Part shown: in pieces, positions 1 to 64,000 of the stretch | How positions within the stretch are numbered: position 1 is the first letter of the stretch | Layout: each line of letters opens with the position of its first letter | Source of the DNA: Sphingomonadales bacterium | GTDB lineage: Bacteria > Bacteroidota > Bacteroidia > Chitinophagales > Chitinophagaceae | NCBI GenBank assembly: GCA_016872195.1 | Contig: VHAT01000004.1 | Span: forward strand, 1 to 64,000 | Reading direction: 5' to 3' | Length of the DNA stretch: 64,000 nucleotides | The notes under the pieces: generated by a model | Told to the model about the DNA's origin: nothing | Database searches by the model: none | Seen by the model: the letters and a program-made list of their open reading frames with translations, nothing else | Program-made: the position numbers and the translations under genes

Positions 1-1575
1 TTATTACTGGCTTCGGTATCGGTAGCCATGGTCAGCCGCATCGCCAAGGCCTTTCAGGATTATTGCCTTAGTCTGGTCACCCAAAAATTTGGAGCCAGCG
101 TATTTACCGAGGGGCTACAACATGCCATGAAGCTTCCATTCAGAGAGTTCGAAGATGCGCGAAGTGGAGAAACGCTTAGCATTTTACAAAAGGTAAGGGT
201 CGATACCGAAAAACTGGTCGCCGCCTTTATCAATATTCTGTTTCCCGTATTGGTAGGCATTTTATTCGTTGCCATCTATGCGACCACGATCGATTGGCGA
301 CTTCCTATTTTTTATTTTGGGGGGATCTTTTTGCTGGCCTACCTCTCCAATAAATTCAGCCATAAGGTAAAGATCATTCAAAAAAACATCGTTACCCAAA
401 CAGCATCGCTGGCCGGTGCCACCACCGAATCGCTGCGCAATATCGAATTGGTCAAAAGCTTAGGATTGACCAGCCAAGAAGTTAACCGACTCAATCGAAA
501 TACTTTCAAGATCTTAGGGCTTGAGTTAACGAAGGTCAAAAAGATCAGAAGTATCAGTTTTTTGCAAGGCACATTTGTCAATACCCTTCGCCAGGTGATT
601 TTATTCCTGCTGATGTTTTTGATCTTTCGCAATGAGATGAATGCCGGAGAGCTAGTGACCATGCAGATCTTCTCTTTCTTTGTTTTTGGACCCTTACAAG
701 AGATCGGTAATATCATCCTTACCTATCGCGAAGCGCAGACTTCATTGGAGAACTTCAGTCAGCTGATGCAAAAACCACCCGAGCCGGCTCCCCTGCAGCC
801 TGCGCACTTAGGCCCGATCGAGACATTGTCCTTTGAGCACGTTGGATTTCAGCATCCTTCTTCTTCTCAAAAAGCGGTTAATGGGATCAGCTTTGACGTT
901 CGTACAGGCGAGACCATAGCCTTTGTAGGTCCTTCCGGATCGGGCAAAACCACCATGATGAAATTACTGGTAGGACTCTATCGTCCTGATCAAGGTCGCA
1001 TTTTATACAATGGGCTGGATGAAAACAGTATCAACTTCGATGACCTTCGAAATCAAATTGGATTTGTAACGCAAGACACCCAACTTTTTTCCGGTACCAT
1101 CCGCGAGAATTTACTTTTTGTATGTCCACAGGCCACGACCCAAGAACTGCAAGAGGTGCTGGAAAAAGCGGCTTGCCATTCATTGTTACAAAGAGCCGAC
1201 AGCGGACTCGATACCATTATTGGAGAAGGTGGCCTTAAGCTATCCGGGGGCGAGAGACAGCGACTCTCGATAGCCCGCGCGCTACTCAGAAAACCAAGGC
1301 TGTTGCTATTTGATGAGGCCACATCGGCACTGGACTCGCTCACCGAAGAAGAGATCACTCATACTATCCGCTCGGTTTCGAACGAAGGGCAGCAGATCAC
1401 CATCTTGATCGCACACCGCTTATCGACCATCATGCATGCGGACCGCATTTATGTTCTGGAAAAAGGAGAGGTTACTGAAACAGGAAAACATGAGACCTTG
1501 TTAGCCGAGAAAGGGTTGTATTATGCCATGTGGCGTCAGCAGATCGGAGAAAGAAAAAATCCCCCTGCCCGATAA
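1..1575 (+). CDS. ABC exporter, fused permease/ATPase (MsbA-like), 5' truncated
   Basis: This half-transporter would dimerise in the inner membrane and export a lipid, drug or peptide using ATP; the substrate cannot be told. The frame is open to the first base of the window, so the true start lies outside it. About 524 residues are visible against roughly 580-600 for the family, so about 60-80 N-terminal residues are missing. Counting from the ATG at 28, the membrane domain fills about residues 1-245 and the nucleotide-binding domain about 265-500. The latter shows Walker A GPSGSGKTT (~301), signature LSGGERQR (~405), Walker B LLLFDEATSALD (~425-436) and H-loop AHRLST (~462). It converges on the barrel gene at 1617. 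The family is certain, the specific function unknown. Confidence 0.93.
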   Translation, partial: LLLASVSVAMVSRIAKAFQDYCLSLVTQKFGASVFTEGLQHAMKLPFREFEDARSGETLSILQKVRVDTEKLVAAFINILFPVLVGILFVAIYATTIDWRLPIFYFGGIFLLAYLSNKFSHKVKIIQKNIVTQTASLAGATTESLRNIELVKSLGLTSQEVNRLNRNTFKILGLELTKVKKIRSISFLQGTFVNTLRQVILFLLMFLIFRNEMNAGELVTMQIFSFFVFGPLQEIGNIILTYREAQTSLENFSQLMQKPPEPAPLQPAHLGPIETLSFEHVGFQHPSSSQKAVNGISFDVRTGETIAFVGPSGSGKTTMMKLLVGLYRPDQGRILYNGLDENSINFDDLRNQIGFVTQDTQLFSGTIRENLLFVCPQATTQELQEVLEKAACHSLLQRADSGLDTIIGEGGLKLSGGERQRLSIARALLRKPRLLLFDEATSALDSLTEEEITHTIRSVSNEGQQITILIAHRLSTIMHADRIYVLEKGEVTETGKHETLLAEKGLYYAMWRQQIGERKNPPAR

Positions 1576-1584
1576 GGCAGAGGG
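1550..1584 (-). terminator. Rho-independent terminator for the barrel gene at 1617
   Basis: A hairpin with arms 1561-1569 and 1576-1584 (one mismatch, 6-base loop) is followed on the minus strand by a T-rich run at 1560-1550. It lies just downstream of the minus-strand gene ending at 1617 and overlaps the stop codon of the plus-strand ABC exporter. Confidence 0.65.
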
Positions 1585-1616
1585 ACTCTTGCTGTCTGAC
1601 GTGTTAGTAGAACAGA

Positions 1617-2222
1617 TTATTTTTTAGCCCGGGTAGGGAACATATACCCGATATTGAATCCAAGTACATTATTGCTCCATTCGGTATTAGCCTCATTTTT
1701 GAGGTTTGTAATACCTTTCAAATAGTTAAGACTCAAAATAACACCGGTCTTGGATTGATATCCACCAGTGGCAATGACACCAAAATCAAAGCCCTTTACC
1801 TGGCCGGCCTCATTACCAATAGTAATTTCTTCTCTGTCTCCCAAGTAGGCGTGATGCGCAGAAAGATTGAAGCCCAAGTTAGGTCCACCGCCGATAAACC
1901 AACCTCCTTTTGTACGATACAAAACTTGTAATGGAATATCCATGGCAGCAAAACGATACTTATCTTTTTCTGTATTCACCCCTACCGCTACCCCTTTGCC
2001 CAGGAACAAGAGCTGAGACTGAAAAGAAAGCTTAGCATTGATCTTGGTATCCCAAATAGCCCCGAATTGAAAGGAGCCCAAGGCTACTCCCTCTTCGTTG
2101 ACTAAAGCATCGTTTGTTGTTACCGAACCGGAGGCCACTCCAGTCTTTAGACCAAAGCGCGTCTGAGCCGAAAGACTTAATCCGGCAAAGAGCATAAAAA
2201 CAATCAGCAGGCTAGTTTTCAT
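1617..2222 (-). CDS. Outer-membrane beta-barrel protein, PorT-like family
   Basis: This is a 201-residue secreted protein predicted to form a small outer-membrane beta-barrel (the OMP_b-brl_2/PorT-like group common in Bacteroidota). The ATG at 2222 is chosen because it starts a clean signal peptide (MKTSLLIVFMLFAG... ending SAQ); the frame extends 17 residues further without a better start. Alternating hydrophobic strands, many glycines and a C-terminus ending in GYMFPTRAKK fit a barrel. The last ~70 residues are closely matched by the C-terminus of the neighbouring gene at 2287, so the two share ancestry. Its role is unknown. Confidence 0.8.
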   Translation of the reverse strand: MKTSLLIVFMLFAGLSLSAQTRFGLKTGVASGSVTTNDALVNEEGVALGSFQFGAIWDTKINAKLSFQSQLLFLGKGVAVGVNTEKDKYRFAAMDIPLQVLYRTKGGWFIGGGPNLGFNLSAHHAYLGDREEITIGNEAGQVKGFDFGVIATGGYQSKTGVILSLNYLKGITNLKNEANTEWSNNVLGFNIGYMFPTRAKK

Positions 2223-2286
2223 AAAAATGATTTTAATAAAGTGAAGATAAAAATAAACCTGCAAGAAAAGCAATAAATAAATTCAA

Positions 2287-3030
2287 CTATTTTTTACTAC
2301 GAGTCGGCAGCATGTATCCAATGGTAAGTCCAATTACATTGTTTTGCCAATCGAAATTGGGGGCGTTTTGCAACTGGGTCAGTCCTTTGAGATAACTAAC
2401 GCTAAGCACCACGCCTTTTTTGGAATGGTAACCACCCGAGGCCATCAAACCCAGGTCAAAACCTTTTACTTCACCGACTTCCTCGCCAATAGCTATTTCT
2501 TGAGACCGTTGAGCTGAAACGACTTGTACCGCTGACAATTGGTTGTAATGATGAGGAAGTGAAAAATTTTTAACCAGGTTCGCCTCGATCTTGACACGAA
2601 GGGAGATCGTATCACAGTCTGCATGCGTGATCAAAAAGGTATAGGTGCCCGGACAGAGATTGTAGAAATGATAATGTCCCTCCGTATCGGTCTCTGTCGA
2701 TCGCTCGATCTCCTTGATCAAAATGACGGCCTTATCAAGAGGGGCCTTCTCATCGGCATCAGCCACACTGCCCGAAAGGGTCAGCACACAAGGAGTAGTT
2801 TGACCCCATGCAGCGTGAACATCAAATGCAAAGAGCAGCATCAGAATACAAATCCACTGGCCTACAATTTTTAGCGGCTCCTTTGCATTCCACTCATCCG
2901 TTATTATGGCTTTATTTGGCAAGAAAATATTTGCAACAATATTGCAAATATAAGAAAGGGTGGTGAAACAGATAAAAAATTTATGTGCCGGGCCTTGGCG
3001 AGTAGTACTCAGCGCCAAGAATTTAACCAA
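2287..3030 (-). CDS. Chimeric protein: TonB-receptor-like N-terminal domain joined to a barrel C-terminus
   Basis: The open frame has two unrelated parts. After a hydrophobic segment ending AWGQ comes a carboxypeptidase-regulatory-like domain (LTLSGSVADADEKAPLDKAV...) ending in AVQVVSAQRSQE, which is how TonB-dependent receptors lead into their plug. The plug and receptor barrel are absent. Instead the last ~70 residues, from about EIAIGEE to GYMLPTRSKK, copy the end of the barrel protein at 1617. The start is unclear: the first ATG/GTG region at 3030 lies upstream of a promoter-like element at 2945-2952, and the ATG at 2888 is in another frame. This is probably a decayed fusion made by deletion between a receptor gene and a duplicate barrel gene. 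It may not be functional. Confidence 0.6.
   Translation of the reverse strand: MVKFLALSTTRQGPAHKFFICFTTLSYICNIVANIFLPNKAIITDEWNAKEPLKIVGQWICILMLLFAFDVHAAWGQTTPCVLTLSGSVADADEKAPLDKAVILIKEIERSTETDTEGHYHFYNLCPGTYTFLITHADCDTISLRVKIEANLVKNFSLPHHYNQLSAVQVVSAQRSQEIAIGEEVGEVKGFDLGLMASGGYHSKKGVVLSVSYLKGLTQLQNAPNFDWQNNVIGLTIGYMLPTRSKK
2945..2952 (-). promoter_or_regulatory. -7 promoter element (TATATTTG)
   Basis: A perfect match to the Bacteroidota TAnnTTTG motif on the minus strand, upstream of the chimeric gene. It would put the transcript start near 2938, downstream of the longest possible start at 3030. No convincing -33 TTTG was found. Confidence 0.4.
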
Positions 3031-3111
3031 CCTTATTAGCGTTCCAGCTTAGCCAACCATAAACCTTAGAAGCCCTTCTTTTATCCGGAATATTTCATAT
3101 CTTGTTCGTAC

Positions 3112-3669
3112 ATGAAAAGAGCGGCTCTACTTTCTGTTCTGTGCCTATTGATACTGGCAGCTTGCTCAAAGCAAGACAGCACCAACCGATGCGCCGGCAC
3201 CACCTACGATATCCAATTCACAAAGAATCCGGCCATTGGGGGCGTCAATAATGGGAGTATATCCGTTTTTTACCCGCGTGGCGATACCCTTCGCTATCAA
3301 TTGAACAACGGTGCCCCTCAATCCAATCCAAACTTTACCGGACTGGCTCCGGGTAACTATGTGATCTGGGTGATTAACCAAAAAGGTTGCTCCGATACGA
3401 TCAGCACGGTCATCGAGGCCTATGGACCAAAATTTGCTGCCGTAAAACAACTGATCGGTGGGTACTGTGGCCCCTGTCATCTGAACGGAGGAGCCAGCGG
3501 CGGAAAAAACTTAGATACCGATGCATCGATCATCTCCAGTTGGGATCGCATTCAGATACGAAGTGTCAATGGCAGCCCCACCTTTATGCCACAAAACGGA
3601 CAGCTAACGACCATCGATAAACAAAAGATCACTGATTGGGTCAATGCGGGTCACCGCATTAGTGATTGA
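3112..3669 (+). CDS. Lipoprotein with SprB-like repeat and cytochrome c-type haem motif
   Basis: This 185-residue protein has a lipoprotein signal peptide with lipobox LAAC (Cys ~18), so it should be tethered to a membrane facing the periplasm or surface. Residues ~30-105 resemble a SprB repeat (NNGSISV..., GLAPGNYVIWV, then a GC-D motif). Residues ~110-185 hold CGPCH, the CxxCH site for covalent haem c, followed ~45 residues later by FMPQNG, where the Met could be the distal ligand. This makes it a probable small c-type cytochrome, possibly passing electrons at the cell envelope. It stands alone, converging on the DUF1501 gene. The haem motif is seen directly; the electron-transfer role is inference. 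Confidence 0.8.
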   Translation: MKRAALLSVLCLLILAACSKQDSTNRCAGTTYDIQFTKNPAIGGVNNGSISVFYPRGDTLRYQLNNGAPQSNPNFTGLAPGNYVIWVINQKGCSDTISTVIEAYGPKFAAVKQLIGGYCGPCHLNGGASGGKNLDTDASIISSWDRIQIRSVNGSPTFMPQNGQLTTIDKQKITDWVNAGHRISD

Positions 3670-3720
3670 TTTCACTGCTGATCTATCTTACTATAATAGT
3701 AACTACCCCTAAAGACATCA

Positions 3721-3747
3721 TACCGACCCTTTGAGAGGTCGTTGGTA
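3721..3747. terminator. Possible bidirectional terminator hairpin
   Basis: In the 84-base gap between convergent genes, CGACC (3724-3728) can pair with GGTCG (3737-3741), and flanking TACC/GGTA can extend the stem with a small bulge. No strong T-run follows, so this is a weak call. Confidence 0.25.
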
Positions 3748-3753
3748 CCCAGT

Positions 3754-5346
3754 CTAACGCACTTTCATCATGGCGCGCACTTGCTGTGCAATTCCATTTT
3801 GTAAACGAGCATAATAAATGCCAGGAGGCAACCCCTCACTATCAAAGTCGATGCGGTGAGTACCGGCTACCAACTCTTTATTGGCCAGTACGGTGATGAG
3901 TCTTCCCAACGTATCGAAAATTTGCAATAAGGTATGTCCTCCCTCTGTCGTAAACTGAATAGTGGTGCGCGACGTAAAGGGATTGGGGAAATTAGTAATG
4001 GCTAGATCTAACGAGGGACGAGGCGGCGGGGTTACTCCACTGCAAGCCCCTTGCTTAATCAGCGGAAGGGTTTGCAATTGGCTATTGATATTGGGCGGAA
4101 ATAACGATTGCACAACGGACTTATCCAAGCAAAACCACTTTTCGAGTATCGTTCCATAGATACTTCTAAAATCGTATTGCATTGGCAAATTATCATTGAC
4201 GGTAGCAGCGGCTGGCAAGGTGGGATTGACGCCCAGCATACCTGGATCGACCTGGCTACCGAACAAGAAAAGAGGAGCGGCTGCACCATGATCGGTCCCC
4301 ACACTCGAGTTAGAGCGAACACGACGACCGAATTCGCTTAAGGTCATTCCAAGTACCCTGTCTTCGATGGACAAGAACTTCAGGTCGTCTTGAAAGGCCT
4401 TGATGGCAGCAGAGACACGACCCAGTAAGGTGGCGTGCGTACCAGTGACCTTATCCGCATTTACTTGAACCGAGTGGGTATCGAAGCCCCCAAAACTCAC
4501 CATGTACACGCGGGTCTTGAGCCCTCCCTTGATCAAACGAGCCACTATTTTTAATTGATCCGCCAATGAATTGCCGGTAGGATAGGGAACTTGGGCCGTA
4601 ACAGCATTGGCCGCATTACGTATCACAGAAGCATATCCTTGCGTCTGTTGATTGATCTGCCGGATATAGGTGAGCTCTTTTCCGGCGCGAGTACTGGGAG
4701 CATAATCGGTGGCACCGGATAAAAGATTATAAAAAGAAGAGGGATTGGTAATACTCATCCCCATATTGCGTGTGGGACCTTGCAGGGTTAAAGAAGTTGT
4801 GCTTCCGATCTGGATCGCCAAGGGATCGGGCATATCGGCAGTGGGATAGCCATCAGGATAGCCGGGATATTCATAATCCAGATAACGGCCGGCCCATCCA
4901 CTATATACCTCTTGGTTACTGTTGGAACCACTCATCCAAATATCGGTAGCTCTGAAATGAGAGAAATTCGGTTGCGGATAACCGACGGACTGAACCAACT
5001 TGGCCTTTCCGTTGGCAAATAATGATTGCAAGCCAGTCATGGCCGGATGCAGACCCGTGCCGGTTACCCCTGCTATAGAAAGCACCGAGGATTCGGGAAT
5101 GGCCACATTACTACGTGCATTGAAATAGCGGGAATAATCAGCCACAGGGATCACCGTGTTCAACCCATCATTTCCTCCTGCGAGTTGAATGATCACGAGT
5201 ACATGATCAGTAAGAGTATCCCCTTTCATGAGTGCCTGTACCAGCGACGATTCCATAGTAAAGGCATTCACGGAATATCCATTGATCAACTCCGGTAAGA
5301 GTGCGGCCATGGGGACGGCTCCGGATAGAAAATCTCTTCTTTGCAT
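3754..5346 (-). CDS. DUF1501 protein with T9SS type A sorting domain
   Basis: This 530-residue secreted protein belongs to DUF1501, a sulfatase/alkaline-phosphatase-like fold of unknown activity. It begins MQRRDFLSG, which matches the twin-arginine RRxFL pattern, followed by a short hydrophobic stretch. Family motifs include QLAGGNDGLNTVIP (~55), FSHFRATDIW, GGFDTH and EFGRRV (~340). The last ~80 residues, from NFPNPFTSRT to RAMMKVR, are a T9SS type A sorting domain, so the product should end up on the cell surface or outside. It starts one base after the stop of the DUF1800 gene upstream, with which it forms a common Bacteroidota pair. Substrate unknown. Confidence 0.92.
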   Translation of the reverse strand: MQRRDFLSGAVPMAALLPELINGYSVNAFTMESSLVQALMKGDTLTDHVLVIIQLAGGNDGLNTVIPVADYSRYFNARSNVAIPESSVLSIAGVTGTGLHPAMTGLQSLFANGKAKLVQSVGYPQPNFSHFRATDIWMSGSNSNQEVYSGWAGRYLDYEYPGYPDGYPTADMPDPLAIQIGSTTSLTLQGPTRNMGMSITNPSSFYNLLSGATDYAPSTRAGKELTYIRQINQQTQGYASVIRNAANAVTAQVPYPTGNSLADQLKIVARLIKGGLKTRVYMVSFGGFDTHSVQVNADKVTGTHATLLGRVSAAIKAFQDDLKFLSIEDRVLGMTLSEFGRRVRSNSSVGTDHGAAAPLFLFGSQVDPGMLGVNPTLPAAATVNDNLPMQYDFRSIYGTILEKWFCLDKSVVQSLFPPNINSQLQTLPLIKQGACSGVTPPPRPSLDLAITNFPNPFTSRTTIQFTTEGGHTLLQIFDTLGRLITVLANKELVAGTHRIDFDSEGLPPGIYYARLQNGIAQQVRAMMKVR

Positions 5347-5347
5347 A

Positions 5348-6985
5348 TCAGATCAACTGGTATTCGGATAATTTAAAAAGATATTGAAACAGCGATCGCA
5401 ACCGGGTGTTCACAATATTGAAATTCGCCGTGGTAGGATTCGATTCGTAGGCCATCCAAGCGTTGGTCCAATAGTAATCCCATTGCTGACCGGTCAGTAA
5501 TAATTGAGTCTTGATCTGTGTCTTGGTAATATCACTCAGCGTATTTTGAAATAAAAACGAAATGGCCCCATTGATCAGATCCGTAGGGTTGCCCGGGTTA
5601 TACAGGGTGCGCGCCCACTCCACACAATTGAACTGTACACGCACGTTATTGCGGATGTACCCGGTAGCGATCATCGTATCGGTGTATTGATTGCGCTTGG
5701 GTAAGGTATCGGACGTGATCCAGAGTTCATGAAAACTCGGTTCTTGGTAATAGGCCGGCAGCCCTGACACATTGGGAGGATCATACAAATTCTGCCCCAG
5801 ATTGCTCATCCAAGAATAGAATGTATTCCAAAGACCATAGTTAGTATCCCAGTCGCTGGCGGGAGCAAAGGCTACGTTCATCTCGCGAAGAGAGCCAATG
5901 ACGAGGTCGGCAGGAGTTTTAATGTAACACCCTCGATTCATCTGATCGTAAAAATGTTCGCTTTTAAATAGAGCCGTCAGCATGGGTTTGATCTCGTAGC
6001 CGCTATCTCGGAAAATATCCGCCAACGGTGTAATCACATTTTGCTCGGTAGCGGCATCGATGGTGTAATACACAAACCAGCGATAGACCTTTCGGGCAAT
6101 GAACTTGGCCACTTCGCGCTGAGCGAATAACATAGCCATCAAATCACTGATCTCCAAGGCACCGGCCGTTGCGGTTGTGCGACCCGTAATCACCGTATTA
6201 TTGAAAAAACTCGAAAAGGTTTTATTGACCGTACTATGCCGAGAAATAGTAAAGACCGGCTGATAGGTAGAAAAATTGATGGTCCAACCCGTAAGCACCT
6301 TGGCGGCCTCTTTAACATCGGTCTCTGTGTATCTTGAATCGGGGCCTTTCCCCAATGTAAATAACTCGAATAACTCGCGAGCGTAATTCTCATCGGGAGC
6401 AGTTGCATTATTCAGATAGCCGTTCAGGTAACGCAACATGGCTACGTCAGTAGTGATAGCGCTGACCAGCGACCTGAAATTACCCAATGCGAACCGACGG
6501 ATCAGCTGGTGCTGCGTATAGACCCAATTTCCATACCCAATTTCGGCGGCCTCGTTTCCAAAATGATCTGACCAGAACATGATCATCTTTTCCAGCACAC
6601 TGCGGTCTTGATTGATCATGTTGCCCGTCAGCCATTTTTTGAGAGAGGACCTTCGAAGGGACTGCACCGTACCATCATTATTGATATCATTGACCCAAGT
6701 GGTTCCCCGTGCAATATTGGCATCGGGGTTCACACCGGGAGTAGCCACAATATTATATTCCTTAACAGGGGGCGTAGGGGCCGCTGCCGTTGGATTAAGT
6801 AGTTCATCGACCACCTGGTTCATCGAGCGCCCGGTAAAATAACTGAGATCTGATCGCTTGACTCCGAACAGGGTACGGCGTAGCAAATGCACTAATTCGG
6901 CTTCTGTCCACGGTCCATTATAGGGGGCCAGACCAGACTGTGTTCGGTAGGGAGCTGTTGAAGAGACGGTCTCAGCGGCATTCAT
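5348..6985 (-). CDS. DUF1800 family protein
   Basis: This 545-residue protein matches the DUF1800 family, which is nearly always encoded next to DUF1501. Typical stretches are AELVHLLRRTLFG near the N-terminus, MIMFWSDHFGNE (~135), NYARELFELFTLGKG (~205) and EAAKVLTGWTI. No clear signal peptide is seen at the chosen ATG, which is the first in the frame. It is translated just ahead of the DUF1501 gene with a one-base gap, so the two are probably made together and act as a unit. The biochemical function of the pair is not established. Confidence 0.9.
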   Translation of the reverse strand: MNAAETVSSTAPYRTQSGLAPYNGPWTEAELVHLLRRTLFGVKRSDLSYFTGRSMNQVVDELLNPTAAAPTPPVKEYNIVATPGVNPDANIARGTTWVNDINNDGTVQSLRRSSLKKWLTGNMINQDRSVLEKMIMFWSDHFGNEAAEIGYGNWVYTQHQLIRRFALGNFRSLVSAITTDVAMLRYLNGYLNNATAPDENYARELFELFTLGKGPDSRYTETDVKEAAKVLTGWTINFSTYQPVFTISRHSTVNKTFSSFFNNTVITGRTTATAGALEISDLMAMLFAQREVAKFIARKVYRWFVYYTIDAATEQNVITPLADIFRDSGYEIKPMLTALFKSEHFYDQMNRGCYIKTPADLVIGSLREMNVAFAPASDWDTNYGLWNTFYSWMSNLGQNLYDPPNVSGLPAYYQEPSFHELWITSDTLPKRNQYTDTMIATGYIRNNVRVQFNCVEWARTLYNPGNPTDLINGAISFLFQNTLSDITKTQIKTQLLLTGQQWDYYWTNAWMAYESNPTTANFNIVNTRLRSLFQYLFKLSEYQLI

Positions 6986-7083
6986 AGGTAAAAGGTATAT
7001 AAAAAAATAAACATATAGGCAAGAGCCCCAAAAAAAATAATAAAATACCCTTATTCATAACTTCGGAAAAGCCATGCTACCCA

Positions 7084-7107
7084 GGAAAAGGCTGTTCGCA
7101 CTTTTCC
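7084..7107 (-). terminator. Weak hairpin downstream of the thiolase gene
   Basis: GGAAAAG (7084-7090) and CTTTTCC (7101-7107) form a perfect 7-bp stem with a 10-base loop in the 145-base gap after the thiolase. No T-run follows on the minus strand, so terminator function is uncertain. The rest of the gap is AT-rich, with A-runs upstream of the DUF1800 gene. Confidence 0.3.
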
Positions 7108-7130
7108 ATCCTGCCTAATTACAATTGAAA

Positions 7131-8309
7131 TCAGCTGATTCTTTCAATGATCCCGGCGATACCCTGACCACCACCCACACAGGCCGTGATCATCCCGTAT
7201 TTCTTATTAAGTCGTTGAAGGTCATTGATATTTTGAATAGTCAGCTTGCAACCCGTGCATCCCAAGGGATGTCCCAGGGCGATCGCCCCCCCATTAATAT
7301 TAACTTTTTGCGGATCTAGTCCGGCCTCTTGAATCACGGCCAGGGCCTGCGAGGCAAAGGCCTCGTTCAGTTCGATCAGATCGATCTGGTCCAGGCGTAA
7401 CCCCGCCCGCTGCAAGGCCTTGGGAATGGCATTGACGGGGCCAATTCCCATAATACGGGGATCGACACCGGCCACCGCTACACTCACTAAGCGGGCCACA
7501 GGACTAAGACCAAGTTCCTTGATCTTGCTTTCGCTCATCACGATCACGAAAGCAGCCCCATCTGAGGTTTGTGAGGAATTACCTGCTGTAACAACACCCT
7601 TTGCAGCAAACGCAGGTTTTAATTTGGCTAGTGCCTGCAGCGACGTATCGGCTCTTGGTCCTTCATCGGTATCGACGGTAAAAGTTCTTTGCTTTTTCTT
7701 TCCACTTTCATCCAAATAAGTTTCTTGAATGTTGATGGGTAAAATACCTTTCTTAAAATGGCCGGCCTCAATGGCCGCGATCGCTTTTTGGTGAGAATAA
7801 AAAGAAAATTCATCTTGGGTATCTCGACCTATCTTGTAATCGTTTGCAACGGCTTCTGCTGTTAATCCCATGTTGAGATAATAGTCGGGGCTCTCCGAGG
7901 CGATCGAATAGGCAGGCGCAGTTTTCCAACCCGCAGCGGGCACTAAACTCATACTCTCCGTTCCTCCGGCCACAATACAGTCTGCCTGCCCTGCTCGGAT
8001 CTTAGCTGTAGCCATACCAATGGCTTCCAAACCAGAAGCGCAATAACGATTGATCGTAACGCCTGGTGCAGCAATGCCCAACGATCGAGCAGCAATGATG
8101 CGAGCTACCTGCAATCCTTGCTCGGCCTCAGGCACGGCATTGCCCACGATCACATCATCAACCTGATCGGCCATAAGTTGCGGAACGGTTGCCATCAATC
8201 CCTTGATCAGATCAATGGCAAGATCATCGGGTCTGGTAAATCTGAATCCTCCTTTTTTCGCTTTCGTAACAGCGGTTCGATATCCTGCGACAATGTAGGC
8301 CTCTTGCAT
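7131..8309 (-). CDS. Acetyl-CoA C-acyltransferase (thiolase)
   Basis: This thiolase cleaves or condenses 3-ketoacyl-CoA with acetyl-CoA, in fatty-acid beta-oxidation or a related route in the cytoplasm. The 392-residue length is typical. The nucleophilic Cys sits in NRYCASG (~90), the His in GHPLG (~350) and the second Cys in [10 protein letters not shown] (~380). The ATG at 8309 ([13 protein letters not shown]) is preferred because the thiolase fold begins there; an in-frame ATG 12 residues upstream adds an unlikely extension. No fadB-type partner lies beside it. A second thiolase is at 58688. The exact chain-length preference cannot be told. Confidence 0.92.
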
Positions 8310-8418
8310 AAAATTGAGTTGAGTGATAGAAAGTTGTTTATGCAACTTTCCGATATCAAAATTACAACCGCGCTGCTACCCTGCCAAAAGCAACAAGACT
8401 TTCGCCATGATCTTGAAG

Positions 8419-8426
8419 TATATTTG
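8419..8426 (+). promoter_or_regulatory. -7 promoter element (TATATTTG) of pyrD
   Basis: A perfect TAnnTTTG ends 8 bases before the pyrD ATG, which would give an mRNA with almost no leader. No clear -33 TTTG is present at the usual distance. Confidence 0.4.
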
Positions 8427-8434
8427 CCACCACC

Positions 8435-9481
8435 ATGTACAAGCTGCTGCGTCAACTACTTTTCTTGCTACCACCAGAACAAGCACACCAGCTATCGATG
8501 TTCTTTTTGAGACTCGCTTGCAGTACGTCTCCGTCTCGTCGACTGATCCGCAAGTTCTTCGATCCCGGTTCACAACAGCCTATACAAATCGGTGGGCTAC
8601 TCTTTAAAAATCGGGTCGGGCTGGCCGCCGGTTTCGATAAGAATGCCATTCATCTGCGCGAACTAAGTTGTCTGGGTTTTGGTCATGTGGAGATTGGAAC
8701 CGTTACTCCGCAGCCGCAACGTGGTAACGAAAGACCCAGATTATTTCGCCTGCCTCAAGACAAGGCCCTTATCAACCGAATGGGCTTTAATAACGATGGC
8801 GTGGTCACCATTGCCCGCAGACTCAAAGAATGGAGAGAGCAGGGCCAAAAAAAAAGTGATGGTCAGCCCCCGCTGATCATTGGCGGTAATATTGGGAAAA
8901 ATAAAGTAACCTCCAATGAAGAAGCCTGGAGAGACTATGAATTTTGTTTTGAACGCTTGCACCCCTGGGTCGATTATTTTGTGGTCAATGTCAGCTCTCC
9001 CAATACCCCTGGATTACGGGCCTTGCAAGAGAAAGAATCCCTGAAAAAAATTCTCACGCTCTTACAACAACGCAACAACGAAAAAAAAATCCAACGTCCC
9101 CTACTGCTGAAAATAGCCCCCGACCTTTCGTCGGCACAGGTAGATGATGTGATCGCACTGGCACTCGAGATCAAACTAGATGGATTGGTAGTTAGCAACA
9201 CCACCATCGAAAGAAGCGGACTCTCCACCGAAGCTAATCGGGTAAGTCGTATCGGAGCCGGTGGGCTTAGCGGCGCTCCCCTACGAGAAAAAAATACGGA
9301 GCTGCTTCGCTACATCACGGAACGCACGAGGGGATCCATTCCGCTGATCGCATCAGGTGGAATTTTTACGGCAGCGGACGCCCTTGAAAAAACAAAGGCC
9401 GGCGCCACGCTCGTCCAAGTGTGGACAGGTTTTATTTACGAGGGGCCTGTTATTGCAAGAAATATTGGCAAAGCGTTTTGA
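8435..9481 (+). CDS. pyrD: Dihydroorotate dehydrogenase (quinone), class 2
   Basis: This enzyme oxidises dihydroorotate to orotate in pyrimidine synthesis, passing electrons through FMN to membrane quinone. The 348-residue length and the N-terminal helical part (MYKLLRQLLFLLPPEQAH) that docks on the membrane mark class 2. Seen motifs are GLAAGFDKNA (~67), NRMGFNNDG (~113), the catalytic Ser region NVSSPNTPGLR (~185), VVSNTT (~252) and the FMN-phosphate loop IASGGIFTAADA (~305). It stands alone, diverging from the thiolase and converging on rsmE. Confidence 0.97.
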   Translation: MYKLLRQLLFLLPPEQAHQLSMFFLRLACSTSPSRRLIRKFFDPGSQQPIQIGGLLFKNRVGLAAGFDKNAIHLRELSCLGFGHVEIGTVTPQPQRGNERPRLFRLPQDKALINRMGFNNDGVVTIARRLKEWREQGQKKSDGQPPLIIGGNIGKNKVTSNEEAWRDYEFCFERLHPWVDYFVVNVSSPNTPGLRALQEKESLKKILTLLQQRNNEKKIQRPLLLKIAPDLSSAQVDDVIALALEIKLDGLVVSNTTIERSGLSTEANRVSRIGAGGLSGAPLREKNTELLRYITERTRGSIPLIASGGIFTAADALEKTKAGATLVQVWTGFIYEGPVIARNIGKAF

Positions 9482-9486
9482 GGCCA

Positions 9487-9516
9487 TTGCTAGTGAGCCA
9501 ATAGCAAGCTTTTCTT
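9487..9516 (+). terminator. Terminator of pyrD
   Basis: TTGCTA (9487-9492) pairs with TAGCAA (9502-9507) around a 9-base loop and is followed by a T-rich stretch (9509-9516), five bases past the pyrD stop. Confidence 0.45.
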
Positions 9517-9544
9517 AATCCGATACGAACTAAAGAACATTTTA

Positions 9545-10264
9545 TTAGGAGTGGCCGTTACCCTGACAGAGAAGTGTTACCGCCACCATAGCAGCGGTCT
9601 CTGTTCGAAGTCGATTCTCTCCCAAACTCACCGTTGTAAATCCTTGTTGAATGGCCTGCGCATGTTCCGCCTCGGTAAAATCGCCCTCCGGCCCAATACA
9701 AATTAGTGTTGACCCCATGGGCCTCTTCCAAGTGGCCAAGGACGTTTTATCGGCAGGACCACAATAAGCGATACAATGATTCGATCCCCATTTTTTTAAT
9801 TCTTCTAGTTGCGAAAAGGAATGGGGTTTATCTAAAACCGGTAACCAAGATTGTTGGCTTTGTAACATAGCACTGATCAAAACCGCCTGCATTCGCTCGG
9901 TTCGAAGGCTTTCTTTTTCGGTGCGTTCACAGATAAGGGGTATAATGCGGCTAATACCCAATTCGGTTACTTTCTCGAGCAACCACTCCAACCGACTCGT
10001 ATTTTTTAAGAGCGAAACAGCCAAGACTACCGGAGACTTAACAGGAACTATATAATGCTCCGTTTCTACTTGAACTTGGCAGGCTTTTCGATGATCATCG
10101 GTGATTCGTCCTTGGAGTTTTCTACCCAATCCGTCGGTTAGCATAACACGATCTCCGGCTTGTAAACGAAGCACCTGAATAGCATGCTTGCTATTGCTCT
10201 CGTCCAAGACCACGTAGGGCTGGCCCGGCTGATAAGAGGATATATAAAAGAAGGGAACAGACAT
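9545..10264 (-). CDS. rsmE: 16S rRNA (uracil(1498)-N(3))-methyltransferase RsmE
   Basis: This SPOUT-family enzyme methylates U1498 of 16S rRNA using S-adenosylmethionine. At 239 residues it has the normal length. The N-terminal PUA-like part (SKHAIQVLRLQAGD...) is followed by the knotted methyltransferase domain with EKVTELGISRIIPL (~97), IGPEGDFTEAE (~190) and LGENRLRTETAA (~215), the SAM-binding signatures of the family. It starts two bases after the dnaB stop, so it is co-transcribed with dnaB. Confidence 0.96.
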   Translation of the reverse strand: MSVPFFYISSYQPGQPYVVLDESNSKHAIQVLRLQAGDRVMLTDGLGRKLQGRITDDHRKACQVQVETEHYIVPVKSPVVLAVSLLKNTSRLEWLLEKVTELGISRIIPLICERTEKESLRTERMQAVLISAMLQSQQSWLPVLDKPHSFSQLEELKKWGSNHCIAYCGPADKTSLATWKRPMGSTLICIGPEGDFTEAEHAQAIQQGFTTVSLGENRLRTETAAMVAVTLLCQGNGHS

Positions 10265-10266
10265 GA

Positions 10267-11829
10267 TCAGGCAGGCATATCGTCATCGGGGTCAATATCA
10301 TTCATGCGACTGCCCGTTTGAACGAACACTCTTGCCCCCCCTTGCCCATCGACATCACGCACAGGTTTCCAATTCGGATTAAGTCCGGTCATTCCGATAC
10401 TGCCGTCCTCATCGGTAAACTTCTGAATATTGAGCATAGCACGGAGCTTTATGGTCTCCAACGATCCATTACGGTGCTTGGCGATCCGCACAATGGTCTC
10501 TCCACGATTATTCTCACCCATTTCCGTAGTGGTTACATCGTAGTACTCGGGACGATAAAGGAACATGACCAAGTCGGCATCTTGCTCAATAGCACCCGAC
10601 TCACGCAGGTCACTCAGCTGGGGCATCTTGGAGCCATCCTTACCGGCACCACGCGTTTCGACCGCACGGCTAAGTTGTGAAAGCGCAATAATGGGGATAC
10701 TCAACTCTTTGGCCAAGGCCTTTAGATTGCGCGAGATATTACTGATCTCTTGTTCGCGATTGCTGTTTCGGTTCTCGCCGGTACCACTCATCAACTGCAA
10801 ATAATCGATGATGACCATACCGATATTGTGTTTATTTTTTAGCCGGCGACATTTGGCACGAAGTTCAAAGATGTTGAGTGCGGGCGTATCATCGATATAA
10901 AGGGGAGCCTGGGCCAAACGCTGCACTCCTCGAGCATACAATTGCTTCATCTCGTGCTCTTCCATCTTTCCGCGACTGATCTTCTCTAACCAGATCTCGC
11001 TTTCGGCCGCGAGAATACGTTGCACCAATTGTGCCGCACTCATCTCCAGCGAAAAGAAAGCCACTGGGGTAGACTTTGCCGGATGCATAACGGCATTGCG
11101 CGCCAAATTAAGTGCAAAGGCGGTCTTACCTACCGCAGGACGAGCGGCTAAAATGATCAGGTCAGTTCGCTGCCAACCATATGTAACACGATCCACAGAG
11201 GCAAACCCGCTCGGCACCCCCGTAATATCTTCGTTCTTGTTGCGCAGGTCCTCAATGCGTTTGATCGTGTTGACCAACACCGAATCGATGGTCTCAAAAT
11301 TCTTACGTAAGTTATTGTTCGTGATCTCGAATAATTTAGTCTCGGCATCGTCTAGCAGATCGAACACATCGGTAGAGTCCTCGTAGGCATCCCCGATGAT
11401 CTCTCCACTGACTCGTATCAGTTCTCGTTGAATGAATTTTTGTAAGATGATACGAGCATGGGCCTCGATATTGGCAGCCGATACAACCGCGTTGGTGAGT
11501 TTGGTCAGATAATAGGGACCCCCGATCAGATCTAACTCTTCTTTGAAACGAAGCTCTTCAGTAACGGTCAAAATATCGATGGGCTGGCTCTTGTTCGAGA
11601 GCGATTGCATGGCCGCAAAGATCCGCTGGTGCGCCTCTACATAAAAACAGGCTGGTTTCAGGATCTCGGCCGCCACATCAAAGGCACCTCGCTCGAGCAT
11701 GACCGCACCTAAGACAGCCTCCTCCAGCTCTCGAGCCTGCGGTGGGACTTTCCCATAGACCATGGTACCCAGGTCAACGGCAGATTTACGTTTGGCTTTT
11801 CGGTCTTTATTGATATTGGGGGTTTCCAT
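10267..11829 (-). CDS. dnaB: Replicative DNA helicase DnaB
   Basis: This hexameric helicase unwinds DNA at the replication fork. The 520-residue protein has the N-terminal DnaB domain (~20-125: PQARELEEAVLGAVML) and the RecA-like C-terminal domain with Walker A ARPAVGKTAF (~225-235), SLEMSAAQL, MVIIDYLQLM (~330) and LSQLSRAVETR. The usual end in acidic residues (DIDPDDDMPA) is present. No intein is inserted. It lies downstream of recN after a 124-base gap that contains a DnaA-box-like sequence, and is followed by rsmE. Confidence 0.97.
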   Translation of the reverse strand: METPNINKDRKAKRKSAVDLGTMVYGKVPPQARELEEAVLGAVMLERGAFDVAAEILKPACFYVEAHQRIFAAMQSLSNKSQPIDILTVTEELRFKEELDLIGGPYYLTKLTNAVVSAANIEAHARIILQKFIQRELIRVSGEIIGDAYEDSTDVFDLLDDAETKLFEITNNNLRKNFETIDSVLVNTIKRIEDLRNKNEDITGVPSGFASVDRVTYGWQRTDLIILAARPAVGKTAFALNLARNAVMHPAKSTPVAFFSLEMSAAQLVQRILAAESEIWLEKISRGKMEEHEMKQLYARGVQRLAQAPLYIDDTPALNIFELRAKCRRLKNKHNIGMVIIDYLQLMSGTGENRNSNREQEISNISRNLKALAKELSIPIIALSQLSRAVETRGAGKDGSKMPQLSDLRESGAIEQDADLVMFLYRPEYYDVTTTEMGENNRGETIVRIAKHRNGSLETIKLRAMLNIQKFTDEDGSIGMTGLNPNWKPVRDVDGQGGARVFVQTGSRMNDIDPDDDMPA

Positions 11830-11846
11830 AAACTAGAGCAATTGAG

Positions 11847-11937
11847 GGTTCGTGAACAATTGAATGAACAGCGAAATAAACCCCAAAAGAAAAACAGAAA
11901 AAATTTTTCTTTCTGCACCTTTTTCGCACCACGAACC
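11847..11937. repeat. 8-bp inverted repeat in the recN-dnaB gap
   Basis: GGTTCGTG (11847-11854) and CACGAACC (11930-11937) are perfect inverted copies separated by 75 bases of AT-rich sequence that includes the run AAAAAATTTTT near 11899-11908. It could be an operator or chance. Confidence 0.3.
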
Positions 11938-11943
11938 GGCAGG

Positions 11944-11952
11944 TTATCCACA
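11944..11952 (+). promoter_or_regulatory. DnaA-box-like sequence upstream of dnaB
   Basis: TTATCCACA, an exact consensus DnaA box, sits immediately past the recN stop and about 115 bases before dnaB. A given 9-mer is expected roughly once in two such windows by chance, so binding is only suggested by the location. Confidence 0.35.
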
Positions 11953-11953
11953 A

Positions 11954-13615
11954 TCAGGAGAGCATTTCACGGGCATTGGCCTTGGCGGCGGCCGAAGGCT
12001 GATCCCCTCCCAGCATGCGGGCCATCACATCGATGCGCTCCTCTTTTTCCAGCAATTTGATCTTGGTAATGGCGGCCTCTCGGTCATCTTTTCCTAATTG
12101 TTTGTAGACAAAAAAATGAGATTGCGCCTTTCCGGCAATTTGAGGCTGGTGAGTAATGCAGATCACCTGCCGATTTTGGGCCAGTGCATTGAGCAAGAGA
12201 CCCACTTGGCGTGCAGCCTCTCCGGAAATACCGGTATCGATCTCATCAAAAATGAGCGTAGGAAGGTCAAGCGAGGCCGCTACCAGTGATTTGATACAAA
12301 GCATCAGCCGGCTCAATTCGCCGCCACTGGCCACTTTTCGAAGGGGCTGTAATTGACCGCTGCGATTGGCATCGAATAAAAAAGCGATTGCATCGAGTCC
12401 CTCCGGTCCCAGCAAAGCCGGTTTGAGCTCAATATGCAATTGGGCGGCAGGCATGCCCACTTGCTTTAGCAAGGCATTGACCTTTTTTTCAAGGGGGCCT
12501 AGTTGCTTCTTTCGGCCGGCCGATAATTGTTGAGCAAGTTGTAGGGTGCTTTGCTCAGCTTCCGCTACTGCTTTTTGTTGGCGTTGCAATTCTTCATCGA
12601 TATCAAAGGAGGCCTGACATTTATGGCGAAGCGCTTCTTGCAAGACCAATAATTCATCGGTAGTACTCAACTGGTGCTTTTTGAGAAGCCGATACCCAAG
12701 CGATACCCTGTCATGGAGTTGCTGAATACGATCCGGCTGATAATGGATCCGCTCACCTAATCGCTCAAGATCACGACCGACCTCTTGCATATCCACATAC
12801 GAAGTGCGAAGTCGCTCCTCGAGCGCAGGCAGTTCGGGATGAAATTCCTTTTGCGTAGTCAGTTCGTTGAGCAAGCGCTTTAAAGAGGGCAGCAAGGCTT
12901 CTTCTCCGGTCAACAAAGAAACGGATACATGTTCGAGGGTCGCGCGAATGGACGCGGCATGGTCAAGTGTTTTTAATTCCGCAGCGATAGCCTCGATCTC
13001 ACCGGATAAAAAAGCGGCATCAGCAAGTTCCTCCAATTGAAAACGGTCATACTCCGCCTGTGATAACAGCTTTTGCTTCTGCTCCGCAAGAGAAACTACT
13101 GTTTGGCGAAGCTGTAACAAAGACCGATATGCGTTTTGGTATTGGTCGAACAAAGACAGCTGGCCCGCCAAGGCGTCGAGCACCTCTCGTTGAAACGAGG
13201 CCTCTTCGAGCGTAAGCGTATCGAATTGTTGATGCAAGTCTACAAGGAGCGAACACAGTTCTTGTAATTGAGAAAGGGTAACGGGTGTGTCATTGACAAA
13301 AGCTCTTGACTTGCCAGCGGCAGCGATCTCTCTGCGAATGCTCAACTCATTTTCTTGATCGAGCTCTTCTTGATGCAACCACTGGAGTACCGCTTTTTTT
13401 TCGCGGATATCAAACTGCCCTTCTACGATCAGTTTTTTTTCTTTGTTACCAAGTACAGAAGCGTCGGCACGCTCTCCCAAGATCAACCCTAAGGCGCCCA
13501 TCAAAATGGATTTACCAGCCCCTGTCTCTCCGGTAATGGCACTAAAATGTGATGAGAATTCGATCTCTATTTGATCGATAATGGCGTAGTTCTGAACAAA
13601 AAGACGCAAGAGCAT
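11954..13615 (-). CDS. recN: DNA repair protein RecN
   Basis: RecN is an SMC-like ATPase that acts on double-strand breaks. The 553-residue protein has Walker A GETGAGKSIL (~30), a long coiled-coil middle (~150-360, with many Glu, Leu and Gln) and the C-terminal half-site with signature SGGELSRLML (~435) and Walker B IFDEIDTGISG (~463). The ATG at 13615 (MLLRLFVQNYAI) is chosen over a GTG two codons upstream because family members begin this way. It is separated from the zinc-ribbon gene upstream by a strong terminator. Confidence 0.96.
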   Translation of the reverse strand: MLLRLFVQNYAIIDQIEIEFSSHFSAITGETGAGKSILMGALGLILGERADASVLGNKEKKLIVEGQFDIREKKAVLQWLHQEELDQENELSIRREIAAAGKSRAFVNDTPVTLSQLQELCSLLVDLHQQFDTLTLEEASFQREVLDALAGQLSLFDQYQNAYRSLLQLRQTVVSLAEQKQKLLSQAEYDRFQLEELADAAFLSGEIEAIAAELKTLDHAASIRATLEHVSVSLLTGEEALLPSLKRLLNELTTQKEFHPELPALEERLRTSYVDMQEVGRDLERLGERIHYQPDRIQQLHDRVSLGYRLLKKHQLSTTDELLVLQEALRHKCQASFDIDEELQRQQKAVAEAEQSTLQLAQQLSAGRKKQLGPLEKKVNALLKQVGMPAAQLHIELKPALLGPEGLDAIAFLFDANRSGQLQPLRKVASGGELSRLMLCIKSLVAASLDLPTLIFDEIDTGISGEAARQVGLLLNALAQNRQVICITHQPQIAGKAQSHFFVYKQLGKDDREAAITKIKLLEKEERIDVMARMLGGDQPSAAAKANAREMLS

Positions 13616-13684
13616 GGGCACAAATTAATCGGAATTAGGCCCATTACAAAGGCCAATTCTCAAAAAGGGCTGGGGACTTTCACA

Positions 13685-13714
13685 AAAAATCCCGTTTGGT
13701 AAAAACGGGATTTT
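13685..13714 (-). terminator. Strong Rho-independent terminator
   Basis: A 12-bp perfect stem (13686-13697 with 13703-13714, 5-base loop) is flanked by A-runs and T-runs on both strands. It ends the Nif3/zinc-ribbon transcript on the minus strand just after 13735 and insulates recN. Confidence 0.85.
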
Positions 13715-13734
13715 CAATATTCTTTCTACAAAGA

Positions 13735-14490
13735 TCAGGACAAAGCCACGCTGTTGGCCAGCTCCTCATCGACCAAGATCCGGCCGCAGTTTTCGCAAAT
13801 GGTGATCTTCTTGTGCTGACGGATCTCACTTTGCTTTTGAGGGGGGATGGCATTAAAGCAGCCGCCACAGGCATCACGCTCTACCGGCACTACGGCTAAT
13901 CCATTGCGATAATTGCCCCGAATCTTTTCGTAACTGGCCAGTAATCGGACATCAACCTCTTTCTTTGCTTCCGCTGCCTGCTTATTGAGGTGTTTCTCTT
14001 CTTTTTCGTTTGCTGCAATGATCTTTTCGAGCTCCTCTTTTTTGGTGGCCAGCACCCCTTCCTTTACGGCAATATCCTTTTTGGCCTTTTCGAGCTTGAC
14101 GGCTTTTTCAGCAATATCATCATTGGCGTCTTTGATATGCTTCTCGGCCAGCTTTACATCGAGTTGCTGGGTCTCGACCTCTTTGTTGATAGCCTCGTAT
14201 TCGCGATTGTTCTTTACGTTTTCGCTTTGTTTTTCGTATTTGGCGATCAGGGCCTCAGATGCCTTAATGGCAGCCTTGCGCTGTTCAATAAACTCGGTAA
14301 CCCCATTGATCTCTTCTTCGATCCGCGTAAGACGGGCGTGCAAACCGGTGATCTCATCTTCCAGATCGGCAACCTCCATGGGAAGTTCCCCCTTCAGGAT
14401 CTTGATCTCGTCGAGCTTGCTATCGATCTGCTGAAGCGTGACCAAAGACTTTAGCTTTTCTTGTATCGAAAAATCTTTTACTTGTGCCAT
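13735..14490 (-). CDS. C4-type zinc ribbon / coiled-coil protein
   Basis: The 251-residue protein is a long helical hairpin (residues ~10-185, rich in Glu, Lys and Ala, coiled coil) followed by a C4 zinc ribbon with CGGCFNAI (~208) and ICENCGR (~231). This architecture matches the widespread zf-RING_7 family, thought to bind nucleic acid or act in RNA handling, although its role is not settled. Its start overlaps the end of the Nif3 gene by 13 bases, so the two are translated as a coupled pair. Confidence 0.9.
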   Translation of the reverse strand: MAQVKDFSIQEKLKSLVTLQQIDSKLDEIKILKGELPMEVADLEDEITGLHARLTRIEEEINGVTEFIEQRKAAIKASEALIAKYEKQSENVKNNREYEAINKEVETQQLDVKLAEKHIKDANDDIAEKAVKLEKAKKDIAVKEGVLATKKEELEKIIAANEKEEKHLNKQAAEAKKEVDVRLLASYEKIRGNYRNGLAVVPVERDACGGCFNAIPPQKQSEIRQHKKITICENCGRILVDEELANSVALS

Positions 14491-15584
14491 AGATAGTTGA
14501 CCGGATTGGTGTTTATGCTTGTTTTGAGGACGGCAAAGTTATGAAATTTTTCGGCTAAATTATCGGCCAAAAGCTCTATCGTAAACTGCTCAGATTCAAA
14601 GTGTCCGATATCGGCCAGGATCATTCTTCCATCGGCCAGAAAAAAATCATGATATTTTAGATCGGCAGTAATAAAAATATCGGCTCCGGCTGATAAAGCA
14701 TTGGGAATCAAAAAACTGCCTGCCCCCCCACAAAGGGCTACTCGCCGAATGGGCCTTCCCAACAAGGGGCTGTGCCGTACTGGTCTGGCTCCAAACCGAT
14801 GGGCCAATTGGGTCAAAAAAACAGCCTCTTCTACTGGCTCGGCCAACTCCCCTACCAATCCTGCTCCCAGGGTATGGTTCGCATTGTCGAGCGGTAAAAG
14901 CTCGTAGGCCACCTCTTCGTAGGGATGGGCCTTGTGCAACGCTTCGAGTAAAGCCCCTTGTAAGTAAACTGGGAAAAGGACCTCCAAGCGGTTCTCTTTT
15001 TCCTGATGTCGCTGGCCATTAGCTCCTACAAAAGGGCGGGCGGCTGCGCCGGGCATAAAGGTACCCTCACCCGCTACCGAAAAACTGCATTCGCTATAAT
15101 TTCCGATCTGACCGGCCCCGGCATCGAATAAGGCCTGGCGCACCGGTTCAGTATGTTGTAGGGGAACATAAGTGACCAATTTCCTTAAGGTTGTTTCTTT
15201 GGGCAATAGTACCCTGCTACGCTGTAATGAGAGCAACGAAGCGATCTTTCCGTTGACACCACTGAGCACATTGTCCAAGTTGGTATGAATGGCATAAATG
15301 GCCAGCTCATTTTTTATGGCTTTGATAAGGGCCCTCTCGACTCCCGTTCCACCACTCAACTTCTTGATGCCCCTAAAAATGAGCGGATGATGCGCCACCA
15401 CCAGATTACATCCCTTTTGCAAGGCCTCATCGATCACCTGCTCGGTAACGTCCAGGCAGCAGAGCACCCCGGTACATCGATCGGAGCGGTCCCCGGTCAG
15501 TAATCCGACATTATCATAGGATTCTTGCAACGCAGGAGGCGCCCAGGCTTCCAGCACCTTGATGATGTCAACAATTTTGATCAT
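14478..15584 (-). CDS. Nif3-like dinuclear metal centre protein
   Basis: This 368-residue protein belongs to the Nif3/YbgI/YqfO family, toroidal hexamers holding a two-metal site; some members are proposed GTP cyclohydrolase-like hydrolases, but the function is unproved. Metal-site motifs are VVAHHPLIFRG (~65), HTNLDN (~100) and DIGHFESEQF (~335). The long form carries the inserted PII-like domain between the halves (~140-230). The ATG at 15584 (MIKIVDIIKVLE) is preferred; the frame runs 17 residues further without family similarity. It overlaps the zinc-ribbon gene downstream and diverges from the peroxiredoxin gene. Confidence 0.93.
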   Translation of the reverse strand: MIKIVDIIKVLEAWAPPALQESYDNVGLLTGDRSDRCTGVLCCLDVTEQVIDEALQKGCNLVVAHHPLIFRGIKKLSGGTGVERALIKAIKNELAIYAIHTNLDNVLSGVNGKIASLLSLQRSRVLLPKETTLRKLVTYVPLQHTEPVRQALFDAGAGQIGNYSECSFSVAGEGTFMPGAAARPFVGANGQRHQEKENRLEVLFPVYLQGALLEALHKAHPYEEVAYELLPLDNANHTLGAGLVGELAEPVEEAVFLTQLAHRFGARPVRHSPLLGRPIRRVALCGGAGSFLIPNALSAGADIFITADLKYHDFFLADGRMILADIGHFESEQFTIELLADNLAEKFHNFAVLKTSINTNPVNYLWHK

Positions 15585-15645
15585 ACCCACTAAAATACAT
15601 CCAATTTGTTCATCTTTGCAGTCCGACACTATCAAAATAAAAACT

Positions 15646-16116
15646 ATGCCAATCTTACCCGGACAAGCTGCCCCCGATTTTACCCTCTTTGATTCAGATA
15701 AAAATCCTGTACAGCTCTCTAGCCTTCAAGGCCACAATGTGTTGCTGCTATTCTTTCCGCAATCCTTTACCGGCGTTTGCACCAAAGAGCTTTGCTCCGT
15801 TCGCGACAACATAGCCCTTTACAACAAAGCCAATGCAAAGGTATTTGGCATCTCTGTGGACTCCGTATTCACCTTGGGGAAATTCAAAGAAGAGCAACAA
15901 TTGAATTTTCCATTGCTCAGTGATTTTAACAAAAAAATATCGGAGGCCTACGATACCATCTATCACGACTGGATACTGGACATGAAAGGCGTTTCCAAAC
16001 GCTCAGCATTTGTCATTGATCGCAAAGGGATTGTGCAATATGCCGAAGTGCTCGAAAGCGCAGGAGACATCCCCGATTTCGAAAAGATCAATGCCAAATT
16101 GAACGAATTGGCCTGA
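15646..16116 (+). CDS. Peroxiredoxin (AhpC/TSA family)
   Basis: This thiol peroxidase reduces hydrogen peroxide and organic peroxides. The 156-residue protein has the peroxidatic Cys at 45 in TGVCTKELC and another Cys at 50, with FFPQSFTG just before; a resolving partner may be Cys50. It resembles the AhpE/thioredoxin-dependent peroxiredoxins. The ATG at 15646 (MPILPGQAAPDFTL) is where the family begins; an upstream ATG in the frame would run into the divergent Nif3 gene. A -7-like TTCATCTTTG lies ~30 bases upstream. Confidence 0.94.
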   Translation: MPILPGQAAPDFTLFDSDKNPVQLSSLQGHNVLLLFFPQSFTGVCTKELCSVRDNIALYNKANAKVFGISVDSVFTLGKFKEEQQLNFPLLSDFNKKISEAYDTIYHDWILDMKGVSKRSAFVIDRKGIVQYAEVLESAGDIPDFEKINAKLNELA

Positions 16117-16143
16117 TCCAAGCAAAGAAAACACCCTCTAAAA

Positions 16144-16176
16144 CGCTTAGAATAAGCGCTATGAGCCCGAAGGGCT
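16144..16176 (+). terminator. Two tandem stem-loops after the peroxiredoxin gene
   Basis: CGCTTA/TAAGCG (16144-16158, 3-base loop) and AGCCC/GGGCT (16164-16176, 3-base loop) are adjacent short hairpins. Only weak T-richness follows, so they may terminate or protect the peroxiredoxin mRNA. Confidence 0.4.
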
Positions 16177-16208
16177 TGTATCGATTTGGAAATACCTTGC
16201 TACCTGTC

Positions 16209-16216
16209 TATATTTG
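16209..16216 (+). promoter_or_regulatory. -7-like element (TATATTTG) at the start of the small T9SS gene
   Basis: A perfect TAnnTTTG ends two bases before the ATG at 16219. If used it would start transcription at or within the start codon, so either the real start is downstream or the match is accidental. Confidence 0.25.
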
Positions 16217-16218
16217 AG

Positions 16219-16566
16219 ATGTTGAAACGAATTTTTTTGATATTGTTCCTTTCGCTTAGTGGCTGGGCTGTCCAGGCGCAAAAGCAACCCGTTGCCTCCG
16301 CGACAGAGAGCGCTAAACGATTGGCATCCCTTTATCCCAATCCGGCCATCACGTACATCAATATAGACCTGCGCGAAAATTTCAAATCCGGAATGAGCGT
16401 TCAGATTCACTCTGCGATTATGGGCAAGATGATCTTTTCGGCTCAGCTTTCACAAGCCCGTTATGTTCTCAACGTAAATGACTATCCGCGCGGGGCCTAT
16501 GTCTACTACCTACTCGATGCCTCCGGCAAGATCGTTGAGGCTGGCAAATTCCTGATCACTAAGTAA
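16219..16566 (+). CDS. Small secreted protein made almost only of a T9SS type A sorting domain
   Basis: The 115-residue product has a signal peptide (MLKRIFLILFLSLSGWAVQAQ) and then, after ~20 residues, a T9SS type A sorting domain from LYPNPAITYINID (~38) to GKFLITK at the end. There is no room for a cargo domain. The ATG at 16219 is chosen because it begins the signal peptide; the open frame starts 11 residues earlier. It converges on rlmI, and the two 3' ends form a 12-bp inverted repeat. A role beyond export by T9SS is unknown; it may be a remnant of a larger gene or a genuine small surface protein. Confidence 0.8.
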   Translation: MLKRIFLILFLSLSGWAVQAQKQPVASATESAKRLASLYPNPAITYINIDLRENFKSGMSVQIHSAIMGKMIFSAQLSQARYVLNVNDYPRGAYVYYLLDASGKIVEAGKFLITK

Positions 16567-16608
16567 TTTTTTTGCACGCTGTTATTGAACCTGCACGATC
16601 AGGAATTT
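16546..16608. repeat. 12-bp perfect inverted repeat spanning two convergent gene ends
   Basis: AAATTCCTGATC (16546-16557) and GATCAGGAATTT (16597-16608) are exact inverted copies around a 39-base centre. Each arm lies inside the last codons of a gene and encodes KFLI in both, on opposite strands. It could act as a shared terminator stem; a T-run (16566-16573) lies in the centre. Confidence 0.6.
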
Positions 16609-17754
16609 CAAATAATGCGTGTTTTCCATAGAGGGAATAATCGGATGATCGGGCGATTGTGACTGAAAACAGACCTGCCGTATTGTGCGTCGGGCATCTT
16701 TGGCCGCCATACCGATGATCTCCAAAAACAGATCGGGTCCCACCAGGTTCGTGCAAGAAGAACTTACTAAAAACCCACCGGGTCTCACCAACTTCATGCC
16801 TCGCAAATTGATCTCTTTATAGCCGGTGATGGCCTTTTGCAAGGTAGCGCGACTCTTGGTAAAGGCGGGAGGATCGAGCATCACCACATCATATTGTTTT
16901 TTTTCTTTGGTCCATTGCTTGAGCACATCAAAGGCATTGGCCACTTCGAAACGGCATCTGTCTTGCAAATTATTCAGTCTTGCATTTTCATTGGCTTGGG
17001 CAACGGCCTGCGCCGAGATATCGAGACCAAGTACCGAACGAGCACCATACTGTGCAGCATGAATTTCAAAAGTACCGGTATAGGTAAAGGCCCCCAACAC
17101 ATCGGCACCCTTTACAATGGAGCGGATGGCCCTTCTGTTATCTTGCTGGTCCAAAAAATAACCGGTCTTTTGTCCTTGAGCAAGATCTACATGAAACCGT
17201 AATCCATTCTCTTGAATAATGATGCGCGTATCGAACGGATCCGATAAAAATCCTTTCTGTTGAACCAGTCCTTCGAGCTCGCGCACGGGCACGTCGTTTC
17301 GTTCGTAGATACCCTTGGGCTGAAAAAGCTGCTGCAAGGCGTTTACCAGGGCGGGCTTCCAGCGATCGATCCCCAGGGCGAGGGTTTGCAAGACAAAGTA
17401 ATCATTGAACTTATCGATGATCAGTTGAGGAAGTCCATCAGCCTCTCCAAAGACCAAACGACAATTTTCGGTATACCCGATCTGCTGACGGTATGTCCAG
17501 CAAGCCTTGATCCTATCCACGAAATATTGCTCGTCAATAACGACCCGCTCCTCGCGTGTCAATAAACGAACCAAGATCTGCGAGCGCGGGTTAGCGTATC
17601 CCTGGCCTACGAATTTCTGGTCGTGCGTATAGACCGCCACCACATCACCCCCCGACAAAGTGCCCTCGATCCGGTCTACCTCGTTAGCAAAGATCCAGGG
17701 GTGTCCCAGCAGTACCCGGGGTGCAATTTTTCGTTTAAGTATAACCTTGACCAT
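16582..17754 (-). CDS. rlmI: Class I rRNA methyltransferase, RlmI family
   Basis: This is a SAM-dependent RNA methyltransferase of the RlmI type, which makes m5C1962 in E. coli 23S rRNA. The 390-residue protein has an N-terminal PUA domain (~1-75, GHPWIFANEVDRIEG), a middle EEHEE-like domain and the methyltransferase fold with VLGAFTYTGTFEIHAAQYGA (~220), LGLDISAQAV and the catalytic MLDPPAFTKSR (~300). The Cys in SSSCTNL (~340) fits the family. It stands alone. The family is secure; the exact target base is inferred by homology. Confidence 0.9.
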   Translation of the reverse strand: MVKVILKRKIAPRVLLGHPWIFANEVDRIEGTLSGGDVVAVYTHDQKFVGQGYANPRSQILVRLLTREERVVIDEQYFVDRIKACWTYRQQIGYTENCRLVFGEADGLPQLIIDKFNDYFVLQTLALGIDRWKPALVNALQQLFQPKGIYERNDVPVRELEGLVQQKGFLSDPFDTRIIIQENGLRFHVDLAQGQKTGYFLDQQDNRRAIRSIVKGADVLGAFTYTGTFEIHAAQYGARSVLGLDISAQAVAQANENARLNNLQDRCRFEVANAFDVLKQWTKEKKQYDVVMLDPPAFTKSRATLQKAITGYKEINLRGMKLVRPGGFLVSSSCTNLVGPDLFLEIIGMAAKDARRTIRQVCFQSQSPDHPIIPSMENTHYLKFLIVQVQ

Positions 17755-17855
17755 ACCGAACGAAGATAACCCTTAATGGCAGACATAAAGACCGAAAGCC
17801 TTGACAGACAAAGTCATTTTGTCTAAAAAATGGGCAATCAGGCAGTGATCCGAAC

Positions 17856-17885
17856 TTGGCCGTAAAATTGCCCCCCTTACCTTTG
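17856..17885 (+). promoter_or_regulatory. Promoter of grpE-dnaJ
   Basis: TTG at 17856-17858 is followed by 19 bases and TACCTTTG at 17878-17885, a good fit to the Bacteroidota TTTG-N19-21-TAnnTTTG promoter. The grpE ATG is 19 bases further on. No CIRCE-type operator is seen in the 150-base gap. Confidence 0.6.
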
Positions 17886-17904
17886 CAACCAATTTAGATG
17901 TGCC

Positions 17905-18450
17905 ATGTCGGAACAAGAGAACAAGTCAGCCCAAACAGACCTGACCCAAGAAGAAGTCACAAAAGAAAATCCTATTCCCACTGCGGAAGAGACCGTGATC
18001 AGTGAACTCGACAAAACAAAGTCTGCGCTAGAGGAGTACAAGGATAAATACCTGAGAACGGTAGCCGAGTTCGATAACTACAAACGTCGCAACGCAAAAG
18101 AGCGTATCGAGCTAATGCAAACGGCCGGACGCGACGTGATCGGAGAATTGCTCGAAGTACTCGATGACTGTGACCGGGCACAAAAAACGTTAGAAGGAAA
18201 ACCCGAAGCCGCTCCGCTCATCGAAGGGGTTTTGCTGGTCTTTAACAAACTTCGCCATACGTTACAGGCTCGAGGACTAAAGACCATGGAGACGCTTCAC
18301 CAAGATTTTAATGCGGATATTCATGAAGCGATCACCGAGATACCTTCTCCCACGGAGGAACTAAAAGGAAAGGTGATCGACGAAATTGTAAAGGGCTATA
18401 CACTGAACGATAAAATGATCCGTCACCCCAAAGTGGTGGTCGGAAAATAA
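17905..18450 (+). CDS. grpE: Nucleotide exchange factor GrpE
   Basis: GrpE releases ADP from DnaK in the Hsp70 chaperone cycle. The 181-residue protein has the acidic, disordered N-terminus, the long helix/coiled coil (~35-100: YKDKYLRTVAEFDNYKRR) and the C-terminal beta domain with HEAITEIPSP (~140), VIDEIVKGYTLNDKMIRHPKV at the end. It is followed after three bases by dnaJ, the usual operon order; dnaK is not in this window. Confidence 0.96.
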   Translation: MSEQENKSAQTDLTQEEVTKENPIPTAEETVISELDKTKSALEEYKDKYLRTVAEFDNYKRRNAKERIELMQTAGRDVIGELLEVLDDCDRAQKTLEGKPEAAPLIEGVLLVFNKLRHTLQARGLKTMETLHQDFNADIHEAITEIPSPTEELKGKVIDEIVKGYTLNDKMIRHPKVVVGK

Positions 18451-18453
18451 ATC

Positions 18454-19611
18454 ATGAGCAAGAGAGACTACTACGAAATACTAGGGGTAAGCAAATCCGC
18501 CTCGGCCGATGAGATCAAAAAATCATATCGGAAAGTAGCCATGCAGTATCACCCCGATCGCAATCCAGGTGATAAGGCCGCCGAAGAAAAATTCAAAGAG
18601 GCGGCAGAGGCCTATGAGATATTGAGCGATCAGGACAAGCGTGCACAATACGACCGCTTTGGACATGCTGGCGTTGGTGGAGCTGGTGGCCGTGGTGGTA
18701 GTGGTGGCATGAACATGGATGATATTTTCAATCAATTCGGCGATATTTTTGGTGATGATCTCTTTGGCAGTTTCTTTGGCGGCGGCCAGCGAGGAGGGGG
18801 GCGTCAGCGGGGGCGCGGCTCGCGCGGTAGTAACCTGCGCATCAAACTAAAATTGAATTACGAAGAGATCGCCAAAGGAGTTTCAAAGAATATCAAGGTA
18901 AAAAAATATGTTTCTTGCACCACCTGCAGCGGCAGTGGGGCCAAAGACAAGAACAGTACGCAGACTTGTTCAACGTGTGGCGGTAACGGGCAAGTGCGCA
19001 GAGTGCAAAATACCTTCTTGGGTCAAATGCAAACCGTAGCCACTTGTTCCGATTGCAATGGAGAGGGCTCAACGGTCACGGCCAAATGCGGAGCCTGCAA
19101 AGGAGACGGACGGATCTATGGAGAAGAAACGGTCAGCATCGATATTCCGGCCGGCGTGCAAGAAGGCATGCAACTGAATGTATCCGGAAAAGGCAATGCC
19201 GGTGAACGAGGCGGAAGCAATGGTGACCTGATCATTTTGATCGAGGAAGAGACGCACAAAGAATTATATCGCGAAGGCAACAATGTAGCCTACGAATTAC
19301 ACTTGTCATTTACAGATGCTGTGTTCGGTATACAGGCCGAAGTGCCTACCATCGATGGTCGGGCCAAGATCAAGATCCCGGCCGGTACCCAAAGTGGAAA
19401 GATATTTCGTCTCAAAGGCAAAGGCTTTCCCTCTGTAAATTCTTATGAGAAAGGCGACCAACTGGTGCAGGTCAGTATCTGGACACCACAGCAACTATCG
19501 GCCGAAGAAAAAGCAGCCCTCGAAAAACTAAGCAGTTCTCCCAATTTTACACCGCAGCCCGAAAAATCCGAACGTAATTTCTTTGATCGGGTAAAAGATC
19601 TTTTTAGGTGA
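18454..19611 (+). CDS. dnaJ: Chaperone DnaJ
   Basis: DnaJ delivers clients to DnaK and stimulates its ATPase. The 385-residue protein has the J domain (~1-68) with HPD at 33-35, a Gly/Phe-rich linker (~75-128), four zinc-finger repeats starting at ~155 ([32 protein letters not shown]), and the two C-terminal beta domains. It is a complete type I DnaJ. Its stop codon abuts the stop of the convergent VWA gene with no base between, in the palindrome TGATCA. Confidence 0.97.
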
Positions 19612-21402
19612 TCAGCTTTTAGGTTTAACTCTTCTCTTTTTCTTTTTGATATCATATCGTGCGGCCGCCTGTCCTACCAAGGACGAAAACTCCGCTTGTA
19701 AAGGCTGCGAAAAATCCACAACCTGTTGCGTTAAATTGATCAGCTGCTCCCATTGTACCCCCTTTACAAAAGGAGATTCCTTTAGTTTCAACCCGAACAA
19801 GGCCACAGCGGCATTGAACTGATGGGTACGCAATTGCTCCAAGGTAGTGGCTTGATGGGTAGATAAATTGGTCATTCGCAATTGAAGGAGGGTATCGGCC
19901 GGAACCTGATAACGAAGCCATACGGAAGCGATGGTATCGGGTTGCTGATCTCGTTGCAATAGCAATAGTTCGTCCGTTGGCTCGATCTCGAATAAGGCCA
20001 CCAGCTGATGCCCCGAGCCAATCTCGCCCCCCTCGATCGAAGAAAGCGTATCGAGCAAGGCCAGGGCTTTGTTATCAAAACCAATCAGCCTGTATTGACT
20101 AACCCAGCGGGGAGAAAAACTTACTTGCATGTAGACATTGTCGGCCACCGTGTATAGCGTTTGTGCAAACTCATTCATCATCACCTTTTCGGCCTCTCGC
20201 TCGGAATCGATATACGCAAAATTTCCATTTCCTTTTTCTGCGAGTAACTTGATCTTTGAGTCTTTGTAGTTGCCCATACCCACACCCAGGCAGGTCAGGT
20301 AGATCCCTTGTTGTCGTTGCGAACTGATCAGTTCCTCTAATTCGTCTTCGGTACGTAGCCCTACATTGAAATCGCCATCGGTCGCCAGAATAACACGGTT
20401 ATTTCCCTTCTCAATAAAATGATCTTTAGCGATCTTATACGCCAAACGAATACCCGATTCGCCGGGTGTAGCACCCCCTGGAGTCAACGAATCAATTATT
20501 CGGAGAATACTGTCTTTCTCGCAGCCACTTACGGCGCGCAACAATACTTCGGACACCCCACCATAGGTAACCAGAGACACGGTATCCTTTTCACGCAGGT
20601 TCTTTGTGAGCATACGAAAAGAGGCTTGTAACAAAGGCAGCCGGTTGGGCATATCCATTGAGGCGGAGATGTCAATCAAAAAAACAAGATGAGAGGGAGG
20701 TAGGGTATCAAGATCTAGCTGTCGGGCTTGTACTTGTACCTGCAATAACTGATGGTCCCAATTCCATGGACAAGGTCCCAATAAAGACCCGATCGTGAAC
20801 AAAGCCGTATCGGAAGAACGAACAGGAGAAGATGCAGATGCCGGAAAATAATTTAGCATCTCTTCTATGCGGACCGCATCTTGCGGTACAAAAGTACCCC
20901 GGCTCAGAAACCGTCGGATATTACTGTATGAAGCCCTATCCACATTCAGGGCCAGCCCGGTGGCAGGGTAACGGTTCGTATTGACCCAGGAATTTTCTAC
21001 CAAGGCCGTGTAGGTCTCATTTCCCAGAAATGCCTTTCGCTCCTCTTGTCGGCTCAGGTTGGTCGTTCGAGAAGATAAGCTGGGTCGATCGGCGGATCGA
21101 AAAGAGGAGGAGACGATCTTTAACCGAACTTGTAAAAAAGAAGCGGAGGATCCGACCCATTTTTCAGTTTGATAGCCCTCGAGCGAAAAAGAAAAGGAAT
21201 CCAACGAAGTGATACTTGTAATACCAAAGCGGCCAGCGGCACCCGACTTGAATGATACTCCTGTGGAGAGCTGACGGATTGTAACCTGTTGCAACGGATT
21301 ACCGGTCTCATCACTGACCGTACCCCGAAAATAATACGATGACTGTGCCGCTGCCTTACCACACAGCCACCCAGTCAACAGTACCAACAGCACAGTCCGC
21401 AT
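19612..21402 (-). CDS. Secreted VWA-domain protein with carboxypeptidase-like N-terminal domain
   Basis: The 596-residue protein has a signal peptide (ending KAAAQ), a carboxypeptidase-regulatory-like domain (~22-95: FRGTVSDETGNPLQQVTI), the von Willebrand N-terminal domain (~135-205: NVDRASYSNIRRFL), a VWA domain with MIDAS DISASMD (~242) and TDGDFNVG, and the C-terminal DUF3520 (~415-590). This is the YfbK-like arrangement; the VWA domain likely binds a metal and a protein partner at the envelope. The ATG at 21402 is chosen over a TTG nine codons earlier because it starts the signal peptide. It follows hpt by 23 bases. Partner and process are unknown. Confidence 0.9.
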   Translation of the reverse strand: MRTVLLVLLTGWLCGKAAAQSSYYFRGTVSDETGNPLQQVTIRQLSTGVSFKSGAAGRFGITSITSLDSFSFSLEGYQTEKWVGSSASFLQVRLKIVSSSFRSADRPSLSSRTTNLSRQEERKAFLGNETYTALVENSWVNTNRYPATGLALNVDRASYSNIRRFLSRGTFVPQDAVRIEEMLNYFPASASSPVRSSDTALFTIGSLLGPCPWNWDHQLLQVQVQARQLDLDTLPPSHLVFLIDISASMDMPNRLPLLQASFRMLTKNLREKDTVSLVTYGGVSEVLLRAVSGCEKDSILRIIDSLTPGGATPGESGIRLAYKIAKDHFIEKGNNRVILATDGDFNVGLRTEDELEELISSQRQQGIYLTCLGVGMGNYKDSKIKLLAEKGNGNFAYIDSEREAEKVMMNEFAQTLYTVADNVYMQVSFSPRWVSQYRLIGFDNKALALLDTLSSIEGGEIGSGHQLVALFEIEPTDELLLLQRDQQPDTIASVWLRYQVPADTLLQLRMTNLSTHQATTLEQLRTHQFNAAVALFGLKLKESPFVKGVQWEQLINLTQQVVDFSQPLQAEFSSLVGQAAARYDIKKKKRRVKPKS

Positions 21403-21425
21403 GATCAAGAGTATAAAGATTTTTG

Positions 21426-21980
21426 TCAACTTTCGTCCGCATCACCAGTAGCCAATTGATAAACCTGGTGATGATTCCTTCCCAATCCGTCGTAATCAAG
21501 CCCATAACCTACCACAAAACGATCGGGTATTTCAAAACCCACATAACTCAACGAGACCGGATAGACCGTAGCATCGGGCTTATGTAAAAAAGTAGCCACT
21601 CGCACAGAGGCCGGATGTTGCTGTAATAATGTTGGGATAAAATGATGCAAGGTTTTGCCGGTATCCACAATATCCTCAATCAACAGTACATCACGCCCGC
21701 TCAGGTCTTGTTCCATACCGATAGCGGTAACGACTTTACCCGAAGAGCGCATTCCCTGATACGAAGCGATCTTTATAAAACTGATCTCGGCATCGATGGC
21801 CAGCAAGCGAAACAGGTCGGCTGCGAACATAAAGGAGCCGTTAAGGACGGCCAACAACAAAGGACGTTTTTCTTTATAATCCTCACCGATCTGTTTGGCC
21901 AGTGCTGCAACGCGCAGGCTGATCTGATCGGCGGTCAACAGCGGAACAAAGGTCTTGTCATGCACTTGAATACGCTCCAT
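21426..21980 (-). CDS. hpt: Hypoxanthine phosphoribosyltransferase
   Basis: This purine-salvage enzyme makes IMP or GMP from hypoxanthine or guanine and PRPP. The 184-residue length is typical. The PRPP loop is LLIEDIVDTGKTL (~95-107), with LNGSFMFAADL (~46) and VGFEIPDRFVVGYGLDY (~150) as the other family motifs. The ATG at 21980 (MERIQVHDKTF) is preferred; the frame's first start is a TTG two codons upstream. It lies between the glucosaminidase gene (47 bases upstream) and the VWA gene. Confidence 0.95.
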   Translation of the reverse strand: MERIQVHDKTFVPLLTADQISLRVAALAKQIGEDYKEKRPLLLAVLNGSFMFAADLFRLLAIDAEISFIKIASYQGMRSSGKVVTAIGMEQDLSGRDVLLIEDIVDTGKTLHHFIPTLLQQHPASVRVATFLHKPDATVYPVSLSYVGFEIPDRFVVGYGLDYDGLGRNHHQVYQLATGDADES

Positions 21981-22027
21981 AACCAAATTATTACTCGAAG
22001 TTAATAGCTATCTCGTATCTGAATGGA

Positions 22028-22993
22028 TCAACGTGATCTTTTGTTCCGAAAAGGTAAACGAAAACCTGTTGCTGCCTTTCGCTCCAATAACATTACTTGG
22101 TCTCGATCTGCCTCGAGCAACGGCTCCATATGATTGTACTCAAATAATTTCATTAGCGGAACACGATACTGATCGGCGATGGCCAAAAAGGGAGTACCCG
22201 CCTTTACCCACACCGCGCGACAACCCTCTTTCTCGAAGACCCCTGCGGGATAATTTGTTTTTTTTTCGGCTACAGATCGAGATGACGAAGGGACTGCATC
22301 ATCAGATGTACTCGTGGGTGGAGCTACTTTTTCAGAGACCACCTTGTCGGCTGAGGTAGTGGCTATTCCCGTCGTATGAGAAGCAGTTGGCTGCTCGGGT
22401 AACGCACTTTGGGGAGCAAGCGCAGCGACGGTCGTGACCGGCGCTGTAGAGGAGTTCGTGGCGGGTAATGGCTGGCCGAGCGCTAACAACGTGTATCGAT
22501 TCAGATCGTAGTCTTCGATCAGGCGAATCAGCGTTTGAGCATATTGAGGATTGGTGGCATAGCCCGCTTTCTTGAGTCCCTGTGCCCACCCGGCATAATC
22601 AGTCGGAGAAAGATCGAACAACGGAAAATAGCGAGGGCTATTTTTTAAAAAATTAGAATGATCCACAAAGGAGGCCTCGGCCGTTTCGTATTTACGAAAA
22701 CACTCCGAGCGTTCATCGTCATCATGACGGACCGAAGGACCGCTCCACCCTGTCTTACATTTGATACCGAAATGATTATTGGACCGCTGCACCAGCATAC
22801 TGGTACCGGCTTGTGTTTCGTGAATGCCCTGCGCGAGTTTGATCGAAGCCGGTACACCGGTGCGCTGCATCTCGGCCATGGCCAGCGATCCGTATTGGTC
22901 AATATATTGCCGGATGGTCTCTTTTCCTTGACCTCGTAACGAAGTAGCCTCCCAGAAAAAGAAAACCAATAGTAGGCCGACATATTTTTGCAT
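22028..22993 (-). CDS. Secreted glucosaminidase with C-terminal LysM-like domain
   Basis: This 321-residue peptidoglycan hydrolase has a signal peptide (~1-22), a glucosaminidase domain (~30-165: ASIKLAQGIHETQAGTS, with the catalytic Glu likely in IHETQAG, and SNNHFGIKCK), a low-complexity Ser/Thr/Ala/Pro linker (~170-245) and a LysM-like end (~255-305: KAGTPFLAIADQYRVPL...LFEYNHM). It should cut glycan strands in the cell wall during growth or division. It begins three bases after the O-methyltransferase stop, so the two share a transcript. Confidence 0.9.
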   Translation of the reverse strand: MQKYVGLLLVFFFWEATSLRGQGKETIRQYIDQYGSLAMAEMQRTGVPASIKLAQGIHETQAGTSMLVQRSNNHFGIKCKTGWSGPSVRHDDDERSECFRKYETAEASFVDHSNFLKNSPRYFPLFDLSPTDYAGWAQGLKKAGYATNPQYAQTLIRLIEDYDLNRYTLLALGQPLPATNSSTAPVTTVAALAPQSALPEQPTASHTTGIATTSADKVVSEKVAPPTSTSDDAVPSSSRSVAEKKTNYPAGVFEKEGCRAVWVKAGTPFLAIADQYRVPLMKLFEYNHMEPLLEADRDQVMLLERKAATGFRLPFRNKRSR

Positions 22994-22996
22994 ATT

Positions 22997-23635
22997 CTAT
23001 TTTTTTTGGATCACACTGATTCCATCACGAAAAGGGAGCATCAGCACCTCTACCCCGGAATGATCCTTTACATAATCATTGAACGCTGCGATAGCCTTAG
23101 CGTTCTTTCCTTTAGGGATGGTCTCTAATACCTGCCCATGAAAGAACACGTTATCTGCTAAGATAAATCCTCCAGGCCGAAGCGCTGGCAAAACGATGTT
23201 AAAATAATCGATATACGAGACCTTATCGGCATCGATAAAGACAAGGTCCCAAGCAGCGGAAAGGGTTGACAATACCTGACGAGCATCGCCCAGATGTAAG
23301 CTTATTTGGCTCGCCCAAGGGGAACGTTCAATAAAACTGCGGGCAATGGCAGCTTCGCTTTCTCTGGATTCGATAGTATGCAAAACGCCCTGTGCAGTTA
23401 AGCCCTCCGCCAAACAAAGCGCACTATATCCCGTAAAGGTTCCGATCTCTAGTATTGTAGTCGGCCGTACCAACCGACTAAACAGAGAAAGAAATCTTCC
23501 CTGCCCTTTTCCGCTTAGCATATGGGATTCGGGATGATGCACTGCCGTATATTCCTCCAACTCTTGCAGCAAGGGAGCCGGATCGCTGCTATGCTGCATA
23601 GCATAGTGCCAGGCATCGGGTGAAATTATGTCCAC
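22997..23635 (-). CDS. SAM-dependent O-methyltransferase (COMT-like)
   Basis: The 212-residue protein matches the bacterial O-methyltransferase family 3: LEIGTFTGYSALCLA (~68, SAM binding), HTIESRESE, DLVFIDADKVSYIDYF (~140, metal and catalytic Asp) and LADNVFFHGQV (~165). Substrates are likely catechol-like phenols or unknown metabolites. The start is decided by the promoter: the TTG at 23653 lies inside a -7 element (23651-23658), so the GTG at 23635 (then DIISPDAWHYAM) is chosen. No ATG exists before residue ~13. It heads a unit with the glucosaminidase, hpt and VWA genes. Confidence 0.87.
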   Translation of the reverse strand: MDIISPDAWHYAMQHSSDPAPLLQELEEYTAVHHPESHMLSGKGQGRFLSLFSRLVRPTTILEIGTFTGYSALCLAEGLTAQGVLHTIESRESEAAIARSFIERSPWASQISLHLGDARQVLSTLSAAWDLVFIDADKVSYIDYFNIVLPALRPGGFILADNVFFHGQVLETIPKGKNAKAIAAFNDYVKDHSGVEVLMLPFRDGISVIQKK

Positions 23636-23650
23636 GACTTTCGCTTTACA

Positions 23651-23658
23651 CAAAGGTA
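23651..23658 (-). promoter_or_regulatory. -7 promoter element (TACCTTTG) of the O-methyltransferase unit
   Basis: A perfect TAnnTTTG on the minus strand, 15 bases before the GTG at 23635, giving a leader of about 10 bases. It overlaps the tail of the gap after the symporter gene. Confidence 0.5.
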
Positions 23659-23660
23659 CG

Positions 23661-25196
23661 TTACCCCTTGGTAGGGACAGGACCTGAATGTGTAGAAGAA
23701 GAGGAACGAGAAATAAGGAAAAGCGCCAAAAAAGTGATCAAGCCGTTAAGCAAGATCAATTCGGGGCCGATCTTATAGCCACCAAAAATACGCGAAGAGA
23801 GATCGGCCAAGCCTAAGTTGGTATGGAGGAGTCCATTGTAGTACTCAGGATTACAAAGCAAGTCTAATCCAAGAGCCAAAAGTGGACAAGCCACGCAAAC
23901 CATCCAAAGCCATTCAGTACGTAATCTACGTTTGGTAAGAATCCCAAAAGCGAATAATCCCAACAGAGGACCATAGGTGATTCCGGCAAATTTGAGAATG
24001 AACTGGATGATCGACTTGTCATCAACCCATTTGTATAGCAATACCATCAGCAAAAAAATGAGGGCAAAGCCCAAGTGTACAAGGAGTCTCTTGCGTCGCT
24101 TGTTTTTTTCAGTGTCAGAACGCTTATTGAAATCGAGAATATCAATGCAAAAACTGGCGGTAAGAGAGGTGATGGCCCCGTCCACACTAGGAAAGAGGGC
24201 AGAGATCAGTGCAATAATAAAAATGATACCGATCGTTCCTGAAAAAGCATCACTAAGGGCAATGGCCGGAAAGAGATCGTCTCCTTTTGCAGTAAGACCC
24301 ATATTAGCGGCATAGATGTGCAGCACAGCGCCCAGTAACAAGAATAGCGCATTCACTACCACCAAGATGGTACTCATGGACATAATGTTCTTTTGCGAGT
24401 CGCGAAGTGTTCTAACACTAATGTTCTTTTGCATCATTTCCTGATCGAGCCCGGTCATGGTAATGGTAATGAACATGCCTCCCAATAACTGTTTCCAAAA
24501 GTAAAGGGGGCTATTTATATCCGTATTCAAGACCTGCGTATATCCCTTTGCACTCATCAGGTCCCAAGCGCCCGACCAGCCCAGCCCCAGCGCCTTAACC
24601 AATACCACCAAACAGATAACAAGCCCCAATAACATACCCGAGGTTTGCAAGGTGTCTGTAAAGATGATGGTCTTTACGCCCCCCTCGGCCGTGTAAAGCA
24701 ATATCATTAGCAAGATGACCAGAGCGGTCGCAATAAAAGGAATGCCGAGCTTATCAAGTATGAATAATTGCAGGATATTAATGACCAGATATAAACGGGC
24801 GGTAGCCCCTACTGTCCTGGATAAAATAAAAAAGAAAGCCCCGGCCCGATGAGCATTCCCGCCAAAACGAGTCTCCAGATAGGTGTAGATACTGGTCAAG
24901 TTCATGCGGTAGTACAACGGAAGTAAGACGAACGAAATGACCAGGTACCCTAACACATAGCCTAAGACCAATTGAAAATAGTTGAAATTGATCGTGCCTA
25001 CATTACCCGGTACGCTAACGAACGTAACTCCCGACAACGAAGTGCCCACCATACCAAATGCCACCAACATCCAATTACTATTACGATTACCGATAAAGAA
25101 CGACTCATTATCGGCATTGCGAGAGGTATACCAAGCCACGCCGAGCAATAGTAAAAAATAACCGATTACAAAGGAGAAGAGTACAAGAGGTGACAT
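23661..25196 (-). CDS. Sodium:solute symporter (SSS family)
   Basis: This 511-residue inner-membrane protein has about 13 hydrophobic segments and matches the SSS family, which couples Na+ uptake to sugars, amino acids or similar solutes. Family stretches are FFIGNRNSNWMLVAFGMVGTS (~35-55; shown in part) and GVTFVSVPGNVG, then LYYRMNLTSIYTYLETRFG (~97), and SVDGAITSLTASF (~325). The ATG at 25196 (MSPLVLFSF) is used; the frame opens three codons earlier at a TTG. The substrate cannot be predicted; the closest feel is a Bacteroidota sugar/sialic-acid-type group. Confidence 0.92.
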   Translation of the reverse strand: MSPLVLFSFVIGYFLLLLGVAWYTSRNADNESFFIGNRNSNWMLVAFGMVGTSLSGVTFVSVPGNVGTINFNYFQLVLGYVLGYLVISFVLLPLYYRMNLTSIYTYLETRFGGNAHRAGAFFFILSRTVGATARLYLVINILQLFILDKLGIPFIATALVILLMILLYTAEGGVKTIIFTDTLQTSGMLLGLVICLVVLVKALGLGWSGAWDLMSAKGYTQVLNTDINSPLYFWKQLLGGMFITITMTGLDQEMMQKNISVRTLRDSQKNIMSMSTILVVVNALFLLLGAVLHIYAANMGLTAKGDDLFPAIALSDAFSGTIGIIFIIALISALFPSVDGAITSLTASFCIDILDFNKRSDTEKNKRRKRLLVHLGFALIFLLMVLLYKWVDDKSIIQFILKFAGITYGPLLGLFAFGILTKRRLRTEWLWMVCVACPLLALGLDLLCNPEYYNGLLHTNLGLADLSSRIFGGYKIGPELILLNGLITFLALFLISRSSSSTHSGPVPTKG

Positions 25197-25286
25197 AGGC
25201 GGCAATAATTAGAGAGCCATGCAATAGGATCTAAGGAGGTGCTGATTGAATTTTGAAGTTAGACAAAAATAAGTTCCCTTTGCCAG

Positions 25287-25835
25287 ATGCGGCATCCCAC
25301 CTCTATTGAATCCCTTGCGGTTTTTTGCGGATCCAAGACTGGAATCAATCCGATCTTTAGCGCGGATGCTCTTACACTGGGCCATTGGATGGCTGATCAT
25401 CACATTCGACTAATATATGGCGGGGGCAGCGCAGGCCTGATGGGCATTATCGCTGATGCGGTATTGGAAAAAGGCGGACATGTGACCGGTATCATCCCTT
25501 CGTTGCTGTTAGAATGGGAAGTGCAACACCGGGGGCTAACCGAACTGATCATTGCAGAGGACATGCACCAGCGAAAAAAAGAATTGTACAGTCGCTGTGA
25601 GGCTGCCCTGGTCTTACCCGGCGGTTTCGGCACCTTGGATGAACTCTTTGAGATCATAACCTGGAATCAACTAACCATTCACGATAAACCCATCATTATC
25701 CTTAATAGTGATGGATTCTACGATGCGTTACTGCAACATATCGAGTGTATGCGAAAAGAAGGATTTCTCTATCAAGAAGCCCTTGATAAAATTAGCGTGA
25801 TAAAAAAAGTAGAGGAGTTAGGCCATTACCTGTAA
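25287..25835 (+). CDS. LOG family protein (putative nucleoside 5'-monophosphate phosphoribohydrolase)
   Basis: LOG proteins cleave ribose 5-phosphate from nucleotides such as AMP or cytokinin ribotides. The 182-residue protein has AVFCGSKTG near the start, YGGGSAGLMG (~48) and the signature PGGFGTLDELFE (~111), with the catalytic Arg/Glu region MHQRKKELYSR (~93). TTCCCTTTG, one base from the -7 consensus, ends four bases before the ATG. Its end overlaps the convergent outer-membrane gene by 10 bases. The physiological substrate in this organism is unknown. Confidence 0.92.
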   Translation: MRHPTSIESLAVFCGSKTGINPIFSADALTLGHWMADHHIRLIYGGGSAGLMGIIADAVLEKGGHVTGIIPSLLLEWEVQHRGLTELIIAEDMHQRKKELYSRCEAALVLPGGFGTLDELFEIITWNQLTIHDKPIIILNSDGFYDALLQHIECMRKEGFLYQEALDKISVIKKVEELGHYL

Positions 25836-26482
25836 GATCGGCCTCGACGACCATTCTCCTGAAAAAGCGGAATCTGAATTCCCCCTCTGAACACAGGAAC
25901 GGAACGACCGTAGGCATCCGTATAGGGAGAATATAAGTTACCCGATACGTCAAAGAGGATCGAAAGATAATAGAACGGCACGCCTCCCTTACCCCAACGA
26001 TTGCTGGTATAGCCCCCTCCCACCAATACGCTGCCTGCATCGATACGGCGCACCTCAGGAGGTCCTAGTACCGGAATACTGCGCTGTCGTATAAAATTAT
26101 GTTCGAGCTGTCCTTGCAAAAAAATACTGCGTAACGGATAGAGCCGCAGCCAACCTCCGCCCCCATAGACCGATTGACGAAGCTTATTATTGAAGATCCC
26201 ATTGTAATCGCGGATGGAGTTGTACGTATAATTGACCTGAAGAGCCAGGTCTACATAATCGGTAAGACTATAACCAAAGACCGGATTTCCGCCAATGAGA
26301 AAGGTGTTATTGAAAACCCCAAAAGATACCGAGCCACCAGTAAATAAATTCTTTTTCCAATCACCCGGCTCTTTATCACGCTGAGCAACTACCGAAAAAG
26401 AAAGAAAAAAACAAATTCCTGTCAATAAGGGGAGCAACAGCACTTTCTTAAAATAAGGTCGGCTTACTACCATAAAATTCAT
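25826..26482 (-). CDS. Putative outer-membrane beta-barrel protein
   Basis: The 218-residue protein has a signal peptide (~8-34, ending VVAQ) and then alternating aromatic and glycine-rich strands (GGSVSFGVFNNTFLIGG..., YGGGGWLRLYPLR, VGGGYTSNRWG), as in small outer-membrane barrels. No specific family is recognised. Two ATG codons are possible (26482 and 26473); the first is used. Its 3' end overlaps the LOG gene on the other strand. Role unknown. Confidence 0.78.
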   Translation of the reverse strand: MNFMVVSRPYFKKVLLLPLLTGICFFLSFSVVAQRDKEPGDWKKNLFTGGSVSFGVFNNTFLIGGNPVFGYSLTDYVDLALQVNYTYNSIRDYNGIFNNKLRQSVYGGGGWLRLYPLRSIFLQGQLEHNFIRQRSIPVLGPPEVRRIDAGSVLVGGGYTSNRWGKGGVPFYYLSILFDVSGNLYSPYTDAYGRSVPVFRGGIQIPLFQENGRRGRSYR

Positions 26483-26492
26483 AGCGGATCAT

Positions 26493-27896
26493 TTAAAATA
26501 TCTTATCGGCATTCAATATGCCATTGGGATCGAATGCGCGTTTGATATCACGCATAAGTCGCAACGATGTTTCTTCGAATACGATGGGCATGAAGCTTTT
26601 TTGAATCAGTCCAATACCATGCTCGGCACTAATGGTTCCTCCCAGGCGATGCACCAGCTTGAATAACTCAGCAATAACCTCTTGCATAGGCCCATGTCCA
26701 TAGCTATTGGGAACGCCCTCTTTTCGAATTCGAATATGCAAATTGCCATCGCCGGCATGTCCATAGCAGATCACATCGAATCCATGCGTCTTACCCATAG
26801 CTTTGACGCCCTTGATAAGAGCCGGTAACTCGGCCCGGGGCACCACGGTATCTTCCTCGATTGTATAGCCAACCAGTTTGGCAGCTTCGGCCGCACGGCG
26901 ACGCAACTTCCAGAGTTGATCTTTTTGACTGGCATCTTCGGCAAAATAGATCTCTCCTATATCAAATTGAGTCAATAACGTTCCGATCGCCTCCATTTCT
27001 CCCATTAATACGTCCATATTGTTGCCATCTACCTCAATGATCAGGTGCGCAGCTGTATCATCGGTGATCGGAACGGCGGCCGTTCCCACCAACTCGCTCA
27101 CGATCTTGAGCGCATCGATCTCCATTAATTCCAGTGCACTGGGCGTAAACCCGGCCCTGAAAATGGCACTTACCGCCTCGCCGGCCTCCTCTAACTTTCT
27201 AAAAGGCACCAACATCAGCAGTTCTTGTGTGGGCAGGGGTATTAATTTAAGAACGATCTTGGTCACGATCCCCAAGGTGCCTTCGCTCCCTACGACCAAT
27301 TGTGTCAGGTTATACCCTGTTACATTCTTGAGCACATTCGAACCGGTCCAGATGATCTCTCCGGTAGGCAGTACCAGCTCGAGATTAAGTACATAATCTT
27401 TGACCACCCCGTACTTGACCGCCTTGGGACCACCGCTATTCTCCGCAATATTTCCACCAATAAAACAAGAGCCGCGGCTACTGGGGTCGGGTGGATAAAA
27501 TAATTTTTTCTCCTTTACCGCTTGCTGAAGCACCTCGGTGATAACACCCGGCTCGGTAGTAACCTGAAGATTTCGTTCATCGATCGACAGTATACTATTC
27601 ATGCGCTCGGTACTAAGCAATACTCCTCCCAAATGTGGAAGGGCCCCACCACTAAGTCCTGTGCCGGCTCCACGCGGCGTAACCGGAATCAGATCGGCAT
27701 TACAGATAGTCAAAATAGCACTGATCTCTTGGGCTGTGCGCGGCTTGATGACGACCTCGGGTAAAAAATGCAGGTTCTCCGTTTCGTCATGGGCATAATG
27801 ATCGAGCGTCTCCGCATCGACATATACATATTCGGCTCCAACGATCGCTTTAAAACGATCGATATGCGAAGCCAGCAGGGTACCTTTTTTTGACAT
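26493..27896 (-). CDS. FAD-binding oxidase, GlcD / D-lactate dehydrogenase type
   Basis: This flavoenzyme of the VAO/PCMH group oxidises a 2-hydroxy acid such as glycolate or D-lactate. The 467-residue protein has the FAD-binding part (~45-220: PVTPRGAGTGLSGG ~75, PPDPSS, GGNIAENSGGPKAVKYG ~150, LVVGSEGTLGIVT ~200) and the C-terminal FAD-linked oxidase domain with CYGHAGDGNLHIRI (~375) and SAEHGIGLIQK (~425). It has no iron-sulfur half and no glcE or glcF beside it, so it acts as a single-subunit enzyme. Substrate uncertain. Confidence 0.92.
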   Translation of the reverse strand: MSKKGTLLASHIDRFKAIVGAEYVYVDAETLDHYAHDETENLHFLPEVVIKPRTAQEISAILTICNADLIPVTPRGAGTGLSGGALPHLGGVLLSTERMNSILSIDERNLQVTTEPGVITEVLQQAVKEKKLFYPPDPSSRGSCFIGGNIAENSGGPKAVKYGVVKDYVLNLELVLPTGEIIWTGSNVLKNVTGYNLTQLVVGSEGTLGIVTKIVLKLIPLPTQELLMLVPFRKLEEAGEAVSAIFRAGFTPSALELMEIDALKIVSELVGTAAVPITDDTAAHLIIEVDGNNMDVLMGEMEAIGTLLTQFDIGEIYFAEDASQKDQLWKLRRRAAEAAKLVGYTIEEDTVVPRAELPALIKGVKAMGKTHGFDVICYGHAGDGNLHIRIRKEGVPNSYGHGPMQEVIAELFKLVHRLGGTISAEHGIGLIQKSFMPIVFEETSLRLMRDIKRAFDPNGILNADKIF

Positions 27897-27948
27897 GCAA
27901 GATCAGCTTAGAGTCCAAAAATCGGCATAAAAAGGCAACTGAAAAAGA

Positions 27949-28989
27949 CTAATACCGAAAAGAAGGACACATGGATTCTCTTCGGTTGCCCCGGTAGGGA
28001 TCGGTTAGTCCCTGTTTGACCAGCGAGAGCTCTAAGGCACCTCTCCGGTTGTTGAAATTCTTAAGCGAAGACATCGTTGCATCATAGCTGAATTGCAGTA
28101 CCATGTCTTTGAATCCAAGACCGACCATCGGGATCAGCGATTCGTTATATCGATAATAGAGCCCGCCGGATAATACATATTCTCCATCGCCGGAGAGATT
28201 GTAGTGTGCATTGACCCCTCCTACCCACTCCGAGGCTGCGGCCTGTATGGAAAAATAGAGGTGCGGACTGACAATAACTTGATCGTTGAGTTTAAAGCTG
28301 GCATTGAAAAAACCATTGTAGCGAACCGGGATCCGATTATCGATTCCATCGATACTTGCAAAAAAACTCTCTTGCGGTCTGTTCAGGTGCATGGCGGAGA
28401 AACCCAAATTAAAAAAGGTAGCGTCCGACGGAAAATAGGCATAATTGAGGCCCACCTGCATATCGACGTAATTAATGTTATTGGCCGCGAGTAAGGGCGC
28501 CAGATTCGATTGATGACTATCAAAGAACTGCCCGTTCCATTGTGCCGGAAAGGTGAGCCCCGAAGTGTTGATATTCTTATTGGCCCAACCCACATTAAAG
28601 CCAAGCCCGAGCAAACTCCCGTTCCCGATCATTTGATGATACGCCAAAGAGCCGTACACTTTGGTAGAGGTAAGCGCACTGGTTCCGGCTACATCGCGAA
28701 GCAATAGACCGCCTACTCCGAGCCAACCGGTTTGCTCGCTGTTCTGCAAGAGTTGTGCATCGCCAAAGACACTCATGGTCTTGTAGGGAAAGGCTGTGAC
28801 CGAAGCCCATTGACTGCGATAGTTGATACCGAGACGATAATCTCCATCGGGAATAAAACCCGTGTGAGCAGGGTTGACCAATAAAGGCGTTTGGGTAAAC
28901 TGAGAAAAATGCAGGTCTTGAGCCGATAGCCCCTGCAAGAGGCTACTCGCAACAATAAAAAAATTGACTATGATACGACCGTACTGCAT
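27949..28989 (-). CDS. PorP/SprF family type IX secretion membrane protein
   Basis: The 346-residue outer-membrane protein begins with a signal peptide and the hallmark AQDLHFSQFTQTPLLVNPAHTG (shown in part: HFSQFTQTPLLVNPA, ~27-41), then GDYRLGINYRSQW, GLGFNVGW and many beta strands. PorP/SprF proteins serve T9SS; SprF-like members are needed for export of the adjacent type B substrate. Here the gene follows the large type B protein by only four bases, so it is very likely that protein's dedicated partner. Confidence 0.94.
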   Translation of the reverse strand: MQYGRIIVNFFIVASSLLQGLSAQDLHFSQFTQTPLLVNPAHTGFIPDGDYRLGINYRSQWASVTAFPYKTMSVFGDAQLLQNSEQTGWLGVGGLLLRDVAGTSALTSTKVYGSLAYHQMIGNGSLLGLGFNVGWANKNINTSGLTFPAQWNGQFFDSHQSNLAPLLAANNINYVDMQVGLNYAYFPSDATFFNLGFSAMHLNRPQESFFASIDGIDNRIPVRYNGFFNASFKLNDQVIVSPHLYFSIQAAASEWVGGVNAHYNLSGDGEYVLSGGLYYRYNESLIPMVGLGFKDMVLQFSYDATMSSLKNFNNRRGALELSLVKQGLTDPYRGNRRESMCPSFRY

Positions 28990-28993
28990 GTCT

Positions 28994-31900
28994 TTATCGA
29001 ATAAGCGTGATATCCCCTTTTTTGATCAGGGTCTTTCCATCGAAAAATTCAACTGACAAGGTATAAATATAAACATCCATTGGCTGCAGTACCCCTTGAT
29101 AGGTACCATTCCAACCCTGCTCCAGGTCAATGGATTCAAATACTTTTTGCCCCCATCGATTCCATATTTCCAGTTTCATTTTGCTAATGCCAAATCCCCG
29201 TACTTTAAGCACTGAATTGATATCCCCACTCAATGGGGTAAAGCCGGTGGGAACATCCACCGCCGGCACAACCGTCGCTTGCACGCTACGACAAGTGGTG
29301 CGTGGGCAATCCAACGAATTATACGAAGTCAGACAAGCCTGAAAGGTGCCTGTGGCCCGATATTGACGCACGATCGGTGCCCGCGACGTCGTAAGCAAAC
29401 TATCTCCATCGCCAAAAACCCACTTGAAGCGAACGGCATCGGCCGAACTCTGGTTGGTGAAGGTATGAGGGGTGTTGGGCTGCAAGGCCGTGGGCGAGAC
29501 CGAAAAATTAGATTGCGGCGCATCGAGTACTTGCACTAAGAATCGTGCGGTGTCACTAAGATTACAGGTATTGGGATTCGTTGCGACCAGCGTAATGGTA
29601 TAAGTACCCGGTGTGGTGTAGGTATAATTTGGTGAGGCCGAAGTAGACGTGTTGCCATCCCCAAAATTCCAAAGATAGGTTTGAGCAGACAGCGAATTGT
29701 TCGTAAGCAAGGGTTGAAATGGAATACAGCCCCTGGCCGTACTCGTAAAGCTAGCTTTTACATTCGCATCAACGCTAATGGGTATGATCAACGAATCGGG
29801 AGCATTACAATAGGTCGTATCCTGTAAATAGAGTCGCACATTATACGTACCAGGACCGGCAAAGTTGTGATTGACCGGACCCGGTCCCGCCACCACGGGC
29901 GCGGAGCCATCCCCAAAGTTCCAAAGGAAAGAATTGGCCCTAAAGGGATAACCTGGCAAAGTGGTCGATAGATTATCAAAACGATAATTGAACGCAGTAC
30001 AAGGAGGAAGTTTGACAGGATCAAAATCGAGATCGGCCTCAATATTACCCACCCTGATCTGTATATAGGAAGTATCTCTGATATTACAAGTAGTAGGATC
30101 TACGGCGATCAATCGAACCGTATAGGTGCCAACGGCCAAATATTGATGCGAGTTAGTGGCCGTAGTGGTCGTTTCGTCGGGCGAACCATCTCCAAAGTTC
30201 CAGATATAGGATTGTGCAGTAGCGACCGTATCGGTAAAAGCAACGGTGAGCGGTACACAACCCAAGGTATCACCCGCTATATTATTGATACTGGAGCGAA
30301 TGCCACTTTGCACCCCTGAAAGATTCATGGCGATCTTGACCATAGTAAGACTACATCCCGCGCCACTAGAATTATTGGAGGTAGACCACGAACCAGCGGT
30401 TACCGGAAAAGTAGGTCGTGGGCCTGTTCCCACCATACAGTTACCACAGATAGCCTGATAGATGGTACCGCGACTATCAAAGCGACTAGTGCCTCCATCT
30501 ACGTGATCATTACCGCCATTTTGCGAATTATCCTCACCAAAAAAACTTCCGAATAAAATGCCGGCGGCATCTTTTTTGAGCACAACGAAATAAAAATCCT
30601 TACCATCGGTTACTGATTTGAACGCATCAGGAGTAACCGGTAAACCGGCCGTGCTAGCACTGGTAAACCCGGAACCAAACCCAGCACCACCCCAACCAGA
30701 CATATATACATTTTCGCAGCGATCAACTAAAAAAGCAATAGGAGAGATATTAGGAACAGCCGCCCCCGTACCAAATGCAGCCGAGTACACATAGGCAGAA
30801 AGGTCGGGTTGCAACTTGGCAATAAATTGTTTTCCGGCGGGATTATTAAAAGGAGCGCTTGCATTCGAGATTGGCCAGCTTCCTGTAGTTTGACCCATCA
30901 CATACGGAAATCCATTGGCATCGAATTGCACGCCAAAGACCTGATCGATCGCTGTGGTTCCGATAAAACTGGTACGCAGTCGCTGAGTACCCGTGGGGTT
31001 GATAATAGCAACATATCCATCAATGGCACCCCCCAGCGAAGGACCGATCACGGTACCGGTTTGTGTAGCGGGGATCAGGTTTGCGCTTTCAGTTCCTCCG
31101 GCCATATAGATATTCCCATTGCCAGGATGTACGGCCAGTACATAGCCGGCATCATTACCCGTACCTCCCAAAAAACTGGCAAAGATCAAATTGCTCAGGT
31201 CAGAAGAAAGTTTTAACAACACGGCGTCTTGCGCACCACCGCCAAAATTAGTTTGAAACGCCCCGGCGGTGGTAGGAAAACGACCGGTACCTGTAGCGGA
31301 GGATTGCGTATGAGAGGCAACTAATACATTGCCTTGTGCATCTAAAATAATTTCTCCTCGGCCATCATCTCCGTAATTACGTTGCAGCGAACTCAGCGAG
31401 CGCGCCGTAGCAATGTTGACCGCATCGGGCCCACTGCCCCCGATCTTGCGCGATCCCATCAGTACGGTGCCGGTCGCATTGAGCTTGGCAACCACAATAT
31501 CAAATCCGTCTCCGGCCAAGGTTCCGTTATTGATGACCGGAAATCCATTGACTCCATTAGGAGAATTGGTTCGACCGGTCACATAAAGATTCTGTTGCGC
31601 ATCGACCACCAAGCTATGGGGTTGTTCATCGCCCGCCCCACCCAGGTACGTGGCCCAGATCCGTCGGGTACCATCGGCACTTAATCGAATTAATCCCATA
31701 TCGGTTGTACCGCCTCGAAAACTTGATTGAATAGCTCCGGGACTAACCGGAAAACTGCCCCCCTCATTGAACACGATGCCACCGGCATACATACTGCCGT
31801 CGGGTCCATACGTAGCGGTAAATCCCCAATTGTCGGCGGTGCTGCCAGAAAACGAACAGAATACAAAAGAGGGATCGATAACTAGTGTAGTATTCGGGTC

Positions 31901-32590
31901 GTACGATCCTACTTCGAATCGCAGCAGATTGTCCTGTAACCGATAGCGACAACTAATTTCTTTGCGCCCGGCTTGTGAAGGCTGATAGGTAAAGGGAGAG
32001 GATTCCCGAAATGATCCGATCGAAGTACTTAATACTAATTCGCGGTTTTGCACCGCCATCTTGTCTACTCCCTGATAGCGAAGGACTATATCGGCAGGAT
32101 TCCCGCCGGGCCGCACGATCAGATCGTACTTTAAGGTGCCGGCATCACTATAATATCGAAGGTCGATATTTGGATAAATATCCTGGATGGTGATGACTTG
32201 GTAGATCGAGCAGGAAGTGGCCCAGCGAGTGGGATTATTTCCTACAAAATAATTTTCGTACGAAGGCAACGGACTCTCTCCTTGGATCTGTGCTATAGCA
32301 TGTTCCCGCTTTTTGACATCCACAAAGTCGACATTCCAAGCATGGGCACGAATATAAAAATCGCTTGTGTCGCCATGCTTCAGTTTTTGGATCTTGGCTA
32401 GATCACCGGGATTTTGTTGCAAAATCGTGAAGCCCCGCTCACGAATAAAAAAATATCCATTATTGACCTGCCCCCTGTACTGGACTTGCTGATCCCACTG
32501 GCCCTTGTTCTGCACGAACTCGATAGCCCCTTGTGCAGAGACCACGAGCGAGCCGCAGATCCAAACCAATAAGAATGATAGCTTTTTCAA
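28994..32590 (-). CDS. Large PKD-domain surface protein with T9SS type B (gliding-motility-type) C-terminus
   Basis: The 1,198-residue protein has a signal peptide (MKKLSFLLVWICGSLVVSAQ), an N-terminal DUF7948-like domain (~22-245, FVQNKGQW), a propeller-like region of repeated blades (~250-755: NLYVTGRTNS, NIYMAGGTES, NVYMSGWGG), four PKD domains (~775-1105, each with WNFGDG or FGDG) and the T9SS type B tail (~1107-1198, WNRWGQKVFES...). It should be exported and attached at the surface. The start is placed at a TTG (32590) because the signal peptide begins exactly there; upstream codons give no sensible leader. It is followed by its PorP/SprF partner. The ligand is unknown; adhesion or binding is likely. 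Confidence 0.9.
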   Translation of the reverse strand: MKKLSFLLVWICGSLVVSAQGAIEFVQNKGQWDQQVQYRGQVNNGYFFIRERGFTILQQNPGDLAKIQKLKHGDTSDFYIRAHAWNVDFVDVKKREHAIAQIQGESPLPSYENYFVGNNPTRWATSCSIYQVITIQDIYPNIDLRYYSDAGTLKYDLIVRPGGNPADIVLRYQGVDKMAVQNRELVLSTSIGSFRESSPFTYQPSQAGRKEISCRYRLQDNLLRFEVGSYDPNTTLVIDPSFVFCSFSGSTADNWGFTATYGPDGSMYAGGIVFNEGGSFPVSPGAIQSSFRGGTTDMGLIRLSADGTRRIWATYLGGAGDEQPHSLVVDAQQNLYVTGRTNSPNGVNGFPVINNGTLAGDGFDIVVAKLNATGTVLMGSRKIGGSGPDAVNIATARSLSSLQRNYGDDGRGEIILDAQGNVLVASHTQSSATGTGRFPTTAGAFQTNFGGGAQDAVLLKLSSDLSNLIFASFLGGTGNDAGYVLAVHPGNGNIYMAGGTESANLIPATQTGTVIGPSLGGAIDGYVAIINPTGTQRLRTSFIGTTAIDQVFGVQFDANGFPYVMGQTTGSWPISNASAPFNNPAGKQFIAKLQPDLSAYVYSAAFGTGAAVPNISPIAFLVDRCENVYMSGWGGAGFGSGFTSASTAGLPVTPDAFKSVTDGKDFYFVVLKKDAAGILFGSFFGEDNSQNGGNDHVDGGTSRFDSRGTIYQAICGNCMVGTGPRPTFPVTAGSWSTSNNSSGAGCSLTMVKIAMNLSGVQSGIRSSINNIAGDTLGCVPLTVAFTDTVATAQSYIWNFGDGSPDETTTTATNSHQYLAVGTYTVRLIAVDPTTCNIRDTSYIQIRVGNIEADLDFDPVKLPPCTAFNYRFDNLSTTLPGYPFRANSFLWNFGDGSAPVVAGPGPVNHNFAGPGTYNVRLYLQDTTYCNAPDSLIIPISVDANVKASFTSTARGCIPFQPLLTNNSLSAQTYLWNFGDGNTSTSASPNYTYTTPGTYTITLVATNPNTCNLSDTARFLVQVLDAPQSNFSVSPTALQPNTPHTFTNQSSADAVRFKWVFGDGDSLLTTSRAPIVRQYRATGTFQACLTSYNSLDCPRTTCRSVQATVVPAVDVPTGFTPLSGDINSVLKVRGFGISKMKLEIWNRWGQKVFESIDLEQGWNGTYQGVLQPMDVYIYTLSVEFFDGKTLIKKGDITLIR

Positions 32591-32717
32591 CCGGCAGATT
32601 TCATTTAAGGTAACAAAAATCCCTCGTGGGGAGTTCGAAAGAACTGTTAAGAGTGCAGAAATACCTCCCATTTGACAGCGAGCTGACAAATGGGTTTAAC
32701 ATATAACGCCGTAGGGC

Positions 32718-34778
32718 TCAGGATATTTTGCTCCAGGTCAGTATCGCCTTTCGTAGATTTACGAATTCGCGTAGCCGAGCATGGCGGGGGCTTTCCAATC
32801 CAGGGTCCATCTCCAGAAGTTGTGCCGCCTTTTCGCGGGCTACTTCGAGTAAACTTCGGTCGGCCACCAAAGAGGCTAGTTTAAAGGGCAGGGCCCCACT
32901 TTGCCGGGTGCCCTCAATTTCTCCCGGGCCTCGCAGCGCCAGATCTTTCTCTGCGATCTCAAAACCATTACCCGTTTGGGTCATTATCTTAAGTCGCTCA
33001 CGGGCATCGGCCCCCAGTTTGGGGCCTGTCAACAGTACACAATAACTTTTCTCGGAACCGCGCCCCACTCTTCCGCGTAGCTGATGCAATTGAGAGAGTC
33101 CGAATTTTTCAGCGCTTTCGATCACCATCACAGACGCATTGGGCACATTTACCCCCACCTCGATAACGGTGGTAGCGACCATGATCTGTGTATCGCCTTC
33201 GACAAACCGTTTCATATTGATCTCTTTTTGCTCGGCCGGCTGTCGCCCGTGCACCATGCTGATATGGTAACTAGGCTCAGGAAAAAAGGCCTTGACCTCT
33301 TCGTACCCCTTCATCAAGTTCTCATAATCGAGCGTGGCACTTTCTTCGATCAAGGGATAAATAAAATAGATCTGCCGTCCCGTGGTGATCTCACTTTTAA
33401 TGAAGTCCATTACCCGGCTGCGATCTTTTTCGAATCGGTGCACCGTTTTGATCGGCTGGCGACCCGGTGGCAACTCGTCGATAACGCTGTAATCCAGATC
33501 TCCATAGGCAGTCATGGCGAGTGTACGGGGTATGGGCGTTGCCGTCATCACCAGCATATGCGGCGGCACCACAGACTTTTTCCAAAGTTGGGCCCGCTGC
33601 GCTACTCCAAAGCGATGTTGCTCATCGATGATGACGAGTCCCAGTTTTTTAAACGTAACACTGTCTTCGATCAAGGCGTGCGTGCCAATTAATAAGGATA
33701 AGGATCCTTCTTCCAATTGATTCAGCAGTTGTTTTCGCTCCCGGGTACGGGTCGAACCGGTCAATAATCCTACGGACAAGCCCAGCTTTTGCAACAGGGC
33801 ACTTACCGAAGCAAAATGTTGTTGACAAAGAATTTCGGTAGGAGCCATCAAACAGGCCTGGTAACCATTATCAACGGCCAATAACATGCAGAGTACGGCC
33901 ACAATGGTCTTTCCACTACCCACATCACCTTGTAATAGTCTGTTCATTTGCTTCCCATTGGCGGTATCGGCCCTAATTTCTTTGATCACTCGTTTTTGCG
34001 CCCCAGTCAGCCCGAACGGGAGATGATGTTTATACAGATCATTAAAATACTGCCCTACTTTCTCAAAGACGACCCCTTCTGAGAACCGATGTCGCTGCCA
34101 TCGAACCAGCTGCATCCGAAGTTGCGCCACCAATAACTCCTCGAATTTTAACCGCAATAAGGCTTGCTGGTAATGTTCTGTAGATTCCGGAAAATGAATT
34201 TGTCTAAGCGCCTCGCTACGCACCATCAGTGTCATGGGCTTTAACGCGTCGAGAGGTAAGGGCTCGGTAAGATCGCTGTCCTTGAGTTGCGCGAACAAAG
34301 CTTGCGTTAAGCGCCCCAGCGCTCTTCCACCAAGTCCCTTAGATTTTAGTTTCTCCGTAGTGGAATAGACTGGCTCCAGGAATTTTTTTTCTAGTGTTTG
34401 CTCCGGTTCGATCTTTTCGATCTCAGGATGCACCAGTTGAGGACGACCATTAAAGAAACTAAGTCTTCCATACACCAGATAAGAGCAACCCGTTTGAATT
34501 ATTTTTTGTACCCAGTTGATCCCCTGAAACCAAGCTAATTCAATAGTACCGGTACGATCTTTGAAGGATACCAATAATCTTTTTCCAGCCCGCTGCCCTA
34601 CTACCTCCTGGTGTAGGATAACACCTGCCAACTGCACGAATTCCATATCAGGACGAAGTGAATCGATCGAATTAATGCGCGTGCGATCGATATGCCGGTA
34701 GGGATAATACTCCAACAGATCACCGAAGGTAAAAATGCTTAGCTCCTTTTTAAGCAGTTCGGCACGCAGCGGACCCAC
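32718..34778 (-). CDS. recG: ATP-dependent DNA helicase RecG
   Basis: RecG remodels stalled replication forks and Holliday junctions. The visible 686 residues include the wedge domain (~40-150), Walker A GDVGSGKTIVA (~284), DEQHRFG (~384), ATPIPRTLA and the C-terminal helicase motifs TTVIEVGVNVPNA and QLRGRVGRG (~570). 34778 is the first standard start (GTG), but the frame stays open upstream and encodes the conserved PIEYLKGVGP, so translation probably begins about 11 codons earlier, where only ATA (34811) or another rare codon is available. It follows mnmE by about 30-60 bases. Confidence 0.93.
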   Translation of the reverse strand: MGPLRAELLKKELSIFTFGDLLEYYPYRHIDRTRINSIDSLRPDMEFVQLAGVILHQEVVGQRAGKRLLVSFKDRTGTIELAWFQGINWVQKIIQTGCSYLVYGRLSFFNGRPQLVHPEIEKIEPEQTLEKKFLEPVYSTTEKLKSKGLGGRALGRLTQALFAQLKDSDLTEPLPLDALKPMTLMVRSEALRQIHFPESTEHYQQALLRLKFEELLVAQLRMQLVRWQRHRFSEGVVFEKVGQYFNDLYKHHLPFGLTGAQKRVIKEIRADTANGKQMNRLLQGDVGSGKTIVAVLCMLLAVDNGYQACLMAPTEILCQQHFASVSALLQKLGLSVGLLTGSTRTRERKQLLNQLEEGSLSLLIGTHALIEDSVTFKKLGLVIIDEQHRFGVAQRAQLWKKSVVPPHMLVMTATPIPRTLAMTAYGDLDYSVIDELPPGRQPIKTVHRFEKDRSRVMDFIKSEITTGRQIYFIYPLIEESATLDYENLMKGYEEVKAFFPEPSYHISMVHGRQPAEQKEINMKRFVEGDTQIMVATTVIEVGVNVPNASVMVIESAEKFGLSQLHQLRGRVGRGSEKSYCVLLTGPKLGADARERLKIMTQTGNGFEIAEKDLALRGPGEIEGTRQSGALPFKLASLVADRSLLEVAREKAAQLLEMDPGLESPRHARLREFVNLRKAILTWSKIS

Positions 34779-34838
34779 CCCCTTTAGGTATTCGATAGGA
34801 TAACTTAATATAGAAGCCGAAGGTGCGATAACAAAAAA

Positions 34839-36218
34839 TTACTTTCCAATACAAAACTTACTAAAGATAAAATCAAGTTGATCCTCGTTAGTGATCTCTC
34901 CGGTAATTTCTCCAAGGTACTGTAGACAGCGTCGTACTTCGAGCGCCAGCAGGTCGCCAGGTAATGATTCCTTTAACCCTCTCCGGGCATCGAGCAAGGC
35001 TTTATGCACTTCTTGCAAGGCCTGAAAATGACGAACATTGGTAACGATGGTATGCTCTGTATCGAATTGCCCCTTGAGCACATGGGTTACCATGGCCTGG
35101 GTCAATTGATCGAGGTCTTGTCGGGTCTTGGCGGCTATAGAAATGACATTCCCTAACGCGGATAAGAACGCCTGAGAAGAAGCCGCTGGTACCAGATCGC
35201 TCTTATTGGCCACCAGTAAAAAATTCAAGGACGCAGCTTCAGCTTGTTTTTTCCAGGCGATCACTTCATCTACCGGCTCCGCACTATCAAATACATATAA
35301 TACCAAGTCGGCCGATCGCATTTTTTCAAGACTGCGTTCCATACCGGCCGCTTCGATCCGATCAGTTGTTTGATCTCGCAAACCAGCCGTATCGATCAGC
35401 CGAAATAAGATATTCTCTATGTTGATTGCTTCCTCGATCGTATCGCGCGTGGTACCGGGAATATCGCTGACCAGTGCACGACTTTCGTTGAGTAAGCTAT
35501 TCAGCAAGGTCGATTTTCCGGCATTGGGCTTTCCAATGATAGCGACCGATACCCCATTACGAATGGCATTGCCCAATTGGAAAGACCGCAGCAACGAAAA
35601 GGTCGATCGTTCCAGTTGCTCCAAGAGAGCAGTCAATTTTGTTCGATCGGCAAACTCAACATCCTCCTGCGAAAAGTCAAGCTCCAGTTCAAGTAAGGCC
35701 GAAAATTGTAAGAGTTGTTCGCGCAGTAGCATCAGCTCTGCTGAAAAGCCACCTTTTAAGCCTTGCAGTGCAGTTCGCTGCGCGGCGCGCGTACCCGAAG
35801 CGATCAGATCGGCTACGGCCTCGGCTTGTGTCAGGTCTAGTTTCCCTTTTAAAAAAGCCCGCTGTGTAAACTCTCCTGGGCGAGCCAACCGTGCGCCTTC
35901 CGCCAGGCAAGCCGCCACGATCTCTTGTAATACAAAGGGTGAGCCATGACAGCTGAATTCCACTACATCTTCTCCTGTATACGATCTTGGATTTTTATAG
36001 ATAGCGACCACCACCTCGTCAAGTGATCGCCCTTGCTGGGTCAATACGCCTACATGAAGCGTATGTGATACCTGCTCCGATAATTTCTTGGCGGTAAATA
36101 ATCGGTCGGCTATCGATAGCGCAGCAGCGCCACTCATTCGAATAACACCGATCGCCCCCACTCCAGGTGGAGTAGCCAGCGCAACGATCGTATCATCCCA
36201 TCCCTGCAACGTATTCAT
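34839..36218 (-). CDS. mnmE: tRNA uridine-5-carboxymethylaminomethyl modification GTPase MnmE
   Basis: MnmE with MnmG modifies the wobble uridine of certain tRNAs. The 459-residue protein has the N-terminal tetrahydrofolate-binding domain (~5-120: DTIVALATPPGVGAIGVIRMSG, shown to ~20), the helical domain, and the inserted G domain with GKPNAGKSTLLN (~229), DIPGTTRD (~250), DTAGLRD (~275) and NKSD (~340). It ends in CIGK, the family's C-terminal Cys motif. recG follows. mnmG is not in the window. Confidence 0.97.
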   Translation of the reverse strand: MNTLQGWDDTIVALATPPGVGAIGVIRMSGAAALSIADRLFTAKKLSEQVSHTLHVGVLTQQGRSLDEVVVAIYKNPRSYTGEDVVEFSCHGSPFVLQEIVAACLAEGARLARPGEFTQRAFLKGKLDLTQAEAVADLIASGTRAAQRTALQGLKGGFSAELMLLREQLLQFSALLELELDFSQEDVEFADRTKLTALLEQLERSTFSLLRSFQLGNAIRNGVSVAIIGKPNAGKSTLLNSLLNESRALVSDIPGTTRDTIEEAINIENILFRLIDTAGLRDQTTDRIEAAGMERSLEKMRSADLVLYVFDSAEPVDEVIAWKKQAEAASLNFLLVANKSDLVPAASSQAFLSALGNVISIAAKTRQDLDQLTQAMVTHVLKGQFDTEHTIVTNVRHFQALQEVHKALLDARRGLKESLPGDLLALEVRRCLQYLGEITGEITNEDQLDFIFSKFCIGK

Positions 36219-36235
36219 AGAAACAAAAGTAACTT

Positions 36236-36263
36236 AAAAAAAAAGTCCCCTCTTGCAGGGGAC
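36236..36263 (-). terminator. Rho-independent terminator of the Ton operon
   Basis: GTCCCCT (36245-36251) and AGGGGAC (36257-36263) form a perfect 7-bp stem with a 5-base loop, followed on the minus strand by a run of T (36244-36236). It ends the exbB-exbD-exbD-tonB transcript just past the tonB stop. Confidence 0.88.
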
Positions 36264-36290
36264 TGGGTACGCTTTTGATCGGTTAATTTT

Positions 36291-37112
36291 TTATTCGCCC
36301 TCAACGCGGAAAGTGATAGGCTGTTTACGATAGGCCTTTACTTTTTGTCCGTTTTGAATGGCTGCACTCCATTTAGGTCCCTTCTTGATCACTCGCATGG
36401 CCTCTTCTTCCATCCCATAGCCATGGTTGGTCAAAGCGCGAACATCACTGATATTACCTTCTTTGTCCACGACAAATTGCACTACCGTTGTGTAGGTTCC
36501 TTCAGGAGCTCCATTATCAGTAGCCACCTGGCCATTGGCATTCCGCTCCAGGTATTGGCGCCACTTACTATCTCCACCAGGAAAACTGGCTTCGATCTCT
36601 ACTTTATCGAAGATCTTGTTATCATCAACTTTCTCTTCGATGATTTGCTTACCATTATCTATGTCTACCGGAGCGGCAAGTCCCTCATCCTTGATACCCT
36701 CGACATTGACCACATCGATCTTGGCTTCTTTTAGCTCCTCTTGTGGCGGAGGGGGTTTCTCTACTTCCTCGTCTTTTTTAATAACGGGAGGAGTAAACTG
36801 CTTCATCTCTACCTTGGGAGGCTCCTGCTTTGGCGGTGGAGGGGGGGGAGGGGGTGGCGGTTCTTTTTCTTCTTGCTTTACATCTTGCAGGGTCATCTCA
36901 TTGATCTTGACTTTTGCATCATCACTATCACTGAGAGTCTTGTTCAAAAAAGAAATCAGCAATATCAAACCGGCAGCAGAAGCCGTTATGATCAATGCAT
37001 TCCGCACGCGCTCGTGATAAGACTTTCGAAGGTCGTAGGCACCATACTCCTTATTTCTACCCTCAAAAATGATATCGAGGATATCGGCTGATAATATTTT
37101 GTTTAGTTCCAT
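36291..37112 (-). CDS. tonB: Energy transducer TonB
   Basis: TonB carries proton-motive energy from ExbB/ExbD across the periplasm to outer-membrane receptors. The 273-residue protein starts with a conserved cytoplasmic leader (IFEGRNKEYGAYDLRK, ~14-29) typical of Bacteroidota, one membrane helix (~38-57), a proline-rich spacer (ten Pro at ~85-94, then more PP-K/E repeats) and the C-terminal TonB domain (~185-273: FPGGDSKWRQYLERN, TTVVQFVVDKEGNISDVRAL shown to 20). It is the last gene of a four-gene operon closed by a strong terminator. Confidence 0.95.
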   Translation of the reverse strand: MELNKILSADILDIIFEGRNKEYGAYDLRKSYHERVRNALIITASAAGLILLISFLNKTLSDSDDAKVKINEMTLQDVKQEEKEPPPPPPPPPPKQEPPKVEMKQFTPPVIKKDEEVEKPPPPQEELKEAKIDVVNVEGIKDEGLAAPVDIDNGKQIIEEKVDDNKIFDKVEIEASFPGGDSKWRQYLERNANGQVATDNGAPEGTYTTVVQFVVDKEGNISDVRALTNHGYGMEEEAMRVIKKGPKWSAAIQNGQKVKAYRKQPITFRVEGE

Positions 37113-37130
37113 ACTATTATTTTTCAGATT

Positions 37131-37757
37131 CTACTTTATACCATTGGACTCTTCTGTCTTTTTGATCAATTCGTACTCCACATCGGCGATCTTGACCATG
37201 GCGTAGGTGCGGACCTGATTGATGGTCATTTCGTCCAGAATGTCGACGGTATTCTTATAGGTGGCATCGTCACTGGGCTTTATGATGACCACAAAATCCT
37301 TATCAGCACAATTGCTGACAGGCTTTCCCTTTGCCTTCGCCTCCGCCTCACAGGCCGGGTCGGGCCGCTGGTAATACCGATCCATCACTTCTTTCTTTTT
37401 ATTGATGATGATGTCTCGGATCCCTTTAAAGGTGGTTTGCTTAAAATTATTACCGGTGGCATCTACGACCAGTTTACCCTCGTAATAATAAACCTGATCT
37501 CCCTTTCCCAGCATAACGGTGAGTACCGAGGACTCTTTTACCTCGGTCTGCTCATCTTGCTTCTTGATATCCTTGGGCATATTAAGGTCGAGCGTAGTGG
37601 GAGAACTCATGGTTGCTGTGAACACGAAGAACGTGATCAACAAAAACCCAAGATCCACCATGGGGGTCATGTCTACCCGGGTAGAAAGTTTTTTAGCTTT
37701 CTTTACACCCGGGCCTTTTTTACCGCCCTGCTCTGCACCACTATCTATACTTGCCAT
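37131..37757 (-). CDS. exbD: Biopolymer transporter ExbD (second copy)
   Basis: ExbD forms part of the proton channel that powers TonB. The 208-residue protein has a cytoplasmic Lys-rich start, one membrane helix with the proton-binding Asp in VDMTPMVDLGFLLITFFVF (~29-47) and a long periplasmic part with two Cys (PACEAEAK, SNCADKDF). It is longer than classical ExbD (~140 residues), as usual for this phylum. It lies between the first exbD and tonB with 18-30-base gaps. Confidence 0.93.
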   Translation of the reverse strand: MASIDSGAEQGGKKGPGVKKAKKLSTRVDMTPMVDLGFLLITFFVFTATMSSPTTLDLNMPKDIKKQDEQTEVKESSVLTVMLGKGDQVYYYEGKLVVDATGNNFKQTTFKGIRDIIINKKKEVMDRYYQRPDPACEAEAKAKGKPVSNCADKDFVVIIKPSDDATYKNTVDILDEMTINQVRTYAMVKIADVEYELIKKTEESNGIK

Positions 37758-37787
37758 AGCGAAATGTAATTGGGGTTAGAAAATTAA

Positions 37788-38444
37788 TTATTTCTCTTTC
37801 TCTTGTTCTGCCTTGTATAAGGCCGATCCTACCGGCACATCGTCGAGCTGCGTAACCAGGTTGTACTTAAACTCCTCGTTTTTCTTGAGTGCCTGCACCA
37901 CCGCATTAAAGGTCGGATACTTTGAAAGTCCGTCTCCTTTAATGAGATAATTTAACTTTTCGCCTGCAAACGCCGCCTTGGCTTCTTTGATCCACCAAAC
38001 CAGTTGGTTATTGAGCGTATCAAGCACTGGTATACCGGGCTGACTCAACTTGGGCTGATCCTTAAAATCAGTATCGAGCAATTGCTTAAGTCCCCCAAAA
38101 GGAACCCCTACCAGGTACGTTTTACGAAAATTAGCCATCTGCTCTGGGGTCAATCCCAGATTCTGGCTGGTATTGATGCCCTTGATAATAGCATCGTACT
38201 TGCTCTGGTCGTTATCGGAAAGAACCGTAAAATATACTCGGTTCGCCGAGTCGATAGAGATCATCACGGCATTATTCTCGGGCAATTTCTGCGACAGCAC
38301 CGAGCCGGGTGTGGTTATCTCGACGGGCTCCGGTGGTTTGAACTTTGTCGCCATAATAAAAAAGGAGAGGATCAGAAACGCTATGTCCACAAAGGGGGTC
38401 ATATCCGTATCCGTGCTCCTTTTTGGTATCTTGGCACTAGGCAT
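37788..38444 (-). CDS. exbD: Biopolymer transporter ExbD (first copy)
   Basis: This 218-residue ExbD paralogue begins KIPKRSTDTDMTPFVDIAFL, with the proton-binding Asp after TPFV (~18) in its single membrane helix. The periplasmic part is long and unlike the second copy outside the helix, so the two probably have different tasks in one Ton motor. It is 56 bases downstream of exbB and 30 bases upstream of the second exbD. Confidence 0.93.
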   Translation of the reverse strand: MPSAKIPKRSTDTDMTPFVDIAFLILSFFIMATKFKPPEPVEITTPGSVLSQKLPENNAVMISIDSANRVYFTVLSDNDQSKYDAIIKGINTSQNLGLTPEQMANFRKTYLVGVPFGGLKQLLDTDFKDQPKLSQPGIPVLDTLNNQLVWWIKEAKAAFAGEKLNYLIKGDGLSKYPTFNAVVQALKKNEEFKYNLVTQLDDVPVGSALYKAEQEKEK

Positions 38445-38500
38445 GGGTTCGATAATTTAATTTAATGAATGGATAACACGTAGCAAAAAAGCGTCTTCTA

Positions 38501-39382
38501 TTACTTGTACAAAGAAGCAAAGCTTTGCGTTAACGTAAATCCGGATTCATCGATACCATGGGTGATAGAATCGATTCGAGTCGTGAACATGTTATACATG
38601 ATCAGGGCAATGGCAGAGGTTCCGATACCGAGTGCAGTATTATAAAGGGCCTCGGAGATACCTACTGCCAGGTCAGCCGCTGCACCGCCACCACCTTCTT
38701 CTCCAAGGGCAGCGAACGAACGGATCATACCCAATACGGTTCCAAGCAGGGCAATCAGAGTACCCACTGAAGTGATCGTGGATAAGAACACGAGGTTCTT
38801 TTGCAGCATAGGCAACTCAAGGGCGGTAGCCTCTTCTACTTCTTTCTGAATGGCCATCAATTTTTGATCGGTAGACATGCCCGACTCAGACACCATTTCT
38901 TTATAGCGACGCAGACCGGCCTTCATTACATTACCTACAGAACCTTTTTGCTTGTCGCATTCAGCAAGTGCGGCATCAACGTTACGGCTAGCCAATTGGA
39001 ATTGGATCTCACGAATAAAATTGTCAATATCTCCGTTACCCAATGAACGACGAATGGTCAGGTAACGCTCAATGGAGAATACGACCACCATTAAAAACAT
39101 ACCGATCAGCAGGGGAACGATAATTCCTCCTTCGTAAATACGGTGAAAGGCATCTTTAGGTCCCATGTGATGAGGCCAGAATCCGCCAGCAGAATCAGGT
39201 TCATTAAAGCCAGAAGCATCTCCCATCATAAAGCGCCAAATGGAATACCCTGCGATTACACATACTAGTGGTGCAATCCATGAGATGGAATTTCCCCCAT
39301 GCTTAGCGGGAGCCGAAGTTGTTTTAGTTGCTGATGTTGCAGTTGGTTTAGTCTCAGCCACGTTTGATTTTTTTAGGTCCAT
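38501..39382 (-). CDS. exbB: MotA/TolQ/ExbB proton channel protein
   Basis: ExbB is the multi-helix stator of the Ton motor. The 293-residue protein has a Thr/Ala/Lys-rich N-terminus, an extra helix (~38-58: SWIAPLVCVIAGYSIW), then the core helices IIVPLLIGMFLMVVVF (~90), LVFLSTITSVGTLIALLGTVLGM (~200, shown here in part as family core) and LYNTALGIGTSAIALIMYN (~255). The ATG at 39382 (MDLKKSNVAET) is chosen; the frame continues upstream across a poly-C tract without family similarity. It is the first gene of the Ton operon. Confidence 0.93.
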   Translation of the reverse strand: MDLKKSNVAETKPTATSATKTTSAPAKHGGNSISWIAPLVCVIAGYSIWRFMMGDASGFNEPDSAGGFWPHHMGPKDAFHRIYEGGIIVPLLIGMFLMVVVFSIERYLTIRRSLGNGDIDNFIREIQFQLASRNVDAALAECDKQKGSVGNVMKAGLRRYKEMVSESGMSTDQKLMAIQKEVEEATALELPMLQKNLVFLSTITSVGTLIALLGTVLGMIRSFAALGEEGGGGAAADLAVGISEALYNTALGIGTSAIALIMYNMFTTRIDSITHGIDESGFTLTQSFASLYK

Positions 39383-39465
39383 TGTTGAGTTATTAGGTTT
39401 TAATAAAAACTTCAATTTCCGCGAACGGAAGGGGGTCAAGTTAAGGAATTTTTGAAATGCAAAAA

Positions 39466-39474
39466 CCCCCCCCC
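39466..39474. repeat. C9 homopolymer upstream of exbB
   Basis: Nine C residues (G9 on the coding strand) lie 84 bases before the exbB start, in the 167-base gap that should hold its promoter. The rest of the gap is AT-rich with no clear TAnnTTTG. Such tracts can slip in length. Confidence 0.5.
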
Positions 39475-39549
39475 ATTTTTTCATAATAATTTGATACCTC
39501 TAGCGCTAAAACAGCCAAAAAGGGGGTAAAAATTGTGGAAAATCAGCCC

Positions 39550-40833
39550 TTATTCGTAGCGCAGGGCCTCGATGGGATTGAGTTTTCCGGCCTTACGGGC
39601 AGGGTAAAGTCCGGCCAGAAGCCCCACCAGGGTGCAAATGAATATACCATAGAACACCCAGTTCCAGGGGATCACAAAACCGGTATTGAGCACAAGTGAA
39701 AAAAGATTTCCTACTCCCACGCCTAGTAAAATACCAAAGACAGCCCCCAGCATACTAATGATGATGGCCTCCAATAAAAATTGGCGACTCACCATTTTTC
39801 GTTTGCCCCCAATGGCCTTGATAAGACCTACCTCACGGGTACGCTCCGAAACGGAGACCAACATAATATTCATCAGACCTATCGCCGCCCCGATCAAGGT
39901 GATCAGACCGATCACGGTAGCCGATATCGTCAGAAATCCGATACTGTTCATCGCCTTTTCGGCAATGCTATCACTTCGGTCGATCACAAAATTGCTCTCC
40001 TCTGTAGTCTGCAAGCGACGTACCGAGCGGAATAAGGCCTCTGCCTCGCCCATAGCAGCAGGCACCCACTGAATCTGAGAGGCCTGAATGGCAATGGTAA
40101 AAGAACCCGTTCCGCTAAAATTACGATTCACGTTATTGTAAGAGGTCACGATCATGTTATCTCGACTAAACCCGAACGAAGAGCCCTTGCTCTCGAGTAC
40201 GCCTAGTACCCTATAGGGTATGGAATTGATGCGGACGACCTTATTGACGGCACTGCGATACCCTTGCTTAAATAATTTATTGGCAACATCGAAGCCTAAT
40301 AAACAAACGTTTCTGCCTGTTTCCACATCGGAGCGGCTCATGTTTCGACCCGACTCGATCGTAAAGCCATTGAGGGCTAAGAAATTTTCATCACCTCCTT
40401 GTACCATCACATTGGGACTGGTCTTCAGGTTCTCATAAGAAACGATAGAATTACGCCCTCCGGAGAGACCAATGCTTTTAACGGACGGAAAATTGAATTT
40501 CGACACAAAGAGTTCGGCCTCATCACGCGTAATTTTTTTATCGAGACTAGAGGCACGCTCCTTTTTCTTGCCCTTTTGCGAGAGCTTCATATCATTACTT
40601 TGATTACCCCCGCCACCGAAACGAATATTGCGGGCCTTGTAGCGAATGGTAAAACCACTGGCCCCCATACTAGAGAAACTTTCTGTAAACTTTTGATTCA
40701 TGGCCTCTATGGCCGTGATGATGCCAATGAGGGCCATAATACCGAACGCAATAATCGAAACGGTCAAGCCGGTACGAAGCCGATTGCCCCGAATGGTGCG
40801 AAATGCCAGTGAGAATATATCGGTAAACCTCAT
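39550..40833 (-). CDS. ABC transporter permease, MacB/FtsX type
   Basis: The 427-residue protein has an N-terminal helix (~18-40), a large periplasmic MacB-type domain (~45-285) and three C-terminal helices (~300-420: FLTISATVIGLITLIGAAIG, ISMLGAVFGILLGVGVG, IPWNWVFYGIFICTLVGLLAG each in part), with the FtsX signature VSERTREVGLIKAIGGKRK (~330). MacB-like permeases work mechanically with an ATPase to export peptides, lipoproteins or toxins. No ATPase or adaptor is encoded beside it; the partner must lie elsewhere. It follows nuoN by 69 bases. Confidence 0.92.
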   Translation of the reverse strand: MRFTDIFSLAFRTIRGNRLRTGLTVSIIAFGIMALIGIITAIEAMNQKFTESFSSMGASGFTIRYKARNIRFGGGGNQSNDMKLSQKGKKKERASSLDKKITRDEAELFVSKFNFPSVKSIGLSGGRNSIVSYENLKTSPNVMVQGGDENFLALNGFTIESGRNMSRSDVETGRNVCLLGFDVANKLFKQGYRSAVNKVVRINSIPYRVLGVLESKGSSFGFSRDNMIVTSYNNVNRNFSGTGSFTIAIQASQIQWVPAAMGEAEALFRSVRRLQTTEESNFVIDRSDSIAEKAMNSIGFLTISATVIGLITLIGAAIGLMNIMLVSVSERTREVGLIKAIGGKRKMVSRQFLLEAIIISMLGAVFGILLGVGVGNLFSLVLNTGFVIPWNWVFYGIFICTLVGLLAGLYPARKAGKLNPIEALRYE

Positions 40834-40902
40834 GATTTACTTGTAAAGGTACCATTGCAAGGGCCCTTCACAAAGAAAAGCTTGATGAACGGTAAAAGTG
40901 GC

Positions 40903-42273
40903 TCAGAAATAAAGTTGTCCGATCAATAACTGGGGAAACAATCCCAGCACGATCAATAAAACGGCCACCCCGATCAACAGGCGGGTAAAGCCGGGATCGA
41001 AGGTGATGGGGTCAGTTTGTCCGACCGGCTTAAAGTACATGGCCTGTATGACCCTAAAGTAATAGAATACACTAACGGCAGCCATTACCAGCGAAAACAG
41101 CACCAGCCAAACACTTTGTTCCAGGGCGGCCTTGATCATGTAAAACTTGGCCAGAAAACCTCCGGTAAGCGGTATACCGGCCAAGGATAAAAAAAAGATG
41201 GTCAACGCCGCGGCTACCCAAGGATAACGGCTAGCCAACCCATTGAAAGCCTCGAAAGAATAATCTTTCATGCGGATAAGAACGGCAAAGATGCCGATCG
41301 TGGCCAACGAGTAGGTCGCAGCGTACAACAATAAACCTTCCTTAGCCGTAGTATTCATGGCAAAAACAGCCAACAACATAAACCCAGCCTGCGCAATACT
41401 CGAATAAGAAAGCATACGCTTGACACTTTGCTGAAAGACAGCAGTAATGTTGCCCATAAAGAGCGTCAGCGCGGCCAGGGCCGCTACCCATGCCTGCCAA
41501 GCATTGATCTGCAAGGCAAAACTGCGATCGAATAATCGCACAAAAGCAGCAAATACGGCAACTTTGACCACGGTCGCCATAAACGAAGTAAATACAGTAG
41601 GCGCCCCATCATACACATCGGGTGTCCAAAAATGAAAGGGTGCAGCAGAGACTTTAAAGGACATCGCAATTAGCAGCAGTAACATTCCAGAAAGCATCAG
41701 CGAATTAGATACACGGATCGTATCGGCTACTCCCGAGAGGGCAAAACTTCCGCGGGCACCATAGATCAAGGCGATTCCCATCAGCAAGATCCCCGAAGAG
41801 AAAGCACCGAGCAAAAAGTACTTTAACGAAGCCTCATTACTTTTTAAATTTTTCTTATCGCTTCCGGTCAAAATATAAAGCGGGATCGTAATGATCTCGA
41901 TCCCCAGGAACAAGATCAACAACGACTCAAAGGCACTTACCATCAACAGGCCACAGATGATAAAGAATAAAAGCGCTAAGTAATCGGCGCAGTGAGCCCC
42001 GATCCGCTCCATGGCCGATCCGCTGAGCACCAGATAAATAAATACGGCCAACAAAAGAGTCGAGTTGAACAAAAGAGCATAGTGATCGAATGCAAGCATT
42101 CCAGTGGTATCGATCGCAAGCAGATGCCATCCCTTCATCTCGGCCACATTGAGCCCTATCAAGATCGCGACACCAGCCATGGCCACGTAACGCACCACGT
42201 TCATTCGCTTGATCGCGACCCCACTGAACATCATGATCACTCCCCATAAAGCCGAAACAAGTAATGCATTCAT
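40903..42273 (-). CDS. nuoN: NADH-quinone oxidoreductase subunit N
   Basis: NuoN is one of three antiporter-like subunits that pump protons in complex I. The 456-residue protein has about 14 membrane helices and family motifs such as FLGIEIITIPLYIL (~120), NEASLKYFLLGAFSSG (~145), APFHFWTPDVYDGAP (~215, with the key Lys/His region) and MLSYSSIAQAGFML (~285). It is the last of fourteen nuo genes, 10 bases after nuoM. Confidence 0.96.
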   Translation of the reverse strand: MNALLVSALWGVIMMFSGVAIKRMNVVRYVAMAGVAILIGLNVAEMKGWHLLAIDTTGMLAFDHYALLFNSTLLLAVFIYLVLSGSAMERIGAHCADYLALLFFIICGLLMVSAFESLLILFLGIEIITIPLYILTGSDKKNLKSNEASLKYFLLGAFSSGILLMGIALIYGARGSFALSGVADTIRVSNSLMLSGMLLLLIAMSFKVSAAPFHFWTPDVYDGAPTVFTSFMATVVKVAVFAAFVRLFDRSFALQINAWQAWVAALAALTLFMGNITAVFQQSVKRMLSYSSIAQAGFMLLAVFAMNTTAKEGLLLYAATYSLATIGIFAVLIRMKDYSFEAFNGLASRYPWVAAALTIFFLSLAGIPLTGGFLAKFYMIKAALEQSVWLVLFSLVMAAVSVFYYFRVIQAMYFKPVGQTDPITFDPGFTRLLIGVAVLLIVLGLFPQLLIGQLYF

Positions 42274-42283
42274 ATTGGAGAAC

Positions 42284-43762
42284 TTAGAAGTTTTTGAACA
42301 AATAACTAATATCGATCTGTTTGAATAGATTGTCGCTATACGATGCCGTTACATCGAGTAAGGGCTGTGGAAAAAGACCAAAGACAAAAATGAGACCCAC
42401 TACGATCAGCAAAACCAATTGCTCTTGCACCGATAGTTTGACGGGCGGCAGGGGTTGCGAAGGGCCTTCCCCAAAGAAAACCGAGCGGATCATGCCCAAC
42501 ATATAAACGGCCGATAAGATAATGCCCGATCCAGCCACTACCGTAAAGACCCAATAATAATTTGACTTGGTAGCCAATAGCCCGGTAAACATCAAGAATT
42601 CACCGACAAAGCCATTGGTTAGCGGCAACGCGATGTTGGCAAAGGCGATGATGACCATGAACAGTGTTAAGCCCGGTGATCGTTGAGCCAATCCGCCCAG
42701 GTCTGCGATCTTGCGGGTACCCAGATTTCTTTCGATCAGATCGACCAAGAACCACATTCCCATAATGTTGATACCATGCGCGAATAACTGAAAGCAAAGT
42801 CCTTGTAAAGAACCCAAATTACCAGCGAAGGCAGCCGCCCCCATCAATCCAATATGTGCGATAGAAGAATACGCCACCAGTCGTTTCAGATCGTCTTGAC
42901 GCCATGCGATCAGCGAAGCATATACGATGCCCCCTACGGCCAATCCCATGATCACATCACCCCACTGATACGCGGCGACCGGTAAGATCGGCAGCAACCA
43001 CCGAAGGAGTCCGAGTATTCCCATTTTGACCATCACGGCACTTAATACCAGGGTTACCGGCGTAGGCGCTTCTTCGTAAGCATCGGGTTGCCAGGTGTGA
43101 AAAGGAAAAAGAGGAAGCTTGATCGCAAAGGCCGGTAAGATCAACCAAAGCAGCCAGGACTGTTGCGTATTGGTAAGGTTGAGTTTTAAGATCGCATCGA
43201 GGGCAAAGGACTTTTCGGGAGTCAGGGATTGCAGATAGATTAGCCCGGCCAATAATAAAATTGAACCTAAGAAGGTATAGATAAAAAACTTGAACGTAAC
43301 GGCAATGCGGCGCGGTCCACCCCAAATGGAACTAAGAAAATACATAGGGATCAGGGCCAGCTCCCAACAGAAATAAAATAACAAACCATCGGTAGCCAAA
43401 AAGACACCCATCATGCCGGCCTGCGCCAGCAAGAGCCAACCATAAAAAGCGCCTGGCTTTTGCATTGATCTTCCTTGCAAATAGAGGGCGAGTAGAAAGT
43501 AAACAACGGCATTCAGTAAACAAAGCACCTTTCCCAAAGGATCAAGGGACAAAGAGAACGAACTGCCCACATCGGACATCCACGCAGCGGAAAAACGATG
43601 AAGTTCGGGCTGATCCCAACTGGTAAGGGCCAGCAATACGAGCAAAAATTGTAAACCGGCCGCTAGCAGAAAAACAGGGCCAACCCACTTTTTATGGTCT
43701 CCGATCATAAAGGAAACAAGACCACCCAACAGGGGTATCAATAATATCAATAATGCAATCAT
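42284..43762 (-). CDS. nuoM: NADH-quinone oxidoreductase subunit M
   Basis: This proton-pumping membrane subunit of complex I has 492 residues and about 14 helices. Motifs include FYFCWELALIPMYFL (~130, with the conserved Glu), KLPLFPFHTWQPDAYEEAPT (~215), LVAYSSIAHIGLMG (~295) and a second ion-path region near GFVGEFLMF (~375). It sits between nuoL (24-base gap) and nuoN (10-base gap). Confidence 0.96.
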   Translation of the reverse strand: MIALLILLIPLLGGLVSFMIGDHKKWVGPVFLLAAGLQFLLVLLALTSWDQPELHRFSAAWMSDVGSSFSLSLDPLGKVLCLLNAVVYFLLALYLQGRSMQKPGAFYGWLLLAQAGMMGVFLATDGLLFYFCWELALIPMYFLSSIWGGPRRIAVTFKFFIYTFLGSILLLAGLIYLQSLTPEKSFALDAILKLNLTNTQQSWLLWLILPAFAIKLPLFPFHTWQPDAYEEAPTPVTLVLSAVMVKMGILGLLRWLLPILPVAAYQWGDVIMGLAVGGIVYASLIAWRQDDLKRLVAYSSIAHIGLMGAAAFAGNLGSLQGLCFQLFAHGINIMGMWFLVDLIERNLGTRKIADLGGLAQRSPGLTLFMVIIAFANIALPLTNGFVGEFLMFTGLLATKSNYYWVFTVVAGSGIILSAVYMLGMIRSVFFGEGPSQPLPPVKLSVQEQLVLLIVVGLIFVFGLFPQPLLDVTASYSDNLFKQIDISYLFKNF

Positions 43763-43786
43763 AAGCGGTTCCGCCTAGCGGTTGGT

Positions 43787-45691
43787 TTATTTTCTTATAA
43801 AAAATTGAATGAAGAGCATGACCGCCATACTCAGCACCATCAAAAGCACGTAAAGTCCTACTTGCCCGCTTTGGACGAATCGAAGCTGGCGTGCACTGTA
43901 CTGTACGGCGCGGCCTACTCCATTGACAAATCCGTCAATGACTTTAGCCTCTGCTACCGAGCGTAGCCATGCGGCCATCCAGGAAAGCGGCTGTACGATC
44001 AACTTATCGTAGATCTCATCCACATACCATTTATTTTCCAGTAAGCGGGTAAAAGGACTGGTAGATACACCGGGTTGATAATGCCTGTAACGCCACCATG
44101 CGGCCAAGACCATCAACAAGACCAAAACGGTAGAAGTGGCCATTAATATATACTCCGTTTCGTGCGAAACCGCATGGGGTACCACCGGAATAACCGGCGA
44201 TAAAAACTGGATCAACGGTTCGGCATTTGGCAGTAAGACCTCGGGTATCCCTACCCAACCTCCGATCACGGAGAGTACGGCCAGCACAAGAAGAGGAAGG
44301 GTCATGGCCCAAGGACTTTCATGCAAGTGATGCTTTTGCTCTTCGGTTCCTCTAAATTGGCCAGCAAAGGTCAAGAACAGTAATCGGAACATATAGAAGG
44401 CCGTCAACAAGGCGGCAAATAAAGCCAGCCCATACTGAAGGGGCGAATGCAAAAAGACGCTAAGCAAAATGGCATCCTTCGAGAAGAACCCACTGAAAGG
44501 AGGGATGCCCGCGATCGCGATGCAACCGATCAAAAAAGTAAAATAAGTGATACGCAGCTTTGTGGATAAGCCTCCCATTTTTCTAATGTCTTGTTCTCCT
44601 CCCATCGCGTGGATCACACTGCCGCTGCCTAAGAAAAGCAAGGCCTTGAAGAAAGCATGCGTCATCACATGAAAGACCGCGGCGGCATAAGCCCCCGTTC
44701 CCAAGGCCAAAAACATAAAGCCTAGTTGACTGACCGTTGAATAGGCCAATACTTTTTTAATATCATTTTGCGCCAGGGCAATCGAAGCGGCCAGCAAGGC
44801 CGTAAGTAACCCTACCCACGAAATTAGATGCAGGGTATGCGGCGCTAACGAATACAAGAAATTACTGCGGGCAATTAGGTAAATACCTGCTGTTACCATG
44901 GTGGCGGCATGGATCAGTGCGGAGACGGGCGTGGGACCTGCCATCGCATCAGGAAGCCATGTGTAGAGGGGCAGCTGAGCACTTTTACCCGTAGCGCCAA
45001 TAAAAAATAACAAGGTGATCACCGTAATATCGGTGGCCGTAAAGCGTTCGGTAAATTGATGTTGTTGTACGAAAGAGAAGAAATCCTGAAAGCCCACTAC
45101 GCCCGATTTGGTAATGATCCAGAACAGTGCTACCAAAAAGGCCAGATCGCCAATGCGGTTCATGATGAAGGCCTTATTGGCGGCCGCGGTATAAGCAGGA
45201 TTTTTGAACCAATATCCGATCAACAAATAAGAACAAAGGCCTACTCCCTCCCACCCTATGAACAAGATCACATAGTTGGAGCCCAGCACCAGCAAGAGCA
45301 TCGAGAACACGAATAAATTCAAATAAGAAAAGTAGCGGGCAAACTGATCGGGGTCTTCCTCGTGCATATAGGCGGTAGAATACACATGGATCAAGAAACC
45401 GACTCCGGTAATGATCAGCAAGAAGAGCGATGAGAGGGCATCGAGTTGAAAAGAGAAGGGAATGGTTAGCGTGCCCACTTTTATAAAATCAAAATAGTGG
45501 ATCACCTCACTGTGGCCGGATTTTACGTGAAGAAAAACAAGCACACTCAAGACAAAGGAGCCCAATACCGATAGCGAACCGATCCATCCCGCCATGGACC
45601 GGGACATATAACGACGGCCGAGTCCGTTCAACAGCGAACCCAGTAAGGGGAGCAGCGGTATCCAGTAAGCCAATTGAAAAATATCTTGCAT
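43787..45691 (-). CDS. nuoL: NADH-quinone oxidoreductase subunit L
   Basis: NuoL is the distal proton pump of complex I and carries the long lateral helix. The 634-residue protein has about 16 membrane segments, with YMHEEDPDQFARYFSYLNLF (~108), GWEGVGLCSYLLIGYW (~145), AQLPLYTWLPDAMAGPTPVS (~238), VLAYSTVSQLGFMF (~315) and FSGFFSKDAIL (~400). The length and C-terminal lateral-helix region (~540-634) are normal. It lies between nuoK and nuoM. Confidence 0.97.
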   Translation of the reverse strand: MQDIFQLAYWIPLLPLLGSLLNGLGRRYMSRSMAGWIGSLSVLGSFVLSVLVFLHVKSGHSEVIHYFDFIKVGTLTIPFSFQLDALSSLFLLIITGVGFLIHVYSTAYMHEEDPDQFARYFSYLNLFVFSMLLLVLGSNYVILFIGWEGVGLCSYLLIGYWFKNPAYTAAANKAFIMNRIGDLAFLVALFWIITKSGVVGFQDFFSFVQQHQFTERFTATDITVITLLFFIGATGKSAQLPLYTWLPDAMAGPTPVSALIHAATMVTAGIYLIARSNFLYSLAPHTLHLISWVGLLTALLAASIALAQNDIKKVLAYSTVSQLGFMFLALGTGAYAAAVFHVMTHAFFKALLFLGSGSVIHAMGGEQDIRKMGGLSTKLRITYFTFLIGCIAIAGIPPFSGFFSKDAILLSVFLHSPLQYGLALFAALLTAFYMFRLLFLTFAGQFRGTEEQKHHLHESPWAMTLPLLVLAVLSVIGGWVGIPEVLLPNAEPLIQFLSPVIPVVPHAVSHETEYILMATSTVLVLLMVLAAWWRYRHYQPGVSTSPFTRLLENKWYVDEIYDKLIVQPLSWMAAWLRSVAEAKVIDGFVNGVGRAVQYSARQLRFVQSGQVGLYVLLMVLSMAVMLFIQFFIRK

Positions 45692-45710
45692 AAACAGGCT
45701 GTATAAATGG

Positions 45711-46049
45711 TCAGTGTTTTAAACGATTCAGAAAATTAATATCTACCGAATGCACATTGCGATACATCATAACGATAATAGCCAGCCCCACACTCACCTC
45801 TGCCGCCGCCACGACCATAATAAAGAACACGAATAATTGACCATCCACACCGGCCTGCCCAGCAACCTGCCCTGCCTCAAAGGCCGCTTGGTAATGCATC
45901 TTCGAAAACGCGACCAATAGCAAATTGACCGCATTGAGCATTAACTCTATGCACATAAAGATGATGATGGCATTGCGACGAGTGAGTACCCCCACCATTC
46001 CAATGGTGAACAGCGCCAGCGACAAGAACAGATAATAGTTTATAGGCAT
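45711..46049 (-). CDS. nuoK: NADH-quinone oxidoreductase subunit K
   Basis: NuoK is a three-helix subunit of the complex I membrane arm. The 112-residue protein shows the conserved [17 protein letters not shown] (~31-47) with the buried Glu, and a second Glu in [13 protein letters not shown] (~80). The ATG at 46049 ([10 protein letters not shown]) is preferred over one nine codons upstream that would overlap nuoJ. Confidence 0.95.
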
Positions 46050-46059
46050 GTTGTCTGCG

Positions 46060-46560
46060 TTAGTCTTTTTTTCCAATTACGACCGCGCCAACCATAGCGC
46101 TCAAAAAAAGTATACTGGAGATCTCGAAGGGAACCACGTAGCGGGTAAAGAGCTCATTGCCGAGTACTTTAATGAGCCCTATTTGACCATCCATGACCAT
46201 GGCCGTACGGGCTTTGAGTTCGGAATCTTTGAGGGCAGCTACCAATACCAGTAAAAAAATACCCCCACTGACCGTTCCGGCCAAGGTGATCCAGCGTTTG
46301 CTGCCGGTGGGCCCTTCCTGGCGAGCATTCATGAGCATGATCACGAACAAGAACAATACCATAATGGCACCGGCATAAACGATAATATTGACAACGGCCA
46401 GAAACTGGGCGTTGAGCAAGATATAGTGCCCAGAGATCGCAAAGAAAGTAATGATCAGCCATAGCACACTATAGACCGGGTTCTTGCTGGTGATCACCAT
46501 CAAGGCACTGAACAAGGCCATCGCCGATAAAACCCAAAAAAGAATTTGCACTATACTCAT
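46060..46560 (-). CDS. nuoJ: NADH-quinone oxidoreductase subunit J
   Basis: NuoJ is a five-helix subunit of the complex I membrane arm. The 166-residue protein has [18 protein letters not shown] (~26-43), the conserved region [20 protein letters not shown] (~58-77) with the pi-bulge helix, and a last helix ending in GAVVIGKKD. It starts two bases after nuoI and ends 10 bases before nuoK. Confidence 0.95.
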
Positions 46561-46562
46561 CT

Positions 46563-47123
46563 CTAATTAGTATGAAGGGTTGAATGCTGCGGTTTTCGAT
46601 CGTCCAAAGCCTGTAGATATGCATCGCGCTCGTTTACCGGATGGGGTATCAACAACTCATCCTTTGCATAAATAAATCCTTTACGGGCATAGTTAGCGGG
46701 TGCAAAGGTCTGCGAGAGATAAATAGCGTCCTTGGGACAAGCCTCTTCGCAAAGTCCACAAAAAATACAGCGCAACATATTGATCTCGTACTTGGCCGCA
46801 TATTTCTCTTCGCGATAGAGATGTTCTTCGCCAGGTTGTCTCTCTGCGGCCTCCATGGTGATAGCCTCCGCCGGACAGGCTACGGCACAAAGTCCGCAAG
46901 CGGTGCAATTCTCTCGTCCATCCTGATCGCGATTGAGCACATGCAACCCCCTGAATACTTTCGAAAAGGTCCGCTGCTGTTCGGGATATTGGATCGTAGC
47001 CTTCTTCATAAAAAGGTGACGAAGGGTGATTCCCATCCCCTTAAGAATATTCCAGAGGTAAATACTCTCGAGCCATGTCATGGGCTGACGATCGACCGGT
47101 TTAGCTCTTTGCGTTAGTTGCAT
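46563..47123 (-). CDS. nuoI: NADH-quinone oxidoreductase subunit I
   Basis: NuoI is the 8Fe ferredoxin-like subunit carrying clusters N6a and N6b. The 186-residue protein has two CxxCxxCxxxCP motifs, CTACGLCAVACP (~78) and CIFCGLCEEACP (~117), after an N-terminal helix that lies on the membrane. Each motif is complete. It lies between nuoH and nuoJ. Confidence 0.96.
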   Translation of the reverse strand: MQLTQRAKPVDRQPMTWLESIYLWNILKGMGITLRHLFMKKATIQYPEQQRTFSKVFRGLHVLNRDQDGRENCTACGLCAVACPAEAITMEAAERQPGEEHLYREEKYAAKYEINMLRCIFCGLCEEACPKDAIYLSQTFAPANYARKGFIYAKDELLIPHPVNERDAYLQALDDRKPQHSTLHTN

Positions 47124-47142
47124 ACAATTGGTGATTGAGAAC

Positions 47143-48198
47143 TCACTTATTTAAGAATAACATGACCGCCGCACTGATCAGCATATTGATCAGCGCAAGG
47201 GGTATTAATTTTTTCCAACCCAAATTCATTAATTGGTCGTACCGGAAACGAGGTATGGTCCAACGGATCCAGATAAAGACGAACAAGAAAAATGATACTT
47301 TGGCCATCATGGCAGCAAAGGTCAGCAACGACAAGACCACGGGAGAACCATCCCAGGTGGCTTCATTGAAGAATGGGATATCGTAGCCGCCAAAGAACAA
47401 GGTGGCCATTACGGCACTGCTCACGAACATATTGATATATTCAGCAAACAAATAAAAGCCCAGCTTCATCGAGGAATATTCCTGGTGATATCCAAAATTC
47501 AATTCGTTCTCCGCCTCGGGCAGATCAAAGGGTGTACGATTACACTCGGCCAAGGCGCAAACGAAAAAGATCAAAAAACCCAAGGGTTGATAAAGCACAT
47601 TCCAACCATTTTGCATCTGGTGCTCTACCATGGCACTCATATTGAGTGAACCCGTCATGAACAATACCGCGATCAACGCGAGTCCCATGGGCAGTTCATA
47701 AGACACCATTTGCGAGGCGCCACGGATGGCTGCGATCAGTGAAAATTTATTATTGGAAGCCCACCCCCCGATCATAATACCGTATACCCCTACACTCACG
47801 ATACCGAAGACGATCAGTATACCCATATCGACATCGGCCACTTGTAAAGCCACGGTGTGATTGTTCAGGGTAAAAGAAGCACCCCAGGGAATAACTGTAC
47901 TGGTGATCAGCGCAACGATCATAGCCAAGGCGGGACCCAGTAAGAATAAGAATCGATTGGAGCTGGTAGGGGTGATCTCTTCTTTGAAAAATAATTTACC
48001 CCCGTCGGCCAGTGGTTGAAAAATACCAAATGGCCCGGCTCTATTAGGGCCCATGCGGTCTTGCATCCAACCGGCGATCTTTCTTTCGGCCAAGGTGGTG
48101 TACATGGCAATAAAGAAAGATAATCCGATGAGGGCGCCGATCAAGATCAGCTTTTCAATGATATACCAACTATCCATGGCAATTACATACATGTTCAT
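47143..48198 (-). CDS. nuoH: NADH-quinone oxidoreductase subunit H
   Basis: NuoH forms part of the quinone tunnel at the joint of the two arms. The 351-residue protein has about 8 helices and the signatures ERKIAGWMQDRMGPNRAGPFG (~35, shown here whole only to its first 20 in spirit: ERKIAGWMQDRMGPNRAG), IGGWASNNKFSLIAAIR (~135), AECNRTPFDLPEAENEL (~220). The ATG at 48198 is chosen because it lies four bases after the nuoG stop; the longer frame would run back into nuoG. Confidence 0.95.
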   Translation of the reverse strand: MNMYVIAMDSWYIIEKLILIGALIGLSFFIAMYTTLAERKIAGWMQDRMGPNRAGPFGIFQPLADGGKLFFKEEITPTSSNRFLFLLGPALAMIVALITSTVIPWGASFTLNNHTVALQVADVDMGILIVFGIVSVGVYGIMIGGWASNNKFSLIAAIRGASQMVSYELPMGLALIAVLFMTGSLNMSAMVEHQMQNGWNVLYQPLGFLIFFVCALAECNRTPFDLPEAENELNFGYHQEYSSMKLGFYLFAEYINMFVSSAVMATLFFGGYDIPFFNEATWDGSPVVLSLLTFAAMMAKVSFFLFVFIWIRWTIPRFRYDQLMNLGWKKLIPLALINMLISAAVMLFLNK

Positions 48199-48202
48199 AC
48201 AA

Positions 48203-49327
48203 TTATTTTCCCTGATCGGTCGGTGAATTAAAATCCTTTCCGGTAGCGGCACCGGGAAGTTGACTCAGCTCAATTCTATTTACTTCACTTACCTCATGAA
48301 TATCCATCATCAACTTAGGGGCTCGGCCTCCCATTACCTCAGGTAATGTCTCCTTTGGCGTTTGCAACTGTTGATAATGCCCTTGTGAGATAACCGAGTG
48401 ACGGCTAACATCGGCAGGCCCCTCGATCACCCAATCATGGGCCGATTTTTTATCGAAGCGACAGGTATTGCAAATCCAACCGGGTTTCCCTTCGTGGCTG
48501 CATACTTCTCCCCATTGGTCTTTTCTGGCCGTAACGCGAAGTACTTCATCGCCGCGTTGCCATAAGGTGACCTTTCCGCAACAATCCGGGCAATCGCGGT
48601 GCGCATAAACGGGTTTGGTAAACCAAACGCGGTTCTTGAATCGAAATGTTTTATCGGTAAGCGCCCCCACCGGACATACATCGATCATGTTACCGCTAAA
48701 ATTGTTATCGATGGCTTTAGAGATATGCGTAGAGATCTCGGCATGATCGCCCCGATCGAGCACTCCATGCACACGCTGATCGGTAAGCTGGTCGGCCACA
48801 TAGGTACAACGATAGCAAAGTATGCATCGCGTCATGTGCAACTGGATGTATGGGCCAATATCCTCTTTTTCAAACGTGCGGCGATCGAATTCGTAACGAG
48901 TACCCTCCTTACCATGCTCATAACCGAGGTCTTGCAAATGACACTCTCCAGCCTGATCGCAAACGGGACAATCCAGGGGATGATTGAGCAATAAAAACTC
49001 CACTACTCCTGCACGAGCTTCCTTTACTTTATCGCTGGTAATATTTTTAACCACCATACCCTCCATGACACCGGTGCGACAACTCGCTACCAGTTTGGGC
49101 ATAGGACGAGGATCGGCCGTAGAACCCGCTGCTACTTCGACCAGACAAGTACGGCATTTCCCTCCACTACCCTCGAGCTTGCTATAGTAACACATGGCCG
49201 GAGGGGTTACGTCGCCTCCGATCTGTCGGGCTGCATTCAAAATGGTCGTCCCCGCAGGCACCTCTATGGTGATGTTATCGATAGTGACCTTTACGCCAGG
49301 AACGGTATTGTTAGTTTCGGATGACAT
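48203..49327 (-). CDS. nuoG: NADH-quinone oxidoreductase subunit G, short form
   Basis: This electron-carrying subunit of complex I has 374 residues, less than half of classical NuoG. Present are the 2Fe-2S ferredoxin domain (~10-90: Cys in AMCYYSKLEGSGGKCRTC, ASC), the His/Cys cluster HPLDCPVCDQAGEC (~116-129), the 4Fe-4S motif CILCYRC (~168) with CPVGAL (~217), and a start of the next domain with CPDCC and ICNTCRFD (~285). The molybdopterin-like C-terminal domain is absent. Similar short forms are usual in Bacteroidota. It lies between nuoF and nuoH. Confidence 0.92.
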   Translation of the reverse strand: MSSETNNTVPGVKVTIDNITIEVPAGTTILNAARQIGGDVTPPAMCYYSKLEGSGGKCRTCLVEVAAGSTADPRPMPKLVASCRTGVMEGMVVKNITSDKVKEARAGVVEFLLLNHPLDCPVCDQAGECHLQDLGYEHGKEGTRYEFDRRTFEKEDIGPYIQLHMTRCILCYRCTYVADQLTDQRVHGVLDRGDHAEISTHISKAIDNNFSGNMIDVCPVGALTDKTFRFKNRVWFTKPVYAHRDCPDCCGKVTLWQRGDEVLRVTARKDQWGEVCSHEGKPGWICNTCRFDKKSAHDWVIEGPADVSRHSVISQGHYQQLQTPKETLPEVMGGRAPKLMMDIHEVSEVNRIELSQLPGAATGKDFNSPTDQGK

Positions 49328-49345
49328 ATTTCTTTAGTTGATGGG

Positions 49346-50710
49346 CTATGCCATAACGGGATTAGGTACATGAATAGGATCTGCATAATGCATAAGTCCA
49401 TAATTGCGCTGCTGTGCCTCTTGCGGATGCAACACGTGCCATTCAAATTCGTCTCTGAAATGACGGATAGCAGCAGCAACGGGCCAGGCCGCGGCATCTC
49501 CCAGTGGACAAATGGTATTGCCTTCGATCTTGCGCTGAATATCCCAGAGCAGATCGATATCACTTATTTTTCCTTTGCCCGTCTCTATATTCCACAAGAT
49601 CTTTTCCATCCAACCAGTACCCTCCCGACAAGGCGAGCACTGGCCACAACTCTCATGACGATAGAATCGAGCCAGCGAATAAGTATGACGCACCACGCAC
49701 TGGCTGTCATCGAGTACGATAAAGCCTCCTGATCCCATCATGGATCCGGTGGCAAAGCCTCCGTCGGCCAAACTCTCGTAGTTCATCATGCGCGTTTCGC
49801 CCTTCGCGGTCTTCAGTAAAAGATTGGCAGGCAAAATGGGCACTGACGATCCACCCGGTATACAGGCTTTTAATTTTTTTCCAGCAGGGATACCACCGCA
49901 GTATTCATCACTATAAATAAATTCCTCTACCGAAATGGTCATATCGATCTCGTAAACACCTGGCTTATTGATATTGCCACAAGCAGAAATAAGTTTAGTC
50001 CCTGTAGACTTACCCATACCGATCTTAGCATACTCCTCGCCCCCCTCATTGATGATGGGTACGACGGCGGCTACGGTCTCCACATTATTGACCACTGTGG
50101 GACAGCCCCATAATCCTTTTACCGCCGGGAAAGGAGGCTTGATGCGCGGATTCCCTCTTTTGCCCTCGAGAGATTCCAGTAAGGCGGTCTCTTCTCCACA
50201 GATATAGGCACCGGCTCCGCGATGCACATAAATATCGCAGTCGAATCCACGGCCCAGAATATTTTTTCCCAACCAGCCATTGGCCCTGGCTTCGTCAATA
50301 GCCTTCTCCAAAATTTCGGCGACCCAGGCGTATTCTCCGCGGATATAGACATAAGAGCGATTAGAACCCAAGGCGTAAGAAGCGGTGATCATTCCTTCTA
50401 TCAGCAAATGCGGAATAAATTCCATCAGATAGCGGTCTTTGAACGTACCCGGCTCCGATTCGTCGGCATTCACCACCAGGTAGCGCGGAACACCCTCCGG
50501 CTTGGCCAGAAAGCCCCATTTCATTCCAGTAGGAAAGCCCGCTCCACCTCGTCCGCGCAAGCCACTTTTTTTAACCTCTTCGGTGACCTGATCGGGGCTC
50601 ATCGATTGCAGGGCCTTTTCGACACTACGGTAACCGCCCTCACGACGATAGACCTCGTAGGTAGCAATACCCGGCACATGCGCTTTTTCCAATAATAATT
50701 TTCTTCCCAT
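49346..50710 (-). CDS. nuoF: NADH-quinone oxidoreductase subunit F
   Basis: NuoF binds NADH, FMN and cluster N3, and is where electrons enter complex I. The 454-residue protein has SGLRGRGGAGFPTGMKW (~49, NADH/FMN), GAGAYICGEETALLESLEG (~165), and the cluster ligands SCGQCSPCREGTGWM (~345) and NTICPLGDAAAWPV (~387). All four cluster Cys are present. It follows nuoE by 33 bases. Confidence 0.96.
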   Translation of the reverse strand: MGRKLLLEKAHVPGIATYEVYRREGGYRSVEKALQSMSPDQVTEEVKKSGLRGRGGAGFPTGMKWGFLAKPEGVPRYLVVNADESEPGTFKDRYLMEFIPHLLIEGMITASYALGSNRSYVYIRGEYAWVAEILEKAIDEARANGWLGKNILGRGFDCDIYVHRGAGAYICGEETALLESLEGKRGNPRIKPPFPAVKGLWGCPTVVNNVETVAAVVPIINEGGEEYAKIGMGKSTGTKLISACGNINKPGVYEIDMTISVEEFIYSDEYCGGIPAGKKLKACIPGGSSVPILPANLLLKTAKGETRMMNYESLADGGFATGSMMGSGGFIVLDDSQCVVRHTYSLARFYRHESCGQCSPCREGTGWMEKILWNIETGKGKISDIDLLWDIQRKIEGNTICPLGDAAAWPVAAAIRHFRDEFEWHVLHPQEAQQRNYGLMHYADPIHVPNPVMA

Positions 50711-50743
50711 ATATCAGTAGCCCTACCGGGCTGCATTTCGTTA

Positions 50744-51250
50744 TTAAGTTGTTGCCACCACAGGACGATCCGAAGCCGCCGCAATAAGTTCATCGATCTT
50801 TTCACGTGTAAGATGCTCGCGATAATTTTTTCCTAATTGCAGCATTGGCGCATATCCACAGGCTCCCAAACACTCCACCGTTTTAAGGGTAAATAACCCG
50901 TCCGCAGTCGTTTCTCCGGGACGAATGCCTAAGCGTTCGTATATGTAGGCCACGATGGCTTCGCTGCCATTGAGCATACAAGGTCCGGTCTGGCACACTT
51001 CGAGTACTTGCTTGCCAACGGGCTTCAGATTGTACATGCTGTAAAAAGTAGCTACTTCATACACTTCGATCGCTTGTAACCCCAACAAGCTCGCTATATA
51101 ATCCATAGCCTCGGTACTGAGCCATCCGCCGAATTCTTGTTGGGCCAAGTGCAATACCGGTAACAGGGCACTCTTTTGGCGCCCCTCGGGGTAACGTGCA
51201 ATAATTTGTTGCACCTCTTTTAATTTATCAGCAGAAAAACACAAACTCAT
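50744..51250 (-). CDS. nuoE: NADH-quinone oxidoreductase subunit E
   Basis: NuoE is the thioredoxin-fold 2Fe-2S subunit (cluster N1a). The 168-residue protein shows EVATFYSMYNLKPVG (~60), and the four ligands in EVCQTGPCML (~84-90) and VECLGACGYAP (~125-131). The length is normal. It lies between nuoD and nuoF. Confidence 0.95.
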   Translation of the reverse strand: MSLCFSADKLKEVQQIIARYPEGRQKSALLPVLHLAQQEFGGWLSTEAMDYIASLLGLQAIEVYEVATFYSMYNLKPVGKQVLEVCQTGPCMLNGSEAIVAYIYERLGIRPGETTADGLFTLKTVECLGACGYAPMLQLGKNYREHLTREKIDELIAAASDRPVVATT

Positions 51251-51279
51251 GTTCGATCTCTTTTTTTTCAGCGGTCGTT

Positions 51280-52500
51280 TTATGCATCCATTTCTCCGGC
51301 GATCAGATTTAAACTACTCATGGTGATGATAGCATCGCTGAGCATGGCTCCCTTGATCAATTCCTCAAAAGCCTGGTAATAAATAAAACAAGGTCTTCTG
51401 AAATGCAATCGATACGGCGCTCTTCCTCCATCGCTGATCAGATAAAATCCTAACTCACCATTGCCCCCTTCTACCGAATGATACACCTCACCGGACGGAA
51501 TATCGGTCTCTCCCATAATGATCTTGAAATGATAGATCAGGGCTTCCATCTTGGTATACACATCTTGCTTGGCAGGAAGATAGTACTCGGGTACATCAGC
51601 ATGATAGACCTCGGCCTCGGCACCGGTAAACGACTGCACTTTTTGATAGGCCTGTCGAATAATGGACAAACTTTGCCACATCTCCTGCTCTCGCACCAAC
51701 CAGCGATCGTAACTATCGCCTGTGCTGCCTACCGGAATGGTAAACTCAAAATCTTGATAACTGCTATAGGGAGAGTGGACACGCACATCGTAGTCAACAC
51801 CGGCCGCCCGCAGGTTCGGACCTGTAAATCCGTAATTCAAGGCGCGCTCCGCACTGATACCGCCCACACCGATGGTGCGATCCATAAAGATGCGATTACG
51901 CTGGAACATGTTCTCAAATTCCTTTAAGGCCTTGGGATATTCCTCGAGGAACTTTTCGAGCTTCTGAAAAGCAATATCATTGAAGTTTCGCTCAAAGCCT
52001 CCAATACGACCCATATTGGTAGTCAGACGCGCTCCGCAGATCTCTTCGTAGATCTCATAGATCAATTCACGATACTGCATCACATACAAAAATCCAGTAT
52101 AGGCCCCGGCATCTACGCCCATGATCGAGTTACAGATCAGGTGATCGGCAATCCGGGACAGCTCCATGACAATAACGCGCAAGTAATCGACCCGCTTGGG
52201 TGTAGTGATCCCCAGCAGTTTTTCGCAGGTCATGTGCCAGCCCATATTGTTGAGCGGAGAAGAACAATAATTAAGTCGATCGGTGAGCGTAGTGATCTGT
52301 GCGAGTGGACGACGCTCGGCCAATTTTTCGAAGGCGCGATGAATATAGCCGATGGTTTGATCGGCCGACACAATTCGTTCGCCATCGAGCTCAAGGATAT
52401 TTTGCATCACCCCGTGGGTGGCCGGATGCGTCGGCCCCAGATTCAAGGTGGTGGTCGTTTTCTCGATCGATCCTTCTGGCAGTTTTATATGTTCGCTCAT
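51280..52500 (-). CDS. nuoD: NADH-quinone oxidoreductase subunit D
   Basis: NuoD is the 49-kDa-type subunit that forms the quinone site with NuoB. The 406-residue protein has NLGPTHPATHGVM (~19, with the quinone His), IGYIHRAFEKLAERRP (~47), ERNFNDIAFQKLE, and the end motif in SDAIITMSSLNLIAGEMDA. It is a separate gene, not fused to nuoC. It lies 27 bases after nuoC. Confidence 0.96.
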   Translation of the reverse strand: MSEHIKLPEGSIEKTTTTLNLGPTHPATHGVMQNILELDGERIVSADQTIGYIHRAFEKLAERRPLAQITTLTDRLNYCSSPLNNMGWHMTCEKLLGITTPKRVDYLRVIVMELSRIADHLICNSIMGVDAGAYTGFLYVMQYRELIYEIYEEICGARLTTNMGRIGGFERNFNDIAFQKLEKFLEEYPKALKEFENMFQRNRIFMDRTIGVGGISAERALNYGFTGPNLRAAGVDYDVRVHSPYSSYQDFEFTIPVGSTGDSYDRWLVREQEMWQSLSIIRQAYQKVQSFTGAEAEVYHADVPEYYLPAKQDVYTKMEALIYHFKIIMGETDIPSGEVYHSVEGGNGELGFYLISDGGRAPYRLHFRRPCFIYYQAFEELIKGAMLSDAIITMSSLNLIAGEMDA

Positions 52501-52527
52501 ACAGTCTCGTCAGTCGTTTAAAGAGGA

Positions 52528-53034
52528 TTAGCCACGGCCAAACATCTCATCATCTTTGTCAATACGGGTTTGATCTTCTAAAGGAAACTCCTTTCGCATG
52601 GGGAAATAATCCATTTCGTCCACATTCAAAATGCGCTTCAGATTCGGATGGCCCACAAAATGGATCCCGAAAAAATCGTAGGTCTCGCGCTCCATCCAGT
52701 TGGCCGAAGAAAATAAACCGGTTGCGGTGTAGACATCGGGTTGCTCAATGGCAGTAAAGACCTTAAAGCGCAAGCGAATATTTTCCTTAAGATTATGCAA
52801 ATGATACACTACGGCAAGCTCACGACCTTTCTGATCGGGATAATGCACCCCGGTCAGGTCGGTCAAAAAGAGAAAGCCAAGTTGAGGATCATCATAACAA
52901 AAATTGAGCACCTTCAGATTGATCTCCTTGGGCGCCTCAAACTGCAACATGCCGTACGAGGTAGTGAACCCACCGACTAGGTCGCCGAATTTTTCTGTTA
53001 ATCGTTGTTGTATGATCTCATTTGTAAGCGACAT
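52528..53034 (-). CDS. nuoC: NADH-quinone oxidoreductase subunit C
   Basis: NuoC is the 30-kDa-type subunit that scaffolds the peripheral arm. The 168-residue protein carries the family signature ERETYDFFGIHFVGHPNLKR (~113-132) and ends KEFPLEDQTRIDKDD. The ATG at 53034 (MSLTNEIIQQRL) is chosen; the frame continues upstream through nuoB, where it is only a shadow. It lies between nuoB and nuoD. Confidence 0.95.
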   Translation of the reverse strand: MSLTNEIIQQRLTEKFGDLVGGFTTSYGMLQFEAPKEINLKVLNFCYDDPQLGFLFLTDLTGVHYPDQKGRELAVVYHLHNLKENIRLRFKVFTAIEQPDVYTATGLFSSANWMERETYDFFGIHFVGHPNLKRILNVDEMDYFPMRKEFPLEDQTRIDKDDEMFGRG

Positions 53035-53074
53035 GCCTGTTTTTTTTTGCCTGCGTGCACCAGCACCACAGACC

Positions 53075-53659
53075 TTATTGAATACCGTAACTTTCGAGTA
53101 ACGCTTTGTAGGTTTCAGAGTTGCGCCTACGCAGACTTTCTTTTCCGACCAGGTCCTGAATACGCAGTACTCCATCGATGATCGCTTCCGGACGCGGAGG
53201 ACAACCCGGCACATACACATCGACCGGCACCACCTGATCGATACCCTGTAATACACTGTAGGTATCGAAGATGCCACCGCTGCTGGCACAAGCTCCCACG
53301 GCAATCACCCAACGGGGTTCAGCCATTTGCAGATAGACTTGTTTTACCACGGGTCCCATTTTTTTGGCAATGGTTCCCATTACCATCAACAGATCGCACT
53401 GACGGGGTGAGAATCCGACACGCTCCGATCCAAAACGAGCCAGGTCGTAATGAGAGCCCATGGTGGCCATAAATTCAATACCGCAGCAAGAGGTTGCGAA
53501 AGGCAAGGGCCAGATGGAATTCTTTCGGGCCAATCCGATCACGGAATTGAGTGAAGTAGCAAAAAAGCCCTCTCCCTGATGACCCGACGGCATCGGGGCC
53601 ATACTGATATCCGCCTCCAATGGCTTTTTGATAAGATTGTACGATACCGGACGACTCAT
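53075..53659 (-). CDS. nuoB: NADH-quinone oxidoreductase subunit B
   Basis: NuoB carries cluster N2, the last before quinone. The 194-residue protein has TSCCGIEFMATMG (~57, the paired Cys), then GACASSGGIFD (~127) and VPGCPPRPEAIIDG (~157), giving all four ligands. It lies 58 bases after nuoA and 40 bases before nuoC. Confidence 0.96.
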   Translation of the reverse strand: MSRPVSYNLIKKPLEADISMAPMPSGHQGEGFFATSLNSVIGLARKNSIWPLPFATSCCGIEFMATMGSHYDLARFGSERVGFSPRQCDLLMVMGTIAKKMGPVVKQVYLQMAEPRWVIAVGACASSGGIFDTYSVLQGIDQVVPVDVYVPGCPPRPEAIIDGVLRIQDLVGKESLRRRNSETYKALLESYGIQ

Positions 53660-53717
53660 GTTCCTACTATTTTATACCATAACAAGTTAGAAGGTTGAAT
53701 GTTGCTGCAACCTCTAA

Positions 53718-54113
53718 CTAGTCTTCCCATTTTAAAGCTCCTTTTTTGATGATGTAAAGAAAGCCGCACAGAAAGCATCCCACAAAAAGGGTAACGGCCC
53801 AAAATCCACTCCATCCCAGCGCTTTGAAATTAACGGCATAGGGATAGAAGAAGATCACTTCTACATCGAACAAAACAAAGAGGATAGCGGTCAGAAAATA
53901 CTTGATCGCCATTGGCTGGCGGGCATCACCATGCGACTCGATACCGCTGGTAAAGTTCTGCAGTTTATCGCTGGTCTTACGTCGAGGTCCCAACAAGTGC
54001 GTGGCAACCATCAGAAAAGCAACCAACCCTACAGCGATCAAAACTTGCAGGGCCAGTGGCAAATAGGTAGAGGCAGTGGAGGCCGTGGAGCCCATTTGCA
54101 ACCAGTATAACAT
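53718..54113 (-). CDS. nuoA: NADH-quinone oxidoreductase subunit A
   Basis: NuoA is a three-helix membrane subunit and the first gene of the complex I operon. The 131-residue protein has YESG-like FTSGIESHGDARQPMAIKYF (~53-72) and LFDVEVIFFYPYAV (~81-94) with the conserved acidic residues. A -7 promoter element overlaps the stop of the TPR gene just upstream. Confidence 0.94.
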   Translation of the reverse strand: MLYWLQMGSTASTASTYLPLALQVLIAVGLVAFLMVATHLLGPRRKTSDKLQNFTSGIESHGDARQPMAIKYFLTAILFVLFDVEVIFFYPYAVNFKALGWSGFWAVTLFVGCFLCGFLYIIKKGALKWED

Positions 54114-54132
54114 GTGCTGTTTTTTCTGGCCG

Positions 54133-54140
54133 CAAAATTA
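54133..54140 (-). promoter_or_regulatory. -7 promoter element (TAATTTTG) of the nuo operon
   Basis: A perfect TAnnTTTG on the minus strand, overlapping the TPR stop codon and ending 19 bases before nuoA. A TTTTG lies about 14 bases further upstream, closer than the usual 19-21. It suggests nuo can be transcribed separately from the TPR gene. Confidence 0.45.
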
Positions 54141-55961
54141 AGGAGCAACGACCACAAAATCGGCACGATTAGCAAGTAATCCCGTCTTATTTAATGGATT
54201 ACGTCCAGGAGCAGCAGCCGATTTAGGAGCCGGGTCAGATTTAGGGGCATTATCGGGCTTTGTTGAAGCCGCTTTTTCGAGCACATTAATATTTTGCTGA
54301 ATGGCTGCATTGGTCGGATCAAGAGCCAACATACGGCGTAGGTAAAAAAGTGCTTTTTCTTTGTCTTTCAACATGTTAGCGCTGTATGCCGCCAAATATC
54401 CACCGACACCGATAATGGTCTTTTTATTCTTTACCGTATCCTTTTCCAAGATAACCAAGTACTTCTCAGCCCAGGGTACGGCCGAACCGAGCAACATGGA
54501 GTCATCAATGGCGCGCTGAATATTGAACTTCATCATATACCCGAAAGACTCTTCTGGGTACTTTTCGACATAAATACCGAATAAACTATCGGCGATCGGA
54601 TAGGACTTACCCTGATAGTAGGCAAAACCGGCATCAAAAAGATCGCGCTGACTGGGGTTGGGCTTATTGGTCAAAATGAGGGTACGCAGATCGCCTTCGA
54701 TGATCCGACTCAGACTATCACCTTTGGCCTTGAACCGATCGGCTCCCTTTTTTAGAAGTTCAATTTTTAGTCCTACCAGTGTATCAACGCGGGTAGATTG
54801 CTGATAGGTTTGAAAGATCTCGGCAGGCGTTCCGCCCGTTTTGTCGATAATGTCAGCCCTTAATTGAAAATCATATAAGGCTTCTCCATCCATGCCTTCG
54901 CCTGGATGAGCAAAAAACTGATCGCTATATTTTTTGGCACTGGCAAAAGCCTGCGTGGCCGCATCGGCCTGTTGCTGTTTGGCCAGGGTATCGCCTTGCT
55001 GGTAAAATGCATCGGCCAATAGACGGTATACCCGAGGGCGAGTAGCTGTTCCGGTGGCGGCAATAACTTGCTCGGCCTTCGAAATGGCGCAAGCATAATC
55101 TCCGCGTGCCCAACAAAGCTGAGAATAAAGGAACTCGTCTTGAATATTTTTTTCGGGCTGCTTGGTCTCAATGTAAAGCTGTAATTGCTTTTCTGCATTT
55201 ACATAATCGCGACGATAGAAGTAATAATAAAATAACTCGTAGTAAGCGGGTGTAAAGCGAGGATCCTTTTGCACGCACTCATTCAGATACTGTAAGACCA
55301 GCTCCCAGTTTTTCTGTGAATCGAACAATCTGGCCAACCGATAATTGGCCAATGAATACCCGGGACTCAGACGTAATGCCTCCTGATAATTTTGGAACGC
55401 TTCGCCCCCCCCCTCTCCGGGACGAGCCTTGCGCACTGCATTGCCCAATAAAAGATACATCTCGGCATTCTTATCGCCTTTTTCGATCTGGGCGGACATT
55501 TTAGCGATCACATAATTAAGGTCTCCTGCCTTGGTCTCGATATTGGAGCGTGAGACAGCATTGAGAATATCGATATTATCTCCCTTGCGAGTACGACTCA
55601 TGGTAAGAGCCGATTCGAATTTCTGACGGGCCTCGTCCTTTTTATTTTCGAGCAGATCGGCATGACCGGCCCCCACCATCACTAAGGGGGAATTCGCTGC
55701 TGCTTGCAGTGCCTTATCGTACCAAGCCCGCGCCACGGCGACTCTCTTGGCAGAATCCAATTCGCGTTCGATCACCGCCTGTCCTCCCCAATAAAGGGCC
55801 TCTGGATCGGCCGGATTGCTCTTTAAGATTTGTTGAAATGTTTGCTCGGCCAATTCGAAGCGCTGGGCAAAAAGATGGCTCTTTCCCTCCAGTATAGTTT
55901 GGCCACTGGTTGTCAGTACCACACAAAAGCTAACCGTAAGCAACAGATAAATTCTTTTCAT
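54138..55961 (-). CDS. Secreted tetratricopeptide-repeat protein
   Basis: The 607-residue protein has a signal peptide (~1-21, ending TTSGQ) and many TPR units through about residue 560, for example FELAEQTFQQILKSNPADPE (~33), NYQEALRLSPGYSLANYRLA (~195) and YLRRMLALDPTNA (~545). The C-terminus is Pro/Ala/Lys-rich. TPR proteins bind other proteins, here in the periplasm. It follows the PstS-like lipoprotein gene by 47 bases. The partner is unknown. Confidence 0.9.
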   Translation of the reverse strand: MKRIYLLLTVSFCVVLTTSGQTILEGKSHLFAQRFELAEQTFQQILKSNPADPEALYWGGQAVIERELDSAKRVAVARAWYDKALQAAANSPLVMVGAGHADLLENKKDEARQKFESALTMSRTRKGDNIDILNAVSRSNIETKAGDLNYVIAKMSAQIEKGDKNAEMYLLLGNAVRKARPGEGGGEAFQNYQEALRLSPGYSLANYRLARLFDSQKNWELVLQYLNECVQKDPRFTPAYYELFYYYFYRRDYVNAEKQLQLYIETKQPEKNIQDEFLYSQLCWARGDYACAISKAEQVIAATGTATRPRVYRLLADAFYQQGDTLAKQQQADAATQAFASAKKYSDQFFAHPGEGMDGEALYDFQLRADIIDKTGGTPAEIFQTYQQSTRVDTLVGLKIELLKKGADRFKAKGDSLSRIIEGDLRTLILTNKPNPSQRDLFDAGFAYYQGKSYPIADSLFGIYVEKYPEESFGYMMKFNIQRAIDDSMLLGSAVPWAEKYLVILEKDTVKNKKTIIGVGGYLAAYSANMLKDKEKALFYLRRMLALDPTNAAIQQNINVLEKAASTKPDNAPKSDPAPKSAAAPGRNPLNKTGLLANRADFVVVAP

Positions 55962-56008
55962 CGTTCAGCGTAATTTCAATTAAAGGGCTGTAAATATATT
56001 ATAATTAC

Positions 56009-56926
56009 TTATTCGTTGAGACGCACAGGGCGAATTCCTAAATTCTTTTGAGCCGGAGCCAAATACCCTCTTCTGAAAATGATCTGCCCCAATTCGCCGC
56101 TCACAAAATGAGCGAACCCAGTGGCCAGACCGCGGTGTTTCTCTTTTAGAATATACACCAGGTCGCGTACCATCGGATAACGCTTGGCATAAATATTGGC
56201 CTGATAGGCTTTTACATACGACCCCGCTAGGTCTGTACTTTCTATATGCGCCACCTTGACCTTTTTCAAAAAACTAAGTTGTGTGGAGTCTTCGGGGTTT
56301 CCCACCCAACCCACTCCCACAAAACCAACTACGCCGGGATGGGTAGAAACATAATCGATCACTCCTTCACTGCTACGGGCGGCCATGGCCTCTGCTGTCA
56401 GCGACTCGCCTTTCAATACTGAATCTACAATAAATCTGACCGTACTGGTTGCTTTAACACCGTCGAATACAGGGATTAACTTTTTTTTATAGTTCCCTAC
56501 CAAGATCTGCCTGATCTCCATCATGGTAAACAGGGTATCCGGAGAGTCCGGATGAACCACTACGGCAATGCCATCTCGGGCCACGACCAAACTTCTGGCC
56601 TCTACTTTTAAAGAGTCGGCCACGAGTTCTTTTTCTCCGGGTGATGGTCGTCTGGTAACCAAGACCATGCGAACGCTATCAATGAGCAGATCACGCAAGC
56701 AATCTGCCTCTGTTTTGTAAGCTACATTAATGGTGGTACCCCGATGGTTTGATTGATATACCTGAACTAACTCATCCACGATCGGTTTAAAGGTCTCATC
56801 GGCACTAATATAAATAGTCCCTCGGTCGGGGGTATCCGGCAAGCTACGCTGCTGCTCTTCGTATGAGGTGCATCCCACACCACTCAACAAATAGAGTCCG
56901 ACCAAAATAAAAGCACTTCGTAACAT
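56009..56926 (-). CDS. PstS-like substrate-binding lipoprotein
   Basis: The 305-residue protein has a lipobox LSGVGC (Cys ~19) and a periplasmic-binding fold of the PstS-like type (~38-280: GTIYISADETFKPIVDELVQ, IAVVVHPDSPDTLF, STVRFIVDSVL, GVVGFVGVGWVGN). The serine-rich phosphate loop of true PstS is not evident, and no pstCAB genes are near, so phosphate import is doubtful. It shares a transcript with the small membrane protein upstream (12-base gap) and the TPR gene downstream. A sensory or structural envelope role is possible. Confidence 0.85.
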   Translation of the reverse strand: MLRSAFILVGLYLLSGVGCTSYEEQQRSLPDTPDRGTIYISADETFKPIVDELVQVYQSNHRGTTINVAYKTEADCLRDLLIDSVRMVLVTRRPSPGEKELVADSLKVEARSLVVARDGIAVVVHPDSPDTLFTMMEIRQILVGNYKKKLIPVFDGVKATSTVRFIVDSVLKGESLTAEAMAARSSEGVIDYVSTHPGVVGFVGVGWVGNPEDSTQLSFLKKVKVAHIESTDLAGSYVKAYQANIYAKRYPMVRDLVYILKEKHRGLATGFAHFVSGELGQIIFRRGYLAPAQKNLGIRPVRLNE

Positions 56927-56930
56927 GAAT

Positions 56931-56938
56931 CCTCCTTT
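56931..56938 (-). promoter_or_regulatory. Strong Shine-Dalgarno site before the PstS-like gene
   Basis: AAAGGAGG lies four bases before the ATG at 56926. Most genes here lack such a site, as is usual in Bacteroidota, so this one stands out and supports the chosen start. Confidence 0.55.
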
Positions 56939-57175
56939 TTATCCTTTGGCAGTATAGCCCCTGTAAATACGCCATGCTCCATAGAGCAAACACACTCCTC
57001 CAAATATACGATCGGTCAGATCGGGCGGAAAACGAAGGTTCACCTCGAGTTCCCACAGACCCCGCAACAAAAAGAAAAATCCGGCCAGCAAAAACAAGCC
57101 GCCCATGGTGTACTCTCTCACACGAATGAGTTGCGAGCGATGGGTACGTTTTTGTTTCTCGTATTCTTCGAACAT
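56939..57175 (-). CDS. Small two-helix membrane protein
   Basis: The 78-residue protein has a basic, hydrophilic start (EEYEKQKRTHRSQLIRVREY) and two membrane helices (~25-43 MGGLFLLAGFFFLLRGLW; ~58-74 IFGGVCLLYGAWRIYRGY). No family is recognised. It leads the unit with the PstS-like and TPR genes and diverges from hisS. It could anchor or organise the other two. Confidence 0.75.
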   Translation of the reverse strand: MFEEYEKQKRTHRSQLIRVREYTMGGLFLLAGFFFLLRGLWELEVNLRFPPDLTDRIFGGVCLLYGAWRIYRGYTAKG

Positions 57176-57262
57176 ACGCTGGCAAATTAGCTAAATTTTT
57201 ATTGCTGGCCCTGTGCTATGCAGATACAGTTACTCCTTGGTGCAGCATACCGCAGGGCGGGT

Positions 57263-57270
57263 TATATTTG
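57263..57270 (+). promoter_or_regulatory. -7 promoter element (TATATTTG) of hisS
   Basis: A perfect TAnnTTTG 33 bases before the hisS ATG, with TTG (57237-57239) 23 bases upstream as a possible -33. Confidence 0.55.
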
Positions 57271-57303
57271 CACTGCAGGAGTTCCTGTTTAACACGTTGC
57301 TCT

Positions 57304-58677
57304 ATGGCCAAACCCAGCCTTCCGCCCGGCACACGCGATTTTTCGGCCGAGGTGGTTCGAAAAAGAAATTACTTGCTCAACACCATCCGCTCGGTGTTCG
57401 AATGCTATGGGTTCGGTCCTCTCGAGACTCCCGCCATGGAGCAGCTCGATACGTTGATGGGGAAGTACGGAGAAGAGGGTGATAAATTGATCTTTAAGAT
57501 CCTCAATAATGGATTAGACAATCCTGATAAGGAAAAACAGACCAGAGTCGCCCTCGAACAGGTCTTACACGGAAAAAACAGCAAAGACCTGACCGAAAGG
57601 GCCCTGCGATACGACCTGACGATCCCTTTTGCTCGATACGTGGCTACTTGGCATCAGCAACTGCCACTTCCCTTTAAACGCTACCAGATGCAACCGGTCT
57701 GGCGCGCCGATCGTCCGCAAAAAGGACGTTACCGCGAATTTTATCAATGTGATGTGGATGTGGTGGGTAGCCGCTCGCTATTGAATGAACTTGAGCTGGG
57801 CTGTATTTGCCATACTATCTTTTCTCAGCTGCAATTACCGGATTACAGTCTTCGTATCAACCACCGTCAGCTATTGGTGGCCCTGGCTGCACAATGCGGA
57901 ATCGAAGACCAACTTACCATCATTACCACCGCCATCGATAAACTCGATAAGATCGGACTCGAAAAGGTAAAAGAGGAATTAGCCCAAAAAAATGTATCCG
58001 GTGCATCAATCGAACTGATCACAAGCTATTTACAGATAGAAGGCCCGCTAGCAACGCAGCTGGATCAGCTTCGTTCCTTACTTGGAAAACAACCGCAAGC
58101 CATTACCGCACTAGAAGAAATAGAGCAGCTGATCGAATCGCTACAAGAGCAAGAGGTTCGAGCCGTATTGGATCCCACCTTGGCCAGGGGACTTAATTAT
58201 TACACGGGAACCATCTTTGAAATAAAGGCTCCCCCACGCGTTACCATGGGAAGTATTGGCGGAGGCGGACGCTACGACGACCTGACCGGATTATTTGGTG
58301 TGCCCGGTCTCCCTGGTGTTGGTCTCTCGTTCGGTGTAGACCGGATCTATGATGTGCTGGAAGAATTACAACTTTTTCCCCCCGACAGTACACAGGGAAC
58401 AAAAGTTTTGTTCTTTAATCTGGGTACAGCCGAAATGAAAACGGCCTTTTCGCAATTACAAGGTCTTCGGGCAAAAGGAATGGCCGCCGAGCTGTATCCC
58501 GAGCCCGTTAAATTCGACAAGCAATTCAAGTACGCCGAAAAAAAGAATATCCCTTACATCGCCATAATCGGTAAGGAAGAAATGGAACAACAAAAAGTGA
58601 ACGTAAAAAATATCCGCAGCGGCGAACAACGGACCCTTTCGTGGAATGATTTACAAACGATCTCTCTGAACTGGTAA
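57304..58677 (+). CDS. hisS: Histidine--tRNA ligase
   Basis: This class II aminoacyl-tRNA synthetase charges tRNA-His. The 457-residue protein has motif 1 near the start (PPGTRDFSAEVVRKRNYL), motif 2 WRADRPQKGRYREFYQCDVD (~138-157), the histidine-specific LARGLNYYTGTIFE (~295) and motif 3 GGGGRYDDLTGLFG (~315), then the C-terminal anticodon-binding domain (~360-457). The ATG at 57304 (MAKPSLPPG) is chosen; the frame extends upstream through the promoter. It ends 10 bases before the convergent thiolase gene. Confidence 0.96.
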   Translation: MAKPSLPPGTRDFSAEVVRKRNYLLNTIRSVFECYGFGPLETPAMEQLDTLMGKYGEEGDKLIFKILNNGLDNPDKEKQTRVALEQVLHGKNSKDLTERALRYDLTIPFARYVATWHQQLPLPFKRYQMQPVWRADRPQKGRYREFYQCDVDVVGSRSLLNELELGCICHTIFSQLQLPDYSLRINHRQLLVALAAQCGIEDQLTIITTAIDKLDKIGLEKVKEELAQKNVSGASIELITSYLQIEGPLATQLDQLRSLLGKQPQAITALEEIEQLIESLQEQEVRAVLDPTLARGLNYYTGTIFEIKAPPRVTMGSIGGGGRYDDLTGLFGVPGLPGVGLSFGVDRIYDVLEELQLFPPDSTQGTKVLFFNLGTAEMKTAFSQLQGLRAKGMAAELYPEPVKFDKQFKYAEKKNIPYIAIIGKEEMEQQKVNVKNIRSGEQRTLSWNDLQTISLNW

Positions 58678-58687
58678 GATCAATTTT

Positions 58688-59881
58688 CTATAACGCTTCG
58701 TACATAACGGCCGCCCCCTGCCCTACGCCTACACACATCGTGGCAAGACCATAGCGAGCCTTTCTTCTTCTAAGTTCATGTATCAAGGTGGTCGATATAC
58801 GTGCCCCGCTGCTGCCTAATGGATGTCCAATGGCAATGGCGCCTCCATTCACATTGACCAATGACGGGTCCAGCTCCAACGCCTGCATACAGGCCAGCGA
58901 CTGTGAGGCAAAAGCCTCGTTGAGTTCGATCAGATCGATCTGCTGAAGAGTTAGTCCGCTTCTGTCCAACACCTTTTGGGTAGCCGGAACGGGGCCCATA
59001 CCCATAATGGCCGGATCTACCCCGGCCACGGCCATTGAAACTATTTTTGCTATAGGGGTAAGACCGAATTTTTTGATCGCATGCTCACTGGCCAGCAACA
59101 GTCCGGCCGCACCATCGTTGATTCCCGATGAATTGCCCGCCGTTACCGTACCGTTCTGCTTAAAGGCGGGAGAAAGAGCCGCCAGTTTCTCCAATGAAGT
59201 GGCGCGAGGGTGCTCATCATCCAGTACCCAATTGATCAATCCCTTTGACTGTACTTCAACGGCCGTGATCTCTTCTTCCCAAATTCCTTTTTCTCGAGCA
59301 GCGGCATATTTATTTTGCGAAGCAAGTGCAAATCGGTCTTGCTCTTCTCTGGAGATCTTGTATTGCTCGGCTACATTCTCGGCAGTCTCTCCCATGGTGT
59401 AGGGATGAAAGCGTGCCGCTAGTAATGGATTGATAAAACGCCAGCCCATGGTCGTATCAAATAATTGCGCCTGGCGATCGAAAGGCTGTGACGCTTTGGC
59501 CATCACAAAAGGAGCCCGGCTCATACTTTCGACACCGCCTGCCATGATCAGTTCTGCCTCTCCGCAGGCAATTTGACGGCTTCCATCCATAATGGCCTGT
59601 AATCCCGAAGCACATAGTCGATTGACCGTGGTGCCAGCCACTGTTACCGGTAAACCCGCCAACAGGGAGGCCATGCGGGCCACATTGCGGTTGTCTTCGC
59701 CCGCCTGATTCGCCGCACCGGCAATAACCTCTTCAATAGCGCCGGGATCGATGCTCGGGCTGCGCTGATGCAAGGCCCGCAGTACGGTGGCCAGTAGGTC
59801 ATCGGGACGAACGGCACTCAGGGCTCCGCCATAGCGACCCACCGGTGTTCGAATGGCATCAATGACATAAACGGGTTTCAT
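58688..59881 (-). CDS. pcaF: Thiolase, 3-oxoadipyl-CoA (PcaF/PaaJ) type
   Basis: This thiolase resembles PcaF/PaaJ, which split 3-oxoadipyl-CoA into succinyl-CoA and acetyl-CoA in aromatic breakdown. The 397-residue protein has AIRTPVGRYGGALSAVRPDD near the start, the family-typical AANQAGEDNRNVARMASLL (~48), the nucleophile in NRLCASG (~90), AGGVESMSRAPFVM (~112), GHPLGSSGAR (~350) and TMCVGVGQGAA at the end. No other aromatic-degradation gene is near, so a general beta-ketothiolase role is equally possible. The ATG at 59881 is preferred over an upstream extension. Confidence 0.88.
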   Translation of the reverse strand: MKPVYVIDAIRTPVGRYGGALSAVRPDDLLATVLRALHQRSPSIDPGAIEEVIAGAANQAGEDNRNVARMASLLAGLPVTVAGTTVNRLCASGLQAIMDGSRQIACGEAELIMAGGVESMSRAPFVMAKASQPFDRQAQLFDTTMGWRFINPLLAARFHPYTMGETAENVAEQYKISREEQDRFALASQNKYAAAREKGIWEEEITAVEVQSKGLINWVLDDEHPRATSLEKLAALSPAFKQNGTVTAGNSSGINDGAAGLLLASEHAIKKFGLTPIAKIVSMAVAGVDPAIMGMGPVPATQKVLDRSGLTLQQIDLIELNEAFASQSLACMQALELDPSLVNVNGGAIAIGHPLGSSGARISTTLIHELRRRKARYGLATMCVGVGQGAAVMYEAL

Positions 59882-59936
59882 GGATTGGCTTTGATGGCAA
59901 ATATCCGTTAAATACTTAAATCCCTTGCGAGGCAAT

Positions 59937-59944
59937 TATCTTTG
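59937..59944 (+). promoter_or_regulatory. -7 promoter element (TATCTTTG) of rlmN
   Basis: A perfect TAnnTTTG ending six bases before the rlmN ATG at 59951, implying an mRNA with little or no leader. Confidence 0.45.
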
Positions 59945-59950
59945 CATAAC

Positions 59951-60997
59951 ATGAAAAAATCCGCCGCCGAGAATATTAGAACCTGGAGCCTCCACGATAT
60001 AGAACAGCACTTTGAGGCAAGGGGCGAAAAAAAGTTCAGAGCCAAACAACTCTACGAGTGGATCTGGCAAAAAAACGCCATGAGTTTTGCCGAGATGAGC
60101 AATTTGAGTAAAGAGATGCGCCAGCACCTGGGAGAAGAATTTGTTTTGCCGGCCCTTACCGTCAATGCGACGCAATATTCCGAAGACGGAACAGTCAAGA
60201 GCCGCTTTTTGACCTGGGACGGACATGCGGTGGAGGGGGTTTTGATCCCGACCGAAAAAAGATTAACGGCTTGCGTCTCTTCACAGATCGGCTGTTCACT
60301 CTCTTGCAAGTTTTGTGCAACGGGGTATATGGACCGTAAACGAAACCTGCAGTTCGATGAGATCGTAGACGAAGTGGTGCTGCTCAACAAAGAGGCCCTC
60401 CAACAACACCAAAAAAAGATCAGCAATATCGTTTTTATGGGTATGGGAGAACCCCTGCTCAATTATAAACAAGTGCTAATGGCCATTGAGCGGATCACTT
60501 CTCCAGAAGCATTGGGAATGAGTCCGCGTCGTATAACGGTCTCGACTGCCGGCGTGGCCAAGGGCATTCGCCAATTGGGTGATGATAAGGTTCGTTTTAA
60601 ATTGGCCCTTTCGCTGCATGCGGCCAACGATCGCAAACGCAACGAGATCATGCCGATCAATGAATCGAATCAGATCAATACACTGGTGGAGGCACTCAAC
60701 TACTTTTACAAACAAACGGGCAACGAGATCACGTTTGAATATATCTTGTTCGATCAATTCAACGACTCACTGCAAGATGCCGAAGAGCTGGTCAAGATCT
60801 ATCGACAGGTGCCTGCAGACCTGGTGAATATTATCGAATATAATCCAATCGATAAGGCTCGGTTTCAAAAACCCTCCGAAGAAAAAACAGCGGCCTTTAT
60901 GGACTACCTGGCCAAAAAGAGGGTCAATGCCCGCCTGAGAAAAAGCAGAGGAAAGGATATCGATGCCGCCTGCGGACAGTTGGCCAACAAAGGATAA
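59951..60997 (+). CDS. rlmN: Dual-specificity RNA methyltransferase RlmN
   Basis: RlmN is a radical-SAM enzyme that makes 2-methyladenine at A2503 of 23S rRNA and A37 of some tRNAs. The 348-residue protein has the CxxxCxxC site CSLSCKFC (~115-122), the SAM region VFMGMGEPLLNY (~160) and the catalytic Cys near the end in DIDAACGQL (~338). An N-terminal helical domain is present. The ATG at 59951 is chosen over a TTG three codons earlier that overlaps the promoter element. Confidence 0.97.
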   Translation: MKKSAAENIRTWSLHDIEQHFEARGEKKFRAKQLYEWIWQKNAMSFAEMSNLSKEMRQHLGEEFVLPALTVNATQYSEDGTVKSRFLTWDGHAVEGVLIPTEKRLTACVSSQIGCSLSCKFCATGYMDRKRNLQFDEIVDEVVLLNKEALQQHQKKISNIVFMGMGEPLLNYKQVLMAIERITSPEALGMSPRRITVSTAGVAKGIRQLGDDKVRFKLALSLHAANDRKRNEIMPINESNQINTLVEALNYFYKQTGNEITFEYILFDQFNDSLQDAEELVKIYRQVPADLVNIIEYNPIDKARFQKPSEEKTAAFMDYLAKKRVNARLRKSRGKDIDAACGQLANKG

Positions 60998-61082
60998 CCG
61001 GCCCGTTAAACCTTCTTGTAGGGAGACAGTCAGAGAATAGATACCGCGCCCCAGGCCGGACCTGACTAAAAAACTATTTACT

Positions 61083-61715
61083 ATGAAAACGATCATCACC
61101 CTTTTTCTGGCTATTGGTTCCATCCTACCCCTGGCTGCTCAAGAACATCCGGGTTCACAACCGCCACGACCGCCCCGTCATCCACAGGAGGGTCCGGGCC
61201 GTAAACAGCAAAAAGAGATGTTATTAGATCGCCTACAATTAACGACCGCTCAACGGGAGCAGCTAAAAAAGGAACAAGAACAGGCGCTTGAAAAAGTATT
61301 GACTACCGAGCAAAAAAAGAAGCTGAGTCAATTACGCCAGCAACAGCAGCAGCGTAAAGAAGAGGGATTGCGCCAGCAAAGACAACAATTAAAAGATCGT
61401 CTCTCGATCTCAGAAGAACAGGCCAGCAAATTGCAAGCGTTGCAGAAAAACTTCATGGAGTCGATGAAAAAAAATCGGGAGCAACTCGATCAGACCATTG
61501 CGCAACAACGTGAGCGCGCCCGCTCTTTAATGGAATCACATCAAGAATCCCTGAAAAAGATGTTGAATACGGAGCAGCTCCAACAGTTCAAGGATATCAT
61601 GCGCGATAAAATGCGAGAGGGTATGGAAAAATGGAGAGAGCATCGCGATGGAATGCGTCGACGACCACCGACTCCCCCAAATGCTCCGCCCGGTAGAAAT
61701 AACGATACATTGTAA
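61083..61715 (+). CDS. Secreted coiled-coil protein, Spy/CpxP-like
   Basis: The 210-residue protein has a signal peptide (~1-20, ending PLAAQ), a Pro/His-rich segment, and a helical body rich in Gln, Lys and Glu with LTxxQ-type repeats (LQLTTAQREQL ~52, SISEEQASKLQAL ~105, MLNTEQLQQFKDIM ~157). This fits the Spy/CpxP-like periplasmic chaperone/stress group. The Pro-rich C-terminus (RRRPPTPPNAPPG) is disordered. It lies between rlmN and the RluB-like gene, on the same strand. Function is inferred from the fold only. Confidence 0.8.
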   Translation: MKTIITLFLAIGSILPLAAQEHPGSQPPRPPRHPQEGPGRKQQKEMLLDRLQLTTAQREQLKKEQEQALEKVLTTEQKKKLSQLRQQQQQRKEEGLRQQRQQLKDRLSISEEQASKLQALQKNFMESMKKNREQLDQTIAQQRERARSLMESHQESLKKMLNTEQLQQFKDIMRDKMREGMEKWREHRDGMRRRPPTPPNAPPGRNNDTL

Positions 61716-61728
61716 TTAACGTACCTTT

Positions 61729-61760
61729 ACTGGATACCTGTTGAAAAATAGTTATCCAGT
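61729..61760. repeat. 8-bp inverted repeat just before the RluB-like gene
   Basis: ACTGGATA (61729-61736) and TATCCAGT (61753-61760) are perfect inverted copies around 16 bases, ending three bases before the ATG at 61764. A hairpin there could end the upstream transcript or hide the start codon. Confidence 0.45.
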
Positions 61761-61763
61761 TAC

Positions 61764-62726
61764 ATGAAAAAATCTACTACCAACCCCTTTACTAAATTTG
61801 GGGTCAAGAAAAGCAACGCTGCCATCAAAGAGCAGTTTCGTCAAGAAAAAAGAAAAGCCAAAAAAGAAAGGGAAGCTTTTTTTGAGCAAAAAAAAGCCGC
61901 TGCCCGTGCTACGCGACCCGGTCAACGAGGTGTCGCGGCTGGCAACAGCGCCGCCGATGTAAAAGGCAACTTTCCAAAAAGTCATCCCGTTACGGCCCCG
62001 CCCGAACGGATGACCCTCAACAAATATTTGGCACATGCCGGTGTGGCCGCCCGAAGGGAGGCTGCGCTGCTGATCAAAAAAGGAATGGTCAAGGTCAACG
62101 GGGTGGTCATGCTAGAGCCCGGTTGTCGGGTGGCCCCGCAAGACGTAGTCATCTTCAATGGTAAGAAACTTTCTCCTGCGCGCTCTTTTGTTTACATCTT
62201 GCTGAACAAACCAAAGGATTACATTACGACCACCGACGATCCGCAAGGCCGAAAGACCGTGCTCGATATTGTCGGACAAGCTACCACCGATAGGATCTAT
62301 CCGGTGGGTCGACTCGATCGCAACACCGCTGGGGTTCTGCTGCTGACCAACGACGGAGAACTGGCGCAACATTTGACCCACCCCAAGCACCAGATCAAAA
62401 AAATATACCAGGCAACCCTCGACAAGCCTCTGGAAAAAAAAGATTTTGACAAGCTTTTACAAGGGATTGTGCTCGAAGACGGACCCGCGGCAGCCGATGT
62501 GTTGGCCTATGCTGATATGAAAGATAAAACACAGGTAGGGATCGAGATACACAGTGGGCGTAACCGGATCGTACGGCGTATGTTCGAACACTTGGGTTAT
62601 GATGTAAAAAATTTGGATCGGGTGGTATTTGCCGGGCTCACTAAAAAAAATGTACCGCGCGGTAAGTGGCGCTTTTTGAGCGAAAAAGAAGTTCGAGACC
62701 TCAAACATTTTGGTAAAGGCAAGTAA
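61764..62726 (+). CDS. rluB: Pseudouridine synthase, RsuA/RluB family, with basic N-terminal extension
   Basis: This enzyme converts a uridine in rRNA to pseudouridine; RluB acts on 23S U2605 in E. coli. The 320-residue protein has a Lys/Ala-rich, likely disordered extension (~1-80), an S4 RNA-binding domain (~82-140: MTLNKYLAHAGVAARREAA) and the catalytic domain with the Asp in VGRLDRNTAGVLLLTNDGE (~180), ending with GRNRIVRRMFEHLGY (~260). The extension is not part of the core family. It is followed after six bases by a second pseudouridine synthase. The exact target is inferred. Confidence 0.9.
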   Translation: MKKSTTNPFTKFGVKKSNAAIKEQFRQEKRKAKKEREAFFEQKKAAARATRPGQRGVAAGNSAADVKGNFPKSHPVTAPPERMTLNKYLAHAGVAARREAALLIKKGMVKVNGVVMLEPGCRVAPQDVVIFNGKKLSPARSFVYILLNKPKDYITTTDDPQGRKTVLDIVGQATTDRIYPVGRLDRNTAGVLLLTNDGELAQHLTHPKHQIKKIYQATLDKPLEKKDFDKLLQGIVLEDGPAAADVLAYADMKDKTQVGIEIHSGRNRIVRRMFEHLGYDVKNLDRVVFAGLTKKNVPRGKWRFLSEKEVRDLKHFGKGK

Positions 62727-62732
62727 GCCATA

Positions 62733-63458
62733 ATGCAACTCGCTGCTTTCATACTGCAAGAGACCGATCACTGGATAGCGCTCAACAAACCCAGTGGCTT
62801 ACTAGCCGTACCTGACCGGCTGGGAAAAGAGCCTTCCCTTAAAATGAGCTTGCGCGAAAAGTTTGGGAATATTTGGGTCGTTCATCGGCTCGATCGAGAG
62901 ACCAGTGGTGTCATCTTATTTGCCAAAGACGAAACAACCCATCAATTGTTGAGTCGTCAATTCGAAGAGAGACAAACCGAAAAGATCTACACAGGGTTGG
63001 TATTAGGTACGCCCGCTCAAACAGCCGGAAGCATTACAAGCCCTATTGCGGAACATCCTGCTGGGGATGGGCGAATGATGACACATGCTAGAGGAAAAGC
63101 GTCTCATACCGATTACCGCGTAATAGAGGTGCTGCCTCCCTATAGTTGGATGGAATTCCAGATATTGACCGGACGCACTCACCAGATCAGGGTCCACATG
63201 CAATCGCTGGGCAATCCGCTGGTAGGTGATTCGCTATATGGAGATGGCAAACCCGTTCGGGTCTCTTCGTTTCGGAAAAAATACAAACTCTCCAAAAAGG
63301 AAGAAGAAGAAAAACCCATTTTAGGAAGACTAGCCCTGCATGCGCATCGACTCAGCTTTTTTGATGTAGCTGGCCATAAAATAACGGTAGAAGCTCCCCT
63401 GCCAAAGGATATGGCAGCCACCTTGGCACAACTCAGAAAAAGTCAGCTTAAAAAATAG
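62733..63458 (+). CDS. Pseudouridine synthase, RluA family
   Basis: The 241-residue enzyme belongs to the RluA family, which modifies uridines in rRNA or tRNA. The catalytic Asp lies in VVHRLDRETSGVILFAK (~49-65), with GRTHQIRVHMQSLG (~147) as the second signature. There is no S4 domain, so it is a short RluA-type protein. It is translated with the RluB-like gene (six-base gap). The target site cannot be predicted. Confidence 0.93.
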   Translation: MQLAAFILQETDHWIALNKPSGLLAVPDRLGKEPSLKMSLREKFGNIWVVHRLDRETSGVILFAKDETTHQLLSRQFEERQTEKIYTGLVLGTPAQTAGSITSPIAEHPAGDGRMMTHARGKASHTDYRVIEVLPPYSWMEFQILTGRTHQIRVHMQSLGNPLVGDSLYGDGKPVRVSSFRKKYKLSKKEEEEKPILGRLALHAHRLSFFDVAGHKITVEAPLPKDMAATLAQLRKSQLKK

Positions 63459-63474
63459 AGGGTCGTCTCCTCTC

Positions 63475-63879
63475 TCAGTCAGGCTGCACGCATTCCAATC
63501 GGTAACGAATAGTACTATTCTTACGGAGCATCGCTGCCACGCCACAATATTTGTCGAGCGACAGGTCGATTGCCTTTTTTACTTTGTCTTGATGTGCTAT
63601 ATCTGTCGTGATCCGGTACAATAGATCGATATCAGTAAATACGCGGGGATGGTCCGCGGTCTGATCAGCGGCGCTGACTACGCTAAGCGCAGTAAAGGGT
63701 ACCCGCATCTTTTCCAAGATATCGACCACATCTACGGCCGAGCAACCTGCCAAACCGGCCAATAACAACGCCTTGGGGCTTATTCCTGCCTGAAGATTTC
63801 CATCCATTTGCACCGTACCGGCTCCTTCTTGTATGGCCTCGAACTGCAAGTCTTTTTTCCAATGGGTCGTTACGGTCAT
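63475..63879 (-). CDS. OsmC family protein
   Basis: OsmC-type proteins are dimeric peroxidases or stress proteins using two Cys. The 134-residue protein has both: one in LAGLAGCSAVDVV (~47) and one in LDKYCGVAAML (~110), at the family's expected spacing. It is co-translated with the gene upstream on the minus strand, whose stop overlaps its start as ATGA. It converges on the RluA-type gene. Confidence 0.92.
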   Translation of the reverse strand: MTVTTHWKKDLQFEAIQEGAGTVQMDGNLQAGISPKALLLAGLAGCSAVDVVDILEKMRVPFTALSVVSAADQTADHPRVFTDIDLLYRITTDIAHQDKVKKAIDLSLDKYCGVAAMLRKNSTIRYRLECVQPD

Positions 63880-64000
63880 GGCGTATTCTTTTTGGCGGTA
63901 AAAAATGGGGTGACGTTAGTAAGCGAATGAGCCCATTTGGCATAGGCCTCTTTGGAAAGCAATTTGGAATCATTCAGCGCTTTATAGGTAAGGAACAGAC
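63876..64000 (-). CDS. C-terminal end of an unidentified protein (5' part outside the window)
   Basis: An open minus-strand frame enters from the right edge and encodes about 41 residues (including LTYKALNDSKLLSKEAYAKW and ending FTAKKNTP) before a TGA that overlaps the OsmC ATG by four bases (ATGA). Such overlap and the protein-like composition support a real gene, coupled to osmC. The fragment is too short to assign a family. Confidence 0.55.
   Translation of the reverse strand, partial: LFLTYKALNDSKLLSKEAYAKWAHSLTNVTPFFTAKKNTP

Follow-up and report, generated by a model that had tools for sequence, protein, structure and literature searches.

A chimeric receptor-barrel reading frame as the probable remnant of a deleted uptake operon

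In TonB-dependent receptors of the kind relevant here, a CarboxypepD_reg-like extension accompanies the plug (PF13715 + PF07715), and in the small OMP_b-brl_2 proteins of Bacteroidota (PF13568), the barrel has eight strands. Fusion pseudogenes that arise by deletion between neighbouring genes are a known kind in bacteria. The open reading frame described here lies in a window of 64,000 nucleotides (the whole stretch of DNA that was analysed) and can be compared with each of these. Its N half is homologous to the receptors and stands behind the same promoter and operator, but it comes without the plug and the large barrel, and its start codon has probably been lost. Its C half corresponds to the C-terminal end of one small barrel, termed barrel A, with its last three long strands, but about five strands are missing and hence no barrel would be expected. 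Like the deletion fusion pseudogenes, it brings two genes into one frame, with the intervening gene lost and the parents intact in relatives at the same locus; unlike them, it is still open and in frame, and its C-terminal piece appears to have a recombinant history. In the literature on chimeric genes, no paper about this locus was found by title.

The initial annotation had read this frame as a receptor N-terminus joined to the C-terminus of a barrel, and both parts of this reading hold. A CarbopepD_reg_2 domain (PF13715) scores above the Pfam cut-off with an E-value of 1.5e-12, and residues 174-247 match the neighbouring barrel (barrel B) in a genome search with 62% identity and an E-value of 2.3e-26. 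The N half corresponds approximately to residues 1-126 of the receptor and is 70% identical to the receptor of the relative G003, and the last 69 residues of the frame are those of an OMP_b-brl_2 barrel. The plug and the large C-terminal barrel of the receptor are missing, as had been noticed: the plug family PF07715 is not among the families that Pfam finds for the chimera up to an E-value of 1, the intact receptor of G003 has it, and the chimeric frame, which contains no internal stop codon, ends at 247 codons. When the tails of barrels A and B are aligned at the DNA level, as the annotation had proposed, 135/210 bases (64%) and 44/70 positions are identical over 70 aligned codons, stop included, a homology far above chance. 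Since the tails share no more than this, the two barrels are old paralogues that go back to an old duplication; a recent tandem duplication is ruled out by the same 64% identity. The coordinates of the features are collected in Table 1.

Table 1. Features of the chimeric locus, in positions of the window
Feature	Position	Strand	Basis or remark
Candidate -7 box, TATATTTG	2945..2952	-	Shared unchanged by all 5 closer relatives in the alignment
19-bp imperfect palindrome, arms TTTGCAA/TTGCAAA	2930..2948	.	Alignment and pattern search
Probable lost receptor start, CTA	2872..2874	-	33 codons before SGSV; alignment
Chimeric open reading frame	2287..3030	-	247 codons from the listed TTG (start implausible)
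CarboxypepD_reg-like domain, the N-terminal extension of the receptor	2521..2778	-	Pfam, residues 85-170
Junction, AAGA	2498..2501	-	Ungapped comparison with parents
3' terminus of barrel A, comprising 69 codons and the stop (last three long strands)	2287..2496	-	Comparison with relatives; barrel B model
Intact barrel B next to the chimera, 201 aa, OMP_b-brl_2; retained old paralogue	1617..2222	-	Pfam and comparison

The proposal that a deletion joined a receptor gene with a tandem barrel copy gains support from the intact parents found at this locus in relatives. Seven of these (G003, G002, G013, G007, G019, G046, and G045) carry, on a single contig, the order receptor, lipoprotein-like gene, and barrel, with products of 769-792, 179-185, and 201-211 aa, respectively. 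In a search of 38 genomes, the N half of the chimera matched frames of 794-805 codons in close relatives, and the C half matched frames of 204-240 codons. An intact receptor followed by two barrels, which the annotation had expected in relatives, was found in G013, where the barrels are in tandem, and in G055, where the locus is divided between two contigs, one bearing the N part of the receptor and the other the C part together with the lipoprotein gene and two barrels. In G038 and G043, receptor and lipoprotein are present without a barrel of at least 130 aa in the stretch read. The operon has the same neighbours at both ends in G003, G002, G013, and G046: on one side, what we take to be an ABC transporter gene and, on the other, a gene with a sub-threshold match to Cytochrome_CBB3 and one presumably of the DUF1501 type. 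One additional gene separates the barrel from the transporter in G007 and G045, and the surroundings of the operon differ in G019.

The receptor of G046 has 769 codons when read from a GTG at the conserved position (L060:2342-4651). The earliest ATG in this frame is deep within the gene (L060:2753), and a reading confined to ATG would clip the N-terminal domain. The intact receptor is closest to the heme/hemoglobin type (127 bits, cut-off 317) and to the ZnuD type (107 bits, cut-off 950), in both cases far below the NCBIfam cut-offs. The lipoprotein-like gene adjoins the receptor in 10 of the 42 genomes of the genus, and the copy tested gave nothing above the cut-off in Pfam or NCBIfam. In this middle gene (L021:3238-3795 and its orthologues), the segments DENEHEAINK and EDPDGDGG are conserved in the closer relatives.

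What became of the second barrel differs between genomes. In G003, 3' of barrel A (at approximately L021:2112-2497), there is a short relic whose start (ATGAAAACTAACCTGCTGATC) resembles that of barrel B and which has a stop after 12 codons. It seems that the old duplicate was lost reciprocally, with G003 having lost barrel B and kept barrel A, and the genome of the window, G000, having lost A and kept B.

Compared with G003, G002, and G013, G000 shows a net loss of 2944, 2924, and 2946 bases (about 2.9 kb), where the loss is the difference between the BLAST coordinates of the two parents and assumes the same spacing in the ancestor. Missing from G000 are the remainder of the receptor, the lipoprotein gene in full, and roughly five of the eight barrel strands; the promoter and operator and barrel B are retained. 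Thus, the receptor-barrel fusion proposed at the outset is supported, and its extent is refined by the loss of the intervening gene for a lipoprotein-like protein of about 180 aa. At the junction, where the spanning peptide is SAQRSQEIAIGEEVGEVK, the four bases AAGA occur at the corresponding place in all three barrel parents examined (G003, G002, and G013) and in two of four receptor parents (G003 and G013; not G002 and G007), and they have the same codon phase in the barrel parents as in the receptors that bear them.

Could the two parts, both real, have been misjoined in assembly or binning, with the missing genes elsewhere? The genome of 1.9 Mb is in 51 contigs, the junction lies 2.5 kb from the edge of its contig, and it has been judged from the assembled contigs. 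However, in relatives the bases common to both parents at the junction are few, too few for the usual misjoin, and the missing pieces are absent from the genome, whose listed completeness is 100% and contamination 0.49%. The receptor query finds no second copy there, its 3 matches being the N half of the chimera at 70% and, at 28% and 26%, two distant proteins, and the lipoprotein query, which as a control matches 10 of the 42 genus genomes including its own source G003, has no match. The changed start codon described below would, moreover, be independent damage. An artefact of this kind is therefore considered very unlikely.

A chimera shared at full length by relatives would be an established two-part family. 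At E <= 1e-9, the chimera query has matches in 11 of the 42 genus genomes, and only in G000 are both halves in one frame; the chimera is absent from the 41 other genomes so searched, and the 10 that match have the halves in separate frames or the N half alone. The annotation had named such a two-part protein in relatives as the observation that could overturn a recent fusion, and the search did not yield one. An established family can accordingly be given almost no credence. One candidate, L018, which reaches well into both halves, was rejected because it is not the same protein; it extends as far as the edge of its contig.

The region upstream of the receptor is well conserved. The sequence TATATTTG fits TAnnTTTG, which we take to be the -7 box of Bacteroidota, and it overlaps the palindrome, TTTGCAATATTGTTGCAAA. 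Both are identical, 5' of the receptor, in G000, G046, G003, G002, G013, and G055. A search for a degenerate form of the 19-mer, allowing up to one mismatch, gives matches in 14 of the 42 genus genomes, with one site in G000; the motif precedes the receptor gene in G000 and in seven others (G002, G003, G007, G013, G045, G046, and G055). Several of the other matches look like chance, those in G019 and G009 and one of those in G001 sitting inside genes. The palindrome is perhaps a candidate operator for a metalloregulator of the Fur/Zur type; the genome of the window has one match to the Fur family (PF01475, G000:C11:75-347).

The TTG listed as the start of the chimera does not seem plausible, being upstream of this conserved promoter and operator, and the receptor-derived frame should begin near position 2874. 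There, 33 codons before the residues SGSV, all five closer relatives (G046, G003, G002, G013, and G055) have ATG or GTG, and G000 has CTA; the distance from the operator to this position is 55 nt in G000 versus 28-36 nt in the closer relatives. The alignment thus points to a probable loss of the receptor start codon in G000. The more distant G007 and G045 weaken this argument: they, too, are without a start codon there, which shows that its position is not fixed. Alternative starts in G000 are a TTG 49 codons before SGSV, which follows the operator by 7 nt, an ATG at 22 codons, and a GTG at 4 codons; judged by eye, none of these would give a normal signal peptide, and the leader that follows the ATG has no charged start. 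Loss of the start by a frameshift near an out-of-frame ATG was considered and dropped for the simpler explanation that the conserved start position reads CTA.

The number of strands left was read from a model of barrel B built from eight sequences (mean pLDDT 71.9), which has eight long strands and a short element at 130-134 that was counted as a loop. The model resembles barrels of the OmpA/OmpX type in the PDB (best E-value 1.3e-6; the five best matches have a TMq of 0.50-0.60). Residue 133 is the counterpart of the junction, and after it three of the eight long strands follow; on this model, three strands would be unable to close a barrel. The chimera itself, for which the receptor rows of the alignment were cut to 67 residues, was modelled with a mean pLDDT of 38.8; values are 25-34 across the C part and reach no more than 54-60 in the N domain. 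Since even the known domain is poorly modelled, this model speaks neither for a working product nor against one.

The annotation had left the choice between a dying gene and a new small outer-membrane protein, and of these the dying gene fits better, with the start position lost and about three of eight strands left. For a new protein to exist, the frame would have to be translated from another start and exported, and its periplasmic CarboxypepD_reg domain would be anchored or delivered by the three C-terminal strands. The open frame, the in-frame junction, and the kept promoter and operator speak for such a protein, as does the low omega on the branch of G000 in both halves. That omega, fitted with a purpose-written codon model, is 0.052 against a background of 0.073 in the N half (2dlnL 0.37) and 0.147 against 0.060 in the C half (2dlnL 1.47), on alignments that retained 7 of 8 rows for the N half (without G045) and 6 of 10 for the C half (without G007, G045, and two B copies). 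Neutrality (omega = 1) is rejected for both halves (2dlnL 23.7 and 5.62, respectively), and rejection of omega = 0.5 is not reached for the C half (2.95); no significant relaxation on the G000 branch was found in either half by these models. Because the branches tested include time before the fusion, low omega in both halves is as compatible with a recent fusion as with one under constraint. Against a new protein stand the starts already described, none with a normal signal peptide, the three strands, and an occurrence in 1 of 42 genomes, so we regard it as improbable. A more elaborate form has in our estimate a very slight probability: a newborn protein whose periplasmic domain, derived from the receptor and expressed under the control of a metal-responsive operator, would be carried to the outer membrane by three strands that include the C-terminal targeting strand and close only by oligomerising. 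The chimera is most likely a dying or dead remnant.

The C-terminal piece has an unexpected history. Between 2200 and 2501, G000 is 90% identical to G003 in DNA, against 70-73% in the flanking genes and 76% in the N half. Because part of this block is the leader of barrel B, which is similar in G055 too, the synonymous difference of the coding part (pS) is the fairer figure: between G000 and G003, it is 0.252 over the 69 codons of the C half versus 0.744 in the N half, 0.858 in the ABC gene, 0.775 in the DUF1501 gene, and 0.830 in the CBB3-like gene. The piece would thus share recent ancestry with the otherwise distant G003, and recombination would have reshuffled the locus.

One explanation is that an incoming barrel A tail made the join itself, by homology on the barrel side and an illegitimate join in the receptor (homology-facilitated illegitimate recombination, the subject of PMC3240628). 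Both the identity between 2501 and 2200 and the low pS of the C half favour this. However, the barrel A tails of G003 and G013 are also close (pS 0.435 versus 0.74-0.87 in three flanking genes), and because of this, import into G003 from a donor resembling G000 appears to be the simpler reading, with the coincidence of block and junction arising because the left side was lost. Recombined windows also occur elsewhere in the operon: between G003 and G013, pS falls to 0.28 in codons 480-540 of the receptor and 60-120 of the lipoprotein, and such mosaic distances along the operon (L021 and L023) suggest that pieces of it may be exchanged between species. In the AU test, moreover, the flank topology remains acceptable for the C half (p 0.069) and is rejected for the N half (p 0.026). 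In the tree of the C half (8 taxa), support is 31-69 with one node at 100, and G000 and G003 are not strictly sisters; the trees of both halves rest on alignments too short to prove exchange. Joining by an incoming tail is accordingly held to be unlikely. If the tail was instead imported into G003, the barrel A of the donor was still intact, and the fusion would then be younger than the split of G000 and G003 in this segment.

That the feature is real and came about by deletion is well supported, and we are nearly certain of it. The ancestor would have had an uptake operon consisting of the TonB-dependent receptor, the lipoprotein-like gene, barrel A, and then barrel B. Comparison with the relatives shows that the net loss brought the receptor sequence, at approximately codon 126, up against the part of barrel A that encodes its last three strands; the join presumably arose by illegitimate recombination, perhaps at the 4-base microhomology AAGA. 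The join may be in frame by a one-in-three chance or through shared bases in the same codon phase; AAGA, if present in the ancestor in one phase, would explain it. With the start seemingly lost, neither plug nor TonB-gated barrel, and strands too few for closure, a functional protein is probably not made, and the frame may still be open because the fusion is young. Barrel B presumably carries on the role of the small barrel. The explanation as a whole, that of an uptake-operon remnant left by the deletion of about 2.9 kb and without a functional product, is in our judgement a probable one.

The locus would then be an ordinary kind of gene loss in an unusually clear form: the loss of an uptake operon from a small environmental genome is well resolved, and comparison with relatives reveals both parents, roughly where the junction lies, and the promoter that was retained. 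Annotators may also take it as a warning that a clean two-part frame of 247 codons can be debris. If the frame were translated, it would provide a natural test of the minimum number of strands with which a barrel fragment is handled by the outer-membrane assembly machinery.
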